In this document: positions 1 to 64,000 of the stretch, piece after piece | Layout: every line of letters starts with the position of its first letter | Position numbering within the stretch: position 1 is the first letter of the stretch | DNA from: Amylolactobacillus amylophilus DSM 20533 = JCM 1125 | Lineage (GTDB): Bacteria > Bacillota > Bacilli > Lactobacillales > Lactobacillaceae | Length of the DNA: 64,000 nucleotides | NCBI RefSeq assembly: GCF_001936335.1 | Contig: NZ_CP018888.1 | Coordinates: forward strand, 620,001-684,000 | Direction: 5' to 3' | The notes under the pieces: model-generated | Database searches by the model: none | What the model was told of the DNA's origin: nothing | Seen by the model: the letters and a program-made list of their open reading frames with translations, nothing else | Program-made: the position numbers and the translations under genes

Positions 1-569
1 TCGTCCTCGCCTTTTTCCATTGAGAAGGCAGTTGCTTCCCAACCGTTAAAGCTTCCAGCAACATTGACAGTCTCTGTTGTTTCGTCACCTTCATAGCTAA
101 ATGTCACGGTGCCATCTTCATTAATTACTGGTGATTCACCGTAGTCCGTTTCTTCTTCAGTTGGTTCCTCTGTTTCATTGTCTTCTGTGTCTGTACCTTC
201 TTCTGGTACTACAGGTTCGTCTTCAGAATTTTCTGTATCTGAATCTGCTGCCGGCGTTTGGGATATCGCCACGTCGGTTTTCGTCGGCTGGTCAGCAGCT
301 GGGTCGATGCTTGGCACCTGGTCCGTTTCGGCAACGGTTCCCGATTGTTCCGCGTTGGTTGTACCAGTTGTCGTTGTCGTTGCCGGTTTCGCAACCGATT
401 GCACGGCCGTCGTGGTTGTTTGAGTATTTGACGGCGTATCCGCTTGCACTGTCGTGGTCGACAACCCCATACCGATTCCCATGGCTAAGATCGCACTTGA
501 CGCATACAGCCACTGTTTCCCGTGTTTCCACATCCGCCAATTTTCCTGAACAACATCCTGATTATGCAT
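1..569 (-). CDS. Secreted pullulanase/alpha-glucan-degrading enzyme, N-terminal part (runs off the window)
   Basis: The visible 189 codons begin at ATG 567-569 behind a GGGGG ribosome site. Residues 1-45 form a KxYKxGKxW-type export signal: WRMWKHGKQWLYASSAIL, then a hydrophobic stretch ending near VQA. Residues 45-145 are a Thr/Glu/Pro-rich low-complexity linker. The last visible residues, around VNVAGSFNGWEATAFSM, look like the start of a CBM48/glycogen-binding-type beta-sandwich, as found in bacterial pullulanases. The catalytic part lies outside the window, so the exact GH13 activity is inference. A CRE-overlapped promoter lies upstream, fitting carbon-catabolite control of extracellular alpha-glucan use. 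Confidence 0.7.
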   Translation of the reverse strand, partial: MHNQDVVQENWRMWKHGKQWLYASSAILAMGIGMGLSTTTVQADTPSNTQTTTTAVQSVAKPATTTTTGTTNAEQSGTVAETDQVPSIDPAADQPTKTDVAISQTPAADSDTENSEDEPVVPEEGTDTEDNETEEPTEEETDYGESPVINEDGTVTFSYEGDETTETVNVAGSFNGWEATAFSMEKGED

Positions 570-648
570 ATTCTGCAACCCCCTAATAATATTCTGTTCA
601 CCCTTGAATCTAAACCTAGACCCATTGATGCTCATACCACTATGCTAA

Positions 649-662
649 TGGAAACGTTTCCA
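649..662. promoter_or_regulatory. CRE site inside the pullulanase promoter
   Basis: TGGAAACGTTTCCA is a perfect 14-bp palindrome matching the CcpA consensus TGNAANCGNWNNCA. On the minus strand it lies between a candidate -35 (TTGCGT) and -10 (TAGCAT) with 17-bp spacing, about 80 bp before the start at 569. This placement implies repression by CcpA. The promoter boxes themselves are weak matches. Confidence 0.7.
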
Positions 663-724
663 TAACGCAAGCATTTTTCGAGAGCGTAAAATATCTTGTG
701 TAAATGCATAAAAGATTTCTGAAT

Positions 725-952
725 TGTATAGAAATAGGGAATGCCTTCCCTTATGATATTTAGTAACCACAGAAAACATCACAGGAGGCATTCCCCATGA
801 ATGAACTTACCACAGAAATTATCGCTGCACTAGCCCAAAAGCAAGATTTGGACGAAGTTTTTCGTCACCACCTCGAAATTGCGATTAACCAGCTGCTTCA
901 AACCGAATTGGCAGAGTTTTTGGGTTACGAACGCTACTCATACGCTGGGATT
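725..952 (+). mobile_element. Left end of an IS256-family insertion sequence (remnant)
   Basis: The stretch holds what looks like the upstream region of an IS256-type element, with a GGAATGCCT motif repeated in inverted orientation (about 738 and 786), followed by the first ~52 codons of its transposase. The rest of the element is missing. The break lies near 952, immediately at the 3' end of the converging ABC transporter gene. Confidence 0.65.
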
Positions 953-976
953 AACCTACTCCGCCAGTTCATCTAA
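797..976 (+). pseudogene. IS256-family transposase, N-terminal fragment
   Basis: The ATG at 797 follows an AGGAGG site. The reading frame gives MNELTTEIIAALAQKQDLDE and later FLGYERYSYAG, typical of the N-terminus of IS256-family (Transposase_mut) enzymes of about 390 aa. After the Gly-Ile-Asn at about codon 52 the frame enters unrelated sequence and stops at 974-976. The DDE catalytic domain is absent, so no activity is possible. The last codons overlap the end of the ABC gene on the other strand. Confidence 0.75.
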
Positions 977-2548
977 ATTAATTATTCGGTCAAAGAGCTT
1001 TGCTTCCGCCGGCGAGACCCGGTGGGCTACCTCAATAACGGTCTTATTGGTATTCAAAATAACACCCTGAATACGTCTTGCTAGACCTTCATCCAAAGAA
1101 CTCGTAGGCTCATCCGCAATCAAGATTGGTCGATTGCGCAACAGCGCCCGTGCAATTTCTACCCGTTGCCTTTGGCCACCGGAGAGACGACTACCTTCCT
1201 CGCCGATTGTAGAATCAAGTCCAATCTGATCGACCAAATCGTCCAGGCCAGCTGACTTAATTGCTTCTAATACCTCACCATCTGAGGCATTGTATCCAAG
1301 CGTGATATTGAACCTCAAAGACTCGTCTAGTAACAATGGAGTCTGGTGAATAAAACTAAAATAGCGATGCGCCTGCTGCCAATTTCCGGCTAAGTTCATG
1401 CCGTCTATTTTAAATTCACCACTAGCAATCTCCTGTTCACCGGTCAAGATATTCAGTAACGTAGATTTTCCCCAACCAGATGGTGCTGTTAGTAATATTT
1501 TCTCGCCTCGTTTAATCTGCAAATTCAAATTTTTAATGACCGTTTTTTGATTATACTTAACAGTTACGTTTATCAGGTTAAGTTGCCTAAATTGCTGATC
1601 TTCAAGCGTAGTATTCATGCTATCTTTAACACCGCTTAACCGCCGCTTAGTTGTGCCGAGAAATTTCTGCCACATCGGGTTGGCCGCCGAGATATCATTC
1701 AAGTCATAGAAGAAATTGACGACCGGATTAATAAATTGATTAGCTAAGTTATCAATCATAAACAGGATTCCAAGGGAGATCTCGCCCCTTGTAACTAGGA
1801 TTACGCCGAGGATTGACGGGAGAATATTGCTGAATAAGAAGGCAGAGGTTTCCACTGATCGGTTGGAAATATCACGGAGAAAATTCATTTGAAATAATGA
1901 TTCTTCAAGGGAAACAGCCGCCCTCTTGAAACGATGCCAGATATTACCTTCTACATCGTACAGCCGTGCCGTTGGCGAGATTAGTTCACTATCCTTCACG
2001 ATATTCGTGTACGTACTGTTCTGCTCTGCCCAGATCTGCGACTTACCTTCAATTTTTTTAGTGAATATGCGCTGTACTAAGCCCGGAATCGCAGAAACAA
2101 CTAGGTACACAATTGTGAGTACTATCGAGCCAAACAACGCCGCAATAATCGCCGCAGCGAATTGCAGTACATTGGTAATGGCATCGAGCTCCGAAAGGAT
2201 CTTACTTGTCTCAATCTGCTTGACGTCATTTGTAAAGAACGAGGTGTCGAGCTTCTGCTCTTGCTTGGCCTGATAGATCAGATACTTACTGGACAGCCGC
2301 TTAATCTCCACGTTGATATCTTTGATAATTAGGTCGGAAAAGTATTCATGTGCGATACCAGCAAACAAGAAGAGCAGCAAACCGACCGTGGCCACTATAG
2401 CCACCTGCAACAGGCTGCCTTTTGGCTGAACCGCATAATTAGTAATCACCTTAACCAGATTTGCGATGAAGACTACCTGAAGTGATTTGATGATGGAAAA
2501 GACGATGAATAATATGATATTACTTTTCTTTGCATATTTTATTGCCAT
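956..2548 (-). CDS. ABC half-transporter (membrane domain fused to ATPase)
   Basis: The 530-aa protein has an N-terminal transmembrane domain (hydrophobic segments near residues 10-30, 47-67, 125-165 and 235-275) and a C-terminal nucleotide-binding domain. Visible motifs are Walker A PSGWGKST, signature LSGGQRQR, Walker B ILIADEPTSSLDE and an H-loop His in VIEVAHR. This is the layout of homodimeric exporters of the MsbA/LmrA type; the cargo cannot be told. The final codons abut the broken IS256 sequence, so the original C-terminus may have been altered slightly. Upstream on the same strand are a tiny peptide ORF and a terminator-like hairpin, which suggests the transporter is expressed by read-through or attenuation. 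Confidence 0.8.
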   Translation of the reverse strand: MAIKYAKKSNIILFIVFSIIKSLQVVFIANLVKVITNYAVQPKGSLLQVAIVATVGLLLFLFAGIAHEYFSDLIIKDINVEIKRLSSKYLIYQAKQEQKLDTSFFTNDVKQIETSKILSELDAITNVLQFAAAIIAALFGSIVLTIVYLVVSAIPGLVQRIFTKKIEGKSQIWAEQNSTYTNIVKDSELISPTARLYDVEGNIWHRFKRAAVSLEESLFQMNFLRDISNRSVETSAFLFSNILPSILGVILVTRGEISLGILFMIDNLANQFINPVVNFFYDLNDISAANPMWQKFLGTTKRRLSGVKDSMNTTLEDQQFRQLNLINVTVKYNQKTVIKNLNLQIKRGEKILLTAPSGWGKSTLLNILTGEQEIASGEFKIDGMNLAGNWQQAHRYFSFIHQTPLLLDESLRFNITLGYNASDGEVLEAIKSAGLDDLVDQIGLDSTIGEEGSRLSGGQRQRVEIARALLRNRPILIADEPTSSLDEGLARRIQGVILNTNKTVIEVAHRVSPAEAKLFDRIINLDELAE

Positions 2549-2612
2549 GGAATCATACCTTTCTGTTAAGTGAAGCTTCCTGTACCACCAAGAGGTACCT
2601 CGATTTTTGGAT

Positions 2613-2648
2613 GAAAAAAGACTTTCTCACTGTAAATAGAGAAAGTCC
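2613..2648 (-). terminator. Hairpin plus U-tract between peptide ORF and ABC gene
   Basis: On the minus strand, GACTTTCTC and GAGAAAGTC (9-bp stem, 10-nt loop) are followed by TTTTTT. It lies after the small ORF at 2700-2774 and before the ABC gene start at 2548. It could be a plain terminator or an attenuator. Confidence 0.7.
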
Positions 2649-2699
2649 TTAAGTACGCTGATTAACGATTTGAAACAAGCGAGAGCAGTGATTACATTA

Positions 2700-2774
2700 C
2701 TAACGCTTAGTCATACAGAAATATTCTCTAGTTGTAAAATGAATAGCTAAATTGAGTAAAGTTTCATTGTTCAT
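2700..2774 (-). CDS. 24-residue peptide of unknown function
   Basis: ATG at 2772-2774 sits 6 nt after a strong GGGAGG site. The product starts MNNETLLNLAIHF, contains one Cys and ends MTKR. It is too short for a domain assignment. It lies upstream of an ABC half-transporter on the same strand, separated by a terminator-like hairpin. A candidate promoter (TTGTAT, 16 bp, TACAAT) lies near 2840-2875. It may be a leader peptide controlling the transporter, a small exported or signalling peptide, or a chance ORF. The strong SD and the AT-rich promoter favour translation; function is not recognised. Confidence 0.4.
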   Translation of the reverse strand: MNNETLLNLAIHFTTREYFCMTKR

Positions 2775-2918
2775 GATGAGCCTCCCAGAATATTTACAAC
2801 TAGATTAAAGGTACGATTAGAAAATTAAGTAAATAACTTATATTTTATATTGTATACATATGTTTTGAGAATACAAGTTTTTTTGTAGGACACACCCGAC
2901 TGATTATCGTCAATTAAC

Positions 2919-3746
2919 TCAGTCAGCTGCCAAGACTTGGCTCAGCCACTCGGTACTCAGCCTTAACCAATGTGCCAAGTGCTGATCCACTAATTGCGCA
3001 TTCCCTGCCTCACCAATCCGCGGTTTGGCAGTTGCGAAACCATGGACCTTGCCATTAAAGAAATGCGCCTCGCTAACTACACCATTGGCCTGCAATGCGT
3101 TGAAATAGCTAATTCCATTTGACACGGGGACCACGGGGTCGCCAACAGCATGGAAAACAAACGTAGGTGGCGTCTGTTTCGTCACTCCAGCAGCAGTATT
3201 ATGGAACAATACCTCACTTGGAATCGCCTTTTGCTGTTCTGGTGTCAGTTCAAAGGACAGCTGTTCGATATCAATGAACGGGTAACCCAAGATTGTCGCA
3301 GCCGGTAGCGCATTCGCCGGATCAAGCGCAAATATCTGTTGCATCCCCTCATCGAGGAGCATTGCGTTAACGGCGCTAGCGACATGGCCACCCGCCGAGA
3401 AGCCTGCCGTGACAATTTGATTGGCAGAAACACTGTAAAGAGCCGCATTCTCCTTGAAATATTGCAGCGTCTTAATCACAGACAGTGCTGCGGCCGGATA
3501 AACCGGGTGTTCACCATCCACCAGCTGATAATAAACCACGGCCACCTCGTAACCCTGATTCATATAGGCTAGAGCCAGCGGCTCTATTTCCTTCAGAGAA
3601 TAATGAGTAAAGTAACCACCCGGGCTAAGCACTATCAACGGAAATTCCACATTCTGATTCTCCGGATTGATGCTCGAAAGCCCAAAGAAGTCCACTTTAA
3701 ATTCCTGATTAAGCTGGTTTTGGAGCGTTAATTTTTTAATTTCCAT
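2919..3746 (-). CDS. Alpha/beta hydrolase (esterase/lipase-like)
   Basis: The 275-aa cytoplasmic protein has an oxyanion-type LSPGGY motif near residue 40, the nucleophile elbow GFSAGGH near 115, a candidate acid in HAVGDPVVPVSN near 205 and the catalytic His in GKVHGFA near 238. This order is that of the BD-FAE/hormone-sensitive-lipase-like carboxylesterases. The substrate is unknown. It is transcribed divergently from the aldo/keto reductase gene at 3928. Confidence 0.8.
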   Translation of the reverse strand: MEIKKLTLQNQLNQEFKVDFFGLSSINPENQNVEFPLIVLSPGGYFTHYSLKEIEPLALAYMNQGYEVAVVYYQLVDGEHPVYPAAALSVIKTLQYFKENAALYSVSANQIVTAGFSAGGHVASAVNAMLLDEGMQQIFALDPANALPAATILGYPFIDIEQLSFELTPEQQKAIPSEVLFHNTAAGVTKQTPPTFVFHAVGDPVVPVSNGISYFNALQANGVVSEAHFFNGKVHGFATAKPRIGEAGNAQLVDQHLAHWLRLSTEWLSQVLAAD

Positions 3747-3927
3747 CCTTGCTACCTCGTTTCTTCTATTATTTTACTATTTATTCGCATCATTTGGTAA
3801 GCAACAGCCCAGCTATTTCCTTTTCTCGCCCAGCCACACCAATCGAACAACAATCTTCCAAACGGTGACGCGTTCATTTTACTTATTTTTAGTGTATGAT
3901 AAAAGTATCGCGAAAGGAGCAATACAA

Positions 3928-4779
3928 ATGACAAGTTTAACTTCAACATACAAATTACAAAACGGTGTAGAAATTCCCATCGTTGGTTTCGGGACATGGC
4001 AGACGCCAGACGGCGAAGTTGCACGTAGCAGTGTTGAGATGGCCTTAAGGGCCGGCTACCGTCACATCGACACGGCCGAAGCATACGGTAACGAGGAGAG
4101 TGTTGGTCAGGGGATTATTGATTCCGACGTGGCTCGCTCAGATATCTTCCTTACATCAAAGCTTTGGAACTCATACCGTGGCTACGACGAGACCATTGCA
4201 GCATTCAACGATTCACTGAAGAAATTGAAGACTGACTACCTCGATTTATTCCTGATTCACTGGGCCAACCCCATCAAGTTCCGTGATCATTGGCAGAAAT
4301 CAAACGCCGAGTCATGGCGCGCAATGGAAGACCTCTACGAAGCAGGCAAAATCAAGGCGATTGGCGTTTCAAATTTCCGGACACATCACCTAGAGGAGCT
4401 AAAGAAGACAGCGAAGGTGCTGCCACTGGTGAACCAAATGTTCCTAGCACCTGGCGAATTGCAGCCGCAGGAGACCGCTTATGCCAAGGAACACAACATC
4501 TTGCTCGAGGCATACAGCCCACTTGGTACCGGGAAGATTTTCACAGACCCAACTATGCAAAAAGTAGCGGCAGAAACTGGTAAATCTGTTGCTCAGGTAG
4601 CCATTAAATGGTCGCTTGCGCATGGCTTCCTACCACTACCGAAGTCCGTCCACGAGGAGTACATCAAAGAGAACGCTAATATCTTCGACTTCGAACTTAC
4701 CGAGGAACAGGTAAAGACAATTGACGCACTTGATGGCGTTGTTGGTAAAGCAACAGATCCAGATACCACCAACTTCTAA
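3928..4779 (+). CDS. Aldo/keto reductase (2,5-diketo-gluconate reductase-like)
   Basis: The start chosen is ATG 3928, preceded by AAAGGAG, giving 283 aa. It has the AKR (beta/alpha)8 signature: GFGTWQ near residue 20, the catalytic Asp48 and Tyr53 in HIDTAEAYGNEE, the Lys in TSKLW and His in LFLIHW. The NADP-binding end has PLPKSVHEEYIKEN. These enzymes reduce small aldehydes and ketones with NADPH in the cytoplasm. The exact substrate cannot be read. A terminator hairpin follows the stop. Confidence 0.9.
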   Translation: MTSLTSTYKLQNGVEIPIVGFGTWQTPDGEVARSSVEMALRAGYRHIDTAEAYGNEESVGQGIIDSDVARSDIFLTSKLWNSYRGYDETIAAFNDSLKKLKTDYLDLFLIHWANPIKFRDHWQKSNAESWRAMEDLYEAGKIKAIGVSNFRTHHLEELKKTAKVLPLVNQMFLAPGELQPQETAYAKEHNILLEAYSPLGTGKIFTDPTMQKVAAETGKSVAQVAIKWSLAHGFLPLPKSVHEEYIKENANIFDFELTEEQVKTIDALDGVVGKATDPDTTNF

Positions 4780-4792
4780 CCTGAAAATATAC

Positions 4793-4833
4793 TAATCCAC
4801 CGCATTTAATCACTGTAGTGGATTTTTATTTTG
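4793..4833 (+). terminator. Terminator of the aldo/keto reductase gene
   Basis: ATCCAC and GTGGAT pair around an AT-rich loop and are followed by TTTTATTTT. Confidence 0.7.
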
Positions 4834-4941
4834 CAAGCACATTTCTTTTAAAGACTTAGCGTATTTTAATAAGATTAATTAGAGGGAATAAAGTGACATG
4901 GAGAGTTTTTAATTAATTCGGGCAATTAGGAGGTTAAACGA

Positions 4942-5388
4942 ATGCCCTGGAATATGCAAGACTATCCCAATTCATTTAAGAACTTACCCCAACTAGTCAG
5001 AAAGAAAGCAATCGATATCGCGAATGCGTTGCTTGCTGACGGTTATCCAGATGACTGGGCCATCCCGATTGCACTCAGCCAAGCGAAGAAATGGCACGAT
5101 GACGCGATCGAGCAGGAACTGGCAGAATTTAAGCGCGAACCCAATCCGAAGAAAACCGACAGGCATCAGTCAGACAAGGATAACAGCAGATTACTTGATG
5201 CTGATACTGAGGTTAAGCCAAGTGAGAACGGCTGGAAGGTCCAGACAAAGGGTGCAAAACGCGCTAGCGACACATTTGATAAGAAGACCGCTGCGGTCAA
5301 ACGTGCTAAAGAAATTGCTGCCAACAAGGAGAGCGCGTTCCAGGTATATGGCAAGGATGGCAAGAAGCAGCGCACAATCGACATGTAA
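4942..5388 (+). CDS. DUF2188-domain protein
   Basis: The 148-aa, highly charged, soluble protein starts after an AGGAGG site. The N-terminal 55 residues (MPWNMQDYPNSFKNLP, then a DGYPDDWAIPIALSQAKKW stretch) resemble small uncharacterised lactobacillar proteins. The C-terminal half (NGWKVQTKGAKRASDTFDKK through VYGKDGKKQRTI) matches the DUF2188 pattern, with conserved Gly-Trp, Lys-Arg-Ala and Lys-Asp-Gly. No enzymatic function is known for the family. It stands alone between two terminators. Confidence 0.7.
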   Translation: MPWNMQDYPNSFKNLPQLVRKKAIDIANALLADGYPDDWAIPIALSQAKKWHDDAIEQELAEFKREPNPKKTDRHQSDKDNSRLLDADTEVKPSENGWKVQTKGAKRASDTFDKKTAAVKRAKEIAANKESAFQVYGKDGKKQRTIDM

Positions 5389-5393
5389 AAAGA

Positions 5394-5428
5394 CGCCGAA
5401 CAACATGAATTGTTCGGCATCTTTTTTT
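5394..5428 (+). terminator. Terminator after the DUF2188 gene
   Basis: GCCGAACA and TGTTCGGC form an 8-bp stem followed by ATCTTTTTTT. Confidence 0.85.
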
Positions 5429-5494
5429 GGTATAAACAGAGGATCGATTTAATTTTACTTACTTAATCTATACTTGCGCTTGTTTGTTAATAAA

Positions 5495-5776
5495 CTATTT
5501 AATCTTAGGGTCTGTGAGTCGTCGACCTGTGCGGTCATAGAACCGACGACTGTACCGGTTCTTGTGGTTATCATAAACTACCACCCGGTAGAATGCATAG
5601 ACCGTAATCACCGTCGAAATCGCCTGAACCATGTTGTTCTTCGTCAGTAGCCACGCCGCATTCACAGCAACTACAACGAGGGCCCACAGGAATAAGTTAT
5701 TACGGCGCTTTTGTTCGAACGCTGCAACCTTTTCGTCAGCATTATTGGGAGTATTTCTTTCTTTTGTGGCTTTCAT
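5495..5776 (-). CDS. Small two-helix membrane protein of unknown function
   Basis: The start at 5776 is preferred because AAGGG lies 8 nt upstream; an in-frame upstream region could extend it but lacks a ribosome site. The 93-aa product has a charged N-terminus, two hydrophobic segments (near LFLWALVVVAVNAAWLL and VQAISTVITVYAFYRVVV) and a basic C-terminal tail with RYSRRFYDRTGRRL. It probably sits in the cytoplasmic membrane. No family is recognised. Confidence 0.6.
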   Translation of the reverse strand: MKATKERNTPNNADEKVAAFEQKRRNNLFLWALVVVAVNAAWLLTKNNMVQAISTVITVYAFYRVVVYDNHKNRYSRRFYDRTGRRLTDPKIK

Positions 5777-5962
5777 TGTAGTATTCCCTTTCATAAACAA
5801 ATCTGATGTTATTGTGTTTCCTAACTTGTGTGTATTACTTCTTAAATGTGTTTCCAAAGACAAAGAACTCCGGTTAATTTCCATTTGCTATAATCCTAAA
5901 ACCAGGATTATCAACAAATGTTCCTTAATCCTCATTCTTTACCTGTCTTTGGGCACTACTTA

Positions 5963-7366
5963 TTAGTTCTTTGCTGCTGCATATTCAGCATTACGTTTCT
6001 TCATCTGACGTGAGTACCACCAGAAGATTAAGATGTAAGCTGCAATTGCTGCTGCAGCATAGAGAATGAACATGCCACCAGACTTAGATGCGTTACCTAC
6101 TAGGTATGCAAGGAATTTCTCGATAGGACCTTCCATAGTAGTATGTGAGATCAAAGTTCCTGATGCGAGACCTTTAGGGAATGCCCCAACGGCCTTAGCT
6201 GTTGCTGTAACGAACGGTGCTGATAATGTACCAGCCCAGAGGAAGATTGGTAATTCAATTGCGCCGATGATGATCATCCGCAGGATCCGGCCACGAGTTA
6301 CAACCAACAATGCTGGTGTTACACCCATGGCAATGATACCACCAAGTGGTAACAAGCCGTTACCCGGTAAGATCAATGATTCAAGTAACATGATAGGTGC
6401 TAAAACATTTGCTGCTGCCCAAACTTCTGAACGACCAGCGATAAATGGCCAGTCAAGTCCGATGTTGAAGGTACGGCCGTTAAGACGCTTGCTAGCAAAG
6501 TCTGTGATACCTTGTGAAAGTGGTTCTACGGCTGCGATGAACCATGAACCGATAATTGAGAATAACTCCATGCACGTTGCAGCTGTTAATGAGAGTGTGA
6601 AAATTTCTTGGACACTTGAACGTGAAAGTAAACCGATGAAAATACCAAGATAGATACCGATTGCAAACCGACTACCCCAGAAACCAATTTTTTCGTTCAG
6701 TTTAGCTGAATCGAAGTCATACTTGTCTAGTTTGTAGAATAATTTATCGAAAATCTTGTTGAAGACCATGATGATCGGATTCATCATGTAGTTCATGTGC
6801 GTCGTGGTCATTGGGTTATCATCTGGTGCATCCAACAAGTCACTGAAAGTTGGTTTCATCAAGTCTGAGTTGATAATCTTCATGATACCAATTACGATAA
6901 CGAGCAGTGTAGCTAACCAGAGTGGTGCGCCACAGTACTTCGCGAACAAGCCAACGAATGCGAGGTGCCAAACATCGAAGATATCTACGTCCAGCGTGTT
7001 GGTTTTGTTCATAAACAACATAATGATGTTAACAATAATCAGAATCAACAGGAAGAACAGCGTATATGGTGATCCCCAGGTGATTGTTGCAAGTGGTGCC
7101 CAACCAACATCGGTGATGTTCAAGCTTAAGCCAGTATTCTTAACGAAACTGTCTAGGGCTGATTGGAAAGTAGTTGTCAACATGTTGATGACACTACCGA
7201 TAGCTGTCAAGGCAATGGCTAATTTAATACCACCCTCTAAAGCTTTCGAGAATTTAACTCTGAAAATTAATGCGATTAAGGTCAAGACGATCAGCATCAA
7301 TGGTGCTGCGCCCAGGTCAATCAAGGGTTTGAAGACCGTGTTTGCGAAGTTAATAATAAAATCCAT
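5963..7366 (-). CDS. gatC: PTS galactitol-family IIC component
   Basis: The 467-aa, strongly hydrophobic protein has about ten membrane segments and the IIC-galactitol fold features: an N-terminal stretch around PLMLIVLTLIALIFRVKFSK and central motifs such as DFASKRLNGRTFNIGLDWPF and HTTMEGP. It forms the membrane channel of a phosphotransferase system with the IIB and IIA proteins encoded upstream. Structured repeats of about 240 bp separate it from the IIB gene. Given the divergent lacAB genes, galactose is the most likely substrate: streptococcal Gat-type PTS are known galactose importers. Galactitol or tagatose remain possible. Confidence 0.88.
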   Translation of the reverse strand: MDFIINFANTVFKPLIDLGAAPLMLIVLTLIALIFRVKFSKALEGGIKLAIALTAIGSVINMLTTTFQSALDSFVKNTGLSLNITDVGWAPLATITWGSPYTLFFLLILIIVNIIMLFMNKTNTLDVDIFDVWHLAFVGLFAKYCGAPLWLATLLVIVIGIMKIINSDLMKPTFSDLLDAPDDNPMTTTHMNYMMNPIIMVFNKIFDKLFYKLDKYDFDSAKLNEKIGFWGSRFAIGIYLGIFIGLLSRSSVQEIFTLSLTAATCMELFSIIGSWFIAAVEPLSQGITDFASKRLNGRTFNIGLDWPFIAGRSEVWAAANVLAPIMLLESLILPGNGLLPLGGIIAMGVTPALLVVTRGRILRMIIIGAIELPIFLWAGTLSAPFVTATAKAVGAFPKGLASGTLISHTTMEGPIEKFLAYLVGNASKSGGMFILYAAAAIAAYILIFWWYSRQMKKRNAEYAAAKN

Positions 7367-7407
7367 TTTTTATTCCTCCAAGAATAATAGGTGCTCCGTC
7401 GCAGTTC

Positions 7408-7645
7408 TAATTGTGTTCCCCAAAGCAAAGCGCTCACCCTAGCTTATTTGCCTACGGAATTCGCTACGCTTTTCCTTAACAAACTTCGCTAGATGCTTGT
7501 GCTCTACCCGCTTTGGTTCACAACTTGTTTAATTGTGTTCCGTCGAACAGCTTGCTTACCTAACTAGCTCGTTTTTAGTCCTGCTACGCAGCCCCTCAAC
7601 AATCTTCGTTAGTGGTCACAAGCTAACCGTTCACCGTCACAACTT
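7408..7645 (-). repeat. Two structured intergenic repeats inside the PTS operon
   Basis: Two tandem units on the minus strand, 7530-7645 and 7408-7526. Each begins AAGTTGTGA and ends GGAACACAATTA. The second unit (119 bp) is the same length as the units at 10822-10940 and 10945-11063, and its terminal stem has changed on both sides (CCAAAGC with GCTTTGG instead of CAAAAAGC with GCTTTTTG). The units lie between the IIB stop and the IIC start, so they are in the operon transcript. Confidence 0.85.
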
Positions 7646-7650
7646 CAACT

Positions 7651-7965
7651 TTAGTTCTTTTCAATTTCCTTCACAGCGGCCTCTACCTTATCGTAAACCG
7701 GCTTTGCCATCGTTGGAATTCTGTAAAGAATTGGGCCAGCATCAACAACCGGAATACTTGGTGTAAATCCAAGATCGGTTTTTGCGATTGGTGTAAACAG
7801 GTCATATTTAGAAATCATATCCTTGTTGACATCCTTAACCATCACTGCATCGACCACAACATTGTGGCCACGTGATTTCATCTCTTTCTCAAGTGCATCC
7901 TTGATTTGGTGTGATGAATTTACTCCTGCACCACAAGCTGCTAATACCTTAACTGTTTTTGCCAT
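7651..7965 (-). CDS. gatB: PTS galactitol-family IIB component
   Basis: This 104-aa cytoplasmic protein has the phospho-acceptor Cys in the P-loop VLAACGAGVNSS at residues 8-19, as in PTS IIB proteins of the galactitol/ascorbate families. It receives phosphate from IIA and passes it to sugar bound by IIC. It lies second in the operon, 60 bp after the IIA gene, with a good AGGAGG site before its ATG at 7965. Confidence 0.88.
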   Translation of the reverse strand: MAKTVKVLAACGAGVNSSHQIKDALEKEMKSRGHNVVVDAVMVKDVNKDMISKYDLFTPIAKTDLGFTPSIPVVDAGPILYRIPTMAKPVYDKVEAAVKEIEKN

Positions 7966-8025
7966 TTGTATTTCCTCCTACTAACAAATTTATATCTGGT
8001 GAAACCTGGTTTGTTATGTGGTTCA

Positions 8026-8514
8026 TTAGATATCTTCTTTAAAGTGTGTTGCCAAAAATTGATAAATCGCGGTGGTATCTTCACTTGCGAAAAGCTGTTG
8101 CAAGTCGGCTACCGGCGTCTGACTCAAGAAGTCCATAATCTGCGCCAATACGTTTGCCTGCCCTTCCGGATCGTTGTTCAGGATCATGAAGAGAAACTTA
8201 ACCGACAATTCCTCGTCGGGTAAAATCATGTTCTTAAACGTCACCTCTTGGGTTAATTTAACCGGCACAATCAATCTCGCATTGACGAATTCGCCTTCTG
8301 TGTGTGGGATAGCCACGTTGGCCAGCTCGGTGGAGATAGGCGTGATGTCAATTCCCGTTGGGTAATTATTCTCACGTTCCTTCAGGTTGCATAAAAAATC
8401 ATCTTTGACATAGCCCGCTTGCAGCAGTTGCCGTGCAACGTCTTCAAATACAGCGTCCCGCGATGTTTCCTTACTAATAAATACAGCATCTGGTGCAAAC
8501 AGCGTCTTCTTCAT
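8026..8514 (-). CDS. gatA: PTS IIA component (fructose/galactitol type)
   Basis: The 162-aa protein has the PTS_EIIA type-2 fold with the active His in NVAIPHTEGEF near residue 82 and the conserved LKERENNYPTGI ahead of it. It is the first gene of the IIA-IIB-IIC operon on the minus strand, behind a promoter with a CRE site. Phospho-HPr is the expected donor. Confidence 0.88.
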   Translation of the reverse strand: MKKTLFAPDAVFISKETSRDAVFEDVARQLLQAGYVKDDFLCNLKERENNYPTGIDITPISTELANVAIPHTEGEFVNARLIVPVKLTQEVTFKNMILPDEELSVKFLFMILNNDPEGQANVLAQIMDFLSQTPVADLQQLFASEDTTAIYQFLATHFKEDI

Positions 8515-8613
8515 AGTGTCGATAATCCTACCACCTTTCTAAAAGTAAAAAGCGTTAATAGCAGAAAACTCTTGTTACTTTATGTTTTTATTTGTTTGTT
8601 TTCTACACGCTTA

Positions 8614-8642
8614 ATTAAAATATAAGCGCTTACAAAAGTCAA
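8614..8642 (-). promoter_or_regulatory. PTS operon promoter with CRE site in the spacer
   Basis: On the minus strand, TTGACT (8637-8642) and TTTAAT (8614-8619) are separated by 17 bp. The spacer contains TGTAAGCGCTTATA (8621-8634), which fits the CRE consensus with one mismatch. CcpA binding here would block RNA polymerase when glucose is present. The rest of the 430-bp interval between the PTS and lacR is AT-rich with no ORF. Confidence 0.75.
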
Positions 8643-8868
8643 CACTTTTTATGAAATCACTTTCATTATTTAATAAACCGCGTAATATAAGTCTTGTTTA
8701 TACATTAATGGTATAAATCAATTAAACATTAATGCAAAACAATTTCACAAAAGAGCACATATTTTGCCTATTCAACAATTGAATTTAATAGTTTTAAAAA
8801 AGTGTAATTTTCTTATATTTATCGGGCATAAACGGCTATTTAGCGCAAATGTAGGCGGTAAGCTTTTG

Positions 8869-8910
8869 TTGACACCTTATTGTTCATGTGCTATTTTGAA
8901 ATTGTTCAAT
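8869..8910 (+). promoter_or_regulatory. lacR promoter with direct TTGTTCA repeats
   Basis: TTGACA at 8869-8874 and TATTTT at 8892-8897 are 17 bp apart. TTGTTCA occurs at 8880-8886 and 8902-8908, 22 bp (two helical turns) apart, flanking the -10. These are candidate binding sites for LacR itself; the assignment is inference. Confidence 0.6.
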
Positions 8911-8945
8911 ACTTACATTAACAAACAAAAAGAAACATTGTAGGG

Positions 8946-9713
8946 GTGATTACTATATTAAAGAACGAACGACTGCGCGAGATTACGCGGCTCGCTAATC
9001 AACGTGGCGTTGTTAGTGTTAACGATATCAGTAAGCACTTGAAGGTCAGCTCGATGACCATCAGGCGTGACCTAGATGAATTAGCAACCGACAACAAGAT
9101 TATCCGCGTCCACGGCGGCGCACAGAGTGTCAACTTTCAGGTCGGCTCAAAGGAACTCAGCCACACACAGAAACGCGCATTGAACAAACCGGAGAAAGCA
9201 CAGATTGCAAAGATTGTCAGCAGCATGATTAACGATGGTGAGACAATCTTTCTCGGTACCGGGACGACGAACGAGCTCGTTGCCCAATACTTGAAGGTTA
9301 AGAACGTGCGTATTATCACCAACAGCCTGCCAGTCTTTGAAGGATTCCGTCGCACACATCCGGAGATTGACATTGCACTTGTTGGTGGGAAATTACGTGA
9401 ATATTCTGGCGCTTTCATCGGTAGTTTAGCGAACAGCTTGATTGAGCAGCTTCACTTTCAGAAGAGCTTCATCAGCGTGAACGGCGTCAACAATAACAAG
9501 GTGACCAACTCCAATCCCGATGAGGGACAGATGCAGAAGCTGGCGCTTGACCGTTCGGATCAGAAGTACATTGTGGCCGACCACACGAAGTTCGACCAGG
9601 AGGATTTCTACACCTTCTACGCGCTGGATAATGTAGATGGACTAATCACCGATGCAAGTGTTCCGAACGAGTTTGTTAAGAAGTATGAAGGCTACACAAG
9701 GATTATCAAATAA
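8946..9713 (+). CDS. lacR: DeoR-family repressor LacR
   Basis: About 252-255 aa. An N-terminal winged HTH ([20 protein letters not shown], then RVHGGA) precedes a DeoR sugar-phosphate-sensing domain with [10 protein letters not shown] and the later [10 protein letters not shown]. It is the first gene of lacR-lacA-lacB and divergent from the PTS operon, so it probably represses both until a sugar phosphate accumulates. The start is odd. The only normal start codon in frame is GTG 8946, which overlaps the AGGGG site. The codon 8 nt after that site, where LacR proteins normally begin with Met-Leu-Lys, is ATA (8955). Either translation starts at ATA or the gene is weakly expressed. Confidence 0.8.
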
Positions 9714-9726
9714 AAGGAGAATAGGC

Positions 9727-10158
9727 ATGCAAGTAGTTATTGGAGCAGATAAAGACGGATTTCAGTTGAAAGAAGCAGTGAAAAAGTATTTGTTGGACAA
9801 GAAGTATCAGGTAATAGACGTGACTGAAGATAAGCCAGCTGAAGATTTTGTTGAATCTTCACTAGCCGTGACCGATAAGGTATTGTCTGGTGAGGCTAGC
9901 AAAGCCATCATGTTTGACGAATACGGTGTCGGCTCAGCAATGGCCAGCAACAAGGTGCGCGGAATGGTCACAGCAAACGTCGGTGATGAGAATACAGCAC
10001 ACATGACCGCCGAGCACAACGGTGCAAAGGCAATCTCAATCGGCTCCGGTGTCGTTGGTACACAAAAGGCAGTAGAGATTGTGCAACGCTATCTCGACAC
10101 AGAGTACGCCGGCGGTCGGCACCAAATCAGATTAGACATGCTCAGCAAGATGATTTAA
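9727..10158 (+). CDS. lacA: Galactose-6-phosphate isomerase subunit LacA
   Basis: ATG 9727 follows AAAAGGAG and gives 143 aa, close to the usual 141-142. The sequence has the RpiB/LacA/LacB fold ([20 protein letters not shown] at the start, [17 protein letters not shown] in the middle). As usual for LacA, the catalytic Cys found in LacB is absent. LacA and LacB form the hetero-oligomer that converts galactose 6-phosphate to tagatose 6-phosphate. It is cotranscribed with lacR and lacB. No lacC or lacD is in the window. Confidence 0.9.
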
Positions 10159-10184
10159 TTTTACGAAAAGGAGAATAAACTACT

Positions 10185-10703
10185 ATGAGAATCGCTATTG
10201 GTAATGATCACATCGTAACCGATGTTAAACAGAAATTATCTGACTTTTTGAAGGCTGAGGGCCACGAGGTCATCGACGAAGGCACCTACGACTTCACCAG
10301 AACACACTACCCTATCTATGGTAAGAAGGTCGCAGAAGACGTAGCAGAGGGCCACGCAGACCTTGGGGTCGTGCTTTGCGGGACCGGTATTGGTATCAGC
10401 ACTGCAGCCGACAAGAACGAGGGCGTGCGTGCAGCAATGGCAAATGATGTTACATCCGCTAAGTACGCCAAGGAGTACCTGAATGCCAACGTATTGGGCT
10501 TCGGCGGTGCAACTGTTGGCGAGCACTTGGCAGAAGACATGATTAAGGCATTTATGGCTGCTGAATACAAAGAGACTCCCGAGAATGCTAAAATTATTGA
10601 GAAAATCAATAACATTGCAAAGCCAGATCCTGATCAAAAAGACAACCCACACTTCTTCGATGAAGAGCTGGAGAAGTGGAATGAAGGATATTATCACGAT
10701 TAA
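10185..10703 (+). CDS. lacB: Galactose-6-phosphate isomerase subunit LacB
   Basis: The 172-aa protein matches LacB length (171). It starts [18 protein letters not shown] and has the catalytic Cys in [16 protein letters not shown] and [14 protein letters not shown] after it. With LacA it isomerises galactose 6-phosphate. It lies 26 bp after lacA behind AAAGGAG. Three and a half copies of the structured repeat follow the stop before the terminator. Confidence 0.92.
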
Positions 10704-10706
10704 ACC

Positions 10707-11088
10707 AAGTTGTGACGGCAACGGGTAACTCTTGAGTACTAGCGGAACCTGACGAAGTCTCACACAGTGAGGAAAGGCTTGTTAGCTAGACGCAGAGAGT
10801 TGTTGCACGGAACACGATTATAAGTTGTGACAAAAAGCGTTTAGACCACGAACATCTAGCGAAGATTGGCGAGGAAGAACGAAGTGAATTCCGTTGGCAA
10901 ATAAGCTAGGGTGAGTGGTTTGCTTTTTGGAACACAGTTAAACCAAGTTGTGACAAAAAGCGTTTAGACCACGAACATCTAGCGAAGATTGGCGAGGAAG
11001 AACGAAGTGAATTCCGTTGGCAAATAAGCTAGGGTGAGTGGTTTGCTTTTTGGAACACAGTTAAACCAAGTTGTGACAAAAAGCGTCA
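10707..11088 (+). repeat. Array of structured intergenic repeats after lacB
   Basis: Unit 1 is 10707-10820. Units 2 (10822-10940) and 3 (10945-11063) are 119 bp each and identical. A partial unit starts at 11068. All share AAGTTGTGAC at the start and GGAACACGATTA or GGAACACAGTTA at the end. Internal complementarity (ACCAC/GTGGT, AAAAAGC/GCTTTTT, CTAGC/GCTAG, GGAA/TTCC) folds each unit into one long imperfect hairpin. There is no ORF in the array. Confidence 0.9.
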
Positions 11089-11112
11089 AGCTCAATAAAA
11101 AACGCTAATTAA

Positions 11113-11178
11113 ATACCCCTATAGATAAAGTAATATATCCGCATTGGACATAACTTTAACTACAGGGGTATTATTTTT
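11113..11178. terminator. Terminator between lacB repeats and the convergent gene
   Basis: ATACCCCT and AGGGGTAT pair over a long AT-rich loop, with TATTTTTTC after it on the plus strand. Confidence 0.7.
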
Positions 11179-11195
11179 TCTTCACTTCAATTAAG

Positions 11196-11999
11196 TTAGC
11201 TCTTAGACTGGATTAACTCATTCATTCCCTTGTTCATGATTTCATCGTCCGTAGGAATCTGGACGGCAGCAGAACGTCTTACACGCAGAACTCCGTTTGA
11301 ATCTTCTCCTCCACCAGTTGGCTGCAACTCAGGCTCTCTTTCGAATGTTCCATTATTATTCAAGAAAATTCCCTTTCCCGAAAATGCAGCCATAAAATAT
11401 TCTTCATCGATACCGTTTGAACCAGCGGGTGCTTGATTTAAAATCAAGGCCATACTCTCGCCTACTTGTGGAAGCGGTGAATAAGATTCTTTCACAGTGA
11501 TTACTTCATCTGACTGGGCATCCTTACGTTCTGCCTCGGTTAACCATTCTTTCTGAGAAACATCCACAAGAAGTTCTTTCTGAGAAATGTTTCCTCCGGC
11601 AAACAAAACATTAACTGTTGCACCAGGAGCCGTCCCGTCCAGAAGCTGATCAACCTTAATTGTCGCCATTGTATATGGATTGGCCGGCCCCTCTTCGCCG
11701 TATGGAGCATATACATAACTCTTGAGCTGCTGAACTGTACCCAAGATAGTTAGCTCTCCCTTAGCAACCAGGTCTTGAAAATTTGTTGGGTAATTTGCCA
11801 GTTTTAAATCACCCGAAATATTTTTGACCTTGTCTTTATAAAAGTCCTTCTTTGTTTTTGCTAACGAAACTGTTGGACTCCTACTTGTAGAGATTTGTTC
11901 ACTAGCTTTGGTCTGTGATGCTAAGTAGACCAGAGCCAACACAAGTACCAGTGTCAGGCCCAAAGTCGGAATGTACAAACTTTTTTTTTTCAATTTCAT
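11196..11999 (-). CDS. Exported, membrane-anchored protein of unknown function
   Basis: 267 aa behind AAAGGAG. Residues 8-28 form one hydrophobic signal anchor after a KLKKK start. The rest is soluble and extracellular, with no recognised domain; visible stretches are LVAKGELTILGTVQQLKSY and TMATIKVDQLLDGTAPGATV, resembling a beta-rich domain. It is divergent from an Rgg-type regulator at 12183, with 183 bp between them, so it is a likely regulatory target. I do not recognise the family. Confidence 0.7.
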   Translation of the reverse strand: MKLKKKSLYIPTLGLTLVLVLALVYLASQTKASEQISTSRSPTVSLAKTKKDFYKDKVKNISGDLKLANYPTNFQDLVAKGELTILGTVQQLKSYVYAPYGEEGPANPYTMATIKVDQLLDGTAPGATVNVLFAGGNISQKELLVDVSQKEWLTEAERKDAQSDEVITVKESYSPLPQVGESMALILNQAPAGSNGIDEEYFMAAFSGKGIFLNNNGTFEREPELQPTGGGEDSNGVLRVRRSAAVQIPTDDEIMNKGMNELIQSKS

Positions 12000-12182
12000 T
12001 ATTAATCTCCTTTCATTTAAGGAATTATCCCTCCATGACTATAGACATTTATCCGGCCGAAGCATATAATCGCACTAATTAAATAATTAATTGCACCTAC
12101 AGTTATTATAATCGAATATTCAGCTTCAAAAAAAATCTTATTATATATGATAATCTAGCTGTATTTTATAGGGGGGTCAGAG

Positions 12183-13064
12183 ATGAAAAATGGTTACGGT
12201 AGTACATTTCACAGCATGAGAAAGAATAAAAATTATTCTTTGCGGGATGTCAGTCTTGATTACATCTCTATTGCTCAACTGTCCAAATTCGAGCGCGGCG
12301 ACTCCGACATCACCTTGAATAAACTTGCACCTCTCCTAGATAACATTACTTTATCAACTTCCGAGTTTATATCTGAGCTACCCCCTACACAATTTGAAGA
12401 CCAACTGTCTTTTCTTGAAGAAATTAGTCAGTCCTATCTTCTCAGCAATCAGAATAAACAAGAGTTGATTCAATCGATCACTAAAGAAATCGCTCGATTG
12501 ACGTTAGCCACAAAGCCCAGTTCAGCAACAAAAGTCTATTTATCCCTACTGCAATTAATCAATCAAATCCTTACCGAGAAACCAATTACCTCGACACAAT
12601 CATTCTTAAAAACAGAAGTAATCGAATACCTCTTTGGTGTAGAGCGTTGGTATAAATTCGAATTACTGGCGTTCGTCAACATCCTACCAATTCTCGAACT
12701 AGATTTTATTAAATCCGCCTGCTCAGAACTAATGCGCCGGGTAGCGGACATCGATTGCCCTGTTTCAATTAAGAATAACCTTGTAGATGCCCTGCTACAG
12801 ACCTCTGTCTACCTTACTCGGCATAAACAAAACATAACAGCAAAAAATATTCTCTCTAAATTTTCAAAAATTGCCTTACCTGAGCAACTTTTTTTCAAGA
12901 AAATTCTAGTTAGATTTTTTCTTGCATACACCCAATTTAAAGAGTTCCAGAGTACTACTAATCAGAAGACTATCACAGAGATTTTGGTATGTTTAGAAAA
13001 CTACGATTATCCGACTCGCGCTAACCAACTAAGAAATTTCCTTGCCGATCAAAGTTTTGTCTAA
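12183..13064 (+). CDS. Rgg/GadR/MutR-family transcriptional regulator
   Basis: The 293-aa protein starts after GGGGGG. Residues 1-65 form an HTH (FHSMRKNKNYSLRDV, then IAQLSKFERGDSDITLNKL) typical of Rgg proteins, with a helical C-terminal sensor domain like the peptide-binding domain of Rgg/PlcR-type regulators. I found no short-peptide gene with a ribosome site in the 183 bp upstream, so if it responds to a peptide, the peptide is made elsewhere. The divergent exported protein gene is the likely target. Confidence 0.8.
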   Translation: MKNGYGSTFHSMRKNKNYSLRDVSLDYISIAQLSKFERGDSDITLNKLAPLLDNITLSTSEFISELPPTQFEDQLSFLEEISQSYLLSNQNKQELIQSITKEIARLTLATKPSSATKVYLSLLQLINQILTEKPITSTQSFLKTEVIEYLFGVERWYKFELLAFVNILPILELDFIKSACSELMRRVADIDCPVSIKNNLVDALLQTSVYLTRHKQNITAKNILSKFSKIALPEQLFFKKILVRFFLAYTQFKEFQSTTNQKTITEILVCLENYDYPTRANQLRNFLADQSFV

Positions 13065-13084
13065 AACTAATATTCAATCTATAA

Positions 13085-13116
13085 AATCACTTCCGAATCC
13101 AGAAGTGGTTTTTTTG
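13085..13116 (+). terminator. Terminator of the Rgg-type gene
   Basis: ATCACTTC and GAAGTGGT flank an 9-nt loop and are followed by TTTTTTT. Confidence 0.85.
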
Positions 13117-13208
13117 CAGTACGGATATTATACTTTTTACTTACTTTCTGTTATAGTAAAGCCATTGTGCAAAAAGTGAGCAAACTAGAACCGCATTAAG
13201 TCGGCGAT

Positions 13209-13233
13209 TATAGTTTGTTATTTCACAAACTAT
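13209..13233 (+). promoter_or_regulatory. Inverted repeat upstream of lrgA
   Basis: ATAGTTTGT and ACAAACTAT are separated by 7 bp, 25 bp before the lrgA start. There is no U-tract, so this is more likely an operator or 5'-UTR hairpin than a terminator. Confidence 0.45.
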
Positions 13234-13258
13234 CGTAAATTTCACAAAGGGAGTTACC

Positions 13259-13681
13259 ATGCAGAACAAGTCGACGAAGCCCAAACAAGCCCCCATTTTA
13301 GTCCAAATCGGAATATTTTCGACGATCCTTTTCGTCTCTAGTCTAATCTCCGCGCTATTCCCCGCGAGTTTCCCTGCCCCAACACCAGTAGTCGGCCTCG
13401 TGATTCTCTACCTCCTCCTGACCTTTAAGATTGTCAAACTAGAATGGGTCGACAGCTTCGGTAGCTTCCTCATCAGCATTATCGCGTTTCTGTTCGTGCC
13501 CTCAGGTATTTCACTGTTAGGGAGCCTCGATGTCATGCAGAAACAGGGCTTTCAAATCATTGCCGTGGTGATCATCTCCACGGTAATCATGCTGGCCGTT
13601 ACCTACTTCGTGGCCTACACAATTATCGTCATGCGTCGCAAGTTCAGTGCACGCAAAGCACAAAAGGAGGGGCTCAAATAA
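13259..13681 (+). CDS. lrgA: Holin-like protein LrgA/CidA family
   Basis: 140 aa with four hydrophobic helices and a short basic C-terminus (VMRRKFSARKAQKEG). The sequence around FPASFPAPTPVVGLVILYLL matches the CidA/LrgA signature. The protein modulates membrane permeability or murein hydrolase export, or pyruvate uptake as shown for related systems. Its stop overlaps the lrgB start by one base, implying translational coupling. Confidence 0.88.
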   Translation: MQNKSTKPKQAPILVQIGIFSTILFVSSLISALFPASFPAPTPVVGLVILYLLLTFKIVKLEWVDSFGSFLISIIAFLFVPSGISLLGSLDVMQKQGFQIIAVVIISTVIMLAVTYFVAYTIIVMRRKFSARKAQKEGLK

Positions 13682-14406
13682 TGATGGATGTTTTGACACA
13701 ACCATATTTCGGTATCTTCTTCTCTATTGGCGTCTACCTCATGGGCATGTTTCTATTCAAGCGTAGTAACGGTAAATTCTTCTTTCAGCCGCTCTTCATG
13801 GCCATGGTGCTCGGTATTTTCCTGCTGATTCTCTTCAGTCACCTAATCCACGTGGATATCCAAGATGTCTACACAAAGATGTATAAGCCTGGTGGCGATA
13901 TTATTTTCTGGTTTGTGAATCCCGCAACGATTGCCTTCGCCATCCCCCTGTATAAACGAAATGACATTTTGAAGAAATACTGGGTGGAGATTATTGTTTC
14001 ACTCATTATCGCCACTGTGGTCTCGACCATCTTGATTTACCTCACAGCCACGGCCCTCGGCCTGGAAAAATCGGCAGTGCTCGCCATGCTGCCACAGGGT
14101 GCAACCACAGCGATTGCCCTCCCGATTTCTGCAGCTATTGGCGGTGATCCCGCAATTACAGCCATGACCGCAATCACAAATGGTGTCATCATCTTAGCAA
14201 TCGGCAAGTACCTGATTAAGTTATTCAGGATGGAGCGGGGTCCAATTGCTCTAGGATTGGGCTTAGGTGCATCGGGCCATACTCTAGGCAGCGTCAAAGC
14301 ACTAGAGGTCGGCGAGATCGAGGGTTCAACATCCTCAATTGCCATCATCGTGATTGGCTTAGTTGTTGACTTAGTTGTGCCAATTATGGCGAATATTTTA
14401 ATGTAG
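13681..14406 (+). CDS. lrgB: LrgB family membrane protein
   Basis: 241 aa with seven or so hydrophobic segments. The LrgB signature is visible around KSAVLAMLPQGATTAIALPI and GLGASGHTLGSVKALEVGE. It is the second gene of the lrgAB operon. A second ATG at 13684 is also possible. A strong terminator follows. Confidence 0.9.
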   Translation: MMDVLTQPYFGIFFSIGVYLMGMFLFKRSNGKFFFQPLFMAMVLGIFLLILFSHLIHVDIQDVYTKMYKPGGDIIFWFVNPATIAFAIPLYKRNDILKKYWVEIIVSLIIATVVSTILIYLTATALGLEKSAVLAMLPQGATTAIALPISAAIGGDPAITAMTAITNGVIILAIGKYLIKLFRMERGPIALGLGLGASGHTLGSVKALEVGEIEGSTSSIAIIVIGLVVDLVVPIMANILM

Positions 14407-14410
14407 TAAT

Positions 14411-14466
14411 TAAAAAATGACCTACCACTCGATTTTTATTAATCGGGTAAGTAGGTCATTTATTTT
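14411..14466. terminator. Bidirectional terminator between lrgB and the MerR-like gene
   Basis: AAATGACCTAC pairs with GTAGGTCATTT over a structured AT-rich loop, with T-rich flanks on both sides. Confidence 0.85.
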
Positions 14467-15205
14467 ATTCTCTAAATCTATTCCACCAATGTTTCTTATC
14501 CTTTGGGAGCTGCATGTCGGCCAAAGTCCTGAATTGAGGCTGCTTCGCCGCTTCGCTGTTCTCCACTGCCTTGGTGAGGATTTCGGCCCGTGGATCATCC
14601 GGAGCATCTTGTTGCAACTCGTTTAACTTCTGCTCAACCTGCTCAGGCACGCGCTCCACATCCTCTGGTTCCAGATCTGGAATATCATCAGCCCCGTCGG
14701 GCTGGTCGAATTTGAGCTCAGTTTGAACGGATTTCGTTGTTTTCTTTGGTACGTCTAGTGCTTGTTGCATGTTCAATAACTGCTTATTCTGCTTCTGAAC
14801 TGTAGCCACCTGCTGCTGGAGATTCTTAATTGCCTCATTTTGTTGTGCAATGGTCGACTGCAACAATTGCAATAGCTCAACCACTTGGCCTTGGTTTAAG
14901 TTATCTGGGTCTACCACCACCTCTGGCGCAGATTGTTGCGCATCTTCTACAGCATATATTTGTCTGGCTGCCTCTTTCAAAGTGAGCGAGGCATCCTTAC
15001 TCAGTTGCTTAAAGTCATGCAAATCAGCCACATTTTGCGCAGAATAGAGCCGTGTCTTCTGCTTAGTGCGCACGAAATACTCCCCATTGCCAGTCACATC
15101 CTCAACAATTAAGGAGTACTTACGCAGCGTCGCAACGCTAATCTTTAATTGTGCAGCTGCTTGGGCTGGTTCTAACATTTCCTCGAAATCGTGCTTATCT
15201 GACAT
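14465..15205 (-). CDS. MerR-like HTH coiled-coil protein
   Basis: The start at 15205 has GGGGGAG 6 nt upstream; an earlier ATG at 15220 has none. The 246-aa product has an N-terminal MerR/RacA-type HTH (LEPAQAAAQLKISVATLRKY, then TRLYSAQNVADLHDF), a long Gln-rich coiled coil (residues about 100-150, QSTIAQQNEAIKNLQQQ), an acidic stretch and a C-terminal KKHWWNRFRE. The layout resembles RacA-like chromosome-associated proteins and plasmid-borne HTH/coiled-coil proteins. A DNA-binding structural role is inference. Confidence 0.65.
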   Translation of the reverse strand: MSDKHDFEEMLEPAQAAAQLKISVATLRKYSLIVEDVTGNGEYFVRTKQKTRLYSAQNVADLHDFKQLSKDASLTLKEAARQIYAVEDAQQSAPEVVVDPDNLNQGQVVELLQLLQSTIAQQNEAIKNLQQQVATVQKQNKQLLNMQQALDVPKKTTKSVQTELKFDQPDGADDIPDLEPEDVERVPEQVEQKLNELQQDAPDDPRAEILTKAVENSEAAKQPQFRTLADMQLPKDKKHWWNRFRE

Positions 15206-15287
15206 GGATGTCTCCCCCACTTGTTATCTCCCTCAATTATATAATTTAATGCCACTAAATTAAATACAAAGGTGAGATAACGCCTGT

Positions 15288-16370
15288 TTAGATGTGGTGA
15301 CTCAACTCCTGCAGGTGGCGATACCGCTCCAGGCCAAATTGAATCAGCTGGTCAATGAGCTCCGGATAATGAATGCCCGCCTGCTCAAACAATTTCGGGT
15401 ACATGCTGATATTCGTGAATCCAGGAATTGCATTGATCTCATTGAAAATGATCTCACCCGTTTCCCGCTTAATCATAAAGTCTACACGGGCTAGGCCAAA
15501 CACCTCAATCTTTTGGTAGATGGCAAGCGCCTGTGCACGAATCTGGCTAGCTGTCTCTGCCGGAATCGCCGCCGGGATTTGCAAAGTCGAGGTAGAATTC
15601 TCCTCGTACTTATTCTCGTATGTGTAGAACTCGTCGGCGGCATTGATTATCTGCCCCACACCGCTCACGATTGGCCGGTCGTTCCCCAGCACGGCCGTCT
15701 CGACCTCAATCGCATTAATGGCTTCCTCGACGAGCACCTTGTCGTCATACCTGAAGGCATCCGCTAGTGCGGCAGCATACTCTGTGGCATCCTGGGCCGG
15801 TGCGATGCCCACAGAGGAACCCTGATTAGCCGGCTTCACGAAGACCTTGCGGCCGAGTTTAGCCGCCACCTGTTCGTAGTCAACGAACTCGGCAATCTGA
15901 TCCTCGTACTGTGGTCGTTTGATGGTTAGCCACTTGGCCACCTTGAGGCCAATCCTCTCAGCCAGAATTTTGGATAAATCCTTATCCATTGTTGCCGCGG
16001 CTCCGAGGACGTCGGACCCAACGAACGGCACGCCAAGCACCCGGAATAAGCCCTGAATGGCACCGTCTTCACCGATATTTCCGTGAATGATTGGCAGAAA
16101 AATATCCAGTGCAGGATAGTTTTGTAGCTCAATCAGATGATTAAGGTTGGGTACAGTCTCGCCTCTCACCACCTGATAACTGGCATCTTCCAATAGCTTA
16201 CTAGACTCACTTGGACTCGCTAGGTAACCATCTTGCGTGAATCCGAGTGGGTAAACCTCATATTTAGCTTGATCAATTGCGTGGTAAATATTCTGGGCAG
16301 AGTTCACTGAAACCTCGAATTCCGAGGATTCGCCACCGAAAACTAGACCAACTTTGATTTTCTCCATCAT
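15288..16370 (-). CDS. ddl: D-alanine--D-alanine ligase
   Basis: 360 aa, normal for the family. It has the N-terminal GGESSEFEVSVNSA, ATP-grasp elements VKPANQGSSVGI and VEEAINAIEVE, and the metal-binding end IIFNEINAIPGFTNISMY. It joins two D-Ala for peptidoglycan precursors. The motif FYTYENKY carries Tyr where ligases of intrinsically vancomycin-resistant lactobacilli carry Phe (KF), so D-Ala-D-Ala rather than D-Ala-D-Lac is predicted. It is a single-gene unit; GAAAGGG precedes two adjacent ATG codons. Confidence 0.93.
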   Translation of the reverse strand: MMEKIKVGLVFGGESSEFEVSVNSAQNIYHAIDQAKYEVYPLGFTQDGYLASPSESSKLLEDASYQVVRGETVPNLNHLIELQNYPALDIFLPIIHGNIGEDGAIQGLFRVLGVPFVGSDVLGAAATMDKDLSKILAERIGLKVAKWLTIKRPQYEDQIAEFVDYEQVAAKLGRKVFVKPANQGSSVGIAPAQDATEYAAALADAFRYDDKVLVEEAINAIEVETAVLGNDRPIVSGVGQIINAADEFYTYENKYEENSTSTLQIPAAIPAETASQIRAQALAIYQKIEVFGLARVDFMIKRETGEIIFNEINAIPGFTNISMYPKLFEQAGIHYPELIDQLIQFGLERYRHLQELSHHI

Positions 16371-16526
16371 TATTTCGCCCTTTCTTCAACTGTTAGAACC
16401 TTCATTATAACGATTTTCGCCATAGAAGGAAAAAATTTGATAAGAAAACCCAATTGTTACCAAATAAACACCAGGTCCTTTATAATGGAGGTTAGATATT
16501 TCAGTTAATTAGGGGGACTTTTTCTG

Positions 16527-17987
16527 ATGCAGAAACGAAGCGCCAAACAAAAGATTGCTACTCTATTGATTCTGGTCTCCTTGATAATGCCACTAGGTAC
16601 ACCACTAACCATACCCGAACCAGTTGAGGCAGCAGTGTTCACCAACCAGGAAAAGGCATTAATCAGGCAGCTACAAAACGACTATGCTCAACTAGACAAG
16701 ACACCCTACAACAGTCAGAACCTCTACTCCATCGAGCCATCACTTCTTGACCCATTTAACCCTGGGGCACTGACACCGGCATACATTACTGCACAGATGG
16801 CATACATTAACTACTACCGCTACCTTTTTGACCTCCCAAGTATCTCATCTAACGAGGCAGATAATAAGTCTGCCCAAGTAACGGCAGCCATCATGGCCGC
16901 TGTGAATGCCAATCCATTTGTAGATCAACACGGACTAGAAAACGTCACTAAACCGGACTTTGTCAGTCAGGAGGATTGGCAGACTGCACAGCAAGTCTCA
17001 GCCGCATCAAACCTCAACTTTAACGTCTACGACGAGTCCGCTGGTGAGGTAGTCAAAGATTTCGTCACGGACAGCTATAATCTCACCGGAGCCGATACTG
17101 GACACCGTGCCTGGATTCTTTCAACACGCGCAAGTCAAACAGGTATTGGCGCTGCATACGGCACGAATGGTTACCGCTACTCCGTTCAAACCGCTGTTTT
17201 CGGCAACGATATCTTTCGTCAACCCACAAAGAGTAGTGTGCCCTACCCAAGTAGTGGGGTCTTTCCTATTGAACTACTCCAGGGCGAGAACATTGCGTGG
17301 TCGCTCTACCTATCTGATCAAGCGGTCACAGGCACTCCAGCAATCACCATTAAGGACTTAGATACGGGGCAGACGGTGAATGCCACAAATGTCGGTAACT
17401 ATAGTTCGAGCCACTACGGTAACTTTCAGACCGTAATTACATACTATCCCGGTAATATCAACCTGGTTTCAGGCCACGCGTACCAAGTGAATATTCAAGG
17501 TATCCTGCAATATACCTTTAAACTCTACAATCAGGTTGCGGCCAATCAGCCGGTTTACCAGGAAGAGAAGCCTAAACCAGTGGTACCGCCGACTCCAACG
17601 GAAGTTGCCGTTAATAAGTTAATGGAAGAGGCGGAGGCCCTGCGCGATTCCTTAAATTCTGGCCGAAAGATCAACAGTATTATTTTCGGTCGATCATACC
17701 AGGACGGACAGAAGTTCGTTAACTTGGGCGAGAAGCAATGGTTTCAAGACTACTACTATTATCGGAACCCGGAGATTCAGGCAGGTATCCTCGCTGTGCC
17801 CCGGGGCCGGGTGAACCTCCGTATTTATAACAGTCCTTATCCCAGCCACCAGAAGACAACATATGCCCGTCTCTTACCCCAGAACTCATATGCGTATGGA
17901 CAGAAAATCCAGTATGGCGATTTCACGTGGTACTATATCGGCCCAGAGCAGTGGGTTCGTGAGCGCACCATCAAGAAAATATCATAA
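16527..17987 (+). CDS. Secreted CAP-superfamily (SCP/PR1-like) protein
   Basis: 486 aa. The first 36 residues form a Sec signal peptide (basic start, LLILVSLIMPLG core, cleavage near PVEAAV). Residues 75-235 resemble a CAP domain of the SEC10/PgrA type (AQMAYINYYRYLFDLP, FNVYDESAGEVVKDF, TGHRAWIL). A beta-rich middle and Pro-rich linker (near 355-365) lead to a C-terminal domain ending in WYYIGPEQWVRERTI, like a surface-layer or bacterial SH3-type wall-binding module. It is probably secreted and wall-associated. Role unknown. Confidence 0.75.
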   Translation: MQKRSAKQKIATLLILVSLIMPLGTPLTIPEPVEAAVFTNQEKALIRQLQNDYAQLDKTPYNSQNLYSIEPSLLDPFNPGALTPAYITAQMAYINYYRYLFDLPSISSNEADNKSAQVTAAIMAAVNANPFVDQHGLENVTKPDFVSQEDWQTAQQVSAASNLNFNVYDESAGEVVKDFVTDSYNLTGADTGHRAWILSTRASQTGIGAAYGTNGYRYSVQTAVFGNDIFRQPTKSSVPYPSSGVFPIELLQGENIAWSLYLSDQAVTGTPAITIKDLDTGQTVNATNVGNYSSSHYGNFQTVITYYPGNINLVSGHAYQVNIQGILQYTFKLYNQVAANQPVYQEEKPKPVVPPTPTEVAVNKLMEEAEALRDSLNSGRKINSIIFGRSYQDGQKFVNLGEKQWFQDYYYYRNPEIQAGILAVPRGRVNLRIYNSPYPSHQKTTYARLLPQNSYAYGQKIQYGDFTWYYIGPEQWVRERTIKKIS

Positions 17988-18106
17988 CAATAAATTACAA
18001 CTAGCAGAATAATTACAGTTTGGTTACATTGAAGTTTGCCGCTTGATTAAATAACGCAGTTTTTGCATAATGGAGTTAGAAAATAACCTTGGGGGCGTGA
18101 CTTACA

Positions 18107-18241
18107 GTGAGACCGGATGTATTTTTTCTAATTATTACAGGTATTTCATTAGTTGGCATTGTGAGCTATTTCGTGTTTGGCAAGAAACACCGGCACACTG
18201 AACAGGTCCAACCTAATAAAGAAGCGCTTGAGGCTAAATAG
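18107..18241 (+). CDS. 44-aa single-helix membrane peptide
   Basis: GTG start at 18107 is the only in-frame start, with GGGGG 11 nt upstream, which is a long spacing. The product starts MRPDVFFLIITGISLVGIV, has one transmembrane helix and then a basic FGKKHRH stretch and a hydrophilic tail. Its last codons and stop lie inside the terminator hairpin it shares with the convergent fic gene. No family is recognised. Confidence 0.5.
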   Translation: MRPDVFFLIITGISLVGIVSYFVFGKKHRHTEQVQPNKEALEAK

Positions 18242-18257
18242 TCTCAGGCGCTTTTTC
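18223..18257. terminator. Terminator hairpin overlapping both converging stop codons
   Basis: AGCGCTTGAG and CTCAGGCGCT pair and are followed by TTTTTCT on the plus strand. The stops of the 44-aa ORF (18239-18241) and the fic gene (18234-18236) are both inside the hairpin. Confidence 0.8.
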
Positions 18258-19505
18258 TATCTCTGCTAAATATCGACGAGAAATGACGTGCTGTAAAGGA
18301 CGTCGTTTAATGAGGTCAATTATTCCAGCTTCCGTGAGCTGTAAGAAGGCTTGGTTGATACTCCGGGCAGAGAGCCCCCTCTTCTTGCCTAACTCTTTTA
18401 TTTCATTATCAATAATACCAGTCGTGTCTGAATCATTGAACAGGCGTGATTGAACTAGCAGATAGAGGATATGTCTTTCTGGCGAATTTTCAGTATACTG
18501 CTCCATAATGTGCACCTTCGCGCGCTTGAGCTGTGTTGCTCTTTCGTTAAGAGACTGAATAATTAATGATTGCCTACTCGAGATTATTTCCATCAACTCA
18601 AGTACGAAACTTGTGCCATCGGCGAAATTATCAGCATCACCAGTATCCGAGAAAGCCTTATAGTACTTCTCACGATTAGATCTCACTGACTGGGAGAAAC
18701 TAATACCTGTAAAGATATCCAACTTACGTGCCAGATACATCGAAAGAATGTAGCGCCCGGTTCGACCATTACCATCATAAAAAGGATGGGTATTCTCGAA
18801 AAAATAATGACCGATTAACGCCTTAATTAGGAATGGTACATCATGCCCATTAATGAACATTAGCCAATCGGCCAACCTGTGGGTAATCTCAACCTCACTA
18901 GTCGGTGCTACTAAGACTTTCTTATCTACACTACCACCCTGAATATAAACTGGATTAGTTCTAAACAGTTGACCATCTGGTAAATCTGCCCGATTAATTT
19001 CACCCTTTAGTAGCTCATCGTAGATTATCCTAATATCCTCTAGATTCTCGATGTGCAAGAAGTCACCTTTTAAAATATCCTGGTATTTCTTGACTGTCGA
19101 AGTCAATCGCGCATTGGTCTTACTGTCATTAGCAGCTACGATTGCATCATCAACCTCTTGCCTAGTCGATTGTACTCCCTCAATTTCATTTGTACTAACG
19201 ATCTCATTACCCATTGTTTCGATTAGAAACTGACTAACTGCGATGTTAGGTAATTGTGCAGTTAGTCGCTTAATTTCGAGCGTACTGGTGAGAATCTGCT
19301 CAGTTCTTAACGTAATTTCTGGTAGATTGACAATAAAAATCGGATATCCGGCAGTTGCGAATTCTCCACGACGAATGAGATTTGGTTTCAAATTCGTATG
19401 GTAAGTTGTTTCAGAATTGAAACGTCGCTTATATTCATTAAGATAATTTTCCTGGTGGCCGGCTGTATTATATTTAACCACCTTTAACTGCTGATAATAT
19501 TGCAT
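18234..19505 (-). CDS. Fic-family AMP transferase with C-terminal winged helix
   Basis: 423 aa. The Fic active-site motif is complete: HPFYDGNGRTGR near residue 240. An N-terminal inhibitory helix motif STNEIEG near residue 105 ([S/T]xxxE[G/N]) marks it as a class II, self-inhibited Fic protein. The C-terminal 110 residues form a winged-helix domain (LGKKRGLSARSINQAFLQLT). The predicted activity is AMP transfer to a protein target. The promoter lies in a set of operator-like repeats, and the HTH domain makes self-regulation plausible. The ribosome site before 19505 is weak. Confidence 0.88.
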   Translation of the reverse strand: MQYYQQLKVVKYNTAGHQENYLNEYKRRFNSETTYHTNLKPNLIRRGEFATAGYPIFIVNLPEITLRTEQILTSTLEIKRLTAQLPNIAVSQFLIETMGNEIVSTNEIEGVQSTRQEVDDAIVAANDSKTNARLTSTVKKYQDILKGDFLHIENLEDIRIIYDELLKGEINRADLPDGQLFRTNPVYIQGGSVDKKVLVAPTSEVEITHRLADWLMFINGHDVPFLIKALIGHYFFENTHPFYDGNGRTGRYILSMYLARKLDIFTGISFSQSVRSNREKYYKAFSDTGDADNFADGTSFVLELMEIISSRQSLIIQSLNERATQLKRAKVHIMEQYTENSPERHILYLLVQSRLFNDSDTTGIIDNEIKELGKKRGLSARSINQAFLQLTEAGIIDLIKRRPLQHVISRRYLAEIEKAPETI

Positions 19506-19551
19506 ATTTACACCGAATTTTCTAATTGGTTAAAATAGGTTTTCTGTCAAT

Positions 19552-19710
19552 CTACATTATACATTTTTAATTCTATTTTGACAAAATGGCTGTTTTGTCA
19601 AATAAGGGACTACATTTTTAACTATATTTTGATAAAATGGCCGTTTCGTAAAATAAGGGACTACATTTTTAACTATATTTTGACAAAATGGCCGTTTTGT
19701 CAAATAATGG
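19552..19710 (-). promoter_or_regulatory. fic promoter with three tandem operator-like repeats
   Basis: Three copies of a roughly 51-bp unit. Each contains an inverted repeat with TTTGACAAAA and TTTTGTCAAA arms around a 6-bp TGGC(C/T)G centre: 19577-19602 perfect, 19628-19653 degenerate, 19679-19704 perfect. On the minus strand the gene-proximal copy supplies TTGTCA, followed after 17 bp by TATAAT, a good promoter. In the two distal copies the matching -10 has become TAGTCC. This looks like a duplicated operator with one working promoter. Confidence 0.75.
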
Positions 19711-19721
19711 ATTGAGATCCA

Positions 19722-19748
19722 CAAAAAAAGAGCTCAAATGAGCTCTTC
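19722..19748 (-). terminator. Terminator of the ZIP transporter gene
   Basis: AGAGCTC and GAGCTCT with a 4-nt loop, followed on the minus strand by seven T. Confidence 0.85.
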
Positions 19749-19760
19749 ATAACTTAATAG

Positions 19761-20585
19761 CTAACCTAGCGCGACATCCAGAATCATCATGACGACGAAA
19801 CCGGCCATAACGCCTAGAACGGCGAAGTGGTTCTTCTCACCGGTAATGGCAGCTTCTTGAGCAGTTGGAATCAACTCCTCGACTACCACGTAGATCATCG
19901 CACCAGCGGCAAAAGCCAGCGCGTACGGAAGAATCTCTGTTACCGATGTGACCAGCACGGCACCGGCAATCCCGGCAAGTGGTTCAACCACACCGGAAGC
20001 TTGACCATAGACAAAGGCCTTTGTCCGGCTCATTCCGCTCTGCCTCAACGGTACCGAGACGGCGGCTCCCTCCGGAAAGTTCTGGATACCAATTCCGAGG
20101 GCTACGGCAATTGCAGCGAGCAATGCGGCTTTCGGATCGGCTTGGGAAGCCAAGGCACCAAAGGCGACACCGACCGCGAGGCCTTCAGGAATGTTGTGTA
20201 ATGTGATAGAAAATACTAGTAATACGGTCCCACGAAAGCGCGGCGACATTCGTTCACCATCGGCTTCTTTCGGGAAATGCATGTGGGGAATCAGCTTATC
20301 AGAGAGATATAAGAAGAAACCACCGGCGGAAAAGCCCACGGCGACAATTAGCCAAGGAATTCCACCGCTATCTTCAGCGCGTTCAATTGCTGGGGCGAGC
20401 AAAGACCAGAAGCTGGCGGCAATCATGACGCCAGAAGCGAATCCGAGCATTAGATTGTAGACGTTCTTCTTGATGTCTTTGAAGAAAAATACGAGTGCAG
20501 CACCCAGAGCCGTCATGAGATACGTGAATAATGTACCTGCTAGGGCCTGTTGCCACGGGGCGAGGCCCATAAAAAACTCAGTCAT
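19761..20585 (-). CDS. ZIP-family divalent metal transporter
   Basis: ATG 20585 follows GGAGG by 8 nt and gives 274 aa. Eight hydrophobic helices are visible. The metal-binding helices carry HNIPEGLAVGVAFG and NFPEGAAVSVPLR, the ZIP signature, and a His-containing loop IPHMHFP follows helix 3. It probably takes up zinc (or manganese/iron) across the cytoplasmic membrane. It is a single-gene unit. Confidence 0.9.
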   Translation of the reverse strand: MTEFFMGLAPWQQALAGTLFTYLMTALGAALVFFFKDIKKNVYNLMLGFASGVMIAASFWSLLAPAIERAEDSGGIPWLIVAVGFSAGGFFLYLSDKLIPHMHFPKEADGERMSPRFRGTVLLVFSITLHNIPEGLAVGVAFGALASQADPKAALLAAIAVALGIGIQNFPEGAAVSVPLRQSGMSRTKAFVYGQASGVVEPLAGIAGAVLVTSVTEILPYALAFAAGAMIYVVVEELIPTAQEAAITGEKNHFAVLGVMAGFVVMMILDVALG

Positions 20586-20682
20586 GTTGTTATCCTCCAC
20601 ATAGATGATAACAGAAAAAGTTAGGTAAGGCTAATATAATATTTTGGAAAACGCCATTATTTGAAAAAGAGGGGTTGGACGC

Positions 20683-20708
20683 AAAAAACCACCGACTTAC
20701 GTCGATGG
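20683..20708 (-). terminator. Terminator of the former LPxTG gene
   Basis: CCATCGAC and GTCGGTGG (one G-T pair) with a 4-nt loop, followed on the minus strand by TTTTTT. Confidence 0.75.
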
Positions 20709-20728
20709 ATTCTTGTGGTTAAGGGAGA

Positions 20729-21395
20729 CTATTTGTCTTCCTCTTTTCTTCTCTTACCAAAGCCGAGGACTAACCCGCTGAGGGCAAGCATAATCATACC
20801 GAATATTCCGGCGTTTGATTTAGCTTCATCAGTCTGTGGTAATTTATCCTGGTCAATTGCACTTACAGTTGTTGGTTGACCGGAGTTGGTGCTGTTGGTA
20901 TTTGCTGTCATCTCAGGATTCATGTCTCGATCGATTTCAGTTTCTGTACCAGCATTGTTACTTGTTGAACCTGTGGTGCTACCTTCCTCAGGATTTACAA
21001 CATTAGTATTGTTACCACCTGTGGATGGCGTAACTGTTCCTGTAGTAGTTCCAGTAGTTACAGTCGTACTCTTGTCTTTAACTTCACCAGTCTTATTATC
21101 AACAATAGTAGTTGTTGTCGTGCCATCACCATTATCATGTTTGATTGTGGTAGTCTCACCATTGTTGTTTGCTGTTGTCTTGTTATCAATTACGACATTT
21201 TCACCCGTTGCCGGTACTTCTTTACCATTAACTATTGGGTTACCACCATTTGCAGTAAGTTCAACATTTGTTGTTGTGCCATCTGGGTTAACAGGCTTAG
21301 TTGTGATGTCCTTAACTTCACCAGTCTTGACGTCAATTGTCGTCGTAGTAGTGGTCTTTGGTTCACACCAGCGACTTCAATAACTACAATATTCA
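20729..21395 (-). pseudogene. C-terminal remnant of an LPxTG surface protein
   Basis: The frame ending at 20729 encodes Thr/Asn-rich repeats (TGEVKDITT and TGEVKDKST occur in two related blocks) and then LPQTDEAKSNAG, a hydrophobic helix and KRRKEEDK: a complete sortase sorting signal. Upstream the frame closes at about 21370; reading resumes one base out (VIEVAGV) for a few codons and then hits a stop. There is no start codon, signal peptide or ribosome site. So this is a 5'-truncated, frameshifted fragment. It is unlikely to be made. Confidence 0.75.
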
Positions 21396-21403
21396 ATTAT
21401 TAA

Positions 21404-22237
21404 CTACTTTGTATTGCTTAATGCCCACGGAATTGTCGAGAGCACGTAGAACACCGCGCCCACGATCACTAATTCGAGGAAAACCCCACTGCCGACCTCT
21501 AAGAAGAGTCCGAAGCCAAGACCAAATAATTGCTCAGGGTTAATGAACGTCGGAATCAGTGAAACAATACCAAAGAGGACGATGACGAATGCTGCCGCCC
21601 ACATCATCGCTCCACTCAAATCGTGGATAATCTCCCGCGCACCCAGGTAGCCACGCAGACGATGAATCACCGAGAAGATCATGATTAGACCCAACAAGAC
21701 AATCAGTCCACCTATTAGCCAGGCCAAGGTCACCGCGTTTGCTAATGCCGTCACTTCGGTTAAATTAAAGCCACTAGCAATAGCGTACTGCGCCGTGCGC
21801 TTGTTCTGATTAATCAACTTTTTAATCGCCTTCGTCTCCGTTGACGAGTTATCGTTGATGCGCTCGACCAGAATTGCCTGAATCCGCCGGGCTAAGCCCT
21901 GGTTGTCCGTCTTGAACCAATGAAATCCCAGTGTATAGTCAATCAATGCCTGGGCAATCGGCTCCGAGATTTCCTCCGTCAGCAAATTCTGCTCCGAAGC
22001 CCGGTCCGCACCAAGTGATTCAGCGAAAGTATTGAAGCCATCATTAAGCTTCGTGTTCACAATAACCGCGTTGCTCTCCTTCTTGACCTGCCGCTCCATG
22101 TAACTGGGATTCATGAATGTCGCCATGAAGAAGCCCACACTAATTAGAATAAAGAAGCTGAAGGCCAGGAACCCCTTGTACTTCTTATTCTCGCTCTGTT
22201 CCAGTCTGCGTCTACTTCTCGTTACTCTTTGTGCCAT
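21404..22237 (-). CDS. Membrane protein of unknown function, in operon with a TetR regulator
   Basis: 277 aa with four hydrophobic helices (near residues 23-42, 168-190, 210-232 and 245-270), a basic cytoplasmic start (RVTRSRRRLEQ) and a long extracytoplasmic loop between helices 1 and 2. No family is recognised. The gene follows the TetR-family gene by 20 bp on the same strand, so the regulator probably controls it. Confidence 0.65.
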   Translation of the reverse strand: MAQRVTRSRRRLEQSENKKYKGFLAFSFFILISVGFFMATFMNPSYMERQVKKESNAVIVNTKLNDGFNTFAESLGADRASEQNLLTEEISEPIAQALIDYTLGFHWFKTDNQGLARRIQAILVERINDNSSTETKAIKKLINQNKRTAQYAIASGFNLTEVTALANAVTLAWLIGGLIVLLGLIMIFSVIHRLRGYLGAREIIHDLSGAMMWAAAFVIVLFGIVSLIPTFINPEQLFGLGFGLFLEVGSGVFLELVIVGAVFYVLSTIPWALSNTK

Positions 22238-22257
22238 TTGATTCTCCTATTTATTAG

Positions 22258-22935
22258 TTAGGAATTAATCACTGCATCATCATCAAACATGTGATCAAGC
22301 GCTTGATGAACTTCCTCAATATCCGTTCGGCCAATTAACTCACGCGCATCAACCATCGTCTTCTCGACTTGCTCTTTATCGAAGTTCAAGAAAGTAATCA
22401 GAAAACTTGAGACCATAATGTAGGCAATCTGCTCTGCCGATAAGCCCAATTCAGTTCTTTTCGAATACAGGTTTCCACCACCAGCAATCATGTACGTTAA
22501 GCCGATGCGGACATCTTTATCCTCACCGAAGGCGTCCTTTAGTCCCTCGTCCTTCAGCCAGAGCATAATCAGCTGCACCCAACGGTCGATTGTCTCTGGG
22601 TCGCCGAAGATACTGTTAATGACATTATACAGCCCTGCATCCCTTGAACCAAGTTCCAACACCGTGTTGATGAAGACCATCGTCGCCGTGTATTCATTCG
22701 TCATCGCAATGCCATTCTCGTTCAGCTTTCCCAGAATGGTCGACATTAGGTTATGTAAGATATCATTTGTAAGTCTTGTTTTATGTGGATAGTACGATTG
22801 TAAGAGGGATTTCGAGATTCCAGACTCTTTAGCAATCATCTGCAGCGAAACACCCTCTAAGCCAGCTTGGCGCATCAGGGTAAACGCGCTGTTTAAGATT
22901 GTCTTCCGCCGCTCCATATTCTTCTTCCGTGGCAT
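22258..22935 (-). CDS. TetR-family transcriptional regulator
   Basis: 225 aa behind GAGGAGG. Residues 10-60 form the TetR HTH (RKTILNSAFTLMRQAGLEGV, KESGISKSLLQSYYPHK). The helical C-terminal ligand domain is divergent. It is first in a two-gene unit with the membrane protein. A candidate operator half-site pair CTATAC/GTATAG lies just upstream at about 22970-23000. Confidence 0.85.
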   Translation of the reverse strand: MPRKKNMERRKTILNSAFTLMRQAGLEGVSLQMIAKESGISKSLLQSYYPHKTRLTNDILHNLMSTILGKLNENGIAMTNEYTATMVFINTVLELGSRDAGLYNVINSIFGDPETIDRWVQLIMLWLKDEGLKDAFGEDKDVRIGLTYMIAGGGNLYSKRTELGLSAEQIAYIMVSSFLITFLNFDKEQVEKTMVDARELIGRTDIEEVHQALDHMFDDDAVINS

Positions 22936-23107
22936 CAGCTACCTCCTCTAAAAGTATATGATTACCTATACTATATCAAATTCAAATATATTTGTATAGC
23001 TAAGGAAGTTTATGATTTTGGTAAGCTTTTTAATCATTAATTCAACGCACAAATATTTTATTTTTACAAGTAAATATCGAAACCTACATATGTTATATAC
23101 TTGCGAA

Positions 23108-23322
23108 TGGTAACTGCCTCCGGAGGGAGGTGTTTTGCCGTAGATGATTTTTGCATTTCAGTTATCGCCCCACTTTTTGTGGGACTGGTAATCGTACTAG
23201 TCGATCATTGGTTAGATGACCGGCGGTAACTAGCAGTTACCACTGACCCACACACCTAAAACGTCGCTTTAGGTGAAAAAAATAGCCACTTTCCCTCGCC
23301 GGAAAGTGGCTATTGTGTTTTG
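23108..23322 (+). ncRNA. Fst/par-type type I toxin-antitoxin locus
   Basis: GGTAACTGC at 23109-23117 is complementary to GCAGTTACC at 23233-23241, the long-range pairing expected in Fst mRNAs, and GGTAACT is also repeated directly at 23225. CCTCC upstream can pair with the ribosome site GGAGGGAGG. A strong hairpin with AATAGCCACTTTCC and GGAAAGTGGCTATT arms (23281-23314) is a bidirectional terminator, as in par loci where toxin mRNA and antitoxin RNA converge. I could not fix the antitoxin promoter. Confidence 0.65.
23140..23229 (+). CDS. Fst-family type I toxin peptide without a standard start codon
   Basis: The 29-codon frame encodes DDFCISVIAPLFVGLVIV, then LVDHWLDDRR. This matches Fst-family toxins (conserved VIAPIFVGLV core, single membrane helix, charged tail). 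GGAGGGAGG lies 8-9 nt before the first codon, which is GTA where related genes have GTG or ATG. There is no other start in frame; a nearby ATG (23144) is in another frame. So the toxin may be silenced by a start-codon change or use a rare start. Confidence 0.7.
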   Translation, partial: VDDFCISVIAPLFVGLVIVLVDHWLDDRR

Positions 23323-23485
23323 CTGCTAGACTTTTGCATTTGTCGCAAAATTATTGTAACACGGATTGCGGCAAAGAGCTATCAAATCTCACCATCCAAT
23401 CTCGCAAAACTTCTTTACTGACAATATACTATATTATTTGAAAGCGATGTTATATTTGGTTTAATCTATGAACGGGGTTGAATGA

Positions 23486-23707
23486 ATGGAAACCGCAGCA
23501 AGAAAAATAGGTAACTCGGGGGGTATAATATTTCCACAAGAAATTGCTCCTAAAGTGGACGAAAAATTTAACATAATGCAAGGTGAAAGTTCATATGTTC
23601 TCAAACCAGAACGAGCCAATATTTTTAAGAATGCGTCTGCTTGGCAAGGGTTTAGAGATTTGCTCATCACATCGGACACAAAATGGGATTCGCTGGATGA
23701 TATCTAG
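23486..23707 (+). CDS. MazE/PemI-like antitoxin (orphan)
   Basis: 73 aa. It has an AbrB/MazE-type swapped-hairpin DNA-binding fold (ARKIGNSGGIIFPQEIAPKV) and an acidic toxin-binding tail (TSDTKWDSLDDI). It would normally neutralise a MazF/PemK RNase encoded right after it. Here only a 20-codon frame overlaps its stop (23697-23759), then non-coding sequence and a terminator. It is therefore an orphan antitoxin. Confidence 0.7.
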   Translation: METAARKIGNSGGIIFPQEIAPKVDEKFNIMQGESSYVLKPERANIFKNASAWQGFRDLLITSDTKWDSLDDI

Positions 23708-23759
23708 TAGCTCCCCCAAGGGATATGTCGACCTAGTCCACCGTTTCAACCATAATTAA
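23697..23759 (+). pseudogene. Possible remnant of the partner toxin gene
   Basis: ATG at 23697 overlaps the antitoxin stop in the way PemK starts overlap PemI. It encodes MISSSSPKGYVDLVHRFNHN and then stops. A faint similarity to the Pro-Lys-x-Gly-Asp start of MazF-type toxins can be seen. It may equally be chance. Confidence 0.25.
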
Positions 23760-23786
23760 ACTTCCTCCTTCTACCACATACCAGTT

Positions 23787-23866
23787 AAAAAGACTAGCCA
23801 AAATCTGACCTGTACCCCGAAAGTTAAAGTAACTTTTGGGGTATACCTCATCGGCTAGTCTTTTCT
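23787..23866 (-). terminator. Long terminator hairpin after the betaine transporter genes
   Basis: AAAAGACTAGCC pairs with GGCTAGTCTTTT, with an inner stem TACCCCGAAAGTT/AACTTTTGGGGTA. On the minus strand it is followed by a T run. Confidence 0.8.
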
Positions 23867-23880
23867 TAACTTGTTAAATA

Positions 23881-25629
23881 TTATTTCTGCCACTCAGCAA
23901 CTTCATCTTTGTGACTCTTAATCCAGTTCTGAGCCGCCTTACGTGGACTTGCACCACCGTTAATTTCCAGCATGACTTCTTCCATGTCCTTTTGGGTCCA
24001 GTGGAAATTATCCAGCACTTTGTAGACCTCCGGCATGTCGTCCTTCAGTCCCTGACGGACAATAGTATGAATTGCCTCAGACTTACCCATCGTGCCCTTT
24101 GGATCCTTCAAGTACTTCAAATCATACTTACTGAACATCCAGTGGGGCGACCAACCGGTAACCACAAGTGGCTTATGCTCCTTGATTGCCTTCCCAAGGG
24201 CAACAGTCATCGCCCCAGTAGATGAGGTGCTAACCTGCCAGCCGGCAAGATTATCGTAGTCCTTCACTGTAGATTGCGCTGCACTAACAACACCCGCACC
24301 CGGCTCAATGCCCGTCACGGTTTTGCCAGCCTCGTTCGTCAAGTCAGAAATCGAGTCGACCTTCATATAGGAAGGAACAACCAAGCCAACCTTAACGCCC
24401 TTCAGGTTCACACCAAGGTCCTGCACCTTACTCTTATACTTATCGTATTGCTCCTTGTGGGTCACAGGCAACCAAGCCGAGACCATTCCGTCGCTCTCAC
24501 CGCTGCCCACACTCTGCCACATCACGGCATTATCTAGTGCCGTTAGCTTAACGTCGTAGCCCATCTGGCGCAAAACCTCACCGACCACATTCGTTGATGC
24601 AACTTCTGAGTCCCACTGCACGTAGGATAAATTGACCGTTTCCTGCGCCTTCGTATTGCCTTTCGTTGCTGCCTGCGCTACGCCCACACCAATCAAGGCC
24701 AAAACCGCAGCACCGACCGTGATCCACCGAATCTGCTTGCGCCGTTTCTTCTGTTGCTCACTCATCACGCTCGCAAGTGACAGGCGTTCGTTTGCATATT
24801 GTGTGAATCGGTCAATGATAATCGCCAGGATGACCAATGCCAACCCGTTAACGAAGCCATTACCAACTTGTGCTCTTTGGAGCGCCGATAATACGCCACG
24901 CCCTAGTCCTGGGGCACCGATCATCGAGGCTGTAACAACCATCGACAAGGCCAGCATTAACGTCTGGTTGACCCCGGCCAAAATAGTGTTTTTCGCCATT
25001 GGCAACTCAACCTTGATGAGCTTCTGCCAAGCCGTTGAACCAAATGAATCAGCTGCCTCAATCAATTCCGTGCTGACACCCCTAATACCTAGGTTCGTCA
25101 TCCGCACGGTTGGCGGTAAGGCGAAAATCACGGATGAGAACACACCCGGAACCACACCAATACCGAAGAAGGCGACTGCCGGAATAAGGTAAACAAAGGC
25201 AGGCATCGTCTGCATGAAGTCCAGAATCGGCTTGATGACGGATTGAGCCCGATTGCTTTTAGCTGCCCAAATACCTAAGGGAACGCCAATAATAATCGAG
25301 ACCAGGCTGGCCAAGAGTACCAGCGTGAATGTGTTCATCAGGTCGCTCCAGAGCCCCTGGTTATAAATGAACAAGAGGCCAAAGAAGCTGAACAATGTGA
25401 TACCAATACGTCTCGTCGAGATGATAAAGGCGAGAATCGTAATTCCTATAATCCAGACCCACGGATTAATAAAGAGGAGAAAGTCGGTGAGACCATCCAT
25501 TGTGGCCTGACCACCCGATTGAATCGCCGCGAACAGCCCGGCAAAGGTATTAGTCATCCAAGTGGTGAAGTTCTCCATCCAATCCGCAACGGGCAGTTTG
25601 GCGAGTAACATTAAATTATTGAACAACAT
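23881..25629 (-). CDS. busAB: Glycine betaine ABC transporter permease/substrate-binding fusion
   Basis: 582 aa. Residues 40-290 are a BPD permease with the EAA-type loop (GVSTELIEAADSFGSTAW) and several helices. One more helix (near 300-320) anchors the extracellular substrate-binding domain of residues 330-582, with the Trp residues that cage quaternary amines (YVQWDSEVA, AWLPVTH, TGWSPHWMF). It imports betaine or proline betaine against osmotic stress with BusAA. The start overlaps the busAA stop by one base. Confidence 0.92.
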   Translation of the reverse strand: MLFNNLMLLAKLPVADWMENFTTWMTNTFAGLFAAIQSGGQATMDGLTDFLLFINPWVWIIGITILAFIISTRRIGITLFSFFGLLFIYNQGLWSDLMNTFTLVLLASLVSIIIGVPLGIWAAKSNRAQSVIKPILDFMQTMPAFVYLIPAVAFFGIGVVPGVFSSVIFALPPTVRMTNLGIRGVSTELIEAADSFGSTAWQKLIKVELPMAKNTILAGVNQTLMLALSMVVTASMIGAPGLGRGVLSALQRAQVGNGFVNGLALVILAIIIDRFTQYANERLSLASVMSEQQKKRRKQIRWITVGAAVLALIGVGVAQAATKGNTKAQETVNLSYVQWDSEVASTNVVGEVLRQMGYDVKLTALDNAVMWQSVGSGESDGMVSAWLPVTHKEQYDKYKSKVQDLGVNLKGVKVGLVVPSYMKVDSISDLTNEAGKTVTGIEPGAGVVSAAQSTVKDYDNLAGWQVSTSSTGAMTVALGKAIKEHKPLVVTGWSPHWMFSKYDLKYLKDPKGTMGKSEAIHTIVRQGLKDDMPEVYKVLDNFHWTQKDMEEVMLEINGGASPRKAAQNWIKSHKDEVAEWQK

Positions 25630-26849
25630 TATTTCACCTCCTGTGTCTGTACATCATTTGTTTCTGATGATGGTGCATCTTCATCAGCTAGTGTTTCAAT
25701 CACGCGACCTCGAATAACTACCCCAAGCAGGCGGCCATTATCGGTGACCGCCACTGGTGTATGAGCATCGTAAATCACGTTAAAAATGTCGTTAACTGTT
25801 GTTTCTTTATCGATAGTTGGCATGTTAACATCCAACACCTTACGTAGCGGTAAGTTATTCAGCCGGGCGCTTCTGGCGGCATCCGCTGAGATGACTCCCT
25901 GCAGCTTATGTTGGTTATCGATGGCCACTACCATCGATATCCGTTCCTCACGCATCCGGTGCAAGGCCATGTTGGGCCCCTCACGGTCGATGTTAACGGT
26001 CACTGCCGGCTCCATAATATTCTCTGCCGTCAGTACACGTGATGAATCCACGTCACTTAGGAAGTGTTTCACGTAATCATTGGCCGGATTGGTGAGTAAT
26101 TCTTCACCGGTACCAATTTGTTGAATTTGGCCGTCCTTCATGACCGCAATGCGGTCGCCAAGGTGAAGTGCCTCATTCAAATCATGCGTAATAAAGATAA
26201 TGGTCTTCTTGAGTTTCTCTTGCAGACCAAGTAACTCATCCTGCATCTCTTTTCTAATCAACGGATCGAGTGCCGAAAAGGCCTCATCCATTAACAAGAT
26301 ATCGGGATTATTAGCAAGTGCACGCGCCAAGCCCACACGTTGTTGCATCCCACCAGAGAGCTGGCTTGGAAGTTGATCCTTGAATTCCAATAGGTGCAGG
26401 TTATCTAGCGCTTCCTCTGCCCGCTGCCTTCTCGTTGCCGGATCGACACCCCGCAGTTCAAGTCCGTACTCCGTATTCTCGAGCACGGTTCTGTTTGGTA
26501 ATAGACCAAAGCTTTGGAAGACCATGCTCATGTTCTCGCGCCGCATTTTACGCAGAGTTTCCTTATCCGCCTTGCTGACGTCGTGGCCGGCCACGGTAAT
26601 ACTACCCGCAGTAGGCTCAATGAGCCGGTTGATTAGGCGAATCAACGTTGATTTACCGGAACCCGAGAGGCCCATAATCACGAAGATTTCACCCGGTTCC
26701 ACACTGAAATTCACGTCATAGACCCCGACGGTTGCGCCGGTAGCCTTTAATATTTCATTTTTACTCTTATTTTCACGAACCATTTTGAGAGCAGACTTAA
26801 CTTTTTTACCGAAGATTTTTGTTAAACTTTTAACTTCAACGACTGCCAT
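25629..26849 (-). CDS. busAA: Glycine betaine ABC transporter ATPase with CBS domains
   Basis: 406 aa. Walker [10 protein letters not shown] (near residue 60), signature LSGGMQQR, Walker [14 protein letters not shown] and H-loop FITHDLNEA are intact. Residues 275-390 are a tandem CBS module, which in OpuA/BusA senses ionic strength or c-di-AMP. It powers BusAB. The promoter carries a BusR operator, and the busR gene lies directly upstream. Confidence 0.93.
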
Positions 26850-26872
26850 CGAATTCCCCCTTTTTTAAAAAA

Positions 26873-26922
26873 ACTGACCACTCAATAAAAACATGTATAG
26901 TCACTTTTGTCAAATAAAAAGA
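26873..26922 (-). promoter_or_regulatory. busA promoter with BusR operator
   Basis: On the minus strand, AGTGAC (26900-26905), 21 bp and GTCAGT (26873-26878) fit the bipartite BusR operator (AGTGAC, 21-22 bp, GTCACT) with one mismatch. TTGACA (about 26909-26914), 17 bp and TTTTAT form the promoter, so the operator overlaps it. Confidence 0.75.
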
Positions 26923-26945
26923 CTGCAGCTTAGGCAGTCAAAAAG
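26915..26945. terminator. busR terminator overlapping its stop codon
   Basis: GACTGC and GCAGTC form a stem with A/T tracts on both sides. The busR stop (26930-26932) lies in the loop. Confidence 0.7.
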
Positions 26946-27550
26946 TTTGCAACGCGTTGGTAGGCAAGCTCGTCACCGACTACGTAAACAAAATCACCGG
27001 GCTCGATCACGGCGAGCGGTCCGGGCGAGACAATCATCTTATTCTGGTGCTTAATGGCGACGATGGTGGCCCCGGTATTATGCCAGAAATTGAGGTCACT
27101 GACGGTGCTCGCAGCAAAGCCCTCCTTGACCACGACCTCGTATGGCTGTAACTTATTATCTTCGTTATAACGCTGTGTCTGCTCGACCAGGCTGTTCAAG
27201 AGGCCCAAAAAGTGCTGGGATTCAGCCTGCTGGCGCTTCGCACTTTCGTGAATCTCCCGTTTCACATTCTCAATCGATTCGACGTCTTGGTATTGCTCGA
27301 TAAACTCCTTTGCCTTCGCTGAAGACGCCACAAAAAAGCCGGAACCGTGTTTAACGGTCACGACGCCAATGTCGCCGAGGACGATAATGGCTTTCCTGGC
27401 AGTTTCCGGTGACACGTGGAAATTGGTAGCAATGGTTGAGCGCGCGTGGAGTTTCTCACCCTCGGCATAACGCCCATCGCTGATTCGCTTGGCCAATTCT
27501 AAAGCGATTTGCTGATATTTTGGTTGAACAAACTGGATTTTCTCAGTCAT
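26930..27550 (-). CDS. busR: c-di-AMP-responsive repressor BusR
   Basis: ATG 27550 has GAGGG just upstream and gives 206 aa. Residues 10-75 are a GntR-type winged helix (LHARSTIATNFHVSPETARK). A helical linker and coiled coil (80-140) lead to an RCK_C/TrkA_C domain (residues 140-206, ATIVAIKHQNKMIVSPGPLA and IEPGDFVYVVG). This fusion is unique to BusR, which binds c-di-AMP and represses busA. The adjacent busAA and the operator in its promoter confirm the identity. Confidence 0.92.
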   Translation of the reverse strand: MTEKIQFVQPKYQQIALELAKRISDGRYAEGEKLHARSTIATNFHVSPETARKAIIVLGDIGVVTVKHGSGFFVASSAKAKEFIEQYQDVESIENVKREIHESAKRQQAESQHFLGLLNSLVEQTQRYNEDNKLQPYEVVVKEGFAASTVSDLNFWHNTGATIVAIKHQNKMIVSPGPLAVIEPGDFVYVVGDELAYQRVANFLTA

Positions 27551-27569
27551 ATTTCCCTCAATTATAAAC

Positions 27570-27806
27570 AAGTTGTGACAAAAGGCGGTTAGCTTCTGAG
27601 TACTTACGATGGTACTAAAGCGCGCAACGCTGTAAGTGGCAAGTAAGACGCAGGAAGTTGCCGTTTGGAACACAGTTAAAAGTTGTGCACAAAGTAGTGA
27701 CGGTAAACGGGTAACTCTTGAGTACTAGCGAAACCTGACAAAGTCTCACACAGTGAGGCAAGGATGGTTAGCTAGACGCAAAAAGTTGTTTACCGGAACA
27801 CAGTTA
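27570..27806 (+). repeat. Two structured repeats upstream of busR
   Basis: Units at 27570-27678 and 27680-27806 share the AAGTTGTG start and GGAACACAGTTA end with the arrays at 7.4 and 10.7 kb. Unit 2 resembles the unit at 10707 (both contain AACTCTTGAGTACTAGCG) but has a changed stem on both sides (GTAAAC with GTTTAC instead of GCAAC with GTTGC). They begin 20 bp upstream of busR. From 27807 to 27981 I see only AT-rich sequence and the next gene's ribosome site. A fragment of unit 1 recurs at 28633-28655. Confidence 0.85.
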
Positions 27807-27981
27807 ATGACGGTAACCATTCAGCTTCCATCACACAATTTAGATATTATAGTGCAGAAAGTGACAACCGGCAAGTTTAACAGTTGTCACTTCGAGTCTT
27901 ATCACATACTAAATCAGATACACCATGATAAAATTGAGGAAACAAGTTCAGACTTAAAACTCAAGAAATGAGGCATTTATC

Positions 27982-28614
27982 ATGAAAATAGCAATAATTG
28001 GTGCAACGGGGCACGTGGGCTCATTGGTCGCGGCAGAAGCACTAGATCGCAGACACGAAGTTACGGCAATCGTCCGCCACCCGGAAAATTTGCAGTACGA
28101 CATTCACTTTATCAAGAAAGATCTCTACGATCTTAAAACTGCGGATCTAATCAATTTTGACGTCGTTGTGGATGCCTTCAGTGCACCACGCGGCGCAGAA
28201 GAACAGCACAAAACTTCGATTGAGCATCTCATTTCGATTCTGCGCGGGACCGATTTACGCCTGTACATCGTTGGTGGCGCGGGGACTCTCTATACCGACG
28301 AGAGCAAGCAAACGAAGCTCTATCAAATGCCCGGCTTCCCCAAAGTTGTCTTTCCTACCTCCAAAAACATGGATGACGGCCTAAACGCATTAAAGAAGAC
28401 GACGAACCTTTCCTGGACCTACATCTCCCCATCGGCAAACTTCATTCACTCAACTGATAAATCCCACGGCTACATTGCTGGCGCTGAAGTTTTGCTAAAC
28501 TCACCCTCATCAGGACAGAGTGAGATCACAATGGCGGAATATGCGGTGGCGATGCTGGACGAGATTGAGAATCCAAAGCACCTGAATCAGAGATTTACAG
28601 TTGTCAGCAAATAA
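27982..28614 (+). CDS. NAD(P)-binding Rossmann-fold reductase (atypical SDR/NmrA-like)
   Basis: 210 aa. The dinucleotide-binding motif IGATGHVGSLVA is at residues 5-16, followed by a typical atypical-SDR pattern (FDVVVDAFSAPRG, YIVGGAGTLYTD, WTYISPSANF). Such proteins act as flavin or quinone reductases or regulators; the substrate is unknown. GAGG precedes the start. It stands alone. Confidence 0.82.
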   Translation: MKIAIIGATGHVGSLVAAEALDRRHEVTAIVRHPENLQYDIHFIKKDLYDLKTADLINFDVVVDAFSAPRGAEEQHKTSIEHLISILRGTDLRLYIVGGAGTLYTDESKQTKLYQMPGFPKVVFPTSKNMDDGLNALKKTTNLSWTYISPSANFIHSTDKSHGYIAGAEVLLNSPSSGQSEITMAEYAVAMLDEIENPKHLNQRFTVVSK

Positions 28615-28632
28615 AAAAGAATGCACCAGACA

Positions 28633-28655
28633 ATGGTTAGCTTCTGAGTACTATC
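28633..28655 (+). repeat. Fragment of the structured repeat
   Basis: GGTTAGCTTCTGAGTACT matches the interior of the unit at 27570, without the conserved ends. Confidence 0.6.
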
Positions 28656-28759
28656 GGATCAGCTAGTTAAAATTCAATATTTATTATATTAAGCGGTGTA
28701 AACCGCTTTCTTTTTTGCTATACTGAACGTAAATTAACAATTCAGAAATGGTGATTAAG

Positions 28760-29131
28760 ATGGAGATTTAAGAACTAGAAACAGGATTCATTGAACATTT
28801 CGGCATTGAACCAAGCAACTACTTCTTCTCACCCGGACGCATTAACCTTATCGGCGAGCACACGGACTATAATGGTGGCCACGTTTTCCCAGCCGCAATC
28901 TCATTAGGTACGTACGCAGCAGTCGGCAGAAGAAACGATCGCGAGCTTCACTTCTTCTCAGCCAACTACCCAGATCAAGGTGAAATCAGCGTCCAACTGA
29001 CCAACCTTGACTACAACGTTAGCGATTCCTGGACCAATTACGCAAAAGGCATGTTCTTGTTTGTTCAACAACAAACAGGTGCCACATTCGATTCCGGCTT
29101 AAATATCTTCATCAAAGGTGATCTCCCCTAG
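28760..29131 (+). pseudogene. galK: Galactokinase gene remnant (galK)
   Basis: The frame encodes the first ~120 residues of galactokinase: FFSPGRINLIGEHTDYNGGH (GHMP substrate-binding motif), VFPAAISLGTYAAVGRR and later SWTNYAKGMFLFVQ. Codon 4 is TAA where galactokinases carry Lys, and the frame ends at 29131 before the ATP-binding GLSSSA loop. About 270 C-terminal residues are missing. It cannot make an active enzyme. Confidence 0.88.
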
Positions 29132-29284
29132 TTCTGTCCTTTATTTCATGAAAGCCCTCTTGTTTTAACAATTTCAATACTTGCATTGCCGCAATTTATA
29201 CCACCTTACCTCCTCCTTTCTACACTCTCGTTTTACATACTTTTATATAAAAACAAAACATAAAGTTACATAAAGTCCGCGAGC

Positions 29285-29323
29285 AAAAAAAAGTTGCCGG
29301 AAACTTTATTCCCAACAACTTCA
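29285..29323 (-). terminator. Terminator of the prs-like gene
   Basis: AAGTTGTTGGG and CCGGCAACTT pair imperfectly and are followed on the minus strand by eight T. Confidence 0.75.
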
Positions 29324-29335
29324 CATCGTCATAAT

Positions 29336-30304
29336 TTATAATTTCAAATTCTGCTGGTCATCGAAGATATCGTGCAGTGACTTGTTCTCATAGATATGTT
29401 GAATCGCTGCAGCGAGTAAGTGGTCAACCGATAGACGTACCATATTATTCGGGTACCGGCCATCCTCATGAATAATCGAGTCCGTCACGACGATTTGTTC
29501 AATCGGTTCCGTATTTAGCAGATCTGTTGCATTTTTTGATAGTAATGCATGCGTTGCAGCAGCGTAGACGTGCTTTGCACCGGCGTTTAGCAGCGACTTG
29601 GTTGAATATGATAAGCGGACACCCGTATCAATGATGTCATCCACGATGATTGCAGTTGCACCTGTGACATCGCCAATAATATCGTGTACGGCATTGTCAT
29701 AATGGGAGCCACGCTGATCCACGATAGCAATTGGTGCGTCGAAGAACTCTGCAAATTTCCGCGCCATGTTGGTACCGCTGTGATCAGGTGAAACAATCAC
29801 AACGTTGTCCTTTACTCCCTCGTCCAAGAAATACTTCGCCAAGATTGAAACGGCCCGCAAATGATCCACCGGAATATCAAAGAATCCTTGGATTTGTGAT
29901 GCGTGAAGGTCTAGCGCAATTACTCGGTCAGCCCCAGCCTCTTCAATCATGTTGGCCACGAGCTTCGCCGTAATTGGCTCCCGTGCCTTGGTCTTTCTGT
30001 CAGCACGCGCATACGCCATGTATGGCACGACAACGTTGATTTTGTGCGCCGATGCCCGTCTCAGTGCATCAATGATAATCAAAAGTTCCATTAAATTCTC
30101 GTTGACCGGATCCTGAATCGACTGAATCACGTACACGTTGTCACCACGGACGGTTTCGTTGATGTTAATGTTAATCTCACCATCACTGAAGTGCTTAATT
30201 GAGGTCTTGATCAATGGAAATCCTAGTACCTCGGCCGTCTTCTCTGCCAGTGGCAGATTACCATTCAAGCCAATCAGTTTAATATTATGTTTTGTGTTGC
30301 CCAT
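29336..30304 (-). CDS. prs: Ribose-phosphate pyrophosphokinase, divergent paralogue
   Basis: ATG 30304 follows AGGAG and gives 322 aa. It has FSDGEINININETVRG, the ATP-binding YARADRKTKAREPITAKL, the flexible-loop Lys/Arg pair and RVIALDLHASQIQGFFDIPV. The PRPP loop reads VDDIIDTGVRLSYS and the pyrophosphate region SPDHSGTNMARKFAE, where housekeeping Prs have DDIIDTAGT and SPDHGG. The usual DKRRP stretch reads DQRGSHYD. It is therefore probably a second, specialised Prs paralogue. It makes PRPP from ribose 5-phosphate if active. Confidence 0.85.
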   Translation of the reverse strand: MGNTKHNIKLIGLNGNLPLAEKTAEVLGFPLIKTSIKHFSDGEINININETVRGDNVYVIQSIQDPVNENLMELLIIIDALRRASAHKINVVVPYMAYARADRKTKAREPITAKLVANMIEEAGADRVIALDLHASQIQGFFDIPVDHLRAVSILAKYFLDEGVKDNVVIVSPDHSGTNMARKFAEFFDAPIAIVDQRGSHYDNAVHDIIGDVTGATAIIVDDIIDTGVRLSYSTKSLLNAGAKHVYAAATHALLSKNATDLLNTEPIEQIVVTDSIIHEDGRYPNNMVRLSVDHLLAAAIQHIYENKSLHDIFDDQQNLKL

Positions 30305-30438
30305 CTTATCTCCTATATGTCCCACTTGTCCCAATACCTACAATTAGGTTGTAATAAACACATCTATCATAGCAAATTATCGCTTTTTTTCCTATGCATA
30401 ATGCTACAATATTAGCAATAGATGAATGGAGATTGAAA

Positions 30439-32253
30439 ATGCCAGAAGACAAGCAGGTTTTAACCCGTGCAGAAGTGGACCAACAACTCACTTGGGACCT
30501 CACGCCCCTTGCGCGAAGCAATGCAGATTTTCACCAAAAACTAACACAGGTACAACAAAAAGTTGTCGCCTTTGCTAAAAAGTATAAGCAACCCGAGTTA
30601 TCAGTGCCAGAACTAAAGAATGCACTAGCAGACTATAACGCACTGACAGAAGCCGCGGAGACGCTCATCACCTACTCCTCACTACTCAGTTCGACAGACT
30701 TCACGAACGCCGAAAACTCCCAAATCGCCTACGAAGGGAGCCAATTCTACGTCAGCATGCGAGCGTCCCTGCAGTTCTTTGAAGATGCCTTATTGCAACT
30801 GGACGATTCAACGTTCCAGCAATTAGTTGAGGCCAGTCCTGAGTTCACCGGCTTTCTCCGGCAGTTAAAACACTACCAGCAGATAGCACTCGACCCGAAG
30901 GTCGAACATGCACTAGCGCTACTTGGTCCGACATTTAGTGCCCCAGAGAATACGTACGAGGCCATGCAGACTGCCGACCTGCACTTCGATGATTTTCTGG
31001 TTGATGGCCAGAAATACCCCTTATCCTTTGGCCTGTATGAAGACTATTATGCCTACCATGAGGACCCAGCAGTTCGGCGCGCTGCCTTTGCTGCTTTCTC
31101 AAAAGAACTGGCACGACACCAGAACGTGACCGCAGCCAACTACCTGAATGAAGTAACTACATCGAAGCAGCTAGCTACCCTCCACGGTTTCGACTCCGTG
31201 ATTGACTATCTGCTCTACGATCAAGAAGTTGACCGCGAAATGTTCAACCGCCAAATTGATCTAATTATTGCAAAGTTTGGCCCCATTATGCAGAAATATC
31301 TAAAGTTGTTACAGCAGGAACGTGGCTTATCTGAATTAACCTTTGCCGATCGTCTCATCGACCTCGATCCTGAATTCGCACCTAGCGTGTCCATCGAGGA
31401 ATCCAAAAAATACATTGAAACAGCGTTACAACCACTAGGATATGAGTACGTCAACATGATTATGCAGGCGTACCCCGCACGGTGGGTCGATTTCGTCCAG
31501 AATAAGGGTAAATCATCCGGCGGATTTTGTACCTACGCTTATAACGCCCACCCGTACATTCTAATGTCCTGGCAGAACGTGATGGCCGATGTCTACACAT
31601 TGATTCACGAAATGGGCCATGCTGGACAATTCATGTTCACAGCCAAGCAGCATCCGGTACTTGACTTCGAACCTTCGACATACATCGTCGAGGCTCCATC
31701 TACTTTTAACGAGCTCTTGCTCACCGACTCCTTAGTCCAAAATGCAACGGATGACCGGATGAAGCGTTACGCTCTCACCAAAATGTTAAACAATACATAC
31801 TTCCATAACTTCATCACCCATCTGCTGGAGGCTGCCTTCCAGCGCGAAGTCTATCAGCTCATTGATGCCGGCCAGAATTTCGATGCTGCGAAGTTGAATG
31901 AGATTAAAACGCAAGTCTTCCACCAGTTCTTCGGCGATGCACTAACACTTAATCCGGGGGCAGAATTAACTTGGATGCGCCAAAGTCATTATTACATGGG
32001 GCTATATAGTTACACCTATTCTGCCAGCCTAACCGTCTCTACGCAGGCCTTCTTAAAGATTAAAGATGAGGGGCAGCCGGCAGTTAACCGCTGGCTCCGG
32101 TTCCTCGGGCTTGGTGCAAGCAAGAATCCAGTTGACTCTGCTGCCACACTCGGCATCGATATTAGGACGAATGAGCCGCTCCTGAATACGATTAATTATC
32201 TCGGCGAGGTAGTTGACGAAGTTATTGCTCTCACTGCCAAAATCAACCAATAA
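30439..32253 (+). CDS. pepF: Oligoendopeptidase F
   Basis: ATG 30439 with GGAG 8 nt upstream gives 604 aa, the normal size for M3 family PepF. The zinc motif HEMGHAGQ is near residue 385, with the downstream Glu in IVEAPSTFNE and His/Tyr ligands in HYYMGLYSYTYSAS. It is cytoplasmic and trims peptides of about 7-17 residues. It is monocistronic, divergent from prs, with a terminator after it. Confidence 0.93.
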   Translation: MPEDKQVLTRAEVDQQLTWDLTPLARSNADFHQKLTQVQQKVVAFAKKYKQPELSVPELKNALADYNALTEAAETLITYSSLLSSTDFTNAENSQIAYEGSQFYVSMRASLQFFEDALLQLDDSTFQQLVEASPEFTGFLRQLKHYQQIALDPKVEHALALLGPTFSAPENTYEAMQTADLHFDDFLVDGQKYPLSFGLYEDYYAYHEDPAVRRAAFAAFSKELARHQNVTAANYLNEVTTSKQLATLHGFDSVIDYLLYDQEVDREMFNRQIDLIIAKFGPIMQKYLKLLQQERGLSELTFADRLIDLDPEFAPSVSIEESKKYIETALQPLGYEYVNMIMQAYPARWVDFVQNKGKSSGGFCTYAYNAHPYILMSWQNVMADVYTLIHEMGHAGQFMFTAKQHPVLDFEPSTYIVEAPSTFNELLLTDSLVQNATDDRMKRYALTKMLNNTYFHNFITHLLEAAFQREVYQLIDAGQNFDAAKLNEIKTQVFHQFFGDALTLNPGAELTWMRQSHYYMGLYSYTYSASLTVSTQAFLKIKDEGQPAVNRWLRFLGLGASKNPVDSAATLGIDIRTNEPLLNTINYLGEVVDEVIALTAKINQ

Positions 32254-32265
32254 ATTTATCCTACT

Positions 32266-32341
32266 AAAAAACAGCAATCCAGAAACACCACACCGGAGCT
32301 AATCCGGGTAAAGTGAGTGCGTGATTTGCTGTTTTTTTTGG
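32266..32341 (+). terminator. pepF terminator
   Basis: AAACAGCAA and TTTGCTGTT pair over a long loop with its own small stem (CCGG/CCGG), followed by TTTTTTTT. Confidence 0.75.
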
Positions 32342-32348
32342 CGATTGA

Positions 32349-32726
32349 TTAGTCTGTTGCTTGTGGCGCCTGCTGCTGACTCGCCCTAATTCGTTCGTTG
32401 ATAAAGTCATTCACCTTATCGAGATCCAGTACATTGGTGGAGCCTGCCATATCAAGGATGATTGCCTGTCGGTTATACGTCAGCTTCCGAGCGGAAACCA
32501 CCCCTTCGGGGACGTGCTCACCCTTCTTGACGAACCGGAAGTAGCCCGGTTGAAACAAGTTTGGCCGGCGTAAATCGACTCTAGCTAAATCGACATACGC
32601 AATCTCGGTGATGGGATTCCCCAGGTAATCAAGAATACTGGGCCCCTTCTTACGCTCCAAACGAACGTGCTCCTCATCAACGGTTAGAGTAGCGTTCACT
32701 CCCTGAATTTTCAACTTCTCAGCCAT
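32349..32726 (-). CDS. DUF4429/PH-like domain protein
   Basis: 125 aa behind GGGGGA. The sequence KIQGVNATLTVDEEHVRLERKK, then ITEIAYVDLARVDLRRP and GYFRFVKKGE follows the DUF4429 (PH-like) pattern. No membrane segment is present. Function is unknown; similar domains occur in phage and host stress proteins. It is monocistronic. Confidence 0.7.
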   Translation of the reverse strand: MAEKLKIQGVNATLTVDEEHVRLERKKGPSILDYLGNPITEIAYVDLARVDLRRPNLFQPGYFRFVKKGEHVPEGVVSARKLTYNRQAIILDMAGSTNVLDLDKVNDFINERIRASQQQAPQATD

Positions 32727-32834
32727 GAATATTCCCCCACAAAACTTGATATATTATCTATTTACTATTCTACAGTTTTTAGTACGGAAATGCTGAACTA
32801 AATTGAGCATTTATTCAGTCTAATTAGGAGAGAA

Positions 32835-33473
32835 CTAGTACCAGGCGGGCTTATCACCATCCGTTCCCGGTTTATTGACACCCAGGGACTCACGGACGTG
32901 CTCTTGCTGATTAATTACCAGGTGGTAAACCAGTGCAGCGATACTCTTGCGGGAAACCTCCGTCCCCTTAAAGTCCTCACCCTTTTGGGTCAACTCGTAG
33001 TCGACCTCATCCTTGTCGGTCAACCACGCAGGACGAATAATGGTGTAGTCGAGCGCCGATTGCTCTATTTGGTCGGTCGCCGCCCGATAATTGGTAATAT
33101 AATCACCCAAGATATTCTTGTTCCATTCACCAAATTTGCCAGGTACCTCATCATAAATTCCGATTGTTGAAATCCAGATAAGCCGCTGTACCCCGCTCTG
33201 CTCCATCGCTACCCGCACAGCCTGTGCCTGCGCAACAATGTTCTCGCCAGCCAAGTTAGCATAGACAACATCTTGGCCCGCCATCGCCTGAGCCAACTCC
33301 TGTTCATTGCTGGCATCACCCTCGATGATTGCCTTAACCTGGTCCTTTAAGCCGTCTAGCCGCGCGGCCCGCCGCAGAAATAAGGTAACCTGCACGTTCT
33401 CGTCCGCAATCATGAACCGTTCAGCGATTCTTGCAATCTTGCCATTAGCACCAATAATCAAAACATTTGTCAT
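32835..33473 (-). CDS. NAD(P)-binding atypical SDR
   Basis: 212 aa with the Rossmann motif IIGANGKIARIAERF at the start, EGDASNEQELAQAMAGQDVV and a YTIIRPAWL motif near residue 145. This is the pattern of NmrA/SDR_a5-type reductases. GGAGG precedes the ATG. Substrate unknown. It is distinct from the SDR-like protein at 27982. Confidence 0.82.
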   Translation of the reverse strand: MTNVLIIGANGKIARIAERFMIADENVQVTLFLRRAARLDGLKDQVKAIIEGDASNEQELAQAMAGQDVVYANLAGENIVAQAQAVRVAMEQSGVQRLIWISTIGIYDEVPGKFGEWNKNILGDYITNYRAATDQIEQSALDYTIIRPAWLTDKDEVDYELTQKGEDFKGTEVSRKSIAALVYHLVINQQEHVRESLGVNKPGTDGDKPAWY

Positions 33474-33561
33474 TATCCTACCTCCAAAAGTTTCTTACTT
33501 TTTGTAACTGCTTTCAGGATAGAACATTTACGAAAACTATACAAGTATTTATTATCATAAA

Positions 33562-34289
33562 TTAGAGAATTGGTAGGACGAAATTGATCCACAACCAGCT
33601 CAGCGGCATCACGACAATCATCGCCGGAATCATATCCGCAGTCGGGAACATCTTGATTTGAACCATGTGAAAGCCGGTTGCAAGCATTAGCACACCACCA
33701 GCAGCCTTAAAGTCCGCGATCATCGTTGCTGTCGTTAGTGGGTAGATAACGCCCGCAAGTAGATAGAGTAGGACAAAGATCAGGACTTGTGGAATGGCAA
33801 TCATCGAGACAACGAAACCTAGGTTAGCAGCGAAAATCGCAGCCGTGAAGAAATCGAGAATCGACTTACTAATCAGGATCGAAGCATCTCCGCTCATTCC
33901 CTCCGTTAAAGAGCCGTAGATTCCGGTACCACTGGCACAAAACAACACGATTACCGTCACTAAAGTCGCATCAAACTCCTGCTCACTCATTCCCTCGCTC
34001 GGTTTGGAATTATCTTCGTAATCATCTTTTGCATCCACTTGGCACCCTGATTAATTCTTTCCCCTAGGTGAATCATTAGGCCAATTGCGGTACCGATGAT
34101 AACCGCGAAGATTACGGCCGACATGTTCTTCATTGGAGCAATTGAGTAGATCCCCATCGTCATGGAACAGACACCGAAGACCAGATTCAAACCTGACTTG
34201 AATTCTGCGGACATTTTCTCACCGCCAAAGGTGCCAATTACACCATCCAAGAAGATGGCTAAACCGTTAATTATAATTCCTATTGGCAT
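33562..34289 (-). pseudogene. DUF554 membrane protein gene, frameshifted
   Basis: Two frames together give one DUF554 protein of about 240 aa. The first (34289 to about 34000) encodes MPIGIIINGLAIFLDGVIGT through the membrane helices to KWMQKMITKIIPN. The second (about 34000 to 33562) continues with EGMSEQEFDATLVTVIVLFC to the end. A one-base deletion near 33995-34003 joins them out of frame. Both halves look otherwise sound, so the break is recent or a sequencing error. Confidence 0.8.
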
Positions 34290-34519
34290 GATAAATCCCC
34301 CTCTAACAATATTGCCTAAAAAAAATTCAACTGAACAATGTTACCAGATTTTTAAATTCTGCACCAATTTTTTATTCCTGATTATTACCCGGGAAATAAT
34401 CTTAACAGACGACTAAAACAAAGAATTGCGATATAACACGCCTCTAAGGACGCCTTGTTATACCAACATGATATAATACGCTGATGGAACGTGCCACAGA
34501 TGTGCCACTCTCAAATACT

Positions 34520-34556
34520 AATGGAGCCTACCCTCACAGGTAAGCTCCATTTTTTC
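34520..34556 (+). terminator. Hairpin with T-tract at the left end of the element
   Basis: AATGGAGC and GCTCCATT with inner CTACC/GGTA, followed by TTTTTT on the plus strand. It points toward the 3' end of the split regulator gene. Confidence 0.7.
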
Positions 34557-35100
34557 ATTGTAAATTTATAATGTACTGTCCTGACCTTGCCTTGAATTGT
34601 AGTTTGAATTGTTGATTTCGATTTGTCAGAATTACTTTGTGGCTTTTTCCAGCTTTTAATATGAATGGTGCTTGTACTGTCTTACCGTTCAAATTGACAA
34701 GGCGTATTTCTATATCTCCCTGACTTCCATCATCGTTTGTAAGTACATATGATGATTTGAGTAATGATGGCCGGATAAGTGAACTGCCATTCCAGCTAGC
34801 AGTGTGCCATCGTGCTGATGCATGTTGTGAAACGGTCAATACGGTTGATTGATCAGGTGAAATTGTTTGATTCACGGTTTCGGTATTATGATAAAGCAAA
34901 TATAATGACAAACCAAGTACTGCAATAAAAGCTGGCACAATGATTCTCAAAGCTATCTTCCGTTTTCGGTTCAATCGTTGCTCTTTACCCATCTCTTCAA
35001 CCATTTCAGGCTCCTCCTTCAGCAACTGGTCAATAGACATTTGAAGGATTTCGCTCAGAGATACAAGGATATCTAAATCTGGATAATTTCGCCCCGTTTC
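34555..35100 (-). pseudogene. 3' part of the XRE-type membrane regulator gene split by the transposon
   Basis: The frame continues from the transposon edge as TGRNYPDLDILVSLSEILQM, the end of an XRE helix-turn-helix domain, then a charged linker, one membrane helix (IVPAFIAVLGLSLYLLY) and an extracytoplasmic beta-rich domain (IEIRLVNLNGKTVQ, SGQYIINLQ). With the 5' part at 42556-42663 it gives an intact 217-aa protein. An internal ATG at 35040 could make a truncated product lacking the HTH. The outer domain resembles the secreted protein encoded at 42856. Confidence 0.85.
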
Positions 35101-35137
35101 CCTTAGTTAAAGATATTGTTGGGTATCTCAAGATGTG

Positions 35138-36760
35138 TCATTCGATTTTGCCGATAAAGCGGTAGAAGATTTCCACTTCCTGTTCCCGGCTTCCGTCCTC
35201 ACTTTTGACCGCTTCATGGACAAGGATTTTTTCAATCAGCGTATTCAGAAGTTCAGCCGTCAATTCTGTGGGATTGACATACTGTTTCATCAGACCTATC
35301 CACTTTTCAGCGTCAACCGCTGTCTGGGCGGCGGTCTCCATCGCTTCGTGAAGCCGTTCAATTTTTACGTCCAATTCTCGCTGTTCGCCCTGATACTTTT
35401 CGGACAGCATATTGAAATTGTATTCTGTAATGCGTCCGGCAGACCAGTCCTCATACATTTTTGCAAACAGGGTGTCTACTTCTGCTTTGCGCTTTTCCGC
35501 CTTTTTCAGTTCGGCTGTCTGCCGCTTCCTTGCAGTATTGCGTTCCTTGTCGCTGGCGTTAAGTAGCCGTTTCAGAAGTTTGTCCCCATCCTGCTGTGCC
35601 AGCACAGACCAGTATTGCAGACGGGAAAGGACATAGGCGTAAAGCACATCATAGCGGATATAGTGCATGGAACACTGGTGCAATCCTTGCCCGTACTTGC
35701 TACAATGGTAGTGGGCATAGGGATTTTTGTTCTGGCTGTTCATACCATAGGCCAGCGACCAGCCGCAGTCCGCACATTTTACCAGCCCGGAAAATATCTG
35801 TGTTGTGCCGTTCTTCTGCCGTCTGCGCCTGTTGCAAATCTGCTCCTGTACTTGACGGAACACATCTTCGGAAATAATCGCTTCGTGGGTGTTCTCCACA
35901 CGATACCATTCCTCTTTTGGCTTGCGTACTTTCTTCTTGTTTTTGAATGAAATGTTGGTCTGCTTATTGTGGACGCTGTGTCCGATATAGGTTTCCTCTT
36001 TCAGAATACTTTTCACCTGCGCTATCGTCCACGCATAGGCTTTTTCCTCCGGCGCTCCGGCATAGATATTTGCGAAAGTGCCGTATCTCTGGAAATTCAG
36101 CCAGCCGGGAGTAGGTACTTTTTCTTCGACCAAAATCCGTGTAATGCTGGCGGCTCCCCGGCCATGAACGGCAAGGTCAAAAATCTTTTCGATAATCCAC
36201 CTTGTTTCCGGGTCAATCAGAAGATGGCCTTTCTTATCTGGGTCTTTGACATAGCCAAGCGGAGCATAGGCTCCATAGTGTGCGCCATTTGCGAACCGTG
36301 TCCGCATGGCCGCCTTTACCTTTTTGCTGGTCTGGCGGGCGTGCATTTCATTCAGAATGTTGAGGAATGGGGCAAGCTCATTCTCTCCGTTGATGGTGTC
36401 CACATTGTCATTGACAGCGATATAGCGGACGCCTTTGCTGGGAAAGTAGATTTCCGTGTACTGGCCGGTCAGAATGTAGTTTCTGCCTAAGCGGGATAAA
36501 TCCTTCGTAACAACGCAGTTGATTTTCCCGTCCTCAATGTCATCAATCATTCTCTGAAAATCCGGCCTGTCAAAGTTCGTTCCAGACCATCCATCGTCGA
36601 TATATTCATCTATGACATTCAGGCCATGCTCGGCGGCATATTGCCGGAGCATCATGCGTTGTGTCTGAATACTCCCGCTTTCTCCTTGCAGTTCATCGTC
36701 CCGGCTCAATCTCATATAAAGCGCCGTGTTGTAAATCGTAGTATTGTAAGGTTGTTTCAC
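35138..36760 (-). CDS. Large serine recombinase (TndX/TnpX-like)
   Basis: GTG 36760 lies 9 nt after AAGGAGG and gives 540 aa. Residues 10-160 are a resolvase domain with the catalytic Ser in ALYMRLSRDDE and Arg in VTKDLSRLGRNY. A recombinase domain (GYVKDPDKKGHLLIDP), a Cys zinc ribbon (VKCADCGWSLA, HYHCSKYG) and a coiled coil follow. It excises and inserts the transposon through GA dinucleotides. It ends 37 bp from the element edge. An inverted repeat at 36787-36836 precedes it. Confidence 0.92.
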   Translation of the reverse strand: MKQPYNTTIYNTALYMRLSRDDELQGESGSIQTQRMMLRQYAAEHGLNVIDEYIDDGWSGTNFDRPDFQRMIDDIEDGKINCVVTKDLSRLGRNYILTGQYTEIYFPSKGVRYIAVNDNVDTINGENELAPFLNILNEMHARQTSKKVKAAMRTRFANGAHYGAYAPLGYVKDPDKKGHLLIDPETRWIIEKIFDLAVHGRGAASITRILVEEKVPTPGWLNFQRYGTFANIYAGAPEEKAYAWTIAQVKSILKEETYIGHSVHNKQTNISFKNKKKVRKPKEEWYRVENTHEAIISEDVFRQVQEQICNRRRRQKNGTTQIFSGLVKCADCGWSLAYGMNSQNKNPYAHYHCSKYGQGLHQCSMHYIRYDVLYAYVLSRLQYWSVLAQQDGDKLLKRLLNASDKERNTARKRQTAELKKAEKRKAEVDTLFAKMYEDWSAGRITEYNFNMLSEKYQGEQRELDVKIERLHEAMETAAQTAVDAEKWIGLMKQYVNPTELTAELLNTLIEKILVHEAVKSEDGSREQEVEIFYRFIGKIE

Positions 36761-36786
36761 CGTAAAAATCCTCCTTCTAAAGAAAC

Positions 36787-36836
36787 AACCCACGCTTACA
36801 ATACTTTTGCTCTATGGCAATTATATCATAAGCGTG
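36787..36836 (-). promoter_or_regulatory. Inverted repeat before the recombinase gene
   Basis: CCCACGCTTA and TAAGCGTGGG, 10-bp arms with 30 bp between them, lie 27 bp upstream of the GTG start. The spacer contains TATAAT-like sequence. This is a likely operator or promoter hairpin. Confidence 0.55.
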
Positions 36837-36859
36837 GGCGTGTTATCAATGATGGGCTA

Positions 36860-37054
36860 TCAGGTTGAAGCGGCTTTTTCTGCGGTATGCCGCACCACAT
36901 CTACAATCAGATCACCGAGGGGCTTCCCGCCTGCGGCGAAGTGTTCGGAGATTTTTATACGGTTGTTCCCACATACAAAATACTGCGTGCCGTTCTCTGC
37001 TTGTATAACCTGCCCTGTTCGGGGTGTAAAAATATCGCTTTCACTTTTTGCCAT
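36860..37054 (-). CDS. TnpW-like transposon protein
   Basis: ATG 37054 has GGAGG upstream, giving 64 aa. FTPRTGQVIQAENGTQYFVC and IKISEHFAAGGKPLGDLIVD match small TnpW-type proteins encoded beside TndX-like recombinases in clostridial mobilizable transposons. Function is unknown. It lies between the relaxase and recombinase genes, in the same direction. Confidence 0.7.
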   Translation of the reverse strand: MAKSESDIFTPRTGQVIQAENGTQYFVCGNNRIKISEHFAAGGKPLGDLIVDVVRHTAEKAAST

Positions 37055-37126
37055 CCAGTGTCCTCCATATTCAGTTTTCAAGGTACAATGCCGCACAGAG
37101 GCGGCGAAAATTTCTGCTTATATCTA

Positions 37127-38071
37127 TCACCTTTCCTTTACCGTGTGCCGCTGCTGACGTTTCAGTTCCGCCAGTATATCCGGCGGGATACGGTCAACCA
37201 GCCGCTGTAAATTGTCCAGTTCGCTTTTCAGCTTTGCCCGTTCCATCGTATCTTTCATCTTTCCTTTTTCGCTGGCCTTTGCCCTTGCTTCCAACTTCTC
37301 ATTCTCCGCCAGCAGGTCATTGATTGTGACCTTGTACTTTTTCAACTGCCCGGAGAAATTCTCCATCTGCGGGAACCACTTTTTCAGCATGGAGAGGGCT
37401 TCCTCTTTTTTCTTTCCGGCGTTCAGCGGGTTAATGCCGTCCAGTGTGGCTTCAATGGCTCTTGCCTGCCGGGAGAGGGAAACCGCCTGTTTGAAAAGCC
37501 GGGTGGGGATATGCTTCCGGCCTGTCCTGCTGGCGCTCTCCCCACGCTCCAAGTCAGGATATTTCTCCACCATATAGGCGTGAAAATCGTCCTGCCACTT
37601 CGTCAGGTTTGCCCGGTTGCCGATAATCTCCTTTGCACACAGGCGGTTGTCCTTTGTCAGCGGAACAAAGGTCAAATGCAGGTGGGGCGTTTTCTCGTCC
37701 ATGTGTACCACCGCCGACACGATATTTTCCCGTCCTACCCGGCCAATGAGGAAGTCCGCCGCCCTCTGGAAAAACGCCTGTATCTCCTTTGGGGATTTCC
37801 CCTTGAAAAACTCCGGGCTGGCAGTTACCAGCGTATCGACAAACCGTGTGCTGTCCTTGCGGGTTCGGCACCCGGCCTGTTCAATGCGGTTTTGAATGAA
37901 ATGATAGTACCTGCCCTCTGGCTTGACGATATGAAAGTTGTACTTGCTCCGGCTTGTGTCAATGTCGGGGTTGCTGGCGTATTGTTCTTTCTGTCTTTCG
38001 TGATGGGCTTCCAGCGGCCTTGCCGGGTTGCCCTTGTGCTTCTCAAACCGCAAAATTGCGTGTTGTGCCAT
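37127..38071 (-). CDS. mobA: MobV-type relaxase (Mob/Pre family)
   Basis: 314 aa. N-terminal HAILRFEKHKGNPARPLEAHHE fits motif I of Pre/Mob relaxases, and the metal-binding motif III is HMDEKTPHLHL near residue 150. A coiled-coil tail (residues 220-310) follows. It would nick the transposon oriT and allow mobilisation by a helper conjugative element. Confidence 0.88.
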   Translation of the reverse strand: MAQHAILRFEKHKGNPARPLEAHHERQKEQYASNPDIDTSRSKYNFHIVKPEGRYYHFIQNRIEQAGCRTRKDSTRFVDTLVTASPEFFKGKSPKEIQAFFQRAADFLIGRVGRENIVSAVVHMDEKTPHLHLTFVPLTKDNRLCAKEIIGNRANLTKWQDDFHAYMVEKYPDLERGESASRTGRKHIPTRLFKQAVSLSRQARAIEATLDGINPLNAGKKKEEALSMLKKWFPQMENFSGQLKKYKVTINDLLAENEKLEARAKASEKGKMKDTMERAKLKSELDNLQRLVDRIPPDILAELKRQQRHTVKER

Positions 38072-38254
38072 TCTGCTCCTTTCCCCATTCCTTTCCTATC
38101 CGGGGTTTTCCACAGGGAAAATCCCGCAGAAATTAGCTCGGATAGGATTGGAATGGATAGAATATAAATAAATCTTTTTAATCTTTGTATTTCTATATAC
38201 CGTCCGGTTTTCGTACTTCCGGGGAGTGATTTCCTCACTTCATAAGTACGGTTT

Positions 38255-38650
38255 TCAGCCCTCCGGCGTACCAGAACCGGATTTCTTGAAGTCGGTGTTT
38301 GGAACCGCTTCATAGGATTTTGGGAAAATGCGGTTGGGTTTTCCACAGCCCTGCTTCTGGATCTCCACCAGCCCGGCGTATTGCAGTTCCCGCAGGGTGT
38401 TTACCGCTTTCTGCCGCCCACAGTGGAGCAGGTCAACCACCTCGCAGATGGGATAGTACAGATAAATCCGTCCGCAATCATCCGCCCACCCATTCTTGCG
38501 GGATAACTCTGTCCGGCGCAGGATAAAGGCGTACAGAACCTTTGCCTCGTTGGACAAGGGCTTGAATGTGGGGGCTTCAAAGAGGAAATTCGGGAGCCGG
38601 GTGAAGCTGAACGCCTTTTCCGGCTGATGGATATAGATGGTATTTGTCAT
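38255..38650 (-). CDS. Replication initiator protein A-like (RepA_N domain)
   Basis: 131 aa. PNFLFEAPTFKPLSNEAKVL and YAFILRRTELSRKNGW are the RepA_N signature of Firmicutes plasmid and transposon initiators, with a winged-helix (VDLLHCGRQKAVNTLRELQ). Full plasmid RepA proteins are over twice as long, so this is the short transposon-type version. It lies upstream of mobA in the same direction. Confidence 0.8.
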   Translation of the reverse strand: MTNTIYIHQPEKAFSFTRLPNFLFEAPTFKPLSNEAKVLYAFILRRTELSRKNGWADDCGRIYLYYPICEVVDLLHCGRQKAVNTLRELQYAGLVEIQKQGCGKPNRIFPKSYEAVPNTDFKKSGSGTPEG

Positions 38651-38761
38651 AGTGCGTTTTGTGGACGGTTAGAAGCCCGTTTTCCGGGGCGGGCGATACT
38701 TTATACCACCAGCCCCGGTTTGGGGCTTGCGAAGCCTGATAAATCAAGGCTTTTTTCGCTC

Positions 38762-39175
38762 CTAACTGTCCACAGCAGACCTCCTTTTCCGTTCACTTTC
38801 TGTTTTCTGCCGCCTGTGAACTCTGGCGGCACAGCCGGGGCAGTATTTTGCCCGGTTGGATTTGGGGACGAACACACCGCCGCAGACCTCACAGCGTTTC
38901 AAGTCCTTATCCCGGAAAATCTCCGCTTCCAGCGTCCCGTCCAGCGGCAAGACCGCCCAGCGGAACCACTTACAGCAGACCGAGAAAGAAATCGTCTGCG
39001 GACAGGTGCAGGTGTCCCCATCGTCAAGGACAATGCAGTTGCCGTCCTCACAGCAACAGCACTCCCGGCGTATCAGGCTGGCCGCCTGTTTTCTCTGCGC
39101 CGGGGTCATGCGGTAAAGGGAACCGTCCGGCCTGCGTTCCAGCGGCGGCAAGTCTTTATAGGGGTTATCTCTCAT
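38762..39175 (-). CDS. Cysteine-rich VLP-family protein
   Basis: ATG 39175 with GGAGG 6 nt upstream gives 137 aa. It contains RRECCCCEDGNCIVLDDGD and a second Cys set (RCEVCGGVFVPK, KYCPGCAARVHR), which would bind zinc. This is the Cys_rich_VLP pattern common in clostridial mobilizable transposons. Function is not known. Confidence 0.75.
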   Translation of the reverse strand: MRDNPYKDLPPLERRPDGSLYRMTPAQRKQAASLIRRECCCCEDGNCIVLDDGDTCTCPQTISFSVCCKWFRWAVLPLDGTLEAEIFRDKDLKRCEVCGGVFVPKSNRAKYCPGCAARVHRRQKTESERKRRSAVDS

Positions 39176-39410
39176 GCGTTCCCTCCATTTTGCTTTCCGT
39201 TGCCGTTCTCCCCGAAAAGGTTTCCTGCCCCATTCCTGCGGCGTGTTCCGGCGTTGGCACGCTCCTCGCAACTTCGGGACATTTTGTCCCGAAGTCCGAC
39301 TCCTTGCGGTGCTTCCCCAGCCGGGGTATTCCTTTTCGGACGGTCATTCTGTTTTCAAGGTGCCGTCCATCGATGAACTACCCTAAGTCTACACGAAAAA
39401 AATGCAATTC

Positions 39411-39490
39411 CCGGAATATTGCGAGAATTGCATTTTGATGAAGTTTACACTTTGGAAATTGCATTTTTGCAATCATTCTGTATAATGGAA
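39411..39490 (+). promoter_or_regulatory. Promoter and operator repeats of the transposon XRE repressor
   Basis: AATTGCATTTT occurs at 39425 and 39457, and TGCAATT occurs inverted at about 39401. TTGCAT, 16 bp and TATAAT (39480-39485) form a promoter. These repeats are probable repressor sites. Confidence 0.55.
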
Positions 39491-39513
39491 GTATGCGGAG
39501 GAGGTGCGTATCT

Positions 39514-40317
39514 ATGGCTTTACCCGGAACGCCCGGACAGCGGATTTCCGATTTATGCAACGGGAACCACATCACACAAAAGGAACTTGCGGAGAAGATA
39601 GGCGTTTCCGCTTCCCAGTTGAGCCGCATTGTCAGCGGCGAAACAAGAACGGTCAGCAGTGATATTCTCATAGGTGTGGCAAAGGAATTTAAGGTATCGA
39701 CAGACTACATACTGGGCTTGTCTACCGTGAGCGTTCGTAAAAGCTACGATATTTCTGAATTAGGCTTGTCCGAGGGAGCCGTGAGGGGGCTTGTGACGGG
39801 TGCTGTTGATGTGCAAATCCTCAACCGCCTGTTGGAACACAGGAATTTTCCTAAGCTGATAGATTTGATACGGATTTATTTTCAGGATACGGCGGCAAAG
39901 GGCATAACAGCAAGAAACCAGCTTATCGAGATGGCAACGGCTTCCCTGTCCGACCTGATGAAAGAACACCCGGAACACCGGGCAGAAGCGAAGCAGGATT
40001 TACAGCTTTTGAACGCCCAAAAGATAGGGGAACATGAAGCGGAGATTGAAAAAATCAAAAATGTGTTCCTGGCTATCCTGCGGGACATTAAGAAAGACAT
40101 TGACAACGGGGAACAGCCGGGAGAAGCTGTGACCGCCGCTATGTTCCAAGCCATGCGGGACGCACTGGCGGAACAGAAACAAAAACCACTTTCCATTGAC
40201 GATGTAACGGCGATGATAGCTGGACAGATCGGACAGCTTACACCGATGGATAAAGAAACTGTTGAAATGTTCCAGCAGTTTGCGAAGAAGATGATTGAGC
40301 AGGCAGGAACAAAGTGA
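39514..40317 (+). CDS. XRE-family regulator of the transposon
   Basis: ATG 39514 behind GGAGGAGG gives 267 aa. Residues 8-62 form an HTH (ITQKELAEKIGVSASQLSRI). The long C-terminal part is helical with a coiled coil near EAEIEKIKNVFLAILRDIKK. It is divergent from the mobilisation genes and cotranscribed with the next kinase-like gene. Control of transposon transfer is inferred. Confidence 0.82.
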   Translation: MALPGTPGQRISDLCNGNHITQKELAEKIGVSASQLSRIVSGETRTVSSDILIGVAKEFKVSTDYILGLSTVSVRKSYDISELGLSEGAVRGLVTGAVDVQILNRLLEHRNFPKLIDLIRIYFQDTAAKGITARNQLIEMATASLSDLMKEHPEHRAEAKQDLQLLNAQKIGEHEAEIEKIKNVFLAILRDIKKDIDNGEQPGEAVTAAMFQAMRDALAEQKQKPLSIDDVTAMIAGQIGQLTPMDKETVEMFQQFAKKMIEQAGTK

Positions 40318-40345
40318 TAAATTTGAATTGTGAGGGAAAATACAG

Positions 40346-40891
40346 ATGAATCAAGGAAGAATTATTGTGATTACAGGCTCACCGGGGACAGGAAAAACAA
40401 CAACTGCGTCAATTGTCGCAAAGGAATCAGATATGGATAAATCAGTGCATATGCACACCGATGACTTTTTTCATTACTTAAGCAAAGGCGCAATACCACC
40501 ACATTTGCCAGAATCCAACGAGCAAAATCTGGTTGTCATTGAAGCCTTTTTAGAAGCTGCAAAGCGATATGCTCGTGGCGGATATGATGTAATTGTAGAT
40601 GGGATTGTCGGGCCATGGTTTTTGGAGCCATGGAAAGCTCTTGCCCAAGAAGATTACGAGGTACACTATATTGTATTAAGAGCGAGTAAAAAAGAAACTA
40701 TGAAGCGAGCTGTGGAACGCTCAAAATTAGATAGAAAAACAAATATTGAATTAGTGGAAACAATGTGGGAGCAATTTTCCGGTTTGGGAGTATATGAATC
40801 AAATGTCATAGACACAACTACATTCACAATTAAAGATACGGTTTCCGCAATAAAAGAAAGAGTTGCATGTGGGACGTCTTTACTATCTTAG
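40346..40891 (+). CDS. P-loop kinase-like ATPase
   Basis: 181 aa. Walker A GSPGTGKTT is at residues 10-18, followed by HTDDFFHYL (kinase-type Asp) and DVIVDGIVGPWFLEPW, with a lid rich in Arg/Lys (KKETMKRAVERSKLDRK). It resembles small-molecule kinases such as shikimate kinase or chloramphenicol phosphotransferase. The substrate is unknown; a resistance role is possible but unproven. It is 28 bp after the XRE gene. Confidence 0.7.
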   Translation: MNQGRIIVITGSPGTGKTTTASIVAKESDMDKSVHMHTDDFFHYLSKGAIPPHLPESNEQNLVVIEAFLEAAKRYARGGYDVIVDGIVGPWFLEPWKALAQEDYEVHYIVLRASKKETMKRAVERSKLDRKTNIELVETMWEQFSGLGVYESNVIDTTTFTIKDTVSAIKERVACGTSLLS

Positions 40892-41066
40892 ACATTCCCA
40901 TTTGTCAGGAAGATAGCAAAGCCAGCCGAGCCAGTCAACGGTCAAGATGAACGGCGCATTTCATGCGCCGCCGTTGACAGTCCCGCCCGTCTTTGCTAAA
41001 GGGTAATCAAGGCGGGAAAGCCCTAAAATGGCTTCACACCTATTTCAATAATTGGAGGAGATAAAA

Positions 41067-41933
41067 ATGAGATCAGAAAAGGAAGTTTATGATATTGTTT
41101 TGAATTTTGCAAAAACAGACAAACGCATTCGCATGGTTACTTTGGAAGGATCTAGAACAAATACAAATATTCCGCCTGATGATTTTCAGGATTTTGATAT
41201 TACTTTTTTTGTTACGGATATGGACAGCTTCACAAGTGATGATAAATGGCTAGATATATTTGGTGAAAGGTTGATTCTGCAAAAGCCGGAAGATATGGAA
41301 TTATTTCCAGCTGTAGAAAAGGGATTTTCATATTTAATGCTGTTTACTGATGATGTTAAGATAGATTTAACTTTGCTGCCGCTGGAACTGATAGACGAGT
41401 ATTTTACATGGGATAAACTGGTAAAGTTACTGTTGGATAAAGACAACCGTATCGTAAAGCCGCCAATACCAACGGATATAGACTACCACTTGCAGAAGCC
41501 TACTCAAAGAATGTTTGACGATTGCTGTAATGAATTTTGGAATACTACAACATATGTAGTAAAGGGCTTATGCCGCAAAGAAATTCTTTTTGCTATTGAC
41601 CATATGAATGATATAGTACGAAAAGAATTGCTTCGCATGATTTCCTGGCTGATTGGTATCAAACAGGGATTTCATTTCAGTTTGGGAAAAAACTATAAAT
41701 TTATGAAGCAATATGTCCCAGAGGAATTGTGGGAACGACTTATGTCCACTTATAATATGGATTCCTATCCCCATATGTGGGAATCCTTTGAACAATGTAT
41801 GGCATTGTTCCGGGAGGTTTCGTCAGAAGTGGCATGCCAGTTGGATTACCAGTATCCACTATATGATGAAAAAATCAGTAATTATGTGATTCGGCAAAAG
41901 AAAAAATATGGCATTGAAGATGATAACAAATAA
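41067..41933 (+). CDS. Aminoglycoside 6-adenylyltransferase ANT(6) (streptomycin resistance)
   Basis: ATG 41067 follows GGAGG and gives 288 aa, close to ANT(6)-Ib (285) and shorter than ANT(6)-Ia (302). The nucleotidyltransferase motif is VTLEGSRTNTN followed by DFQDFDITFFVTD, with the third Asp in DVKIDLTLLP. HFSLGKNYKFMKQY and the C-terminal helical domain match AadE proteins. It adenylates streptomycin at O6. It is cargo of the transposon. All key residues are present, so it is probably functional. Confidence 0.93.
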   Translation: MRSEKEVYDIVLNFAKTDKRIRMVTLEGSRTNTNIPPDDFQDFDITFFVTDMDSFTSDDKWLDIFGERLILQKPEDMELFPAVEKGFSYLMLFTDDVKIDLTLLPLELIDEYFTWDKLVKLLLDKDNRIVKPPIPTDIDYHLQKPTQRMFDDCCNEFWNTTTYVVKGLCRKEILFAIDHMNDIVRKELLRMISWLIGIKQGFHFSLGKNYKFMKQYVPEELWERLMSTYNMDSYPHMWESFEQCMALFREVSSEVACQLDYQYPLYDEKISNYVIRQKKKYGIEDDNK

Positions 41934-42555
41934 AATTTTTTCAATCGAAAAAATTTATTTTGATTATTCAATTTTGAAAAACTGAATACCTCAAAATCAG
42001 AAAGAGAGCGGCCAAGCACTTTGAGGGATTGGCCGCCTTGTCCACCCATCCAGCGGGACAGCGGGCGGAGGTCAAGGCCGGGTGTAAACCCGTTCATTTC
42101 AGCCTTGACGGTTGCCCGTTGTCCTGCTACTTTTCCGGGAGTGTGGCCACAACTTCGGGACACTTTGTCCACAAGTTGGAGCGTAGGACGAGGAACTGGG
42201 GCTTTCATATACGCCCTGTCTGCTGATGAGTCCAGACCTGCGCTTGCGGCTCCACGCCACGCAAGCACAGCCCTGTTTTCCTGCCGCTTCAAATGCCCTT
42301 GCCCTCCCCGGCGGCAACGGCATTTTCACGGCAACGCCGGCAGAGCGTATAACACACTACACTTTGCTTCGCAAAGTCGTGTGCCAAATGGGGGCGTTGC
42401 CCCCTTTGGAAACCCCCACAAGAAAAGGCGGTACGCTACCCCTCCACGGGGCGCATACCGCCTTTTCTTGTTATCCAGCCCTCCGGCTGTATCGGTTGAG
42501 CAAAAGTCCGCGTGGGATTGATGTGGTATCTTTAACTTTGGGAAACTCCAACCTC
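41934..42555. other. Non-coding right end of the transposon
   Basis: I find no convincing gene here. A GC-rich block with several inverted repeats (ACTTTGCTTCGCAAAGT at about 42361, GGGGGCGTTGCCCCC at about 42390) is a candidate oriT or other recombinase/mobilisation site. A long hairpin AAGAAAAGGCGGT/ACCGCCTTTTCTT (42420-42471) is a bidirectional terminator. The element end lies at 42555. Confidence 0.55.
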
Positions 42556-42663
42556 CCAGTTTGAAATTGCCGATCTAGATACAGAGAGCAACTCCGCTAG
42601 TCGAGCTTGTGTGATTTTTAATTCTAGTCGTCGTTGCTTTAGTCGCTCTCCAAAGGTTGTCAT
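42556..42663 (-). pseudogene. 5' part of the split XRE-type regulator gene
   Basis: ATG 42663 has GGAGG 7 nt upstream. The 36 codons encode TTFGERLKQRRLELKITQAR and LAELLSVSRSAISNWE, the first four helices of an XRE HTH. The frame then crosses into the transposon and stops after a few codons. The rest of the gene is at 34555-35100. The gene was divergent from the bacteriocin operon and probably controlled it. Confidence 0.88.
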
Positions 42664-42855
42664 TTCAAATCCTCCATTATGGTTATCGCAAAATTTGACC
42701 GTGTAGTCTAGATAGCATCTGTGACTCTGTAATTTACGGTGATTTTTGGCATGACACAAACTCTGTCATTACTGATACATAATCCTTCTTGAATATACCC
42801 ACTATTAAAAACGCTTGCAAGATGATATTCTTTAGCCATACAGGGGGGAATCAAT

Positions 42856-43269
42856 ATGAGGTGTAAATTCTTGTGTGCTACCTTGCTTTCCACGGTTTTA
42901 CTTAGTGTTTCGGTGAGCGGATCACAATCGGTTAATGCTACCACGGATGGTGAGCAAGCCACTCAATCTACCGCAACGGCGATGATTTACTGGAGTAGTA
43001 CAGCATATCTAGTTACGAATGCATACTCTAATGTTACGTCATCAAATAACATTTTCAATGACAGCCCAGTTGTTACAAACAATGCCGGAAATAAAGGGGC
43101 TATCAAAGTTAAAATCGTTAATTCGAATGGCGCACAGGTAGGATCAGTCAAAACCATTGGTAAGGGTAAAACGGTAAGACTGGATAGCATTCCTTGGAAT
43201 AGCGGAACATATACTCTCAAGGCTATGGCCGTTTCCTCTGCTGGTACTTACGCAATTAAGATTGACTAA
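42856..43269 (+). CDS. Secreted protein of the bacteriocin operon
   Basis: 137 aa behind GGGGGGAA. A Sec signal peptide ends near residue 29 (LLSTVLLSVSVSGSQSVNA). The mature part is Ser/Thr/Asn-rich and beta-rich: GAIKVKIVNSNGAQVGSVKT, LKAMAVSSAGTYAIKID. This resembles the outer domain of the split XRE-type regulator (GDIEIRLVNLNGKTVQAP, SGQYIINL). It might be a ligand, immunity factor or second bacteriocin component. Nothing in the sequence decides this. Confidence 0.7.
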   Translation: MRCKFLCATLLSTVLLSVSVSGSQSVNATTDGEQATQSTATAMIYWSSTAYLVTNAYSNVTSSNNIFNDSPVVTNNAGNKGAIKVKIVNSNGAQVGSVKTIGKGKTVRLDSIPWNSGTYTLKAMAVSSAGTYAIKID

Positions 43270-43413
43270 TTCGCAGTACCGCGTGCTGATTTCTTCTTGT
43301 AGTTGTTGATGGGGCAAAGGCAACGTTTGGAGGAGATACGGCTGAGAATACGGAACAGAGACCGTGTATTAAACTTTTTTAGTGGAACACATTCACACAT
43401 GGAGGGACATGTT

Positions 43414-43713
43414 ATGAAGAGTGCAAAGAAATTGATGACGGCGTTTGCTGTCACGGCTGGTCTGCTGGGAACAGGCGTAGGTAGTGCTGTTATGGCAGCA
43501 AGTGTTGGCGGTGGCACATGGAACTATGGTGTCGGCTTGACTGGCACATTCGGATACTCCGACTATCTTCATAATTCCAAGACACATAGTGCTTCGGTCG
43601 GTAGAACAAAGAGCGATTGCAACAAGGTCACCAAGACCAAAGGCGTTTGGGCACAATCAAAGTATACCAAGATTCCACCTACAGGCTTAAACTACTGGTG
43701 GAGTGTTAGCTAA
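43414..43713 (+). CDS. Lactococcin 972-family bacteriocin precursor
   Basis: ATG 43414 follows GGAGG and gives 99 aa. A Sec signal (KKLMTAFAVTAGLLGTG, cleavage near VMAAS) precedes a mature peptide with GGGTWNYGVG, YSDYLHNSKTHSASVG and GVWAQSKYT, ending YWWSV. These positions match lactococcin 972 (GTWxxGYG, YxHxSKTHSATV, AGVWAKA, YYxFW). Lactococcin 972 binds lipid II and blocks septum formation. The mature peptide has one Cys. The transporter genes follow directly. Confidence 0.9.
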   Translation: MKSAKKLMTAFAVTAGLLGTGVGSAVMAASVGGGTWNYGVGLTGTFGYSDYLHNSKTHSASVGRTKSDCNKVTKTKGVWAQSKYTKIPPTGLNYWWSVS

Positions 43714-43796
43714 CTAAATCTGTTGGCAAGTAAAAGACGACTCTCGCATATGTGAAAGTGCGCCTTTCGTATTTATTGGGTTAAGGGGTGATGATC

Positions 43797-45911
43797 TTGA
43801 AAAAAATTCTATCACTGTGTGTGTTCTTAGTAGTTATATGCTCCGCACTGATCACCGTTAATATTTTCCAAACAAAAGACGTGATCCGAACAAACACTAT
43901 AGAGAAGACTGATGATTCTTTCAACTTCTATGTCAGTGATAGTCAGGTTGCGGTCAAAGATGAAATCAAGGAATTTTCGCGGCTGTCTAATCACTATAAG
44001 GTGAATGTCTTCCTTAGTACGACAGATTCAAATGGCGCCACTGTGAAATCAGTCGTATATCAGCGTAGCAGCTTTCCAAAAGATAATTTTGGATTGACAT
44101 CGAACAACGTATTCCCTGATAAGGACGATTACTACGCAAGTTTTGTAACGGGAAGCCAGCACCAAATTGGTACTATTCCAGTTTTTTACAGCAAAAACCA
44201 TGTGATTCTCCAGACGCTTTCACGTTATCATAAAGATAATAACCGAACGGCGAACGGGACATTCACTATTGTTGGCGCCAATAGCACAGATAAAGCGAAA
44301 ATAATTCATCGCCTAAGTCAATTTTTTAGTGTGACGCCAGCTCAACTTGTGACCAAAAACGTTGAACAGCGAACAGAAATGTTCAACAAAAATCTTGGGA
44401 TATTCTTATTGCTCTTAGCAATATCGATACTTATTTTCCTCTTGATTGTTGTCTACCTGCCAATATCGAAAATGCACACCATTGGCGTGATGAAACTCAA
44501 CGGCTGGAAAAACGGCGCGATTATTTGGAGTTTCGTCCGCAATGGCATGGTGACACTGTTGGTTACTAGCGTTATGACTGATATCGTGATTGTGATTTTA
44601 TATCACAATTTCTTACCGCCTACCCTGTTGCCAATATTGATTGTAGGACAATTTGCACTAGTTGCATTGTATTTTCTCGCAAACCTTTCAGTGTATCTAC
44701 TGGTTCACAAGACCACCATTCGTGATTTGCTGAAAAATCACTTCAACTTTACGCTCGGAACGTGGCTATCATTCGGACTAAAAGCACTGTTAACACTTGT
44801 CACCACGGTACTGCTTGTTCAAACATCTGCTGGTATCACTGAATCGCTTCGCCAAGCACAGCAGGTTAAAGATTGGCAACGTGACGGCGAAGTATTGACG
44901 ATTGACAAAGTAATGTTGGCAGATCAAGACCACGCAACACGTACCCTAACAAAACTGTATGCAGACCTAGATCAAAATACCGACACAATGTACGTGCGTA
45001 GTACAGTGGTTAATCCATCTAAAGAATTATCCTCAAATGCAACAACTCCCGAGTTTGCTCCGAATGAACGCTATCCAATTATGACCGTGAATGAAAATTA
45101 CATTCGGAATAAAGTGCCGCAACTCAGGTCACTGTTAAAGCAAAAATCAACTGAACGCGTCTACTTGATTCCTCAAAAATATAAAAATCATCACGCAATG
45201 ATGCACTTGGTACAGAGCTTTCAGTACAACTTGCTAAATAGCGAACAACAGTCGCATACTAGTATCAAAAAAATGAAGGTGAAGTTGATTTATTATAATG
45301 ATCGACAAGCCAAAGTGTCAGTCTTTGCTTACGACTTCAATATCAAGCAAAGGCTTCAGTCTCCCATTTTTTCAATCGTTACACCAAGCAATATGACGTT
45401 CTTTGATAAGGAGATTTTATCCGATACAAGTGGTGCCAATCCTTTGAAAATTTCCCAAAGCAAATCAACAATGCGTACCATAAAGCACGCAATTACAAAA
45501 GCAGATGCGGGTTACCTAAATATTCATTTTGCGACAATGAATTCAATACTATCGGATTCTTTGACTTCTATCAATCAGGGTTTAGCATTCTTTGCCCTCA
45601 TGCTGGTAACAGTCTTCTGCCTAAATTTGATTGCCTCCATTTTCTTACTCATGTGTATCATCCAAAATAAAGCACGCTCACTTGCAATCAAGAAAATGCT
45701 GGGAATAAAGTTAGTTGATCGATACAAGTGGGAAGGATTAGTCGCCTTGGCTTTATACGCAATTCAGCTTTTGGTAGTGTTGCTATTTGGAAGCTCAAAA
45801 TTAATACTGATTTTTGCGCTGATTATGATTGCTTTGGACGCACTAATCTCCAGTGGCTTCATTTCGATTGTTGAACGGCGTAGTCTTCCAGCAATGCTGA
45901 AAGGAGAATGA
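43797..45911 (+). CDS. Bacteriocin-associated membrane protein (DUF1430, FtsX-like)
   Basis: TTG 43797 lies 6 nt after AAGGGGTG and is preferred to the GTG/ATG codons that overlap that site. The product has 704 aa. Membrane segments occur near the N-terminus (ILSLCVFLVVICSALITV), around residues 205-225, 260-300, 325-345 and at the C-terminus (three helices), with two large outer domains. This is the standard partner of lactococcin-972-type peptides and forms an immunity or export ABC system with the next gene. Confidence 0.88.
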   Translation: MKKILSLCVFLVVICSALITVNIFQTKDVIRTNTIEKTDDSFNFYVSDSQVAVKDEIKEFSRLSNHYKVNVFLSTTDSNGATVKSVVYQRSSFPKDNFGLTSNNVFPDKDDYYASFVTGSQHQIGTIPVFYSKNHVILQTLSRYHKDNNRTANGTFTIVGANSTDKAKIIHRLSQFFSVTPAQLVTKNVEQRTEMFNKNLGIFLLLLAISILIFLLIVVYLPISKMHTIGVMKLNGWKNGAIIWSFVRNGMVTLLVTSVMTDIVIVILYHNFLPPTLLPILIVGQFALVALYFLANLSVYLLVHKTTIRDLLKNHFNFTLGTWLSFGLKALLTLVTTVLLVQTSAGITESLRQAQQVKDWQRDGEVLTIDKVMLADQDHATRTLTKLYADLDQNTDTMYVRSTVVNPSKELSSNATTPEFAPNERYPIMTVNENYIRNKVPQLRSLLKQKSTERVYLIPQKYKNHHAMMHLVQSFQYNLLNSEQQSHTSIKKMKVKLIYYNDRQAKVSVFAYDFNIKQRLQSPIFSIVTPSNMTFFDKEILSDTSGANPLKISQSKSTMRTIKHAITKADAGYLNIHFATMNSILSDSLTSINQGLAFFALMLVTVFCLNLIASIFLLMCIIQNKARSLAIKKMLGIKLVDRYKWEGLVALALYAIQLLVVLLFGSSKLILIFALIMIALDALISSGFISIVERRSLPAMLKGE

Positions 45912-45913
45912 AA

Positions 45914-46558
45914 ATGATTAAACTAGAGCATGTTACAAAAAAGTATAAAACCAAAATTGTGCTGGACAACTTCTCCTTATCAGTTGAAGCGGGAGAAATG
46001 ATTGCCATTACGGGACCAAGTGGATCAGGTAAGAGCACAATCTTAAACATCTTGGGGTTAATTGAATCATTTGATTCTGGCACCTACAAACTGTTCGATC
46101 AATCCAATATCAAACCGAATAGTAGAACTGCCTTGTCAATTATCAGAGAGGATATCAGCTATCTGTTTCAAAATTTTGCGCTTATTGAAGACGAAACAGT
46201 CGAATATAATCTGATGCTGGGAATTAAATATCTGCATGCCACCAAGGCGGACAAAGTCGCGATAATTAACGATGCACTTCAAAAAGTTGGCTTACAAGGA
46301 TACGGTAAAAGCCCAATTTTTGAATTGTCTGGGGGGCAACAGCAACGTATCGCTGTGGCACGTGCACTTATCAAGCCAAGCAAGCTGATTCTTGCCGATG
46401 AACCCACAGGATCGTTGGACCAGAAAAATCGTGATGAAATCATGCAGTTACTAAAGGCAATGAATAAGCAAGGCAAGACCGTTATTGTTGTCACACACGA
46501 TGATGAGGTTGCCAATCAATGCCAGCGAATTGTTCATCTTTCATCGATTAGTGGCTAA
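45914..46558 (+). CDS. Bacteriocin ABC transporter ATPase
   Basis: ATG 45914 is 7 nt after AAGGAG; an ATG at 45908 is too close to it. The 214-aa product has Walker A GPSGSGKST, Q-loop YLFQNFALIED, signature LSGGQQQR, Walker B LILADEPTGSLDQ and H-loop VVTHDDE. It belongs to the MacB/LolD-like group that pairs with DUF1430 permeases. Its start overlaps the permease stop region, so the two are coupled. Confidence 0.92.
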   Translation: MIKLEHVTKKYKTKIVLDNFSLSVEAGEMIAITGPSGSGKSTILNILGLIESFDSGTYKLFDQSNIKPNSRTALSIIREDISYLFQNFALIEDETVEYNLMLGIKYLHATKADKVAIINDALQKVGLQGYGKSPIFELSGGQQQRIAVARALIKPSKLILADEPTGSLDQKNRDEIMQLLKAMNKQGKTVIVVTHDDEVANQCQRIVHLSSISG

Positions 46559-46661
46559 CCGCCTCGTGTTCAATATTGTCCGATGAAGAGCTTGTATTCC
46601 TCGAATCAATCACTTCGTTAACATTGAATTTGGAAAACAGATATTAGTTTAGTAATCAACG

Positions 46662-46706
46662 TACACCAATGGATGACATCATCTGGAGGTGTATTTTTAT
46701 TTTCCA
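46662..46706 (+). terminator. Terminator of the bacteriocin operon
   Basis: TACACC and GGTGTA with an inner GATG/CATC stem, followed by TTTTTATTTT. Confidence 0.75.
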
Positions 46707-46819
46707 AAAACATTAAGATTTTGCAAACAATCAAGTTTCTGTTTCAAATTTTGATGAAAATTCCGTCTTTAAGTAGTGAGGGTAATAAATCTCAAATCTT
46801 CTTGAAAGGAGGTAGCCTC

Positions 46820-46925
46820 GCCGCCGCGCGCGGCGTGCAGCGCGAAAGCCGCTAGCGTGAGCGGCGGCGGTCGGCGTTAGCCGGCCGCCTCAAGCCCCCA
46901 GTATCTAATAGGGGGGCAAATACAA
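46820..46925 (+). other. oriT: Tn916-like origin of transfer next to the relaxase
   Basis: CCCCC (46895-46899), AGTATCTAATA and GGGGG (46911-46915), then GCAAATACAAG, closely resemble the nic-site hairpin of Tn916-family oriT. A GC-rich set of small hairpins lies just before it (GCCGCTAGCGTGAGCGGC at about 46849). The relaxase gene starts 110 bp downstream. The rest of 46559-47026 has no gene that I can support. Confidence 0.75.
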
Positions 46926-47026
46926 GTAACAAGAAATCCGACGGTAGGCATAAAGCGCCCGCAGCAAGGCCTTGCCGCATAGGCAGAATGCCGAATTGCT
47001 GTTAGGACGCATAGAAAGGAGCTAAC

Positions 47027-48307
47027 ATGCTCAAAGACTTGAATTTGATTGGCGGCATGACAAACAAAGATTGGCTTGATCAAGTCCACGACGAGATGCG
47101 CGCCAATGGTATTACACAAGGCCAACTCGCCGATATGGCTAATTACAGCCGATCACACCTGAATCAACTGCTGGGTCGCAAGAAGCCACTCAACGATAAA
47201 GCCCGATTAGAACTATCATTGGCGTTGCGTGCACTAACCGGTCAGAATAATCTGGACGTCTGTATTGACTATCTCGGCGTCACTTTCAAGACGCATGACT
47301 ACGAAGAATTGATTAACGAATTGTTCCAAATCAGCCCGACCCATTTCAACCTGCACGACGGCGCTCATTATGGCTATTCAGCAACCCTGATATGCGGTGA
47401 AATCAAGATTATGTTATCGCCTTACCAAGACGTGGATGCCGAAGACTACAACCCCAAAGACGACAGTGGCACAATGGTTGAGCTTAAAGGTCAAGGGTGC
47501 CGCTATGTCGAATCATATCTGCGATCACAGAACCGGACTTGGTATGACTTCTTGGAAGCGTGTATCAAACTGGATTGCCACTTCACCCGACTTGATTTAG
47601 CTATCAACGACCGCAACGGCTTGCTAGACGTATCAACGCTGATTGAGAAGTGCGACCGTGATGAATTCAGCTCGCGCTTTCGTGGGTTCAGGGATAACCG
47701 CACCAAACAGTGGCACGCCTCTGGACGCACGTTGTATCTCGGCTCACCACAAAGCGAGGTCAATTTCTGTATCTATGACAAGGCGTTTGAGCAACATCAG
47801 AAACACCCAGAAATCGCCATTGAAGACCAACCAATCCGGACCCGCTTTGAAGTGCGACTACGCCGCGAGCGTGCCGCCACCGCGGTTGAACATCTATTAG
47901 CGACGCATGATCCTGAACAAGTCGTGTTCGGCATCATCAATCAGTATTTGTGCTTTCTCACCCCCAGCCACAAACCGAAAAGCGAGTGGGCGTTAGATCC
48001 CCGTTGGGCGGCATTCATCGGCAACAATCGGGATAAGTTGCGCCTGTCCACTAATCCGGAGCCATTGAACTATGACCACATTACTCGATGGTTAAGAAAG
48101 CAAGTCGCACCCTCACTCAAGATGTTGCAGGTGATTGACCAGTACAACAACACAAACGAACTCAAGGCTATCATCGACAGTGGTAAATTGACGCAACGCC
48201 ACTGGGACGTGATCCACCATTTTCAGCACCAACGCAATGGTATTATGACAGATTCCAAACATCGTGAGAAATCAAAAAAGAGCGACTACGCCGACCAAAG
48301 CAAGTAG
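47027..48307 (+). CDS. MobT-type relaxase / replication initiation factor (Rep_trans) with HTH
   Basis: 426 aa behind AAAGGAG. Residues 15-80 are an XRE-type HTH (MRANGITQGQLADMANYSRS). Residues 90-350 are a Rep_trans domain like Tn916 Orf20: LDVCIDYLGVTFKTHDYEEL, CHFTRLDLAINDRNG, NFCIYDKAFEQ and TRFEVRLRRERA (catalytic Tyr in a YDK motif). It would nick the adjacent oriT for mobilisation by an ICE and may support rolling-circle replication. Confidence 0.88.
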   Translation: MLKDLNLIGGMTNKDWLDQVHDEMRANGITQGQLADMANYSRSHLNQLLGRKKPLNDKARLELSLALRALTGQNNLDVCIDYLGVTFKTHDYEELINELFQISPTHFNLHDGAHYGYSATLICGEIKIMLSPYQDVDAEDYNPKDDSGTMVELKGQGCRYVESYLRSQNRTWYDFLEACIKLDCHFTRLDLAINDRNGLLDVSTLIEKCDRDEFSSRFRGFRDNRTKQWHASGRTLYLGSPQSEVNFCIYDKAFEQHQKHPEIAIEDQPIRTRFEVRLRRERAATAVEHLLATHDPEQVVFGIINQYLCFLTPSHKPKSEWALDPRWAAFIGNNRDKLRLSTNPEPLNYDHITRWLRKQVAPSLKMLQVIDQYNNTNELKAIIDSGKLTQRHWDVIHHFQHQRNGIMTDSKHREKSKKSDYADQSK

Positions 48308-48384
48308 CCACCCTTCACAGATAAGATATGGGTTCTATCTGGTTTGATTATCTCACTCCCACCAAACTTTAGGAAGTGATTTGA

Positions 48385-48648
48385 TTGAATATTAACGCAC
48401 CAGCACAGCCAGTCTTCCTGACAATGACTAGAGCTGACCTTATCAAGCTGGGATACAGTCCAGCGCAAGCAAGCCGTATCATCAAAATGGCAAAAGAGTT
48501 GTTGCTCAAACAAGGCCTTGGATGGTACGGTAAGAAAGGCGTAGACCGTGTTCCAGTGGAAGCAGTAGACGCAGTATTAGGCTTGAAACTAAGCCAACTT
48601 GAGGGTGCACCAAGTGGCCTTTCCGCAGTTAAGGAGGAACTATCTTGA
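48385..48648 (+). CDS. DUF3173 protein (excisionase-like)
   Basis: TTG 48385 follows AGGAAGTGA. The 87-aa product, with LTMTRADLIKLGYSPAQASR and IIKMAKELLLKQGLGWYGKK, matches DUF3173. Such proteins precede tyrosine integrases in ICEs and IMEs and have a helix-turn-helix-like fold; an excisionase role is inferred from this position. Its stop overlaps the integrase start by 3-4 bases. Confidence 0.75.
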   Translation: MNINAPAQPVFLTMTRADLIKLGYSPAQASRIIKMAKELLLKQGLGWYGKKGVDRVPVEAVDAVLGLKLSQLEGAPSGLSAVKEELS

Positions 48649-49778
48649 CTACGAAAGACCATATTACCAAGCAAGCGGACGGCACTTTTAGCTTCCGCGT
48701 GAGCTTAGGAACTGACAAACGGACTGGCAAGCGAATTCAAAAGCGTGCCAGCGGCTTCAAAACGAAAACGGAGGCGAAAAAAGCAAGACTAGCCATGTTG
48801 GCGGCTGGCGTTACTGATGACCAAGACATCAAGCAGACCCGCTTCGGGCCATTCATGGAGGACGTGTTCAAGCCTTGGTACAAAACCCAAGTGAAGCCAC
48901 GGACTTACCGGCAACGCGTAAACATGATGGGCAGTGAGCATCTCAAGGTGTTTACCGAGATCGCGATTGACCAAATTCGACCGATCGATATTCAAAGGTG
49001 GCAAGTGCAGATTCTAAAAGTCTGCAAGCAATCTTATGCGCGAACTGTCAATATTCTGATTGGTCAAGTGTTAGAACGCGCCAAAACCTTAGGCATCATC
49101 TCCGAAAATGCAGTGCGCATCGTCGGTCTGATTCCTAAGAAGAAAGCGAAGATCAAGTTCTGGACACGGGAAGACTTCCAAAAAGTGATTGCCAAAACTG
49201 GCACAGACACTTACGAGAAATACTTTGAGCGCACGATGTTGTGGTTCATGTTCATGTCAGGCTTACGAAGTGGTGAAGCGCGGGCGTTAAAGTGGACAGA
49301 CGTTGATCTCGAAGCTAAGACGGTGAACATCAACAAAACCATGGACTATCACAACCGCAACTGGTTTGAAACGCCAGAGCCAAAGACCGCGGCTAGTCGT
49401 CGAACAGTCGCGCTTGATGATGATACGATTGCGTGTCTAGGCGCGTGGCAGGTCGAACAAGCAACGATGGTGCAATCCGAGTGGGTATTCTCACTCAATG
49501 GGATTCCCTGCCCTGACCGGCGCTTCTTGAGTATCGTGAGCGCTTATAGCACACTCGCAGAAGTTGAGCGAATTACTGTGCATGGCCTCCGTCACTCGCA
49601 TGTGTCGCTGTTGATCAGCCTCGGTGAAAATCCACTCCAAATCAAAGAACGTCTGGGGCATGAAGACATCGAAACGACACTCGGCACTTACGGTCATCTC
49701 TACCCGAACAGTAACTTTGAAGTCGCAAAAAAGCTCAACGGGATCTTCTCCGAGGAGGTGCCCAATGAGCCAAAATAA
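48645..49778 (+). CDS. int: Tyrosine integrase of the mobilizable element
   Basis: TTG 48645 follows AAGGAGG and gives 377 aa. An N-terminal AP2-like arm-binding domain (TFSFRVSLGTDKRTGKRIQK) and SAM-like core domain precede the catalytic domain, which has Arg in SGLRSGEARALKW, HGLRHSHVSLLI and the Tyr in TTLGTYGHLYP. It is at the right end of the element with candidate arm repeats just after it. Confidence 0.93.
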   Translation: MTTKDHITKQADGTFSFRVSLGTDKRTGKRIQKRASGFKTKTEAKKARLAMLAAGVTDDQDIKQTRFGPFMEDVFKPWYKTQVKPRTYRQRVNMMGSEHLKVFTEIAIDQIRPIDIQRWQVQILKVCKQSYARTVNILIGQVLERAKTLGIISENAVRIVGLIPKKKAKIKFWTREDFQKVIAKTGTDTYEKYFERTMLWFMFMSGLRSGEARALKWTDVDLEAKTVNINKTMDYHNRNWFETPEPKTAASRRTVALDDDTIACLGAWQVEQATMVQSEWVFSLNGIPCPDRRFLSIVSAYSTLAEVERITVHGLRHSHVSLLISLGENPLQIKERLGHEDIETTLGTYGHLYPNSNFEVAKKLNGIFSEEVPNEPK

Positions 49779-49888
49779 TTTGAAAAGGGTCAAAACTGTG
49801 CCACCGTAAAATTGGTGGTGCTAGAAACGTTGATACCACGGGACGTGCACGAGATGTGTCATTGTTCCCGGGAAAATTCTTATAACAT

Positions 49889-49916
49889 AAAAAATCCCGC
49901 CGAGTGGCAGGATTAT
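49889..49916 (-). terminator. Terminator of the host hydrolase gene
   Basis: AATCCTGCC and GGCGGGATT (one mismatch) with a short loop, followed on the minus strand by T residues. It marks the first host feature right of the mobile element. Confidence 0.75.
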
Positions 49917-49943
49917 TTGGGTACCTATTCAACAATCACAGTT

Positions 49944-50609
49944 TTACGATTCCTCGATGAAGAAGTCCTTCATGAGTCCCAGCAGCTTGAGGCTGTGTAC
50001 AACATAGCTTGCGTGTGTCTGGCGGGGCATCACAACAATCCGGCTATCCGGAATCTGTTCTGCAAACTCGCGTGTATGCTCGACCTTCACCACATCTTTC
50101 TCACCCACAACGCAAAGCGTCTTTGCTCTAATTCGCTGCAATTCGGTATTCGTGATATCTGGCTCGGTCAGCATCATCGTGACTTCCTGCTTCCGCTGGA
50201 AAAAGTTCAAAAAATTATTCTTTACTTGCTCTCTTTTGAGCAACCCATTTGGATGAACATTCGCACCCGCGACCATCAGGCGGGGCACCAGATTAGGATA
50301 CTGGCTGGCGAGCATCAGGCCCACAATTCCGCCGTCGCTATAACCGAAGACGAACGGATGGCGTAAATCGAGCTTCCTAATGAAGGCCGCCACATCCCCG
50401 ACGTAGGTCTGATAATGGTATTCTCCTGTTGATTCGCTCAGGCCGTGTCCGCGAGCGTCGAGGGCATAGACCGTGTAGTACAAGGCCAAAGGCGCAATGA
50501 TTTTATCAAAAATGGTACTGTCTTCTTGATTGCCGTGCAGCAGAATCAACGGGTGGCCCGAACCGGCCTGTTGATAATTCAATTCGACATCGTTAACTTT
50601 AATTCGCAT
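49944..50609 (-). CDS. Alpha/beta hydrolase
   Basis: 221 aa from ATG 50609 (AGGGGA 5 nt upstream); a GTG at 50624 would add five residues. LILLHGNQEDSTIFDKII carries the oxyanion HG, LDARGHGLSE follows, and the elbow is VFGYSDGGIVGLML, with Asp in GEKDVVKVEHT and His in MPRQTHASYV. This is a complete Ser-Asp-His triad. The elbow residue pattern GYSDG is of the epoxide-hydrolase/esterase type. Substrate unknown. Confidence 0.85.
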   Translation of the reverse strand: MRIKVNDVELNYQQAGSGHPLILLHGNQEDSTIFDKIIAPLALYYTVYALDARGHGLSESTGEYHYQTYVGDVAAFIRKLDLRHPFVFGYSDGGIVGLMLASQYPNLVPRLMVAGANVHPNGLLKREQVKNNFLNFFQRKQEVTMMLTEPDITNTELQRIRAKTLCVVGEKDVVKVEHTREFAEQIPDSRIVVMPRQTHASYVVHSLKLLGLMKDFFIEES

Positions 50610-50699
50610 ATCTTCCCCTGTCACTAAAACCCTATTTCTTTTATTTTACACTCTCTAACTGGTAAAATTACAGTAACAATAATGTAAGGAGTGTTGCTG

Positions 50700-50927
50700 A
50701 TGAATAACGAAACGGTTTTCTTCAATCCTGGTGATGCAATTGCTAACTCGCGCGACTTCCGTGAGGCACGGCGCAGTGCAGAAATCTTCAAAACAGAACG
50801 CCCCACAGAGCGCAAAATTGTGATTGCGGAGGCTGACGGCAAGGAACTATTTGCAGTCTACTACGCCGACACCCAAAAGACCGCAGAGGCCGGCGGAACT
50901 GCGCATCACATCAAGGATGAGTTATAG
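50700..50927 (+). CDS. Small conserved protein of unknown function
   Basis: ATG 50700 is 7 nt after AAGGAG and gives 75 aa. It is soluble and charged (NNETVFFNPGDAIANSRDFR, KIVIAEADGKELFAVYY). No domain is recognised. It has its own terminator (AGTCCAC/GTGGGCT plus T-tract at 50936-50961). Confidence 0.6.
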   Translation: MNNETVFFNPGDAIANSRDFREARRSAEIFKTERPTERKIVIAEADGKELFAVYYADTQKTAEAGGTAHHIKDEL

Positions 50928-50935
50928 TTTAGTAT

Positions 50936-50961
50936 GAGTCCACGAAAGTGGGCTTTTTCTA
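50936..50961 (+). terminator. Terminator of the small protein gene
   Basis: GTCCAC and GTGGGC around GAAA, followed by TTTTT. Confidence 0.75.
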
Positions 50962-51005
50962 TTATAGCATTGCTCGTCAGGGCGTTTTAACAATCAGCCA
51001 GCTCA

Positions 51006-51758
51006 CTAATGCAGATTTGCTTGGAAAAATTGCACTGTCTGCTCCATGATACCAGCCGTCAGCATGTGGCCATACTGATTAGTATGCACGAACGTCAGCT
51101 GTTGATTCGCCGGATGGTTCTTAGTATGCTCGTAGAAGTCGGCCACATGCGCAAATGGAATGCGTTTATCCTGCTCGTCGTGCCAGACGTAAAACGGGCG
51201 ATTATTGATCAGCTCCGGGTGGACCGAGAGGTCAAACGCCCTGACCCAACTCAAACTCAGCTCAAGCGCACGCGGTACTTGAATACTGTTTGCCCGAGCA
51301 TGCGCAAACACAAGCTTACGGTAGTTTACCAACTCAGGTGTGCCCATCAGACACGCAGCAGCCTGAATATTTGGGTTGGCACTCAGCAATGCGGATGCGG
51401 TCATTCCACCCATCGAGACGCCAGCAACGCCAACACGTGCTGGGTCAATCAGCTCTAACTCGGTGGCATGGGCCACAATTTGGTTAAACTCATTAATGTT
51501 AGCGTTAATGGTCTGCCAAAAGGTGAAGGACGGCAATGGTGCAACCTCGGCCCACCGCTCACCGTGATTTAGGGCATCGGGCACAAGTACACGAAACCCG
51601 ACGTCCGCCAGCTTGCGCACATTGGTCAGTACAAGTTCTTTATTCGAGCGCCAGCCATGATAATAGACAATCGCCGGGATAATCTGGCCTTCCGTCTCGG
51701 CCGGGAAGACCTCCAGTAGTGGAATTTGGTTGAAGTGTCGTTTACGAATAGAAAGCAT
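51006..51758 (-). CDS. Alpha/beta hydrolase (prolyl-oligopeptidase-like)
   Basis: 250 aa behind AGGAG. It has IVYYHGWRSNKEL (oxyanion HG), VPDALNHGERW, the elbow GVAGVSMGGMTASALL near residue 113, Asp in WHDEQDKRIPF and His in QYGHML. This pattern is that of YitV/YqkD-like hydrolases. It is cytoplasmic and monocistronic. Substrate unknown. Confidence 0.85.
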   Translation of the reverse strand: MLSIRKRHFNQIPLLEVFPAETEGQIIPAIVYYHGWRSNKELVLTNVRKLADVGFRVLVPDALNHGERWAEVAPLPSFTFWQTINANINEFNQIVAHATELELIDPARVGVAGVSMGGMTASALLSANPNIQAAACLMGTPELVNYRKLVFAHARANSIQVPRALELSLSWVRAFDLSVHPELINNRPFYVWHDEQDKRIPFAHVADFYEHTKNHPANQQLTFVHTNQYGHMLTAGIMEQTVQFFQANLH

Positions 51759-51860
51759 AAAATTCTCCTATTTTTTCTCTAAGTAATCATTAAAAAGAGC
51801 GTACGGTTCTTTTGCACTCGTAATTTTTGCTATAATAACAAGGACAAAGGAGCTAAAACA

Positions 51861-52826
51861 ATGAAAAAGATTATTACATTCTTCACGTCCATTCTAACAG
51901 TTTTTGGCATTTTTTTTGCATTCAACAGTAGCATCAACACAGTAGTTGCCGCCGACGATGATCCCATGGTCACGCTGGGGACGTCCCTGACCAGCAGCCA
52001 GCGCGATGGCACAATCACAAAGCTGACGAATCCGCTGAACGGCGCGAACTATAACACAATCACCATCACTGGTACCGAGCTGGTGAAGTACCTGAATCCC
52101 TCCGGCTCCAACTTCAACACTAATTCCGGCGTTTGGTCCAGCGCGATGATTCAAAAGACCAATAACGGGTCCGGGATTAACGTCAAGATTCTGCCATACA
52201 ACGGCAAGAACAACATTACCACCATTACGGCCAACCAATACAAAAACGCGGCACTGACGGCCGGGATTGCCGACGCGAATATCTACGTCACCAGTGCCGT
52301 GCCGATTGATGGTTCAGGAGCCCTCGCTGGCGTCTACGCGGCCTACGCCAAGAACGGTGAGGCACTGAATCAGCAGCAGGTTAACGCTGCCCAAGACGAA
52401 ATGAACACCCTGAGCGATATCAATGAGCAGAATTCAGGTAAAGATGGGTATTCTGACGCCCAGTTAAACAATGCCGTTGCCGGTGCGAAGGCCGAGATGG
52501 CTAAAATTGGCGATAACGTCTCAAACAGCCAGATTGCGGATATCATCAACAATCAGATTACCATCAATAATCTTGGCGACGTCATCAATAACAATCAGAA
52601 ACAACAAATCATTAACATCCTGATTAACGTCCGTGATTCGGGCGCTTTGAAGAACAGCAACTTCAAGGAGCAGGCCCAAAAACTCGGTACGCAGATCAAG
52701 GCTAGTGCCCAGAATATTTTCAACAAGTTGAATACGGCAGAGAACCGGAACTTCATCCAGAAAATCTGGGACGCAATCGTCAACTTCTTCCAGAACCTCG
52801 TGCAGACCATTAGCAACTGGTTCTAA
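51861..52826 (+). CDS. Secreted DUF1002 protein
   Basis: 321 aa. A Sec signal (ITFFTSILTVFGIFFAF) is cleaved near VVAADDD. The mature protein contains VTLGTSLTSSQRDGTITKL, ITITGTELVKYLNPSG and VTSAVPIDGSGALAGVYAAY, the DUF1002 pattern, then an Asn/Gln-rich helical half ending WDAIVNFFQNLVQTISNWF. Function is unknown. It is monocistronic with a strong terminator. Confidence 0.85.
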   Translation: MKKIITFFTSILTVFGIFFAFNSSINTVVAADDDPMVTLGTSLTSSQRDGTITKLTNPLNGANYNTITITGTELVKYLNPSGSNFNTNSGVWSSAMIQKTNNGSGINVKILPYNGKNNITTITANQYKNAALTAGIADANIYVTSAVPIDGSGALAGVYAAYAKNGEALNQQQVNAAQDEMNTLSDINEQNSGKDGYSDAQLNNAVAGAKAEMAKIGDNVSNSQIADIINNQITINNLGDVINNNQKQQIINILINVRDSGALKNSNFKEQAQKLGTQIKASAQNIFNKLNTAENRNFIQKIWDAIVNFFQNLVQTISNWF

Positions 52827-52881
52827 GATCTCAGCCCAGATTGCCTGTGTGAATTTAGCGGGTAGCTGCCCGACATGACAT

Positions 52882-52915
52882 AAAAGGAGCCCGAAAAATT
52901 GGGCTCCTTTTTGGT
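52882..52915. terminator. Terminator between DUF1002 and the Fic-like gene
   Basis: AAAAGGAGCCC and GGGCTCCTTTT form an 11-bp stem with a T-tract, usable in both directions. Confidence 0.85.
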
Positions 52916-52927
52916 TGTGTAATTAGA

Positions 52928-53599
52928 CTAGATTTGCGGGACCTGCACGGCAATATCGTATGCCCATGCCTTGATGGGTCCTAACTCACCAGTATGATAG
53001 AAGGACGCAATCTGATTATTATATTCTTCCCAGTGATCTAATGGAACGTTGATTAGGCCGGCACCGTCGTCAATCATGACTTTGTTGGCGACAAGTGTTG
53101 CGGTTCTCTTATTACCGTCCCAAAATAATTGACCACGCATCAAATGAAACATCAACGTTAGTGCCTTATCTGTCGTCGAGATATCAGCATTGAAAAGTTC
53201 ATGCAAAAATTGATTTTCCTTAGTTTCATCAACCAACTCAGGTATAAATTGCTCATCCAACCCGAGCGTCACAGCTCCACGACCCGTTCTAAACTCGCCT
53301 GGAGCTAAAGAATCATGTGCGGCTACGATTCGGTTAACTTTTTGAGCAAAAGCTAGTGTGACGGGTTCAGCCGTTTCCGTAACGAACTGCCACGCCCGCT
53401 TCAGGTCCACAATCACGTTAATATCAGCTAACGAAACATCGGAAACAGCCATTCCATCGATGATTGTCTGGGTCTGGGACAAGGTAGTATTCACTCCTTC
53501 GAACCTGGCACTAGTGTGAACTAAATTAGTGAAATTCTGTCGTGCATACCTGATATTAGTTGCCCGATTAAGAACTATTTTATCTGGAAATTTTGTCAT
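52928..53599 (-). CDS. Fic-domain protein lacking the catalytic histidine
   Basis: ATG 53599 has GAGGG upstream and gives 223 aa. The Fic loop reads GQLFWDGNKRTATL: the FxxGNxR part is intact but Gln-Leu replaces the His-Pro that starts the motif. Without that His, standard AMP transfer is not expected. NTTLSQTQTI and a helical Fic core are otherwise normal. The gene is translationally coupled to RNase HI, whose stop is 14 nt upstream of this start. Confidence 0.78.
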   Translation of the reverse strand: MTKFPDKIVLNRATNIRYARQNFTNLVHTSARFEGVNTTLSQTQTIIDGMAVSDVSLADINVIVDLKRAWQFVTETAEPVTLAFAQKVNRIVAAHDSLAPGEFRTGRGAVTLGLDEQFIPELVDETKENQFLHELFNADISTTDKALTLMFHLMRGQLFWDGNKRTATLVANKVMIDDGAGLINVPLDHWEEYNNQIASFYHTGELGPIKAWAYDIAVQVPQI

Positions 53600-53613
53600 T
53601 ATTTTTTCCCTCT

Positions 53614-54315
53614 TCACATCCGATCCATGGTCTGATTCAACAACTCATCGACGAACACGTTGCCCTGATTGTTCTCATGGCCCTTCGTCCATTCGAAATT
53701 CATCTGCTTGAAACGGGGTAGTAACCGATAAATGTCCTGCCACAGCTCTTTGTTAGCTAGTTCTCCGGCAGATCTAGTCCAACCACGCTTAGCCCAGCCG
53801 TAGATCCACCGCTTCGTGAAAGCCTGCAGGACATATTGCGAGTCTAACACGAACAATAGTTTCTGTTCATTTAGGCCCAGCTCAATTAATTTCCGCATAG
53901 CTGCCAACAACGCGGTAATCTCCATCTTGTTATTAGTCGCCCCAAGTTCACCTGCCGAGGCAGAGATATTCTGGCCAGCCACCTGTATCAAGTAGGCCCA
54001 GGCTGCTTTATCGCCTGTTCGCACATGCCCACCGGCAACATTACCAGTATTCCGCGAACCACCGTCCGTGTAAATGATTGCAGCATATTGAGCTAGCTTT
54101 GGCTGCTTCACCGGAGCCTTTTGTTGGGTAGGTGTCGGGAGTTTAGAACTCTGTATCCTAGCTGGCTCCTCACCTGCCAGAAAGGCCTTGGCGTCTTGTA
54201 CAGAGCTAAAACTCTTGTAGACAGCTCCGGGAAAGCCATCAACCTGCCGTTTCGTATCGTCCCAATTGTAATAAATTCCCGTAATTCGGCCTTTTCTTAC
54301 TGCGTAGTATTTCAT
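53614..54315 (-). CDS. rnhA: Ribonuclease HI with N-terminal viroplasmin domain
   Basis: 233 aa. Residues 1-48 are a viroplasmin/caulimovirus-type RNA-DNA hybrid-binding domain (YYAVRKGRITGIYYNWDDTK). The RNase H domain has the four acidic residues in IIYTDGGSRNTG, NNKMEITALL, LFVLDSQYVL and NVFVDELLNQ. It removes RNA from RNA-DNA hybrids. The following Fic-like gene is cotranscribed. Confidence 0.92.
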   Translation of the reverse strand: MKYYAVRKGRITGIYYNWDDTKRQVDGFPGAVYKSFSSVQDAKAFLAGEEPARIQSSKLPTPTQQKAPVKQPKLAQYAAIIYTDGGSRNTGNVAGGHVRTGDKAAWAYLIQVAGQNISASAGELGATNNKMEITALLAAMRKLIELGLNEQKLLFVLDSQYVLQAFTKRWIYGWAKRGWTRSAGELANKELWQDIYRLLPRFKQMNFEWTKGHENNQGNVFVDELLNQTMDRM

Positions 54316-54399
54316 AATCGTCCTTCGCTATAGCTATTATAATTAATGTGTTAGAATATCAAGAGTATTTTAACATGAAAAATCTGGGAGGTGGTCAAG

Positions 54400-55284
54400 T
54401 TGGCTAAACAAATAAAAGAACCTAGTTTCGCACACTTGGTGCTACTTGGTCTCATGGCGACTTTCCCTCCCACCCGCTTTCTGCTAAACCTCCACCGCAA
54501 GAAAATAATCGATCATTCAACCATTGAGGAGAAGCCCCACCACCTGACCCAGATTCCCGTCATTTACATTCACGGCTTCCGGGGGGGCGACTACACAACA
54601 AAGGTGATGGTCGACGAGGCACTGAAGCAGAAGGGTAACCCCAAGTTTCTGAAGGTGACGGTCGACCTCTTCAAGAATGTGACACTAGAGGGCACATGGA
54701 CCGCTGACGAGAATCCTGTTATACAACTGATTTTCCAGCAGAAGATTGTTGGGGTATACGCAATTTGCTACTACCTCAACTATATTCTACCGTTCCTGGC
54801 CAAAAAATATCATTTCGTCAAGTACAATGCAGTCGGGCACAGCCTTGGTGCACCAAGTATTATCAGGACTGAGATGAAGTCACCGAAGCGAAAGAGCTCG
54901 TTTCCCCACTTACAGAAGGTAGCCCTCGTGGCGGGTCCGTTTGACGGCGTAATGTTTCTCGGCGATATCCCAAACGTCAACTATCTCAACCGGCGGGGCC
55001 GCCCACTCCTGATGAATCTGAGCTATCTCAGTATGCTACTCAACCGCCGTAAGTTTCCGGAGAACATCTCGGTTTTGAACGTCTATGGTAACGTCGAAGA
55101 CGAGACCAACACAGATAAATTTATCTCCGTCGTTTCCGCCAAATCGATTAGGTACATCCTGGCACCAATCGTGCGGCGGTTCAGCGAGGTTGAGGTGCGC
55201 GGAGCAGCAGCCGAACACAGCGAGATGCACGATAACCAACTGGTAATCGGGATCGTCAACAGTTTCATCTATTCGAACAAATAA
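54400..55284 (+). CDS. DUF915-type alpha/beta hydrolase
   Basis: TTG 54400 is 6 nt after GGGAGGTGG and is favoured over GTG 54391, which lies in that site. The 294-aa protein has a possible N-terminal membrane-associated segment, then IPVIYIHGFRGGDYTTKVMV, the elbow AVGHSLGAPSI and a C-terminal His in AAAEHSEMHDN. These fit the DUF915 lipase-like family of lactobacilli and staphylococci. Substrate unknown. Confidence 0.82.
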   Translation: MAKQIKEPSFAHLVLLGLMATFPPTRFLLNLHRKKIIDHSTIEEKPHHLTQIPVIYIHGFRGGDYTTKVMVDEALKQKGNPKFLKVTVDLFKNVTLEGTWTADENPVIQLIFQQKIVGVYAICYYLNYILPFLAKKYHFVKYNAVGHSLGAPSIIRTEMKSPKRKSSFPHLQKVALVAGPFDGVMFLGDIPNVNYLNRRGRPLLMNLSYLSMLLNRRKFPENISVLNVYGNVEDETNTDKFISVVSAKSIRYILAPIVRRFSEVEVRGAAAEHSEMHDNQLVIGIVNSFIYSNK

Positions 55285-55312
55285 ATGCCAATTAACTCAC
55301 AAATCCACTAGA

Positions 55313-55362
55313 AAAAATCCTTATTTGCAGGCTAATGAAGCTTGTAAATAAGGATTTTTTAC
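55313..55362. terminator. Bidirectional terminator
   Basis: AAATCCTTATTT and AAATAAGGATTT pair over a loop, with T-tract after it on the plus strand and A/T on the other side. Confidence 0.85.
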
Positions 55363-55366
55363 TTTA

Positions 55367-55654
55367 TCAGGCATGCTGCCACCGCGACACAGCCTCTTGG
55401 TAGCGCCAATTATCTTTTGCTGGCTCGGAATATTCAACAACTATCTGCCAAATAATAGTAGTCTTATCCATTGCCAATTCTAAAATGGCTTTCTGCCACT
55501 CCTGCAGCTTTCCCGATTCAGTAATAACTTTCACATCATCTGCCGTAATCAACGTTGCTGCGCGGCTTATATGCTTGTTTAAATACCTAATCCAGAGCTT
55601 GAAAGACCATTGTGACTCTTCCGCCGCCTTAATATAGTACTGTGCAATGTTCAT
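55367..55654 (-). CDS. Small protein coupled to a nucleotidyltransferase
   Basis: 95 aa, largely helical, Trp-rich (QWSFKLWIRYLNKH, WQIVVEYSEPAKDNWRYQE). No family is recognised. Its ATG overlaps the stop of the upstream nucleotidyltransferase gene in an ATGA overlap, so the two are coupled. A toxin-antitoxin-like partnership is possible but unproven. Confidence 0.65.
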   Translation of the reverse strand: MNIAQYYIKAAEESQWSFKLWIRYLNKHISRAATLITADDVKVITESGKLQEWQKAILELAMDKTTIIWQIVVEYSEPAKDNWRYQEAVSRWQHA

Positions 55655-56202
55655 ATCAAGTACCTCTTCAATTCTGGATTATCACGGACCTGCTCATCAA
55701 ATGAACCCCTCCCAAAAGCGTTAATATAGGCTTCAACAATTACCGCCGGATCAGTAGTTCCATCGGAGTATTCATAAATTTTCATTATACTTGCTAAATC
55801 ATGTTTGTTTAAAGCAATCATCAACTCTTTAATATCTTCTCTATCTTTTACCCTAGAAGATACAATTTTATCTTCAAATATAGTTTCAAGTGAAGCAATA
55901 TTGACTGTTAAGTTTGTACCTGCGTAAATGGTAGTCTCTTGGTCTAAATTGTTGTTAGAAATGATATTTTGAATACTATTATTCAGCCAAGGACTGGAGT
56001 TAGTCCCTACACCATATTCATTACCAACTTCGTCAATTAATCTATCTATCTTTTCGTTAGATTCATAAAACGCATCAATATCGCTGGTAGCTTTTAATCC
56101 ATAATACTCTAGAACAAAGCCACCTACACAGTGAATATCCAATTCTAAATTTTCACGAGCGAGTTTTTTGTTTAAGCTATCAAATAATTTAATATATTCC
56201 AT
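55651..56202 (-). CDS. Nucleotidyltransferase-like protein (DUF6036/AbiEii-like)
   Basis: ATG 56202 is 9 nt after GAGGG; an earlier ATG (56211) abuts that site. The 183-aa product has IHCVGGFVLEYYGLKATSDI and DAF, the GG...DID motif of nucleotidyltransferases, and a third Asp/Glu region in SLETIFEDKIVSSRVKDRED. This resembles AbiEii-type toxins and DUF6036 proteins. The gene pair is AT-richer than its neighbours, which hints at transfer. 12-bp repeats lie upstream. Confidence 0.7.
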   Translation of the reverse strand: MEYIKLFDSLNKKLARENLELDIHCVGGFVLEYYGLKATSDIDAFYESNEKIDRLIDEVGNEYGVGTNSSPWLNNSIQNIISNNNLDQETTIYAGTNLTVNIASLETIFEDKIVSSRVKDREDIKELMIALNKHDLASIMKIYEYSDGTTDPAVIVEAYINAFGRGSFDEQVRDNPELKRYLI

Positions 56203-56251
56203 ACAAAACATCCCTCACATTTACCATAACTAGCTTCACAACAGATTGTAT

Positions 56252-56302
56252 CACGACATAACAGTTATCTACCATTTTATCTATCATTTATCGCTCACTT
56301 TA
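56252..56302 (-). promoter_or_regulatory. Short repeats upstream of the nucleotidyltransferase pair
   Basis: On the minus strand, ATGGTAGATAAA, GTGAGCGATAA, ATGATAGATAAA and ATGGTAGATAA follow each other with 11-12-bp spacing. An extended -10 TGATACAAT lies just downstream. The repeats are a likely operator. Confidence 0.5.
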
Positions 56303-56330
56303 TCTACCATTCCGTTTTTTTAGGCAAAAT

Positions 56331-56361
56331 AATACCCCGAAGGAATCTTCGGGGTATTTGT
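56331..56361 (-). terminator. Terminator of the mhq-like operon
   Basis: AATACCCCGAAG and CTTCGGGGTATT with a GAAT loop; on the minus strand ATTTTG follows. Confidence 0.75.
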
Positions 56362-56458
56362 TGGCGGCTATTTTTGTCGCCGATTTTAATCTTCTCTACA
56401 AATATAATTTTACTTATTTTACTGCCTAAATTTCGCTTAACTAAGGGATTAGCTTTGA

Positions 56459-57079
56459 TTACAAGATATGCTCGTCGTACCACTGCTTAGCTGCAACCAT
56501 CTCGTCACGGTTGATGTTATGTGACTGCTGGTGATTGAAAATTGTGTAGTCCATGCCAGCCGCATTGATCTCGCCCACCAGAAACTCAAAATTATCCGCA
56601 CTCACGATTGGGTCACGGTCACCGTGTGATAACCAGACCTTATTCTCTGGCAAACGCGGAATCTTCGGCGATTCCTTCAAGGCCATTGGGTGGAACAGGA
56701 TGGCATTTCTAAACTGGACATACTTCTCCAACATGCTGTAAATCGCAACATTCGCCCCGTTGGAGTAACCAATTACCGTCAGCTTAGTAACGTCAAATCC
56801 ATGTTCTTTGGCCAATAGGTCAACCTGCTCCAGCAGCCAGTCGGTCTCGCTACTCAGACTCTCGAGGTCAAACCCACCACTCGCTGTGTGGTTAAAATAA
56901 CGGGTTTGCCCATTTTCTACCAACCTTCCGCGTATACCAATCAAAGTCGCCTTAGCGTTGATCAGTCGCGCAATCGGCACAAGATCCTTCTCGTTTCCAC
57001 CGGTGCCATGGAGCATCAAGATTGGGTGCTCGTTATCCTCACATTTTTCGAAGAAGTAGTTTGCTGTAATTTCGGCCAT
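56459..57079 (-). CDS. mhqD: Carboxylesterase/phospholipase, MhqD-like
   Basis: 206 aa. LMLHGTGGNEKDLVPIARL at residues 21-39, elbow VIGYSNGANVAIYSML near 112, Asp in HGDRDPIVSA and His in QSHNINRDE complete the triad of the small carboxylesterase/phospholipase family. It follows the ring-cleaving dioxygenase-like gene by 1 base, the pairing known from the Bacillus mhq quinone-resistance genes. A role in quinone or electrophile detoxification is inferred from this. Confidence 0.82.
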   Translation of the reverse strand: MAEITANYFFEKCEDNEHPILMLHGTGGNEKDLVPIARLINAKATLIGIRGRLVENGQTRYFNHTASGGFDLESLSSETDWLLEQVDLLAKEHGFDVTKLTVIGYSNGANVAIYSMLEKYVQFRNAILFHPMALKESPKIPRLPENKVWLSHGDRDPIVSADNFEFLVGEINAAGMDYTIFNHQQSHNINRDEMVAAKQWYDEHIL

Positions 57080-57080
57080 C

Positions 57081-58046
57081 TTATTTTCCCTTCGGTGAAT
57101 CTGTATTGAATGGGACTAAGTGCGCCTCGATGTCCTCCCGTTCGCTCTCTAGGAACGGTGGCAACTCTAGGTGAACACCAGCTTCCTCGTAGGTTTCGTC
57201 TAATAGGAAGCCAGGACCGTTTGTAGCAATTTCGAAAAGCACGCCGATGCCCGGTCTGAAGTACTCAGACTTGAAGTAGAAACGGTCAACGAAGCCTGAG
57301 TTTGGCAAGTTGTAATTCCGAATCTTGTCAATCCACTCACGCAGAGCTGGTTCATCTTCAACTGAGAAAGCAATGTGGTGCACTGTGCCGTATCCTTGGA
57401 ACTGGTCTAGCATAATCTCAGAATTTTCCACAATAATCTGCGCGCCATGACCGTTACCGTGGAGTTCATAGAGGTAGAGGTCACCATCGCGGTCTATTTG
57501 CTTGAAGCCCATCAGATCCGTCAGGACCTTGTCCATCCGGTTGAAGTAGTTCACGGTCACAAAGCTCGGTCCAAGGCCGACAATTGCGTATTCCTCAGGA
57601 ATTGGTGAGTAACGGTAGTAATCACCGCCACCTAGGCCATAGTTCTTCTCGTCAGAGACCAGTTGATACTGTTGGTCATCGAAATCGTAGAAGTAGAGGT
57701 ACTTTGCACCGAAACGCTCCTTGATTGCGGTATGCTCGACATTATTCTTGTCAAAGTGACCAGCCCACCACTCGAGTGCCCGATCATTTGGAACACGGAA
57801 GCCGATTCTAGTAATACCGTTCTTACCTTGTCTACCCTTAGGGATTCCTGGGAAGTCGAAGAATGTCAAATCAGTACCAGCCTTACCTTGGTCATCAGTG
57901 AAATACAGATGATAGGTCCGAACATCGTCTTGGTTCACCGTTTTTTTAATGAGGTGTAAACCGAGAATATTTGTCATAAAATCAAAAATTTTGGGAGCAT
58001 CCGACATAATTGCAGTAATGTGATGCAAGCCAATTAATTCTGTCAT
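57081..58046 (-). CDS. mhqO: Ring-cleaving dioxygenase/glyoxalase-family protein, MhqO-like
   Basis: 321 aa behind GGAGG. Two VOC modules are visible: residues 1-150 begin IGLHHITAIMSDAPKIFDFM, with the first metal His in LHHIT, and the second has GYGTVHHIAFSVEDE and the Glu in GVLFEIATNGPGF. This is the MhqO type, which cleaves or detoxifies hydroquinones/catechols. It is first in the operon with mhqD, behind a promoter with two interleaved inverted repeats. Confidence 0.87.
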   Translation of the reverse strand: MTELIGLHHITAIMSDAPKIFDFMTNILGLHLIKKTVNQDDVRTYHLYFTDDQGKAGTDLTFFDFPGIPKGRQGKNGITRIGFRVPNDRALEWWAGHFDKNNVEHTAIKERFGAKYLYFYDFDDQQYQLVSDEKNYGLGGGDYYRYSPIPEEYAIVGLGPSFVTVNYFNRMDKVLTDLMGFKQIDRDGDLYLYELHGNGHGAQIIVENSEIMLDQFQGYGTVHHIAFSVEDEPALREWIDKIRNYNLPNSGFVDRFYFKSEYFRPGIGVLFEIATNGPGFLLDETYEEAGVHLELPPFLESEREDIEAHLVPFNTDSPKGK

Positions 58047-58065
58047 GTGGGGGTTCCTCCTGTAT

Positions 58066-58114
58066 AATAAGTATTAACAACCTTACAAATATAATAATAC
58101 TTATTTTTTGTAAG
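58066..58114 (-). promoter_or_regulatory. Interleaved inverted repeats before mhqO
   Basis: AATAAGTATTA (58066-58076) pairs with TAATACTTATT (58095-58105); CTTACAAA (58082-58089) pairs with TTTGTAAG (58107-58114). The two pairs overlap. They lie 20-70 bp upstream of the mhqO start and are likely sites for a MarR-type repressor such as MhqR. Confidence 0.6.
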
Positions 58115-58268
58115 TAAAGTTTTTTATTCTATTTTGCGTATTTTTTTAACCATAGGTATTTTAAGTCTAAGACAGTAAATTTTATTAAGAATTTTTTTAA
58201 TCGGGCAAAAATATTTGGAATTATACTATCCTAGTATATAATTGTTTCTTTGAGGAGATTTGATACAC

Positions 58269-61016
58269 ATGAAGAAGATTCTACAATTATTCGTACTTGA
58301 CTGGAAAAGAATATTCAAGAGCCCCCTAGCCACACTACTGTTTGTGGCCCTTTTAATTCTACCGGCACTATATTGTTGGTTTAACGTTTGGGCCCTCTGG
58401 GATCCCTATTCCAACACTTCGGACCTGAAGATTGCAGTCTACGCCGAGGATACGGGCACCAAATTCGATGACAAGGAAATAAACGTCGGGAAGGAACTGA
58501 CGTCGCAGCTGAAGCATAACGATAAACTCGGCTGGACATTTGTCTCGAACAAACACACCGTTACAGAAGGCGTTAAGAGCGGCAAATACTATGCGGGTAT
58601 TTACGTACCCAAGAATTTCTCAAAGGACCTACTGACTTTTGTCAACGGTAAGGTGACAAAGCCCAAGCTGGAATATTACGTCAACACCAAGATCAACGCT
58701 GTTGCACCCAAAATCACCGATACCGGGGCAAGCACCCTTCAGACCACCATCTCTGACGAATTCCAGACCACGGTCGGTAAGACGCTTGTGACTGTTCTCA
58801 ACAAAGCCGGGATTGACCTTCAGAATAACCTACCAATGTTACAACGGTTTGCATCCCTCATCACCGAGACAAATGCAGATTTACCGACTATCGAGGGCTA
58901 TTTGAATGAAATACAGACCGTTAAGCAGAAGCTACCAGAGTTAGATGAGAAGCTGGACCAAGCGAACCAAATCACCAAGTTTATTCCCGAAATAAATCAA
59001 TTCAGCACCAAATTAATTGCCGCTAACCAATATCTCCCCCTAGTAGATAACGTGGGTCAAATGTCACTACAGGCTCAACAGAACATTCCAAACATCAAAA
59101 ATGCTGGCACACTTTTGAACAACGCGGACAGCAACTTTGATAATGCGGCGGAGACATTAGACACCAGCCTAACTGTGTTGCAACAGAGTTCAACACTACT
59201 GACGAAGCTAGAGGCTGCCATGCCTGATATCAAACAGTTCAGTCAGGATGCAGAGAGTTTAACAACCTACACCAAGGGCTCACTCATTCCAGCCCTGAAG
59301 GCGGCCCTTCCCGTGGTTGACTCTACTGTGAAATCCGCCTTAAGCATTGTCCAAACCACTGTCACCGATGTTAATGATCTCTCCAGCCAACTGATTAAAT
59401 TGATTAATGAACTTCAAAACGACCCCAATAGTGCACAACTCAAGCAGGATATTGAGGCAATCTTAACCAACATGGCGGAAGATACCGCAACTATTACCCG
59501 GGTCAACACCAGTCTGCGCAATACGCTCCAAAATGTAGAGGACGTTTACAACCAGATTGCACAAAATGCTGGATTACCACAATCTACATTACTTCAACCG
59601 ATCATCAGCCGCCTAGACACGCTCATCGATACAGCGAAGTCGAGCAACCAACTCATTCAAGATATCAAAGAAAACATGCCGCAGATTAGTGCCGACGAGC
59701 TAATTAGCAAGCTCAACAACCTGATAACAGTCAACAAGCAGATTTCTGCTGGCATCGACCAACTAAACGCATTGAATATTGCCGGAACGGTGAGCGACTT
59801 TTTGGACAAAACAGCGTCGTTACTGGCTGATGCAAGTAAGTCACTTCAGACAGTTAACTCCGAGCTATTGCCACTAGTTCCAGACTTACTCACAAACACC
59901 AAAACCGTCCTCAACCAATTAACTAGCTTCTTAAAGAAGGTCCAGACTGATACGCCAATAATCAAATCTGCCTTACACGGGGCAAACACGCTAGTTAACG
60001 ACAACATGGGCACGATTGTATCAGGTATTAATGCGTTAGCGAATCTCTACAAAGGTGACTATCCTGAGTTAAAGCTCAAATTAACACGATTGATGTTACT
60101 GGCACAAAACGACTTACCACGCATCGAGCGTGAACTGACTGATGCCATCAACTTAGCAAACGAGAAGATGCCTGAGGTCAAAGCCGGACTGGCTACTGCT
60201 GACAAGTTCATCAAGGAGGATTGGCCGACTCTGAAGGCTGGGATCCAGAAGGGTTCGAAGATTCTAGACAAAGTTGAACACACTGTCGACATGGATAAGC
60301 TGATCAAGTTGCTCAAAAGAGATGCAAACAAGGAAGCAAACTTCCTTGCTAATCCGGTTGAATTAGAGACGAACACGCTCTACCCAATTCCTACCTATGG
60401 CTCACAGAGTGCACCATTCTACACCGCCCTTTGTATCTGGGTTGGTGCCCTACTCCTTTCAAGTGTCATCTCGACAGACTTTGTCCTTTCTGACAAGCAA
60501 AAGAAGCAGTATTCGAAACGCCAACAGTACTTTGCGCGTTATCTGACATTCCTCGTAGTTGGGCTCACTCAAGCCATCATTGTGACGCTCGGTAACATGT
60601 TCTTAATTCACGCTTACGTTGCGTCACCTGTCTGGTTCGTCTTCACCACAATGTTCATCGCATTCGCCTTCTTTAGTGTCCTCTACTCGCTTGTCGCGTT
60701 ATTCGGGAACATTGGTAAGGGAATCGGAATCATCATCCTGGTCCTCTCCATTTCTGGTGCAGGTGGTAACTTCCCGGTTGTGCTATCTGGCAAGTTCTTC
60801 CAGGCGATTAATCCATTCCTGCCGTTCACTTATGCGGTCAATGCGCTGCGTGAAACTGTCGGTGGTATCTACTGGAACAACTTCAGATTGGACTGGCTCT
60901 TCCTCGGTGGCGTTGGGCTCTTGTTCCTGATTATTGGTGCAATCCTCATCACAGCCATCCATCCCTGGATTGAACGGATCCACAAGAGTGCCCAGAAGAG
61001 CATGATTATTCATTAG
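58269..61016 (+). CDS. YhgE/Pip-family membrane protein
   Basis: ATG 58269 follows GAGGAG, giving 915 aa. A first membrane helix (SPLATLLFVALLILPALYCW), the YhgE_N motif NVWALWDPYSNTSDLKIAVY and a very long helical, coiled-coil-rich outer region (residues 160-680) precede five C-terminal helices of the ABC-2 permease type. Relatives include phage-infection protein Pip and type VII secretion-associated EsaA. The cellular role is uncertain. It is monocistronic. Confidence 0.88.
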   Translation: MKKILQLFVLDWKRIFKSPLATLLFVALLILPALYCWFNVWALWDPYSNTSDLKIAVYAEDTGTKFDDKEINVGKELTSQLKHNDKLGWTFVSNKHTVTEGVKSGKYYAGIYVPKNFSKDLLTFVNGKVTKPKLEYYVNTKINAVAPKITDTGASTLQTTISDEFQTTVGKTLVTVLNKAGIDLQNNLPMLQRFASLITETNADLPTIEGYLNEIQTVKQKLPELDEKLDQANQITKFIPEINQFSTKLIAANQYLPLVDNVGQMSLQAQQNIPNIKNAGTLLNNADSNFDNAAETLDTSLTVLQQSSTLLTKLEAAMPDIKQFSQDAESLTTYTKGSLIPALKAALPVVDSTVKSALSIVQTTVTDVNDLSSQLIKLINELQNDPNSAQLKQDIEAILTNMAEDTATITRVNTSLRNTLQNVEDVYNQIAQNAGLPQSTLLQPIISRLDTLIDTAKSSNQLIQDIKENMPQISADELISKLNNLITVNKQISAGIDQLNALNIAGTVSDFLDKTASLLADASKSLQTVNSELLPLVPDLLTNTKTVLNQLTSFLKKVQTDTPIIKSALHGANTLVNDNMGTIVSGINALANLYKGDYPELKLKLTRLMLLAQNDLPRIERELTDAINLANEKMPEVKAGLATADKFIKEDWPTLKAGIQKGSKILDKVEHTVDMDKLIKLLKRDANKEANFLANPVELETNTLYPIPTYGSQSAPFYTALCIWVGALLLSSVISTDFVLSDKQKKQYSKRQQYFARYLTFLVVGLTQAIIVTLGNMFLIHAYVASPVWFVFTTMFIAFAFFSVLYSLVALFGNIGKGIGIIILVLSISGAGGNFPVVLSGKFFQAINPFLPFTYAVNALRETVGGIYWNNFRLDWLFLGGVGLLFLIIGAILITAIHPWIERIHKSAQKSMIIH

Positions 61017-61078
61017 ACGCTTCGGCCGCTTATATTACATATTTATATGATAAAATAGGCTCAATGGAGGGCGAACTA

Positions 61079-61597
61079 ATGAAACGCTTTGAACTATACC
61101 ATCCCATCATGACCAAAAGATATAATCTCGACTGGCTCAACAAATTCACGGTCAAGGAGATTAATCCTTTAAGAGCTAACCAAGATGTTGCACTGAGTGC
61201 CGGCCGCACTGCTGATTTCGATTTAGAAGCCACTGTGAAGTTTATTCAAGATGCCATGCGCCAGGTAATGAAAGATCAATCGCTTATTTGGGGCATTGCA
61301 GAACGCTCCTCAAAGGAGTTTCTAGGCGAATTTGCGCTACTAAACTATGACGCAGAAGAGCGTACAATGGAACTGCACTATGAGTTGTTACCTGCGGCGC
61401 AGAATCATGGCGTAATGACCGAGATTCTAAAGCACATGATTGAGTTCTCATTTAAGGAACTTGGCCTGCAGTATCTAAAGGCAGTCACACCAATTAACAA
61501 TGTGGTGGCACAACACCAGTTAGAACAGCTCGGTTTTGCACGGACCATTCAAACTAAACAAAGCATCCATTACAGACTCTATTCAACTGAACAGTAA
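61079..61597 (+). CDS. GNAT-family N-acetyltransferase
   Basis: ATG 61079 lies after GGAGG; 172 aa. The sequence follows the RimJ/RimL pattern: LIWGIAERSSKEFLGEFALL, ELHYELLPAAQNHGVMTEIL (acetyl-CoA-binding loop) and QHQLEQLGFARTIQTKQ at the end. The acetylated substrate is unknown. Confidence 0.82.
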   Translation: MKRFELYHPIMTKRYNLDWLNKFTVKEINPLRANQDVALSAGRTADFDLEATVKFIQDAMRQVMKDQSLIWGIAERSSKEFLGEFALLNYDAEERTMELHYELLPAAQNHGVMTEILKHMIEFSFKELGLQYLKAVTPINNVVAQHQLEQLGFARTIQTKQSIHYRLYSTEQ

Positions 61598-61628
61598 TTA
61601 ACCATCATTTAAACATTGTGAGGTGTCT

Positions 61629-62321
61629 ATGTTTCCATTCTTCTTTGACCCATACTATTTCCTAGTAATCATTGGCCTCCTAATAACTGGGTGGGCCGCA
61701 ATCAACGTTAAATCAACTTTTGCACGGTATGATAAAGTTCGTAGCCACAAGAACATCACGGCGCGAGAAGCGGCAGAGTACATTCTCGAACACGCCGGCA
61801 TTCATGATGTCGAGGTACGCCAGATTAGCGGTAATCTAACCGACAACTACAACGGCCGCGACAAGACGCTCAACCTCTCGGATTCAACAGCAAACTCCAC
61901 ATCTGTAGCGGCTATCGGCGTGGCCGCACATGAGGTGGGACACGCAATTCAAGATGCCCACAACTACCAGCCAATGCGCCTCCGCGCGGGCTTAGTACCC
62001 GTCGTGAATCTCGGTTCGACCTTGGCAATGCCACTAATCCTCATCGGGATAATTCTCGGCATGAACCAAACCTTGATTTATGCCGGTATCTGGGCTTTCG
62101 CCGCAGTTGTGCTTTTCCAACTGGTGACCTTACCCGTAGAATTCAACGCCTCTAACCGTGCCATCGCGATTCTGGGTGAGAGCGCACTCCTAGATAGTAC
62201 GGAGATTCCCGCAGTCAAAAAGGTGCTGCGTGCTGCGGCCCTAACCTACGTTGCGGCAGTGCTTTCCACATTACTACAGTTACTACGTCTCGTCTTGTTG
62301 TTCACGAATCGAGACGACTAA
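61629..62321 (+). CDS. Membrane zinc metallopeptidase (YugP family)
   Basis: ATG 61629 after GAGGTG gives 230 aa. A first membrane helix (YYFLVIIGLLITGWAAI), the zinc motif AAHEVGHAIQDA near residue 100, and three later helices match the YugP/DUF-type neutral zinc peptidases. The second Glu/Asp ligand may be in PVEFNASNRA. It would cut membrane or small peptide substrates; none is known. Confidence 0.85.
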   Translation: MFPFFFDPYYFLVIIGLLITGWAAINVKSTFARYDKVRSHKNITAREAAEYILEHAGIHDVEVRQISGNLTDNYNGRDKTLNLSDSTANSTSVAAIGVAAHEVGHAIQDAHNYQPMRLRAGLVPVVNLGSTLAMPLILIGIILGMNQTLIYAGIWAFAAVVLFQLVTLPVEFNASNRAIAILGESALLDSTEIPAVKKVLRAAALTYVAAVLSTLLQLLRLVLLFTNRDD

Positions 62322-62370
62322 CTAATAACTAATTAAATCAACTAATTCATATTACAAGGAGGAGTGTAAA

Positions 62371-63828
62371 GTGGATTTTTTAGTCAGCCTTTGGCAAATT
62401 ATCATTATTCTAAACGCCATTCTTGCGCTCTACCTTGTCTTTCGTAGGCCAAGAAGTATCGCAACCACACTTGCGTGGCTGCTTGTGCTCATCAGTTTTC
62501 CTGTACTCGGTTTTATTCTCTACGCATTCTTCGGCCGTGGGCTCGCACAGGAGAACCTCTTCGCCATTAACAGCCAAGAGCATATTGGTTTGAGTAAGGT
62601 CGAGGAGATGATCCCACCTGTGCCAAATCAGGCCGGCAAGACCGACACCACTGATGCGGGTCAGACAATCATCTCCTACTTCAACTCTAAAAAAGACGCG
62701 CCTCTAACCAAGAACAATGACGTCAGCATTTTCACTGATGGTCATGATAAGTTTGACGCCCTTTTCAAGGATATCGAGGGAGCAAAAGAGACCATCAACG
62801 TCGAGTACTACTCGTTCTTCAACGACCACATCGGCAATAAATTTCTCTCACTTCTCGAGAGAAAGCAGCTTGAAGGAGTTCAGGTCCACCTCATCTATGA
62901 TCCGTGGGGCTCGCCCGGTGCGCGGAAAAGTTGGTTTGAACCACTGACTAATCTTGGTGGCAAGGTTGTCCCCTTCGTTACGGCGCGCAACCTAATTCGT
63001 AAATATCGACTCAATTACCATTTACACAGAAAGATTGTGGTCATTGACGGCAAAATCAGTTGGACCGGCGGTTTCAACGTTGGTGATCAGTATCTAGGCG
63101 AGAAGAAGAAGTTTGGTTACTGGCGCGACACCCATGTCCGCATCGTTGGGTCTGCGTCGTTGTTACTCCAGGAACGGTTCATTATGGACTGGAACGCCTC
63201 CATCACCACACCAGACGACGCAATTATTTTCGACACAAAGTACTTCCCCGAACTAAACGAACACCTCCTAACGGAAGTAAACGTTCCGACTCAAATTGTG
63301 TCGGATGGACCCGACAACGACGAGGAGTTCCTGAAGAACGGTATGACCCGCATGATGACTCAGGCGAAAGAGAAGCTTTGGATTCAGACGCCCTACCTTA
63401 TCCCGGACGACGCCATGATCGCCACCTGGCAGATCGCCGCTCGCGCTGGCGTAGATGTCAGAATCATGATTCCATGCATGCCAGACCACCCATTCATCTA
63501 CCGTGCTACGCAGTGGTACGCGAATGCGTTAACAGCCATGGGCATCAAAATTTACGTCTACAACAACGGTTTCCTCCACGCAAAGACAGTCATCACGGAC
63601 GATAAATTTAGCTCAATTGGGACGATGAATCAGGACTTTCGGAGCTACATGCTGAACTTCGAAGTGAACGCCATCTTCTACGACGAGGCCATTACAAAGA
63701 AACTACAAGATATCTTCATTGAGGACATGAAGCAATCAACGCTGCTAACACCGGAAATTATTAAGCAGCAATCGCGCTGGCTCCGGTTCAAGCAGCGGCT
63801 CTCGCGCCTCCTCTCACCAATTCTCTAA
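62371..63828 (+). CDS. cls: Cardiolipin synthase
   Basis: GTG 62371 follows AAGGAGG; 485 aa. Two N-terminal membrane helices (IIIILNAILALYLVF, LAWLLVLISFPVLGFILYAF) precede two phospholipase-D HKD motifs: HLHRKIVVIDGKISWTGGFN and FLHAKTVITDDKFSSIGTMN. It joins two phosphatidylglycerols to cardiolipin. A bidirectional terminator follows. Confidence 0.94.
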   Translation: MDFLVSLWQIIIILNAILALYLVFRRPRSIATTLAWLLVLISFPVLGFILYAFFGRGLAQENLFAINSQEHIGLSKVEEMIPPVPNQAGKTDTTDAGQTIISYFNSKKDAPLTKNNDVSIFTDGHDKFDALFKDIEGAKETINVEYYSFFNDHIGNKFLSLLERKQLEGVQVHLIYDPWGSPGARKSWFEPLTNLGGKVVPFVTARNLIRKYRLNYHLHRKIVVIDGKISWTGGFNVGDQYLGEKKKFGYWRDTHVRIVGSASLLLQERFIMDWNASITTPDDAIIFDTKYFPELNEHLLTEVNVPTQIVSDGPDNDEEFLKNGMTRMMTQAKEKLWIQTPYLIPDDAMIATWQIAARAGVDVRIMIPCMPDHPFIYRATQWYANALTAMGIKIYVYNNGFLHAKTVITDDKFSSIGTMNQDFRSYMLNFEVNAIFYDEAITKKLQDIFIEDMKQSTLLTPEIIKQQSRWLRFKQRLSRLLSPIL

Positions 63829-63832
63829 CCAT

Positions 63833-63871
63833 TAAAAAAGGACAAAACCAAATTGGTTTTTGTCCTTTTTG
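63833..63871. terminator. Bidirectional terminator after cls
   Basis: AAAAAGGACAAAAACC-type arms pair with GGTTTTTGTCCTTTTT. Confidence 0.85.
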
Positions 63872-63872
63872 T

Positions 63873-64000
63873 TTACTCTAAATTCTGAATTTCTATGTTT
63901 ACCTGATCAGTCGTCTGGTTATTCAGCAGCGGAATCAAGTCTTCAATCGTCTTGCTGAACCGCAGATAGTATGACTGGTTCTTCAAGGTTGTGAAGATGG
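63873..64000 (-). CDS. C-terminal end of an unknown protein (runs off the window)
   Basis: The last 42 codons read IFTTLKNQSYYLRFSKTIED and LIPLLNNQTTDQVNIEIQNL, ending Glu-stop at 63873. The length is too short to identify. It converges on cls across the shared terminator, which supports a real gene. Confidence 0.55.
   Translation of the reverse strand, partial: IFTTLKNQSYYLRFSKTIEDLIPLLNNQTTDQVNIEIQNLE

Follow-up and report, generated by a model that had tools for sequence, protein, structure and literature searches.

Why would a lactococcin 972-type bacteriocin operon begin with the gene of a secreted protein that resembles the outer domain of the membrane-bound regulator encoded divergently from it? 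We address this question for a window of 64,000 nucleotides from the genome of Amylolactobacillus amylophilus DSM 20533 and refer to the secreted protein as SP and to the outer domain as OD. The explanation that we favor, tentatively and short of calling it probable, is a mobile two-gene module in which the regulator reads a cue outside the cell and sets the expression of SP, which in turn feeds back.

Lipid II is bound by lactococcin 972, a member of a family with a beta-sandwich fold (PMC10269533, PMC11796350, PMC4055356, PMC9964109). The operons of lactococcin 972 and streptococcin B share a layout in which two genes with presumed roles in immunity and transport lie downstream of the bacteriocin gene, and the excerpts of these sources used here name no SP-like gene (PMC4055356, PMC11796350). 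The same excerpts place orf4, a gene without assigned function, upstream of the lactococcin 972 cluster on pBL1 and describe control of streptococcin B by ComE and a ComR-type regulator, unlike the arrangement in the window (PMC4055356, PMC11796350). In L. cremoris, expression of Llmg2447, a putative ECF anti-sigma factor, results in resistance to Lcn972 (PMC9964109). Transmembrane transcription regulators (TTRs), which exert control from the membrane as one-component proteins, include BcrR (bacitracin resistance) and BreG (bacteriocin synthesis), both tabulated for lactobacilli and enterococci; TTRs resemble the window's regulator in being one-component and membrane-based, and no secreted paralogue of an outer domain is mentioned in the part of that source used here (PMC10269533). 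The outer-domain cue of one-component membrane regulators is often hard to find, and our literature search, which was of limited coverage, found no described case of a secreted protein paired with a paralogous membrane regulator.

The bacteriocin operon, the split regulator gene and nested mobile elements

The gene order given by the first-pass annotation (SP, bacteriocin, DUF1430 membrane protein, and ATPase) was borne out by the open reading frames, coordinates included (Table 1). The bacteriocin exceeds the curated cut-offs of its family (PF09683, 54.5 bits vs. 22; TIGR01653, 50.9 vs. 32.1), and the membrane protein stays below those of its two models (TIGR01654, E 7.5e-41 and 140.4 bits vs. 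189.35; DUF1430, 22.8 bits vs. 28.2). With bacteriocin, membrane protein, and ATPase following one another, the operon has the layout of the lactococcin 972 family.

The divergent membrane-bound XRE regulator that had been described is present as a gene but not intact: it lies in two parts, which we searched separately, with a mobile element of around 7.4 kb that carries ant(6) between them. Because of this split, the circuit formed by SP and regulator is probably broken, and thus non-functional, in this strain. An intact relative of the regulator is found in Lacticaseibacillus zhaodongensis, where SP is 98% identical and the whole operon is present. This relative has the TTR layout of an HTH_3 domain (E 1.9e-14) and a helix (residues 2–39 of the modelled part, judged hydrophobic by eye and not with a membrane predictor), so that by its architecture it is a TTR and would be predicted to act from the membrane.

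The resistance element that splits the regulator is itself nested within what is probably an integrative mobilizable element, as indicated by a MobT-like relaxase and an integrase together with the bounds of similarity to relatives and a word repeated at both ends (Table 1). Integrases and relaxases related to those of the window also adjoin regulators with an XRE domain and an OD (XRE-OD regulators) in genomes G180 and G133.

Table 1. Features of the bacteriocin locus, with positions counted from the first nucleotide of the window.
Feature	Coordinates	Strand	Evidence and remarks
SP, secreted protein, 137 aa	42856-43269	+	N-terminal signal-peptide-like stretch (judged by eye, no predictor) and beta-sandwich domain (model)
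Lactococcin-972-family bacteriocin	43414-43713	+	PF09683, E 1.8e-14; TIGR01653
Bacteriocin-associated membrane protein, DUF1430/TIGR01654-like	43788-45911	+	Below both cut-offs
ABC transporter ATPase	45908-46558	+	TIGR03608, above its cut-off
Palindrome TGACA-N7-TGTCA, candidate operator	42752-42768		Sequence comparison and shuffles
Split XRE regulator, HTH part	~42540-42663 (inner end approximate)	-	HTH_3, E 4.2e-9
Split XRE regulator, membrane and outer-domain part	34558-35106	-	Open frame; first residues may be the element's
Nested mobile element inside the regulator gene	35107-42537 (ends approximate)		Large serine recombinase, Mob_Pre, RepA_N, ant(6)
MobT-like relaxase	47027-48307	+	343.2 bits, below the cut-off of 600; PF02486 above its cut-off
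Tyrosine integrase	48645-49778	+	PF00589
Probable integrative mobilizable element	34388-49875		Start of similarity to L. zhaodongensis (34388) and end of similarity to the G133 element (49875); CCCGGGAAA at both ends

Relationship between SP and the outer domain

The resemblance between SP and the regulator's OD that the first-pass annotation had noticed is supported in agreement by sequences, profiles, and structural models, the latter with moderate confidence. With SP as query in its own genome, the sole other match at E ≤ 1 was the outer part of the regulator (2.5e-4), and BLASTP gave E 3e-7 in a single comparison of the two. Profile–profile comparison joined SP and OD over 82 columns with 97.6% probability and E 4.6e-12 (8 + 12 sequences), smaller profiles gave E 2.1e-8 (6 + 4 sequences) and 7.9e-12 (6 + 8), and the OD profile recovered SP from its own genome at 8.8e-9. 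None of 1,000 shuffles in either direction came near the real scores (30.2 bits vs. a largest shuffled value of 10.9, and 27.3 vs. 12.5 the other way). Both proteins were modelled as similar beta-sandwiches (SP: mean pLDDT 60, with blocks from residue 71 onward at 66–87; OD: mean pLDDT 82, with blocks from residue 51 onward at 77–94), and their strand order looks alike with moderate confidence when the models are compared without superposition. Sequences and models together support a domain type common to the secreted protein and the membrane-bound regulator.

Fold searches with SP and OD gave no clear match: The best Z scores were 9.5 and 8.4, respectively, with many unrelated rows nearby, and the best Foldseek hits had E 3.4e-2 and 3.3e-4. 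The folds compared include Ena pilin, PirA, GOLD, and collagen-binding domains, and a family outside this listing is possible. Searching the PDB by sequence returned nothing convincing. We also considered SP as a relative of lactococcin 972 and rejected this idea at hhalign probabilities of 1.0% with the SP profile and 0.4% with the OD profile.

SP and OD differ in conservation by around twofold, with a mean identity of 67% for SP vs. 34% for OD over the same 21 pairs. An insert of around 10 residues (AYSNVTSSNN), strongly conserved in SP and missing from the OD, belongs to the best-conserved stretch of SP, residues 50–71, where 14 of 22 positions are invariant (vs. 19 of 62 at residues 76–137). 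Both observations count against plain mimicry of the OD by SP and favor a conserved target of SP beyond it. Each SP might be expected to resemble its own partner's OD most closely if the two were matched, and one out of seven does (L. zhaodongensis). SP and OD identities correlate at 0.75 over the 21 pairs, but this value is driven by three close relatives, and we therefore drew no inference about co-evolution.

Occurrence of the outer domain

OD matches were found in 45 of 397 genomes of the window's family at E ≤ 0.01 (many of them weak and over the membrane helix), in 15 of 398 genomes of the class at E ≤ 0.001, and in 43 of 261 genomes of the order of G862 at E ≤ 1e-6; the 35 genomes from the family of G448 yielded two weak matches, mainly to the membrane helix. 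Among the 47 matches in the order of G862, 41 are covered by the 40 loci that we examined (two of which repeat L169 and L170). An ECF-sigma-like gene lies just upstream of the OD gene at 32 of these 40 loci, in the form of two open frames at five of them (L192, L194, L213, L218, and L227), and 31 of the 32 show a zinc-finger pattern, with a zf-HC2 match in every case. Of the remaining eight loci, L208 has an XRE regulator next to SP; the other seven have neither a sigma gene nor the pattern, and two of these (L201 and L209) are cut by contig ends. The zf-HC2 anti-sigma factors of ECF sigma factors hence share the OD with the window's regulator and differ in their output part, and no SP is adjacent to them at the loci examined.

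Since the OD occurs on two output parts as unlike as an XRE domain and a zf-HC2 anti-sigma factor, it is best read as a sensor domain, and its neighbors suggest that it may sense envelope stress. In G398 (L172, 5962–8710), an XRE-OD regulator lies beside genes of the XpaC and TelA families, and in both G180 and G133 a second XRE-OD regulator and an ABC transporter operon are encoded divergently. L049 (2736–3131) codes for a membrane-anchored OD protein of 132 aa and has no SP match.

These settings bear on the view that SP and OD bind a common envelope ligand, with SP serving as carrier or decoy and thereby tuning the regulator. Their similar fold would be consistent with it, and both the OD of anti-sigma factors and the XpaC/TelA setting of G398 would fit envelope stress; however, conservation within SP peaks in the region of the insert that is missing from the OD, and we consider a common ligand unlikely.

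SP loci, a candidate operator and the proposed module

SP is encoded at nine loci: the window, L. zhaodongensis, L. jixianensis (where the contig ends near SP), Lapidilactobacillus gannanensis (with an in-frame stop in SP), the Paenibacillus polymyxa plasmid pSC2 (a second record of equal length also matched), Alkalicoccobacillus porphyridii, G1194, G1122, and G1123. A weak match in G037 (E 4.1e-4) within an open frame of 4,039 residues was dropped from this count, and no relative was found in phage records (searched with SP and OD) or viral contigs (searched with SP). A membrane-anchored OD protein is adjacent at eight of the nine loci, which supports the view that the two belong together. 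Five of these partners are XRE regulators divergent from SP (window, where it is split, L. zhaodongensis, L. jixianensis, L. gannanensis, and G1194), and three are proteins without HTH encoded just downstream of SP (pSC2, G1122, and G1123, with around 15 bases between the genes in the latter two). With a secreted paralogue next to it so regularly, and with anti-sigma factors that share the domain, the ligand of the OD can be sought directly. The SP homologue of pSC2 (L008, 5989–6273) lacks annotation in its record, and no in-frame signal peptide was seen.

The pair is carried on an integrative element, on one small (4.7 kb) and one large plasmid, and in regions of phage-like character. The first 127 bases of the 4,841-base G1194 contig are repeated at its end, and the contig therefore represents a circle of 4,714 bases; this plasmid carries Rep_1, Mob_Pre, the regulator, and SP, and otherwise only ORFs of less than 70 aa and a Mob end piece. 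The pair is accompanied by ParB-like, RuvC-like, and LexA-like genes in G1122 and by a C-5 cytosine methylase in G1123; both regions appear phage-like, short of proven prophages, and likeness to the pSC2 proteins suggests that they are from Paenibacillus. Judged by these contexts, SP makes up one half of a mobile module in its own right, distinct from lactococcin 972 operons. The pair, which the first-pass annotation had proposed to seek beside other lcn972 operons, does recur beside a second one, at the near-identical L. zhaodongensis locus; among the relatives searched this locus is the only one besides the window with a lactococcin 972 gene beside SP. At 67 other lactococcin 972 loci, most with around 6 kb per side and some shortened by contig ends, neither SP nor OD was matched at E < 0.05 (best matches 0.65 and 0.057, respectively), and SP as a general companion of this bacteriocin was rejected. 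Within a sample of 395 genomes from the order, 58 contained PF09683, and L. zhaodongensis is not among these matches, presumably because it was not drawn.

A circular plasmid with the pair as its main cargo, and pairs that lack any DNA-binding domain and lie near phage-like genes in two regions, would suit an SP that is itself an effector (e.g., bacteriocin-like and acting via its insert), with the membrane-anchored OD protein protecting the maker and, where it has an XRE domain, also adjusting expression. The company of a bacteriocin in the window and the stronger conservation of SP than OD point the same way, and the conserved target of SP beyond the OD keeps this reading close behind our best explanation. 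We nevertheless hold it to be rather unlikely: No activity is known for SP, the OD of anti-sigma factors has no SP at the loci examined, unlike an immunity protein, and no profile links SP to lactococcin 972. Less likely still is paralogy alone, with SP secreted for an unrelated function and merely under the regulator's control. Contact between SP and OD is so far hypothetical, and A. porphyridii has SP and no OD protein in the stretch examined, but adjacency at eight of nine loci extends across distant hosts and partners with and without HTH.

Among 10 regions compared upstream of regulator genes, five contain the sequence GACA-N7-TGTC, a candidate operator, at a distance of around 90 bases, vs. 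0.022 expected per 10 regions from mononucleotide shuffles. These five are the window, L. zhaodongensis, L. jixianensis, and the second regulators of G180 and G133, i.e., three lineages when the window and L. zhaodongensis, and likewise G180 and G133, are counted as one; the exact sequence is absent in L. gannanensis, G1194, G398, and the first regulators of G180 and G133. The 17-base form occurs in the genome of the window once exactly and twice with two mismatches, and the reversed control never does.

In the proposed circuit, one gene encodes a membrane-anchored regulator predicted to have its XRE DNA-binding domain inside, a single membrane helix, and the OD outside, and the divergent gene encodes SP as a putatively secreted protein of the same domain type. 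The regulator would most likely bind the palindrome in the shared promoter region; the OD would read a surface cue, through which the regulator would set SP expression, and SP would feed back extracellularly by binding the OD or altering what it senses. In the window, the module precedes the lactococcin 972 operon on the integrative element and may thereby have gained control of the bacteriocin. The genes, their relatedness, their adjacency in other genomes, and the palindrome are observed parts of this circuit. We favor it because SP and OD are related and adjacent at eight of nine loci, because the OD serves XRE as well as zf-HC2 outputs, and because the palindrome so exceeds its shuffled expectation. 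Several findings count against it: conservation is higher in SP than in the OD of its partner, contrary to expectation for a signal matched to a receptor; only one of seven SPs is closest to its own partner; three partners (pSC2, G1122, and G1123) have no DNA-binding domain; the exact palindrome is missing in five of ten regions, two of them beside SP (L. gannanensis and G1194); and promoter-like sites are at chance level (3 found vs. 2.5 expected).

It is conceivable, if improbable, that mobile elements communicate in this way, with a folded secreted protein instead of a peptide being read by a membrane regulator via a paralogous domain and allowing an element to sense neighbors with the same element. 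If SP is indeed a cue or an effector, it would be part of a small, self-contained module spread by plasmids, integrative elements, and phage-like regions. At L046 (8126–13592) and L048 (881–6097), an ABC operon whose small final gene has no Pfam match is divergent from a second XRE-OD regulator with the same palindrome.
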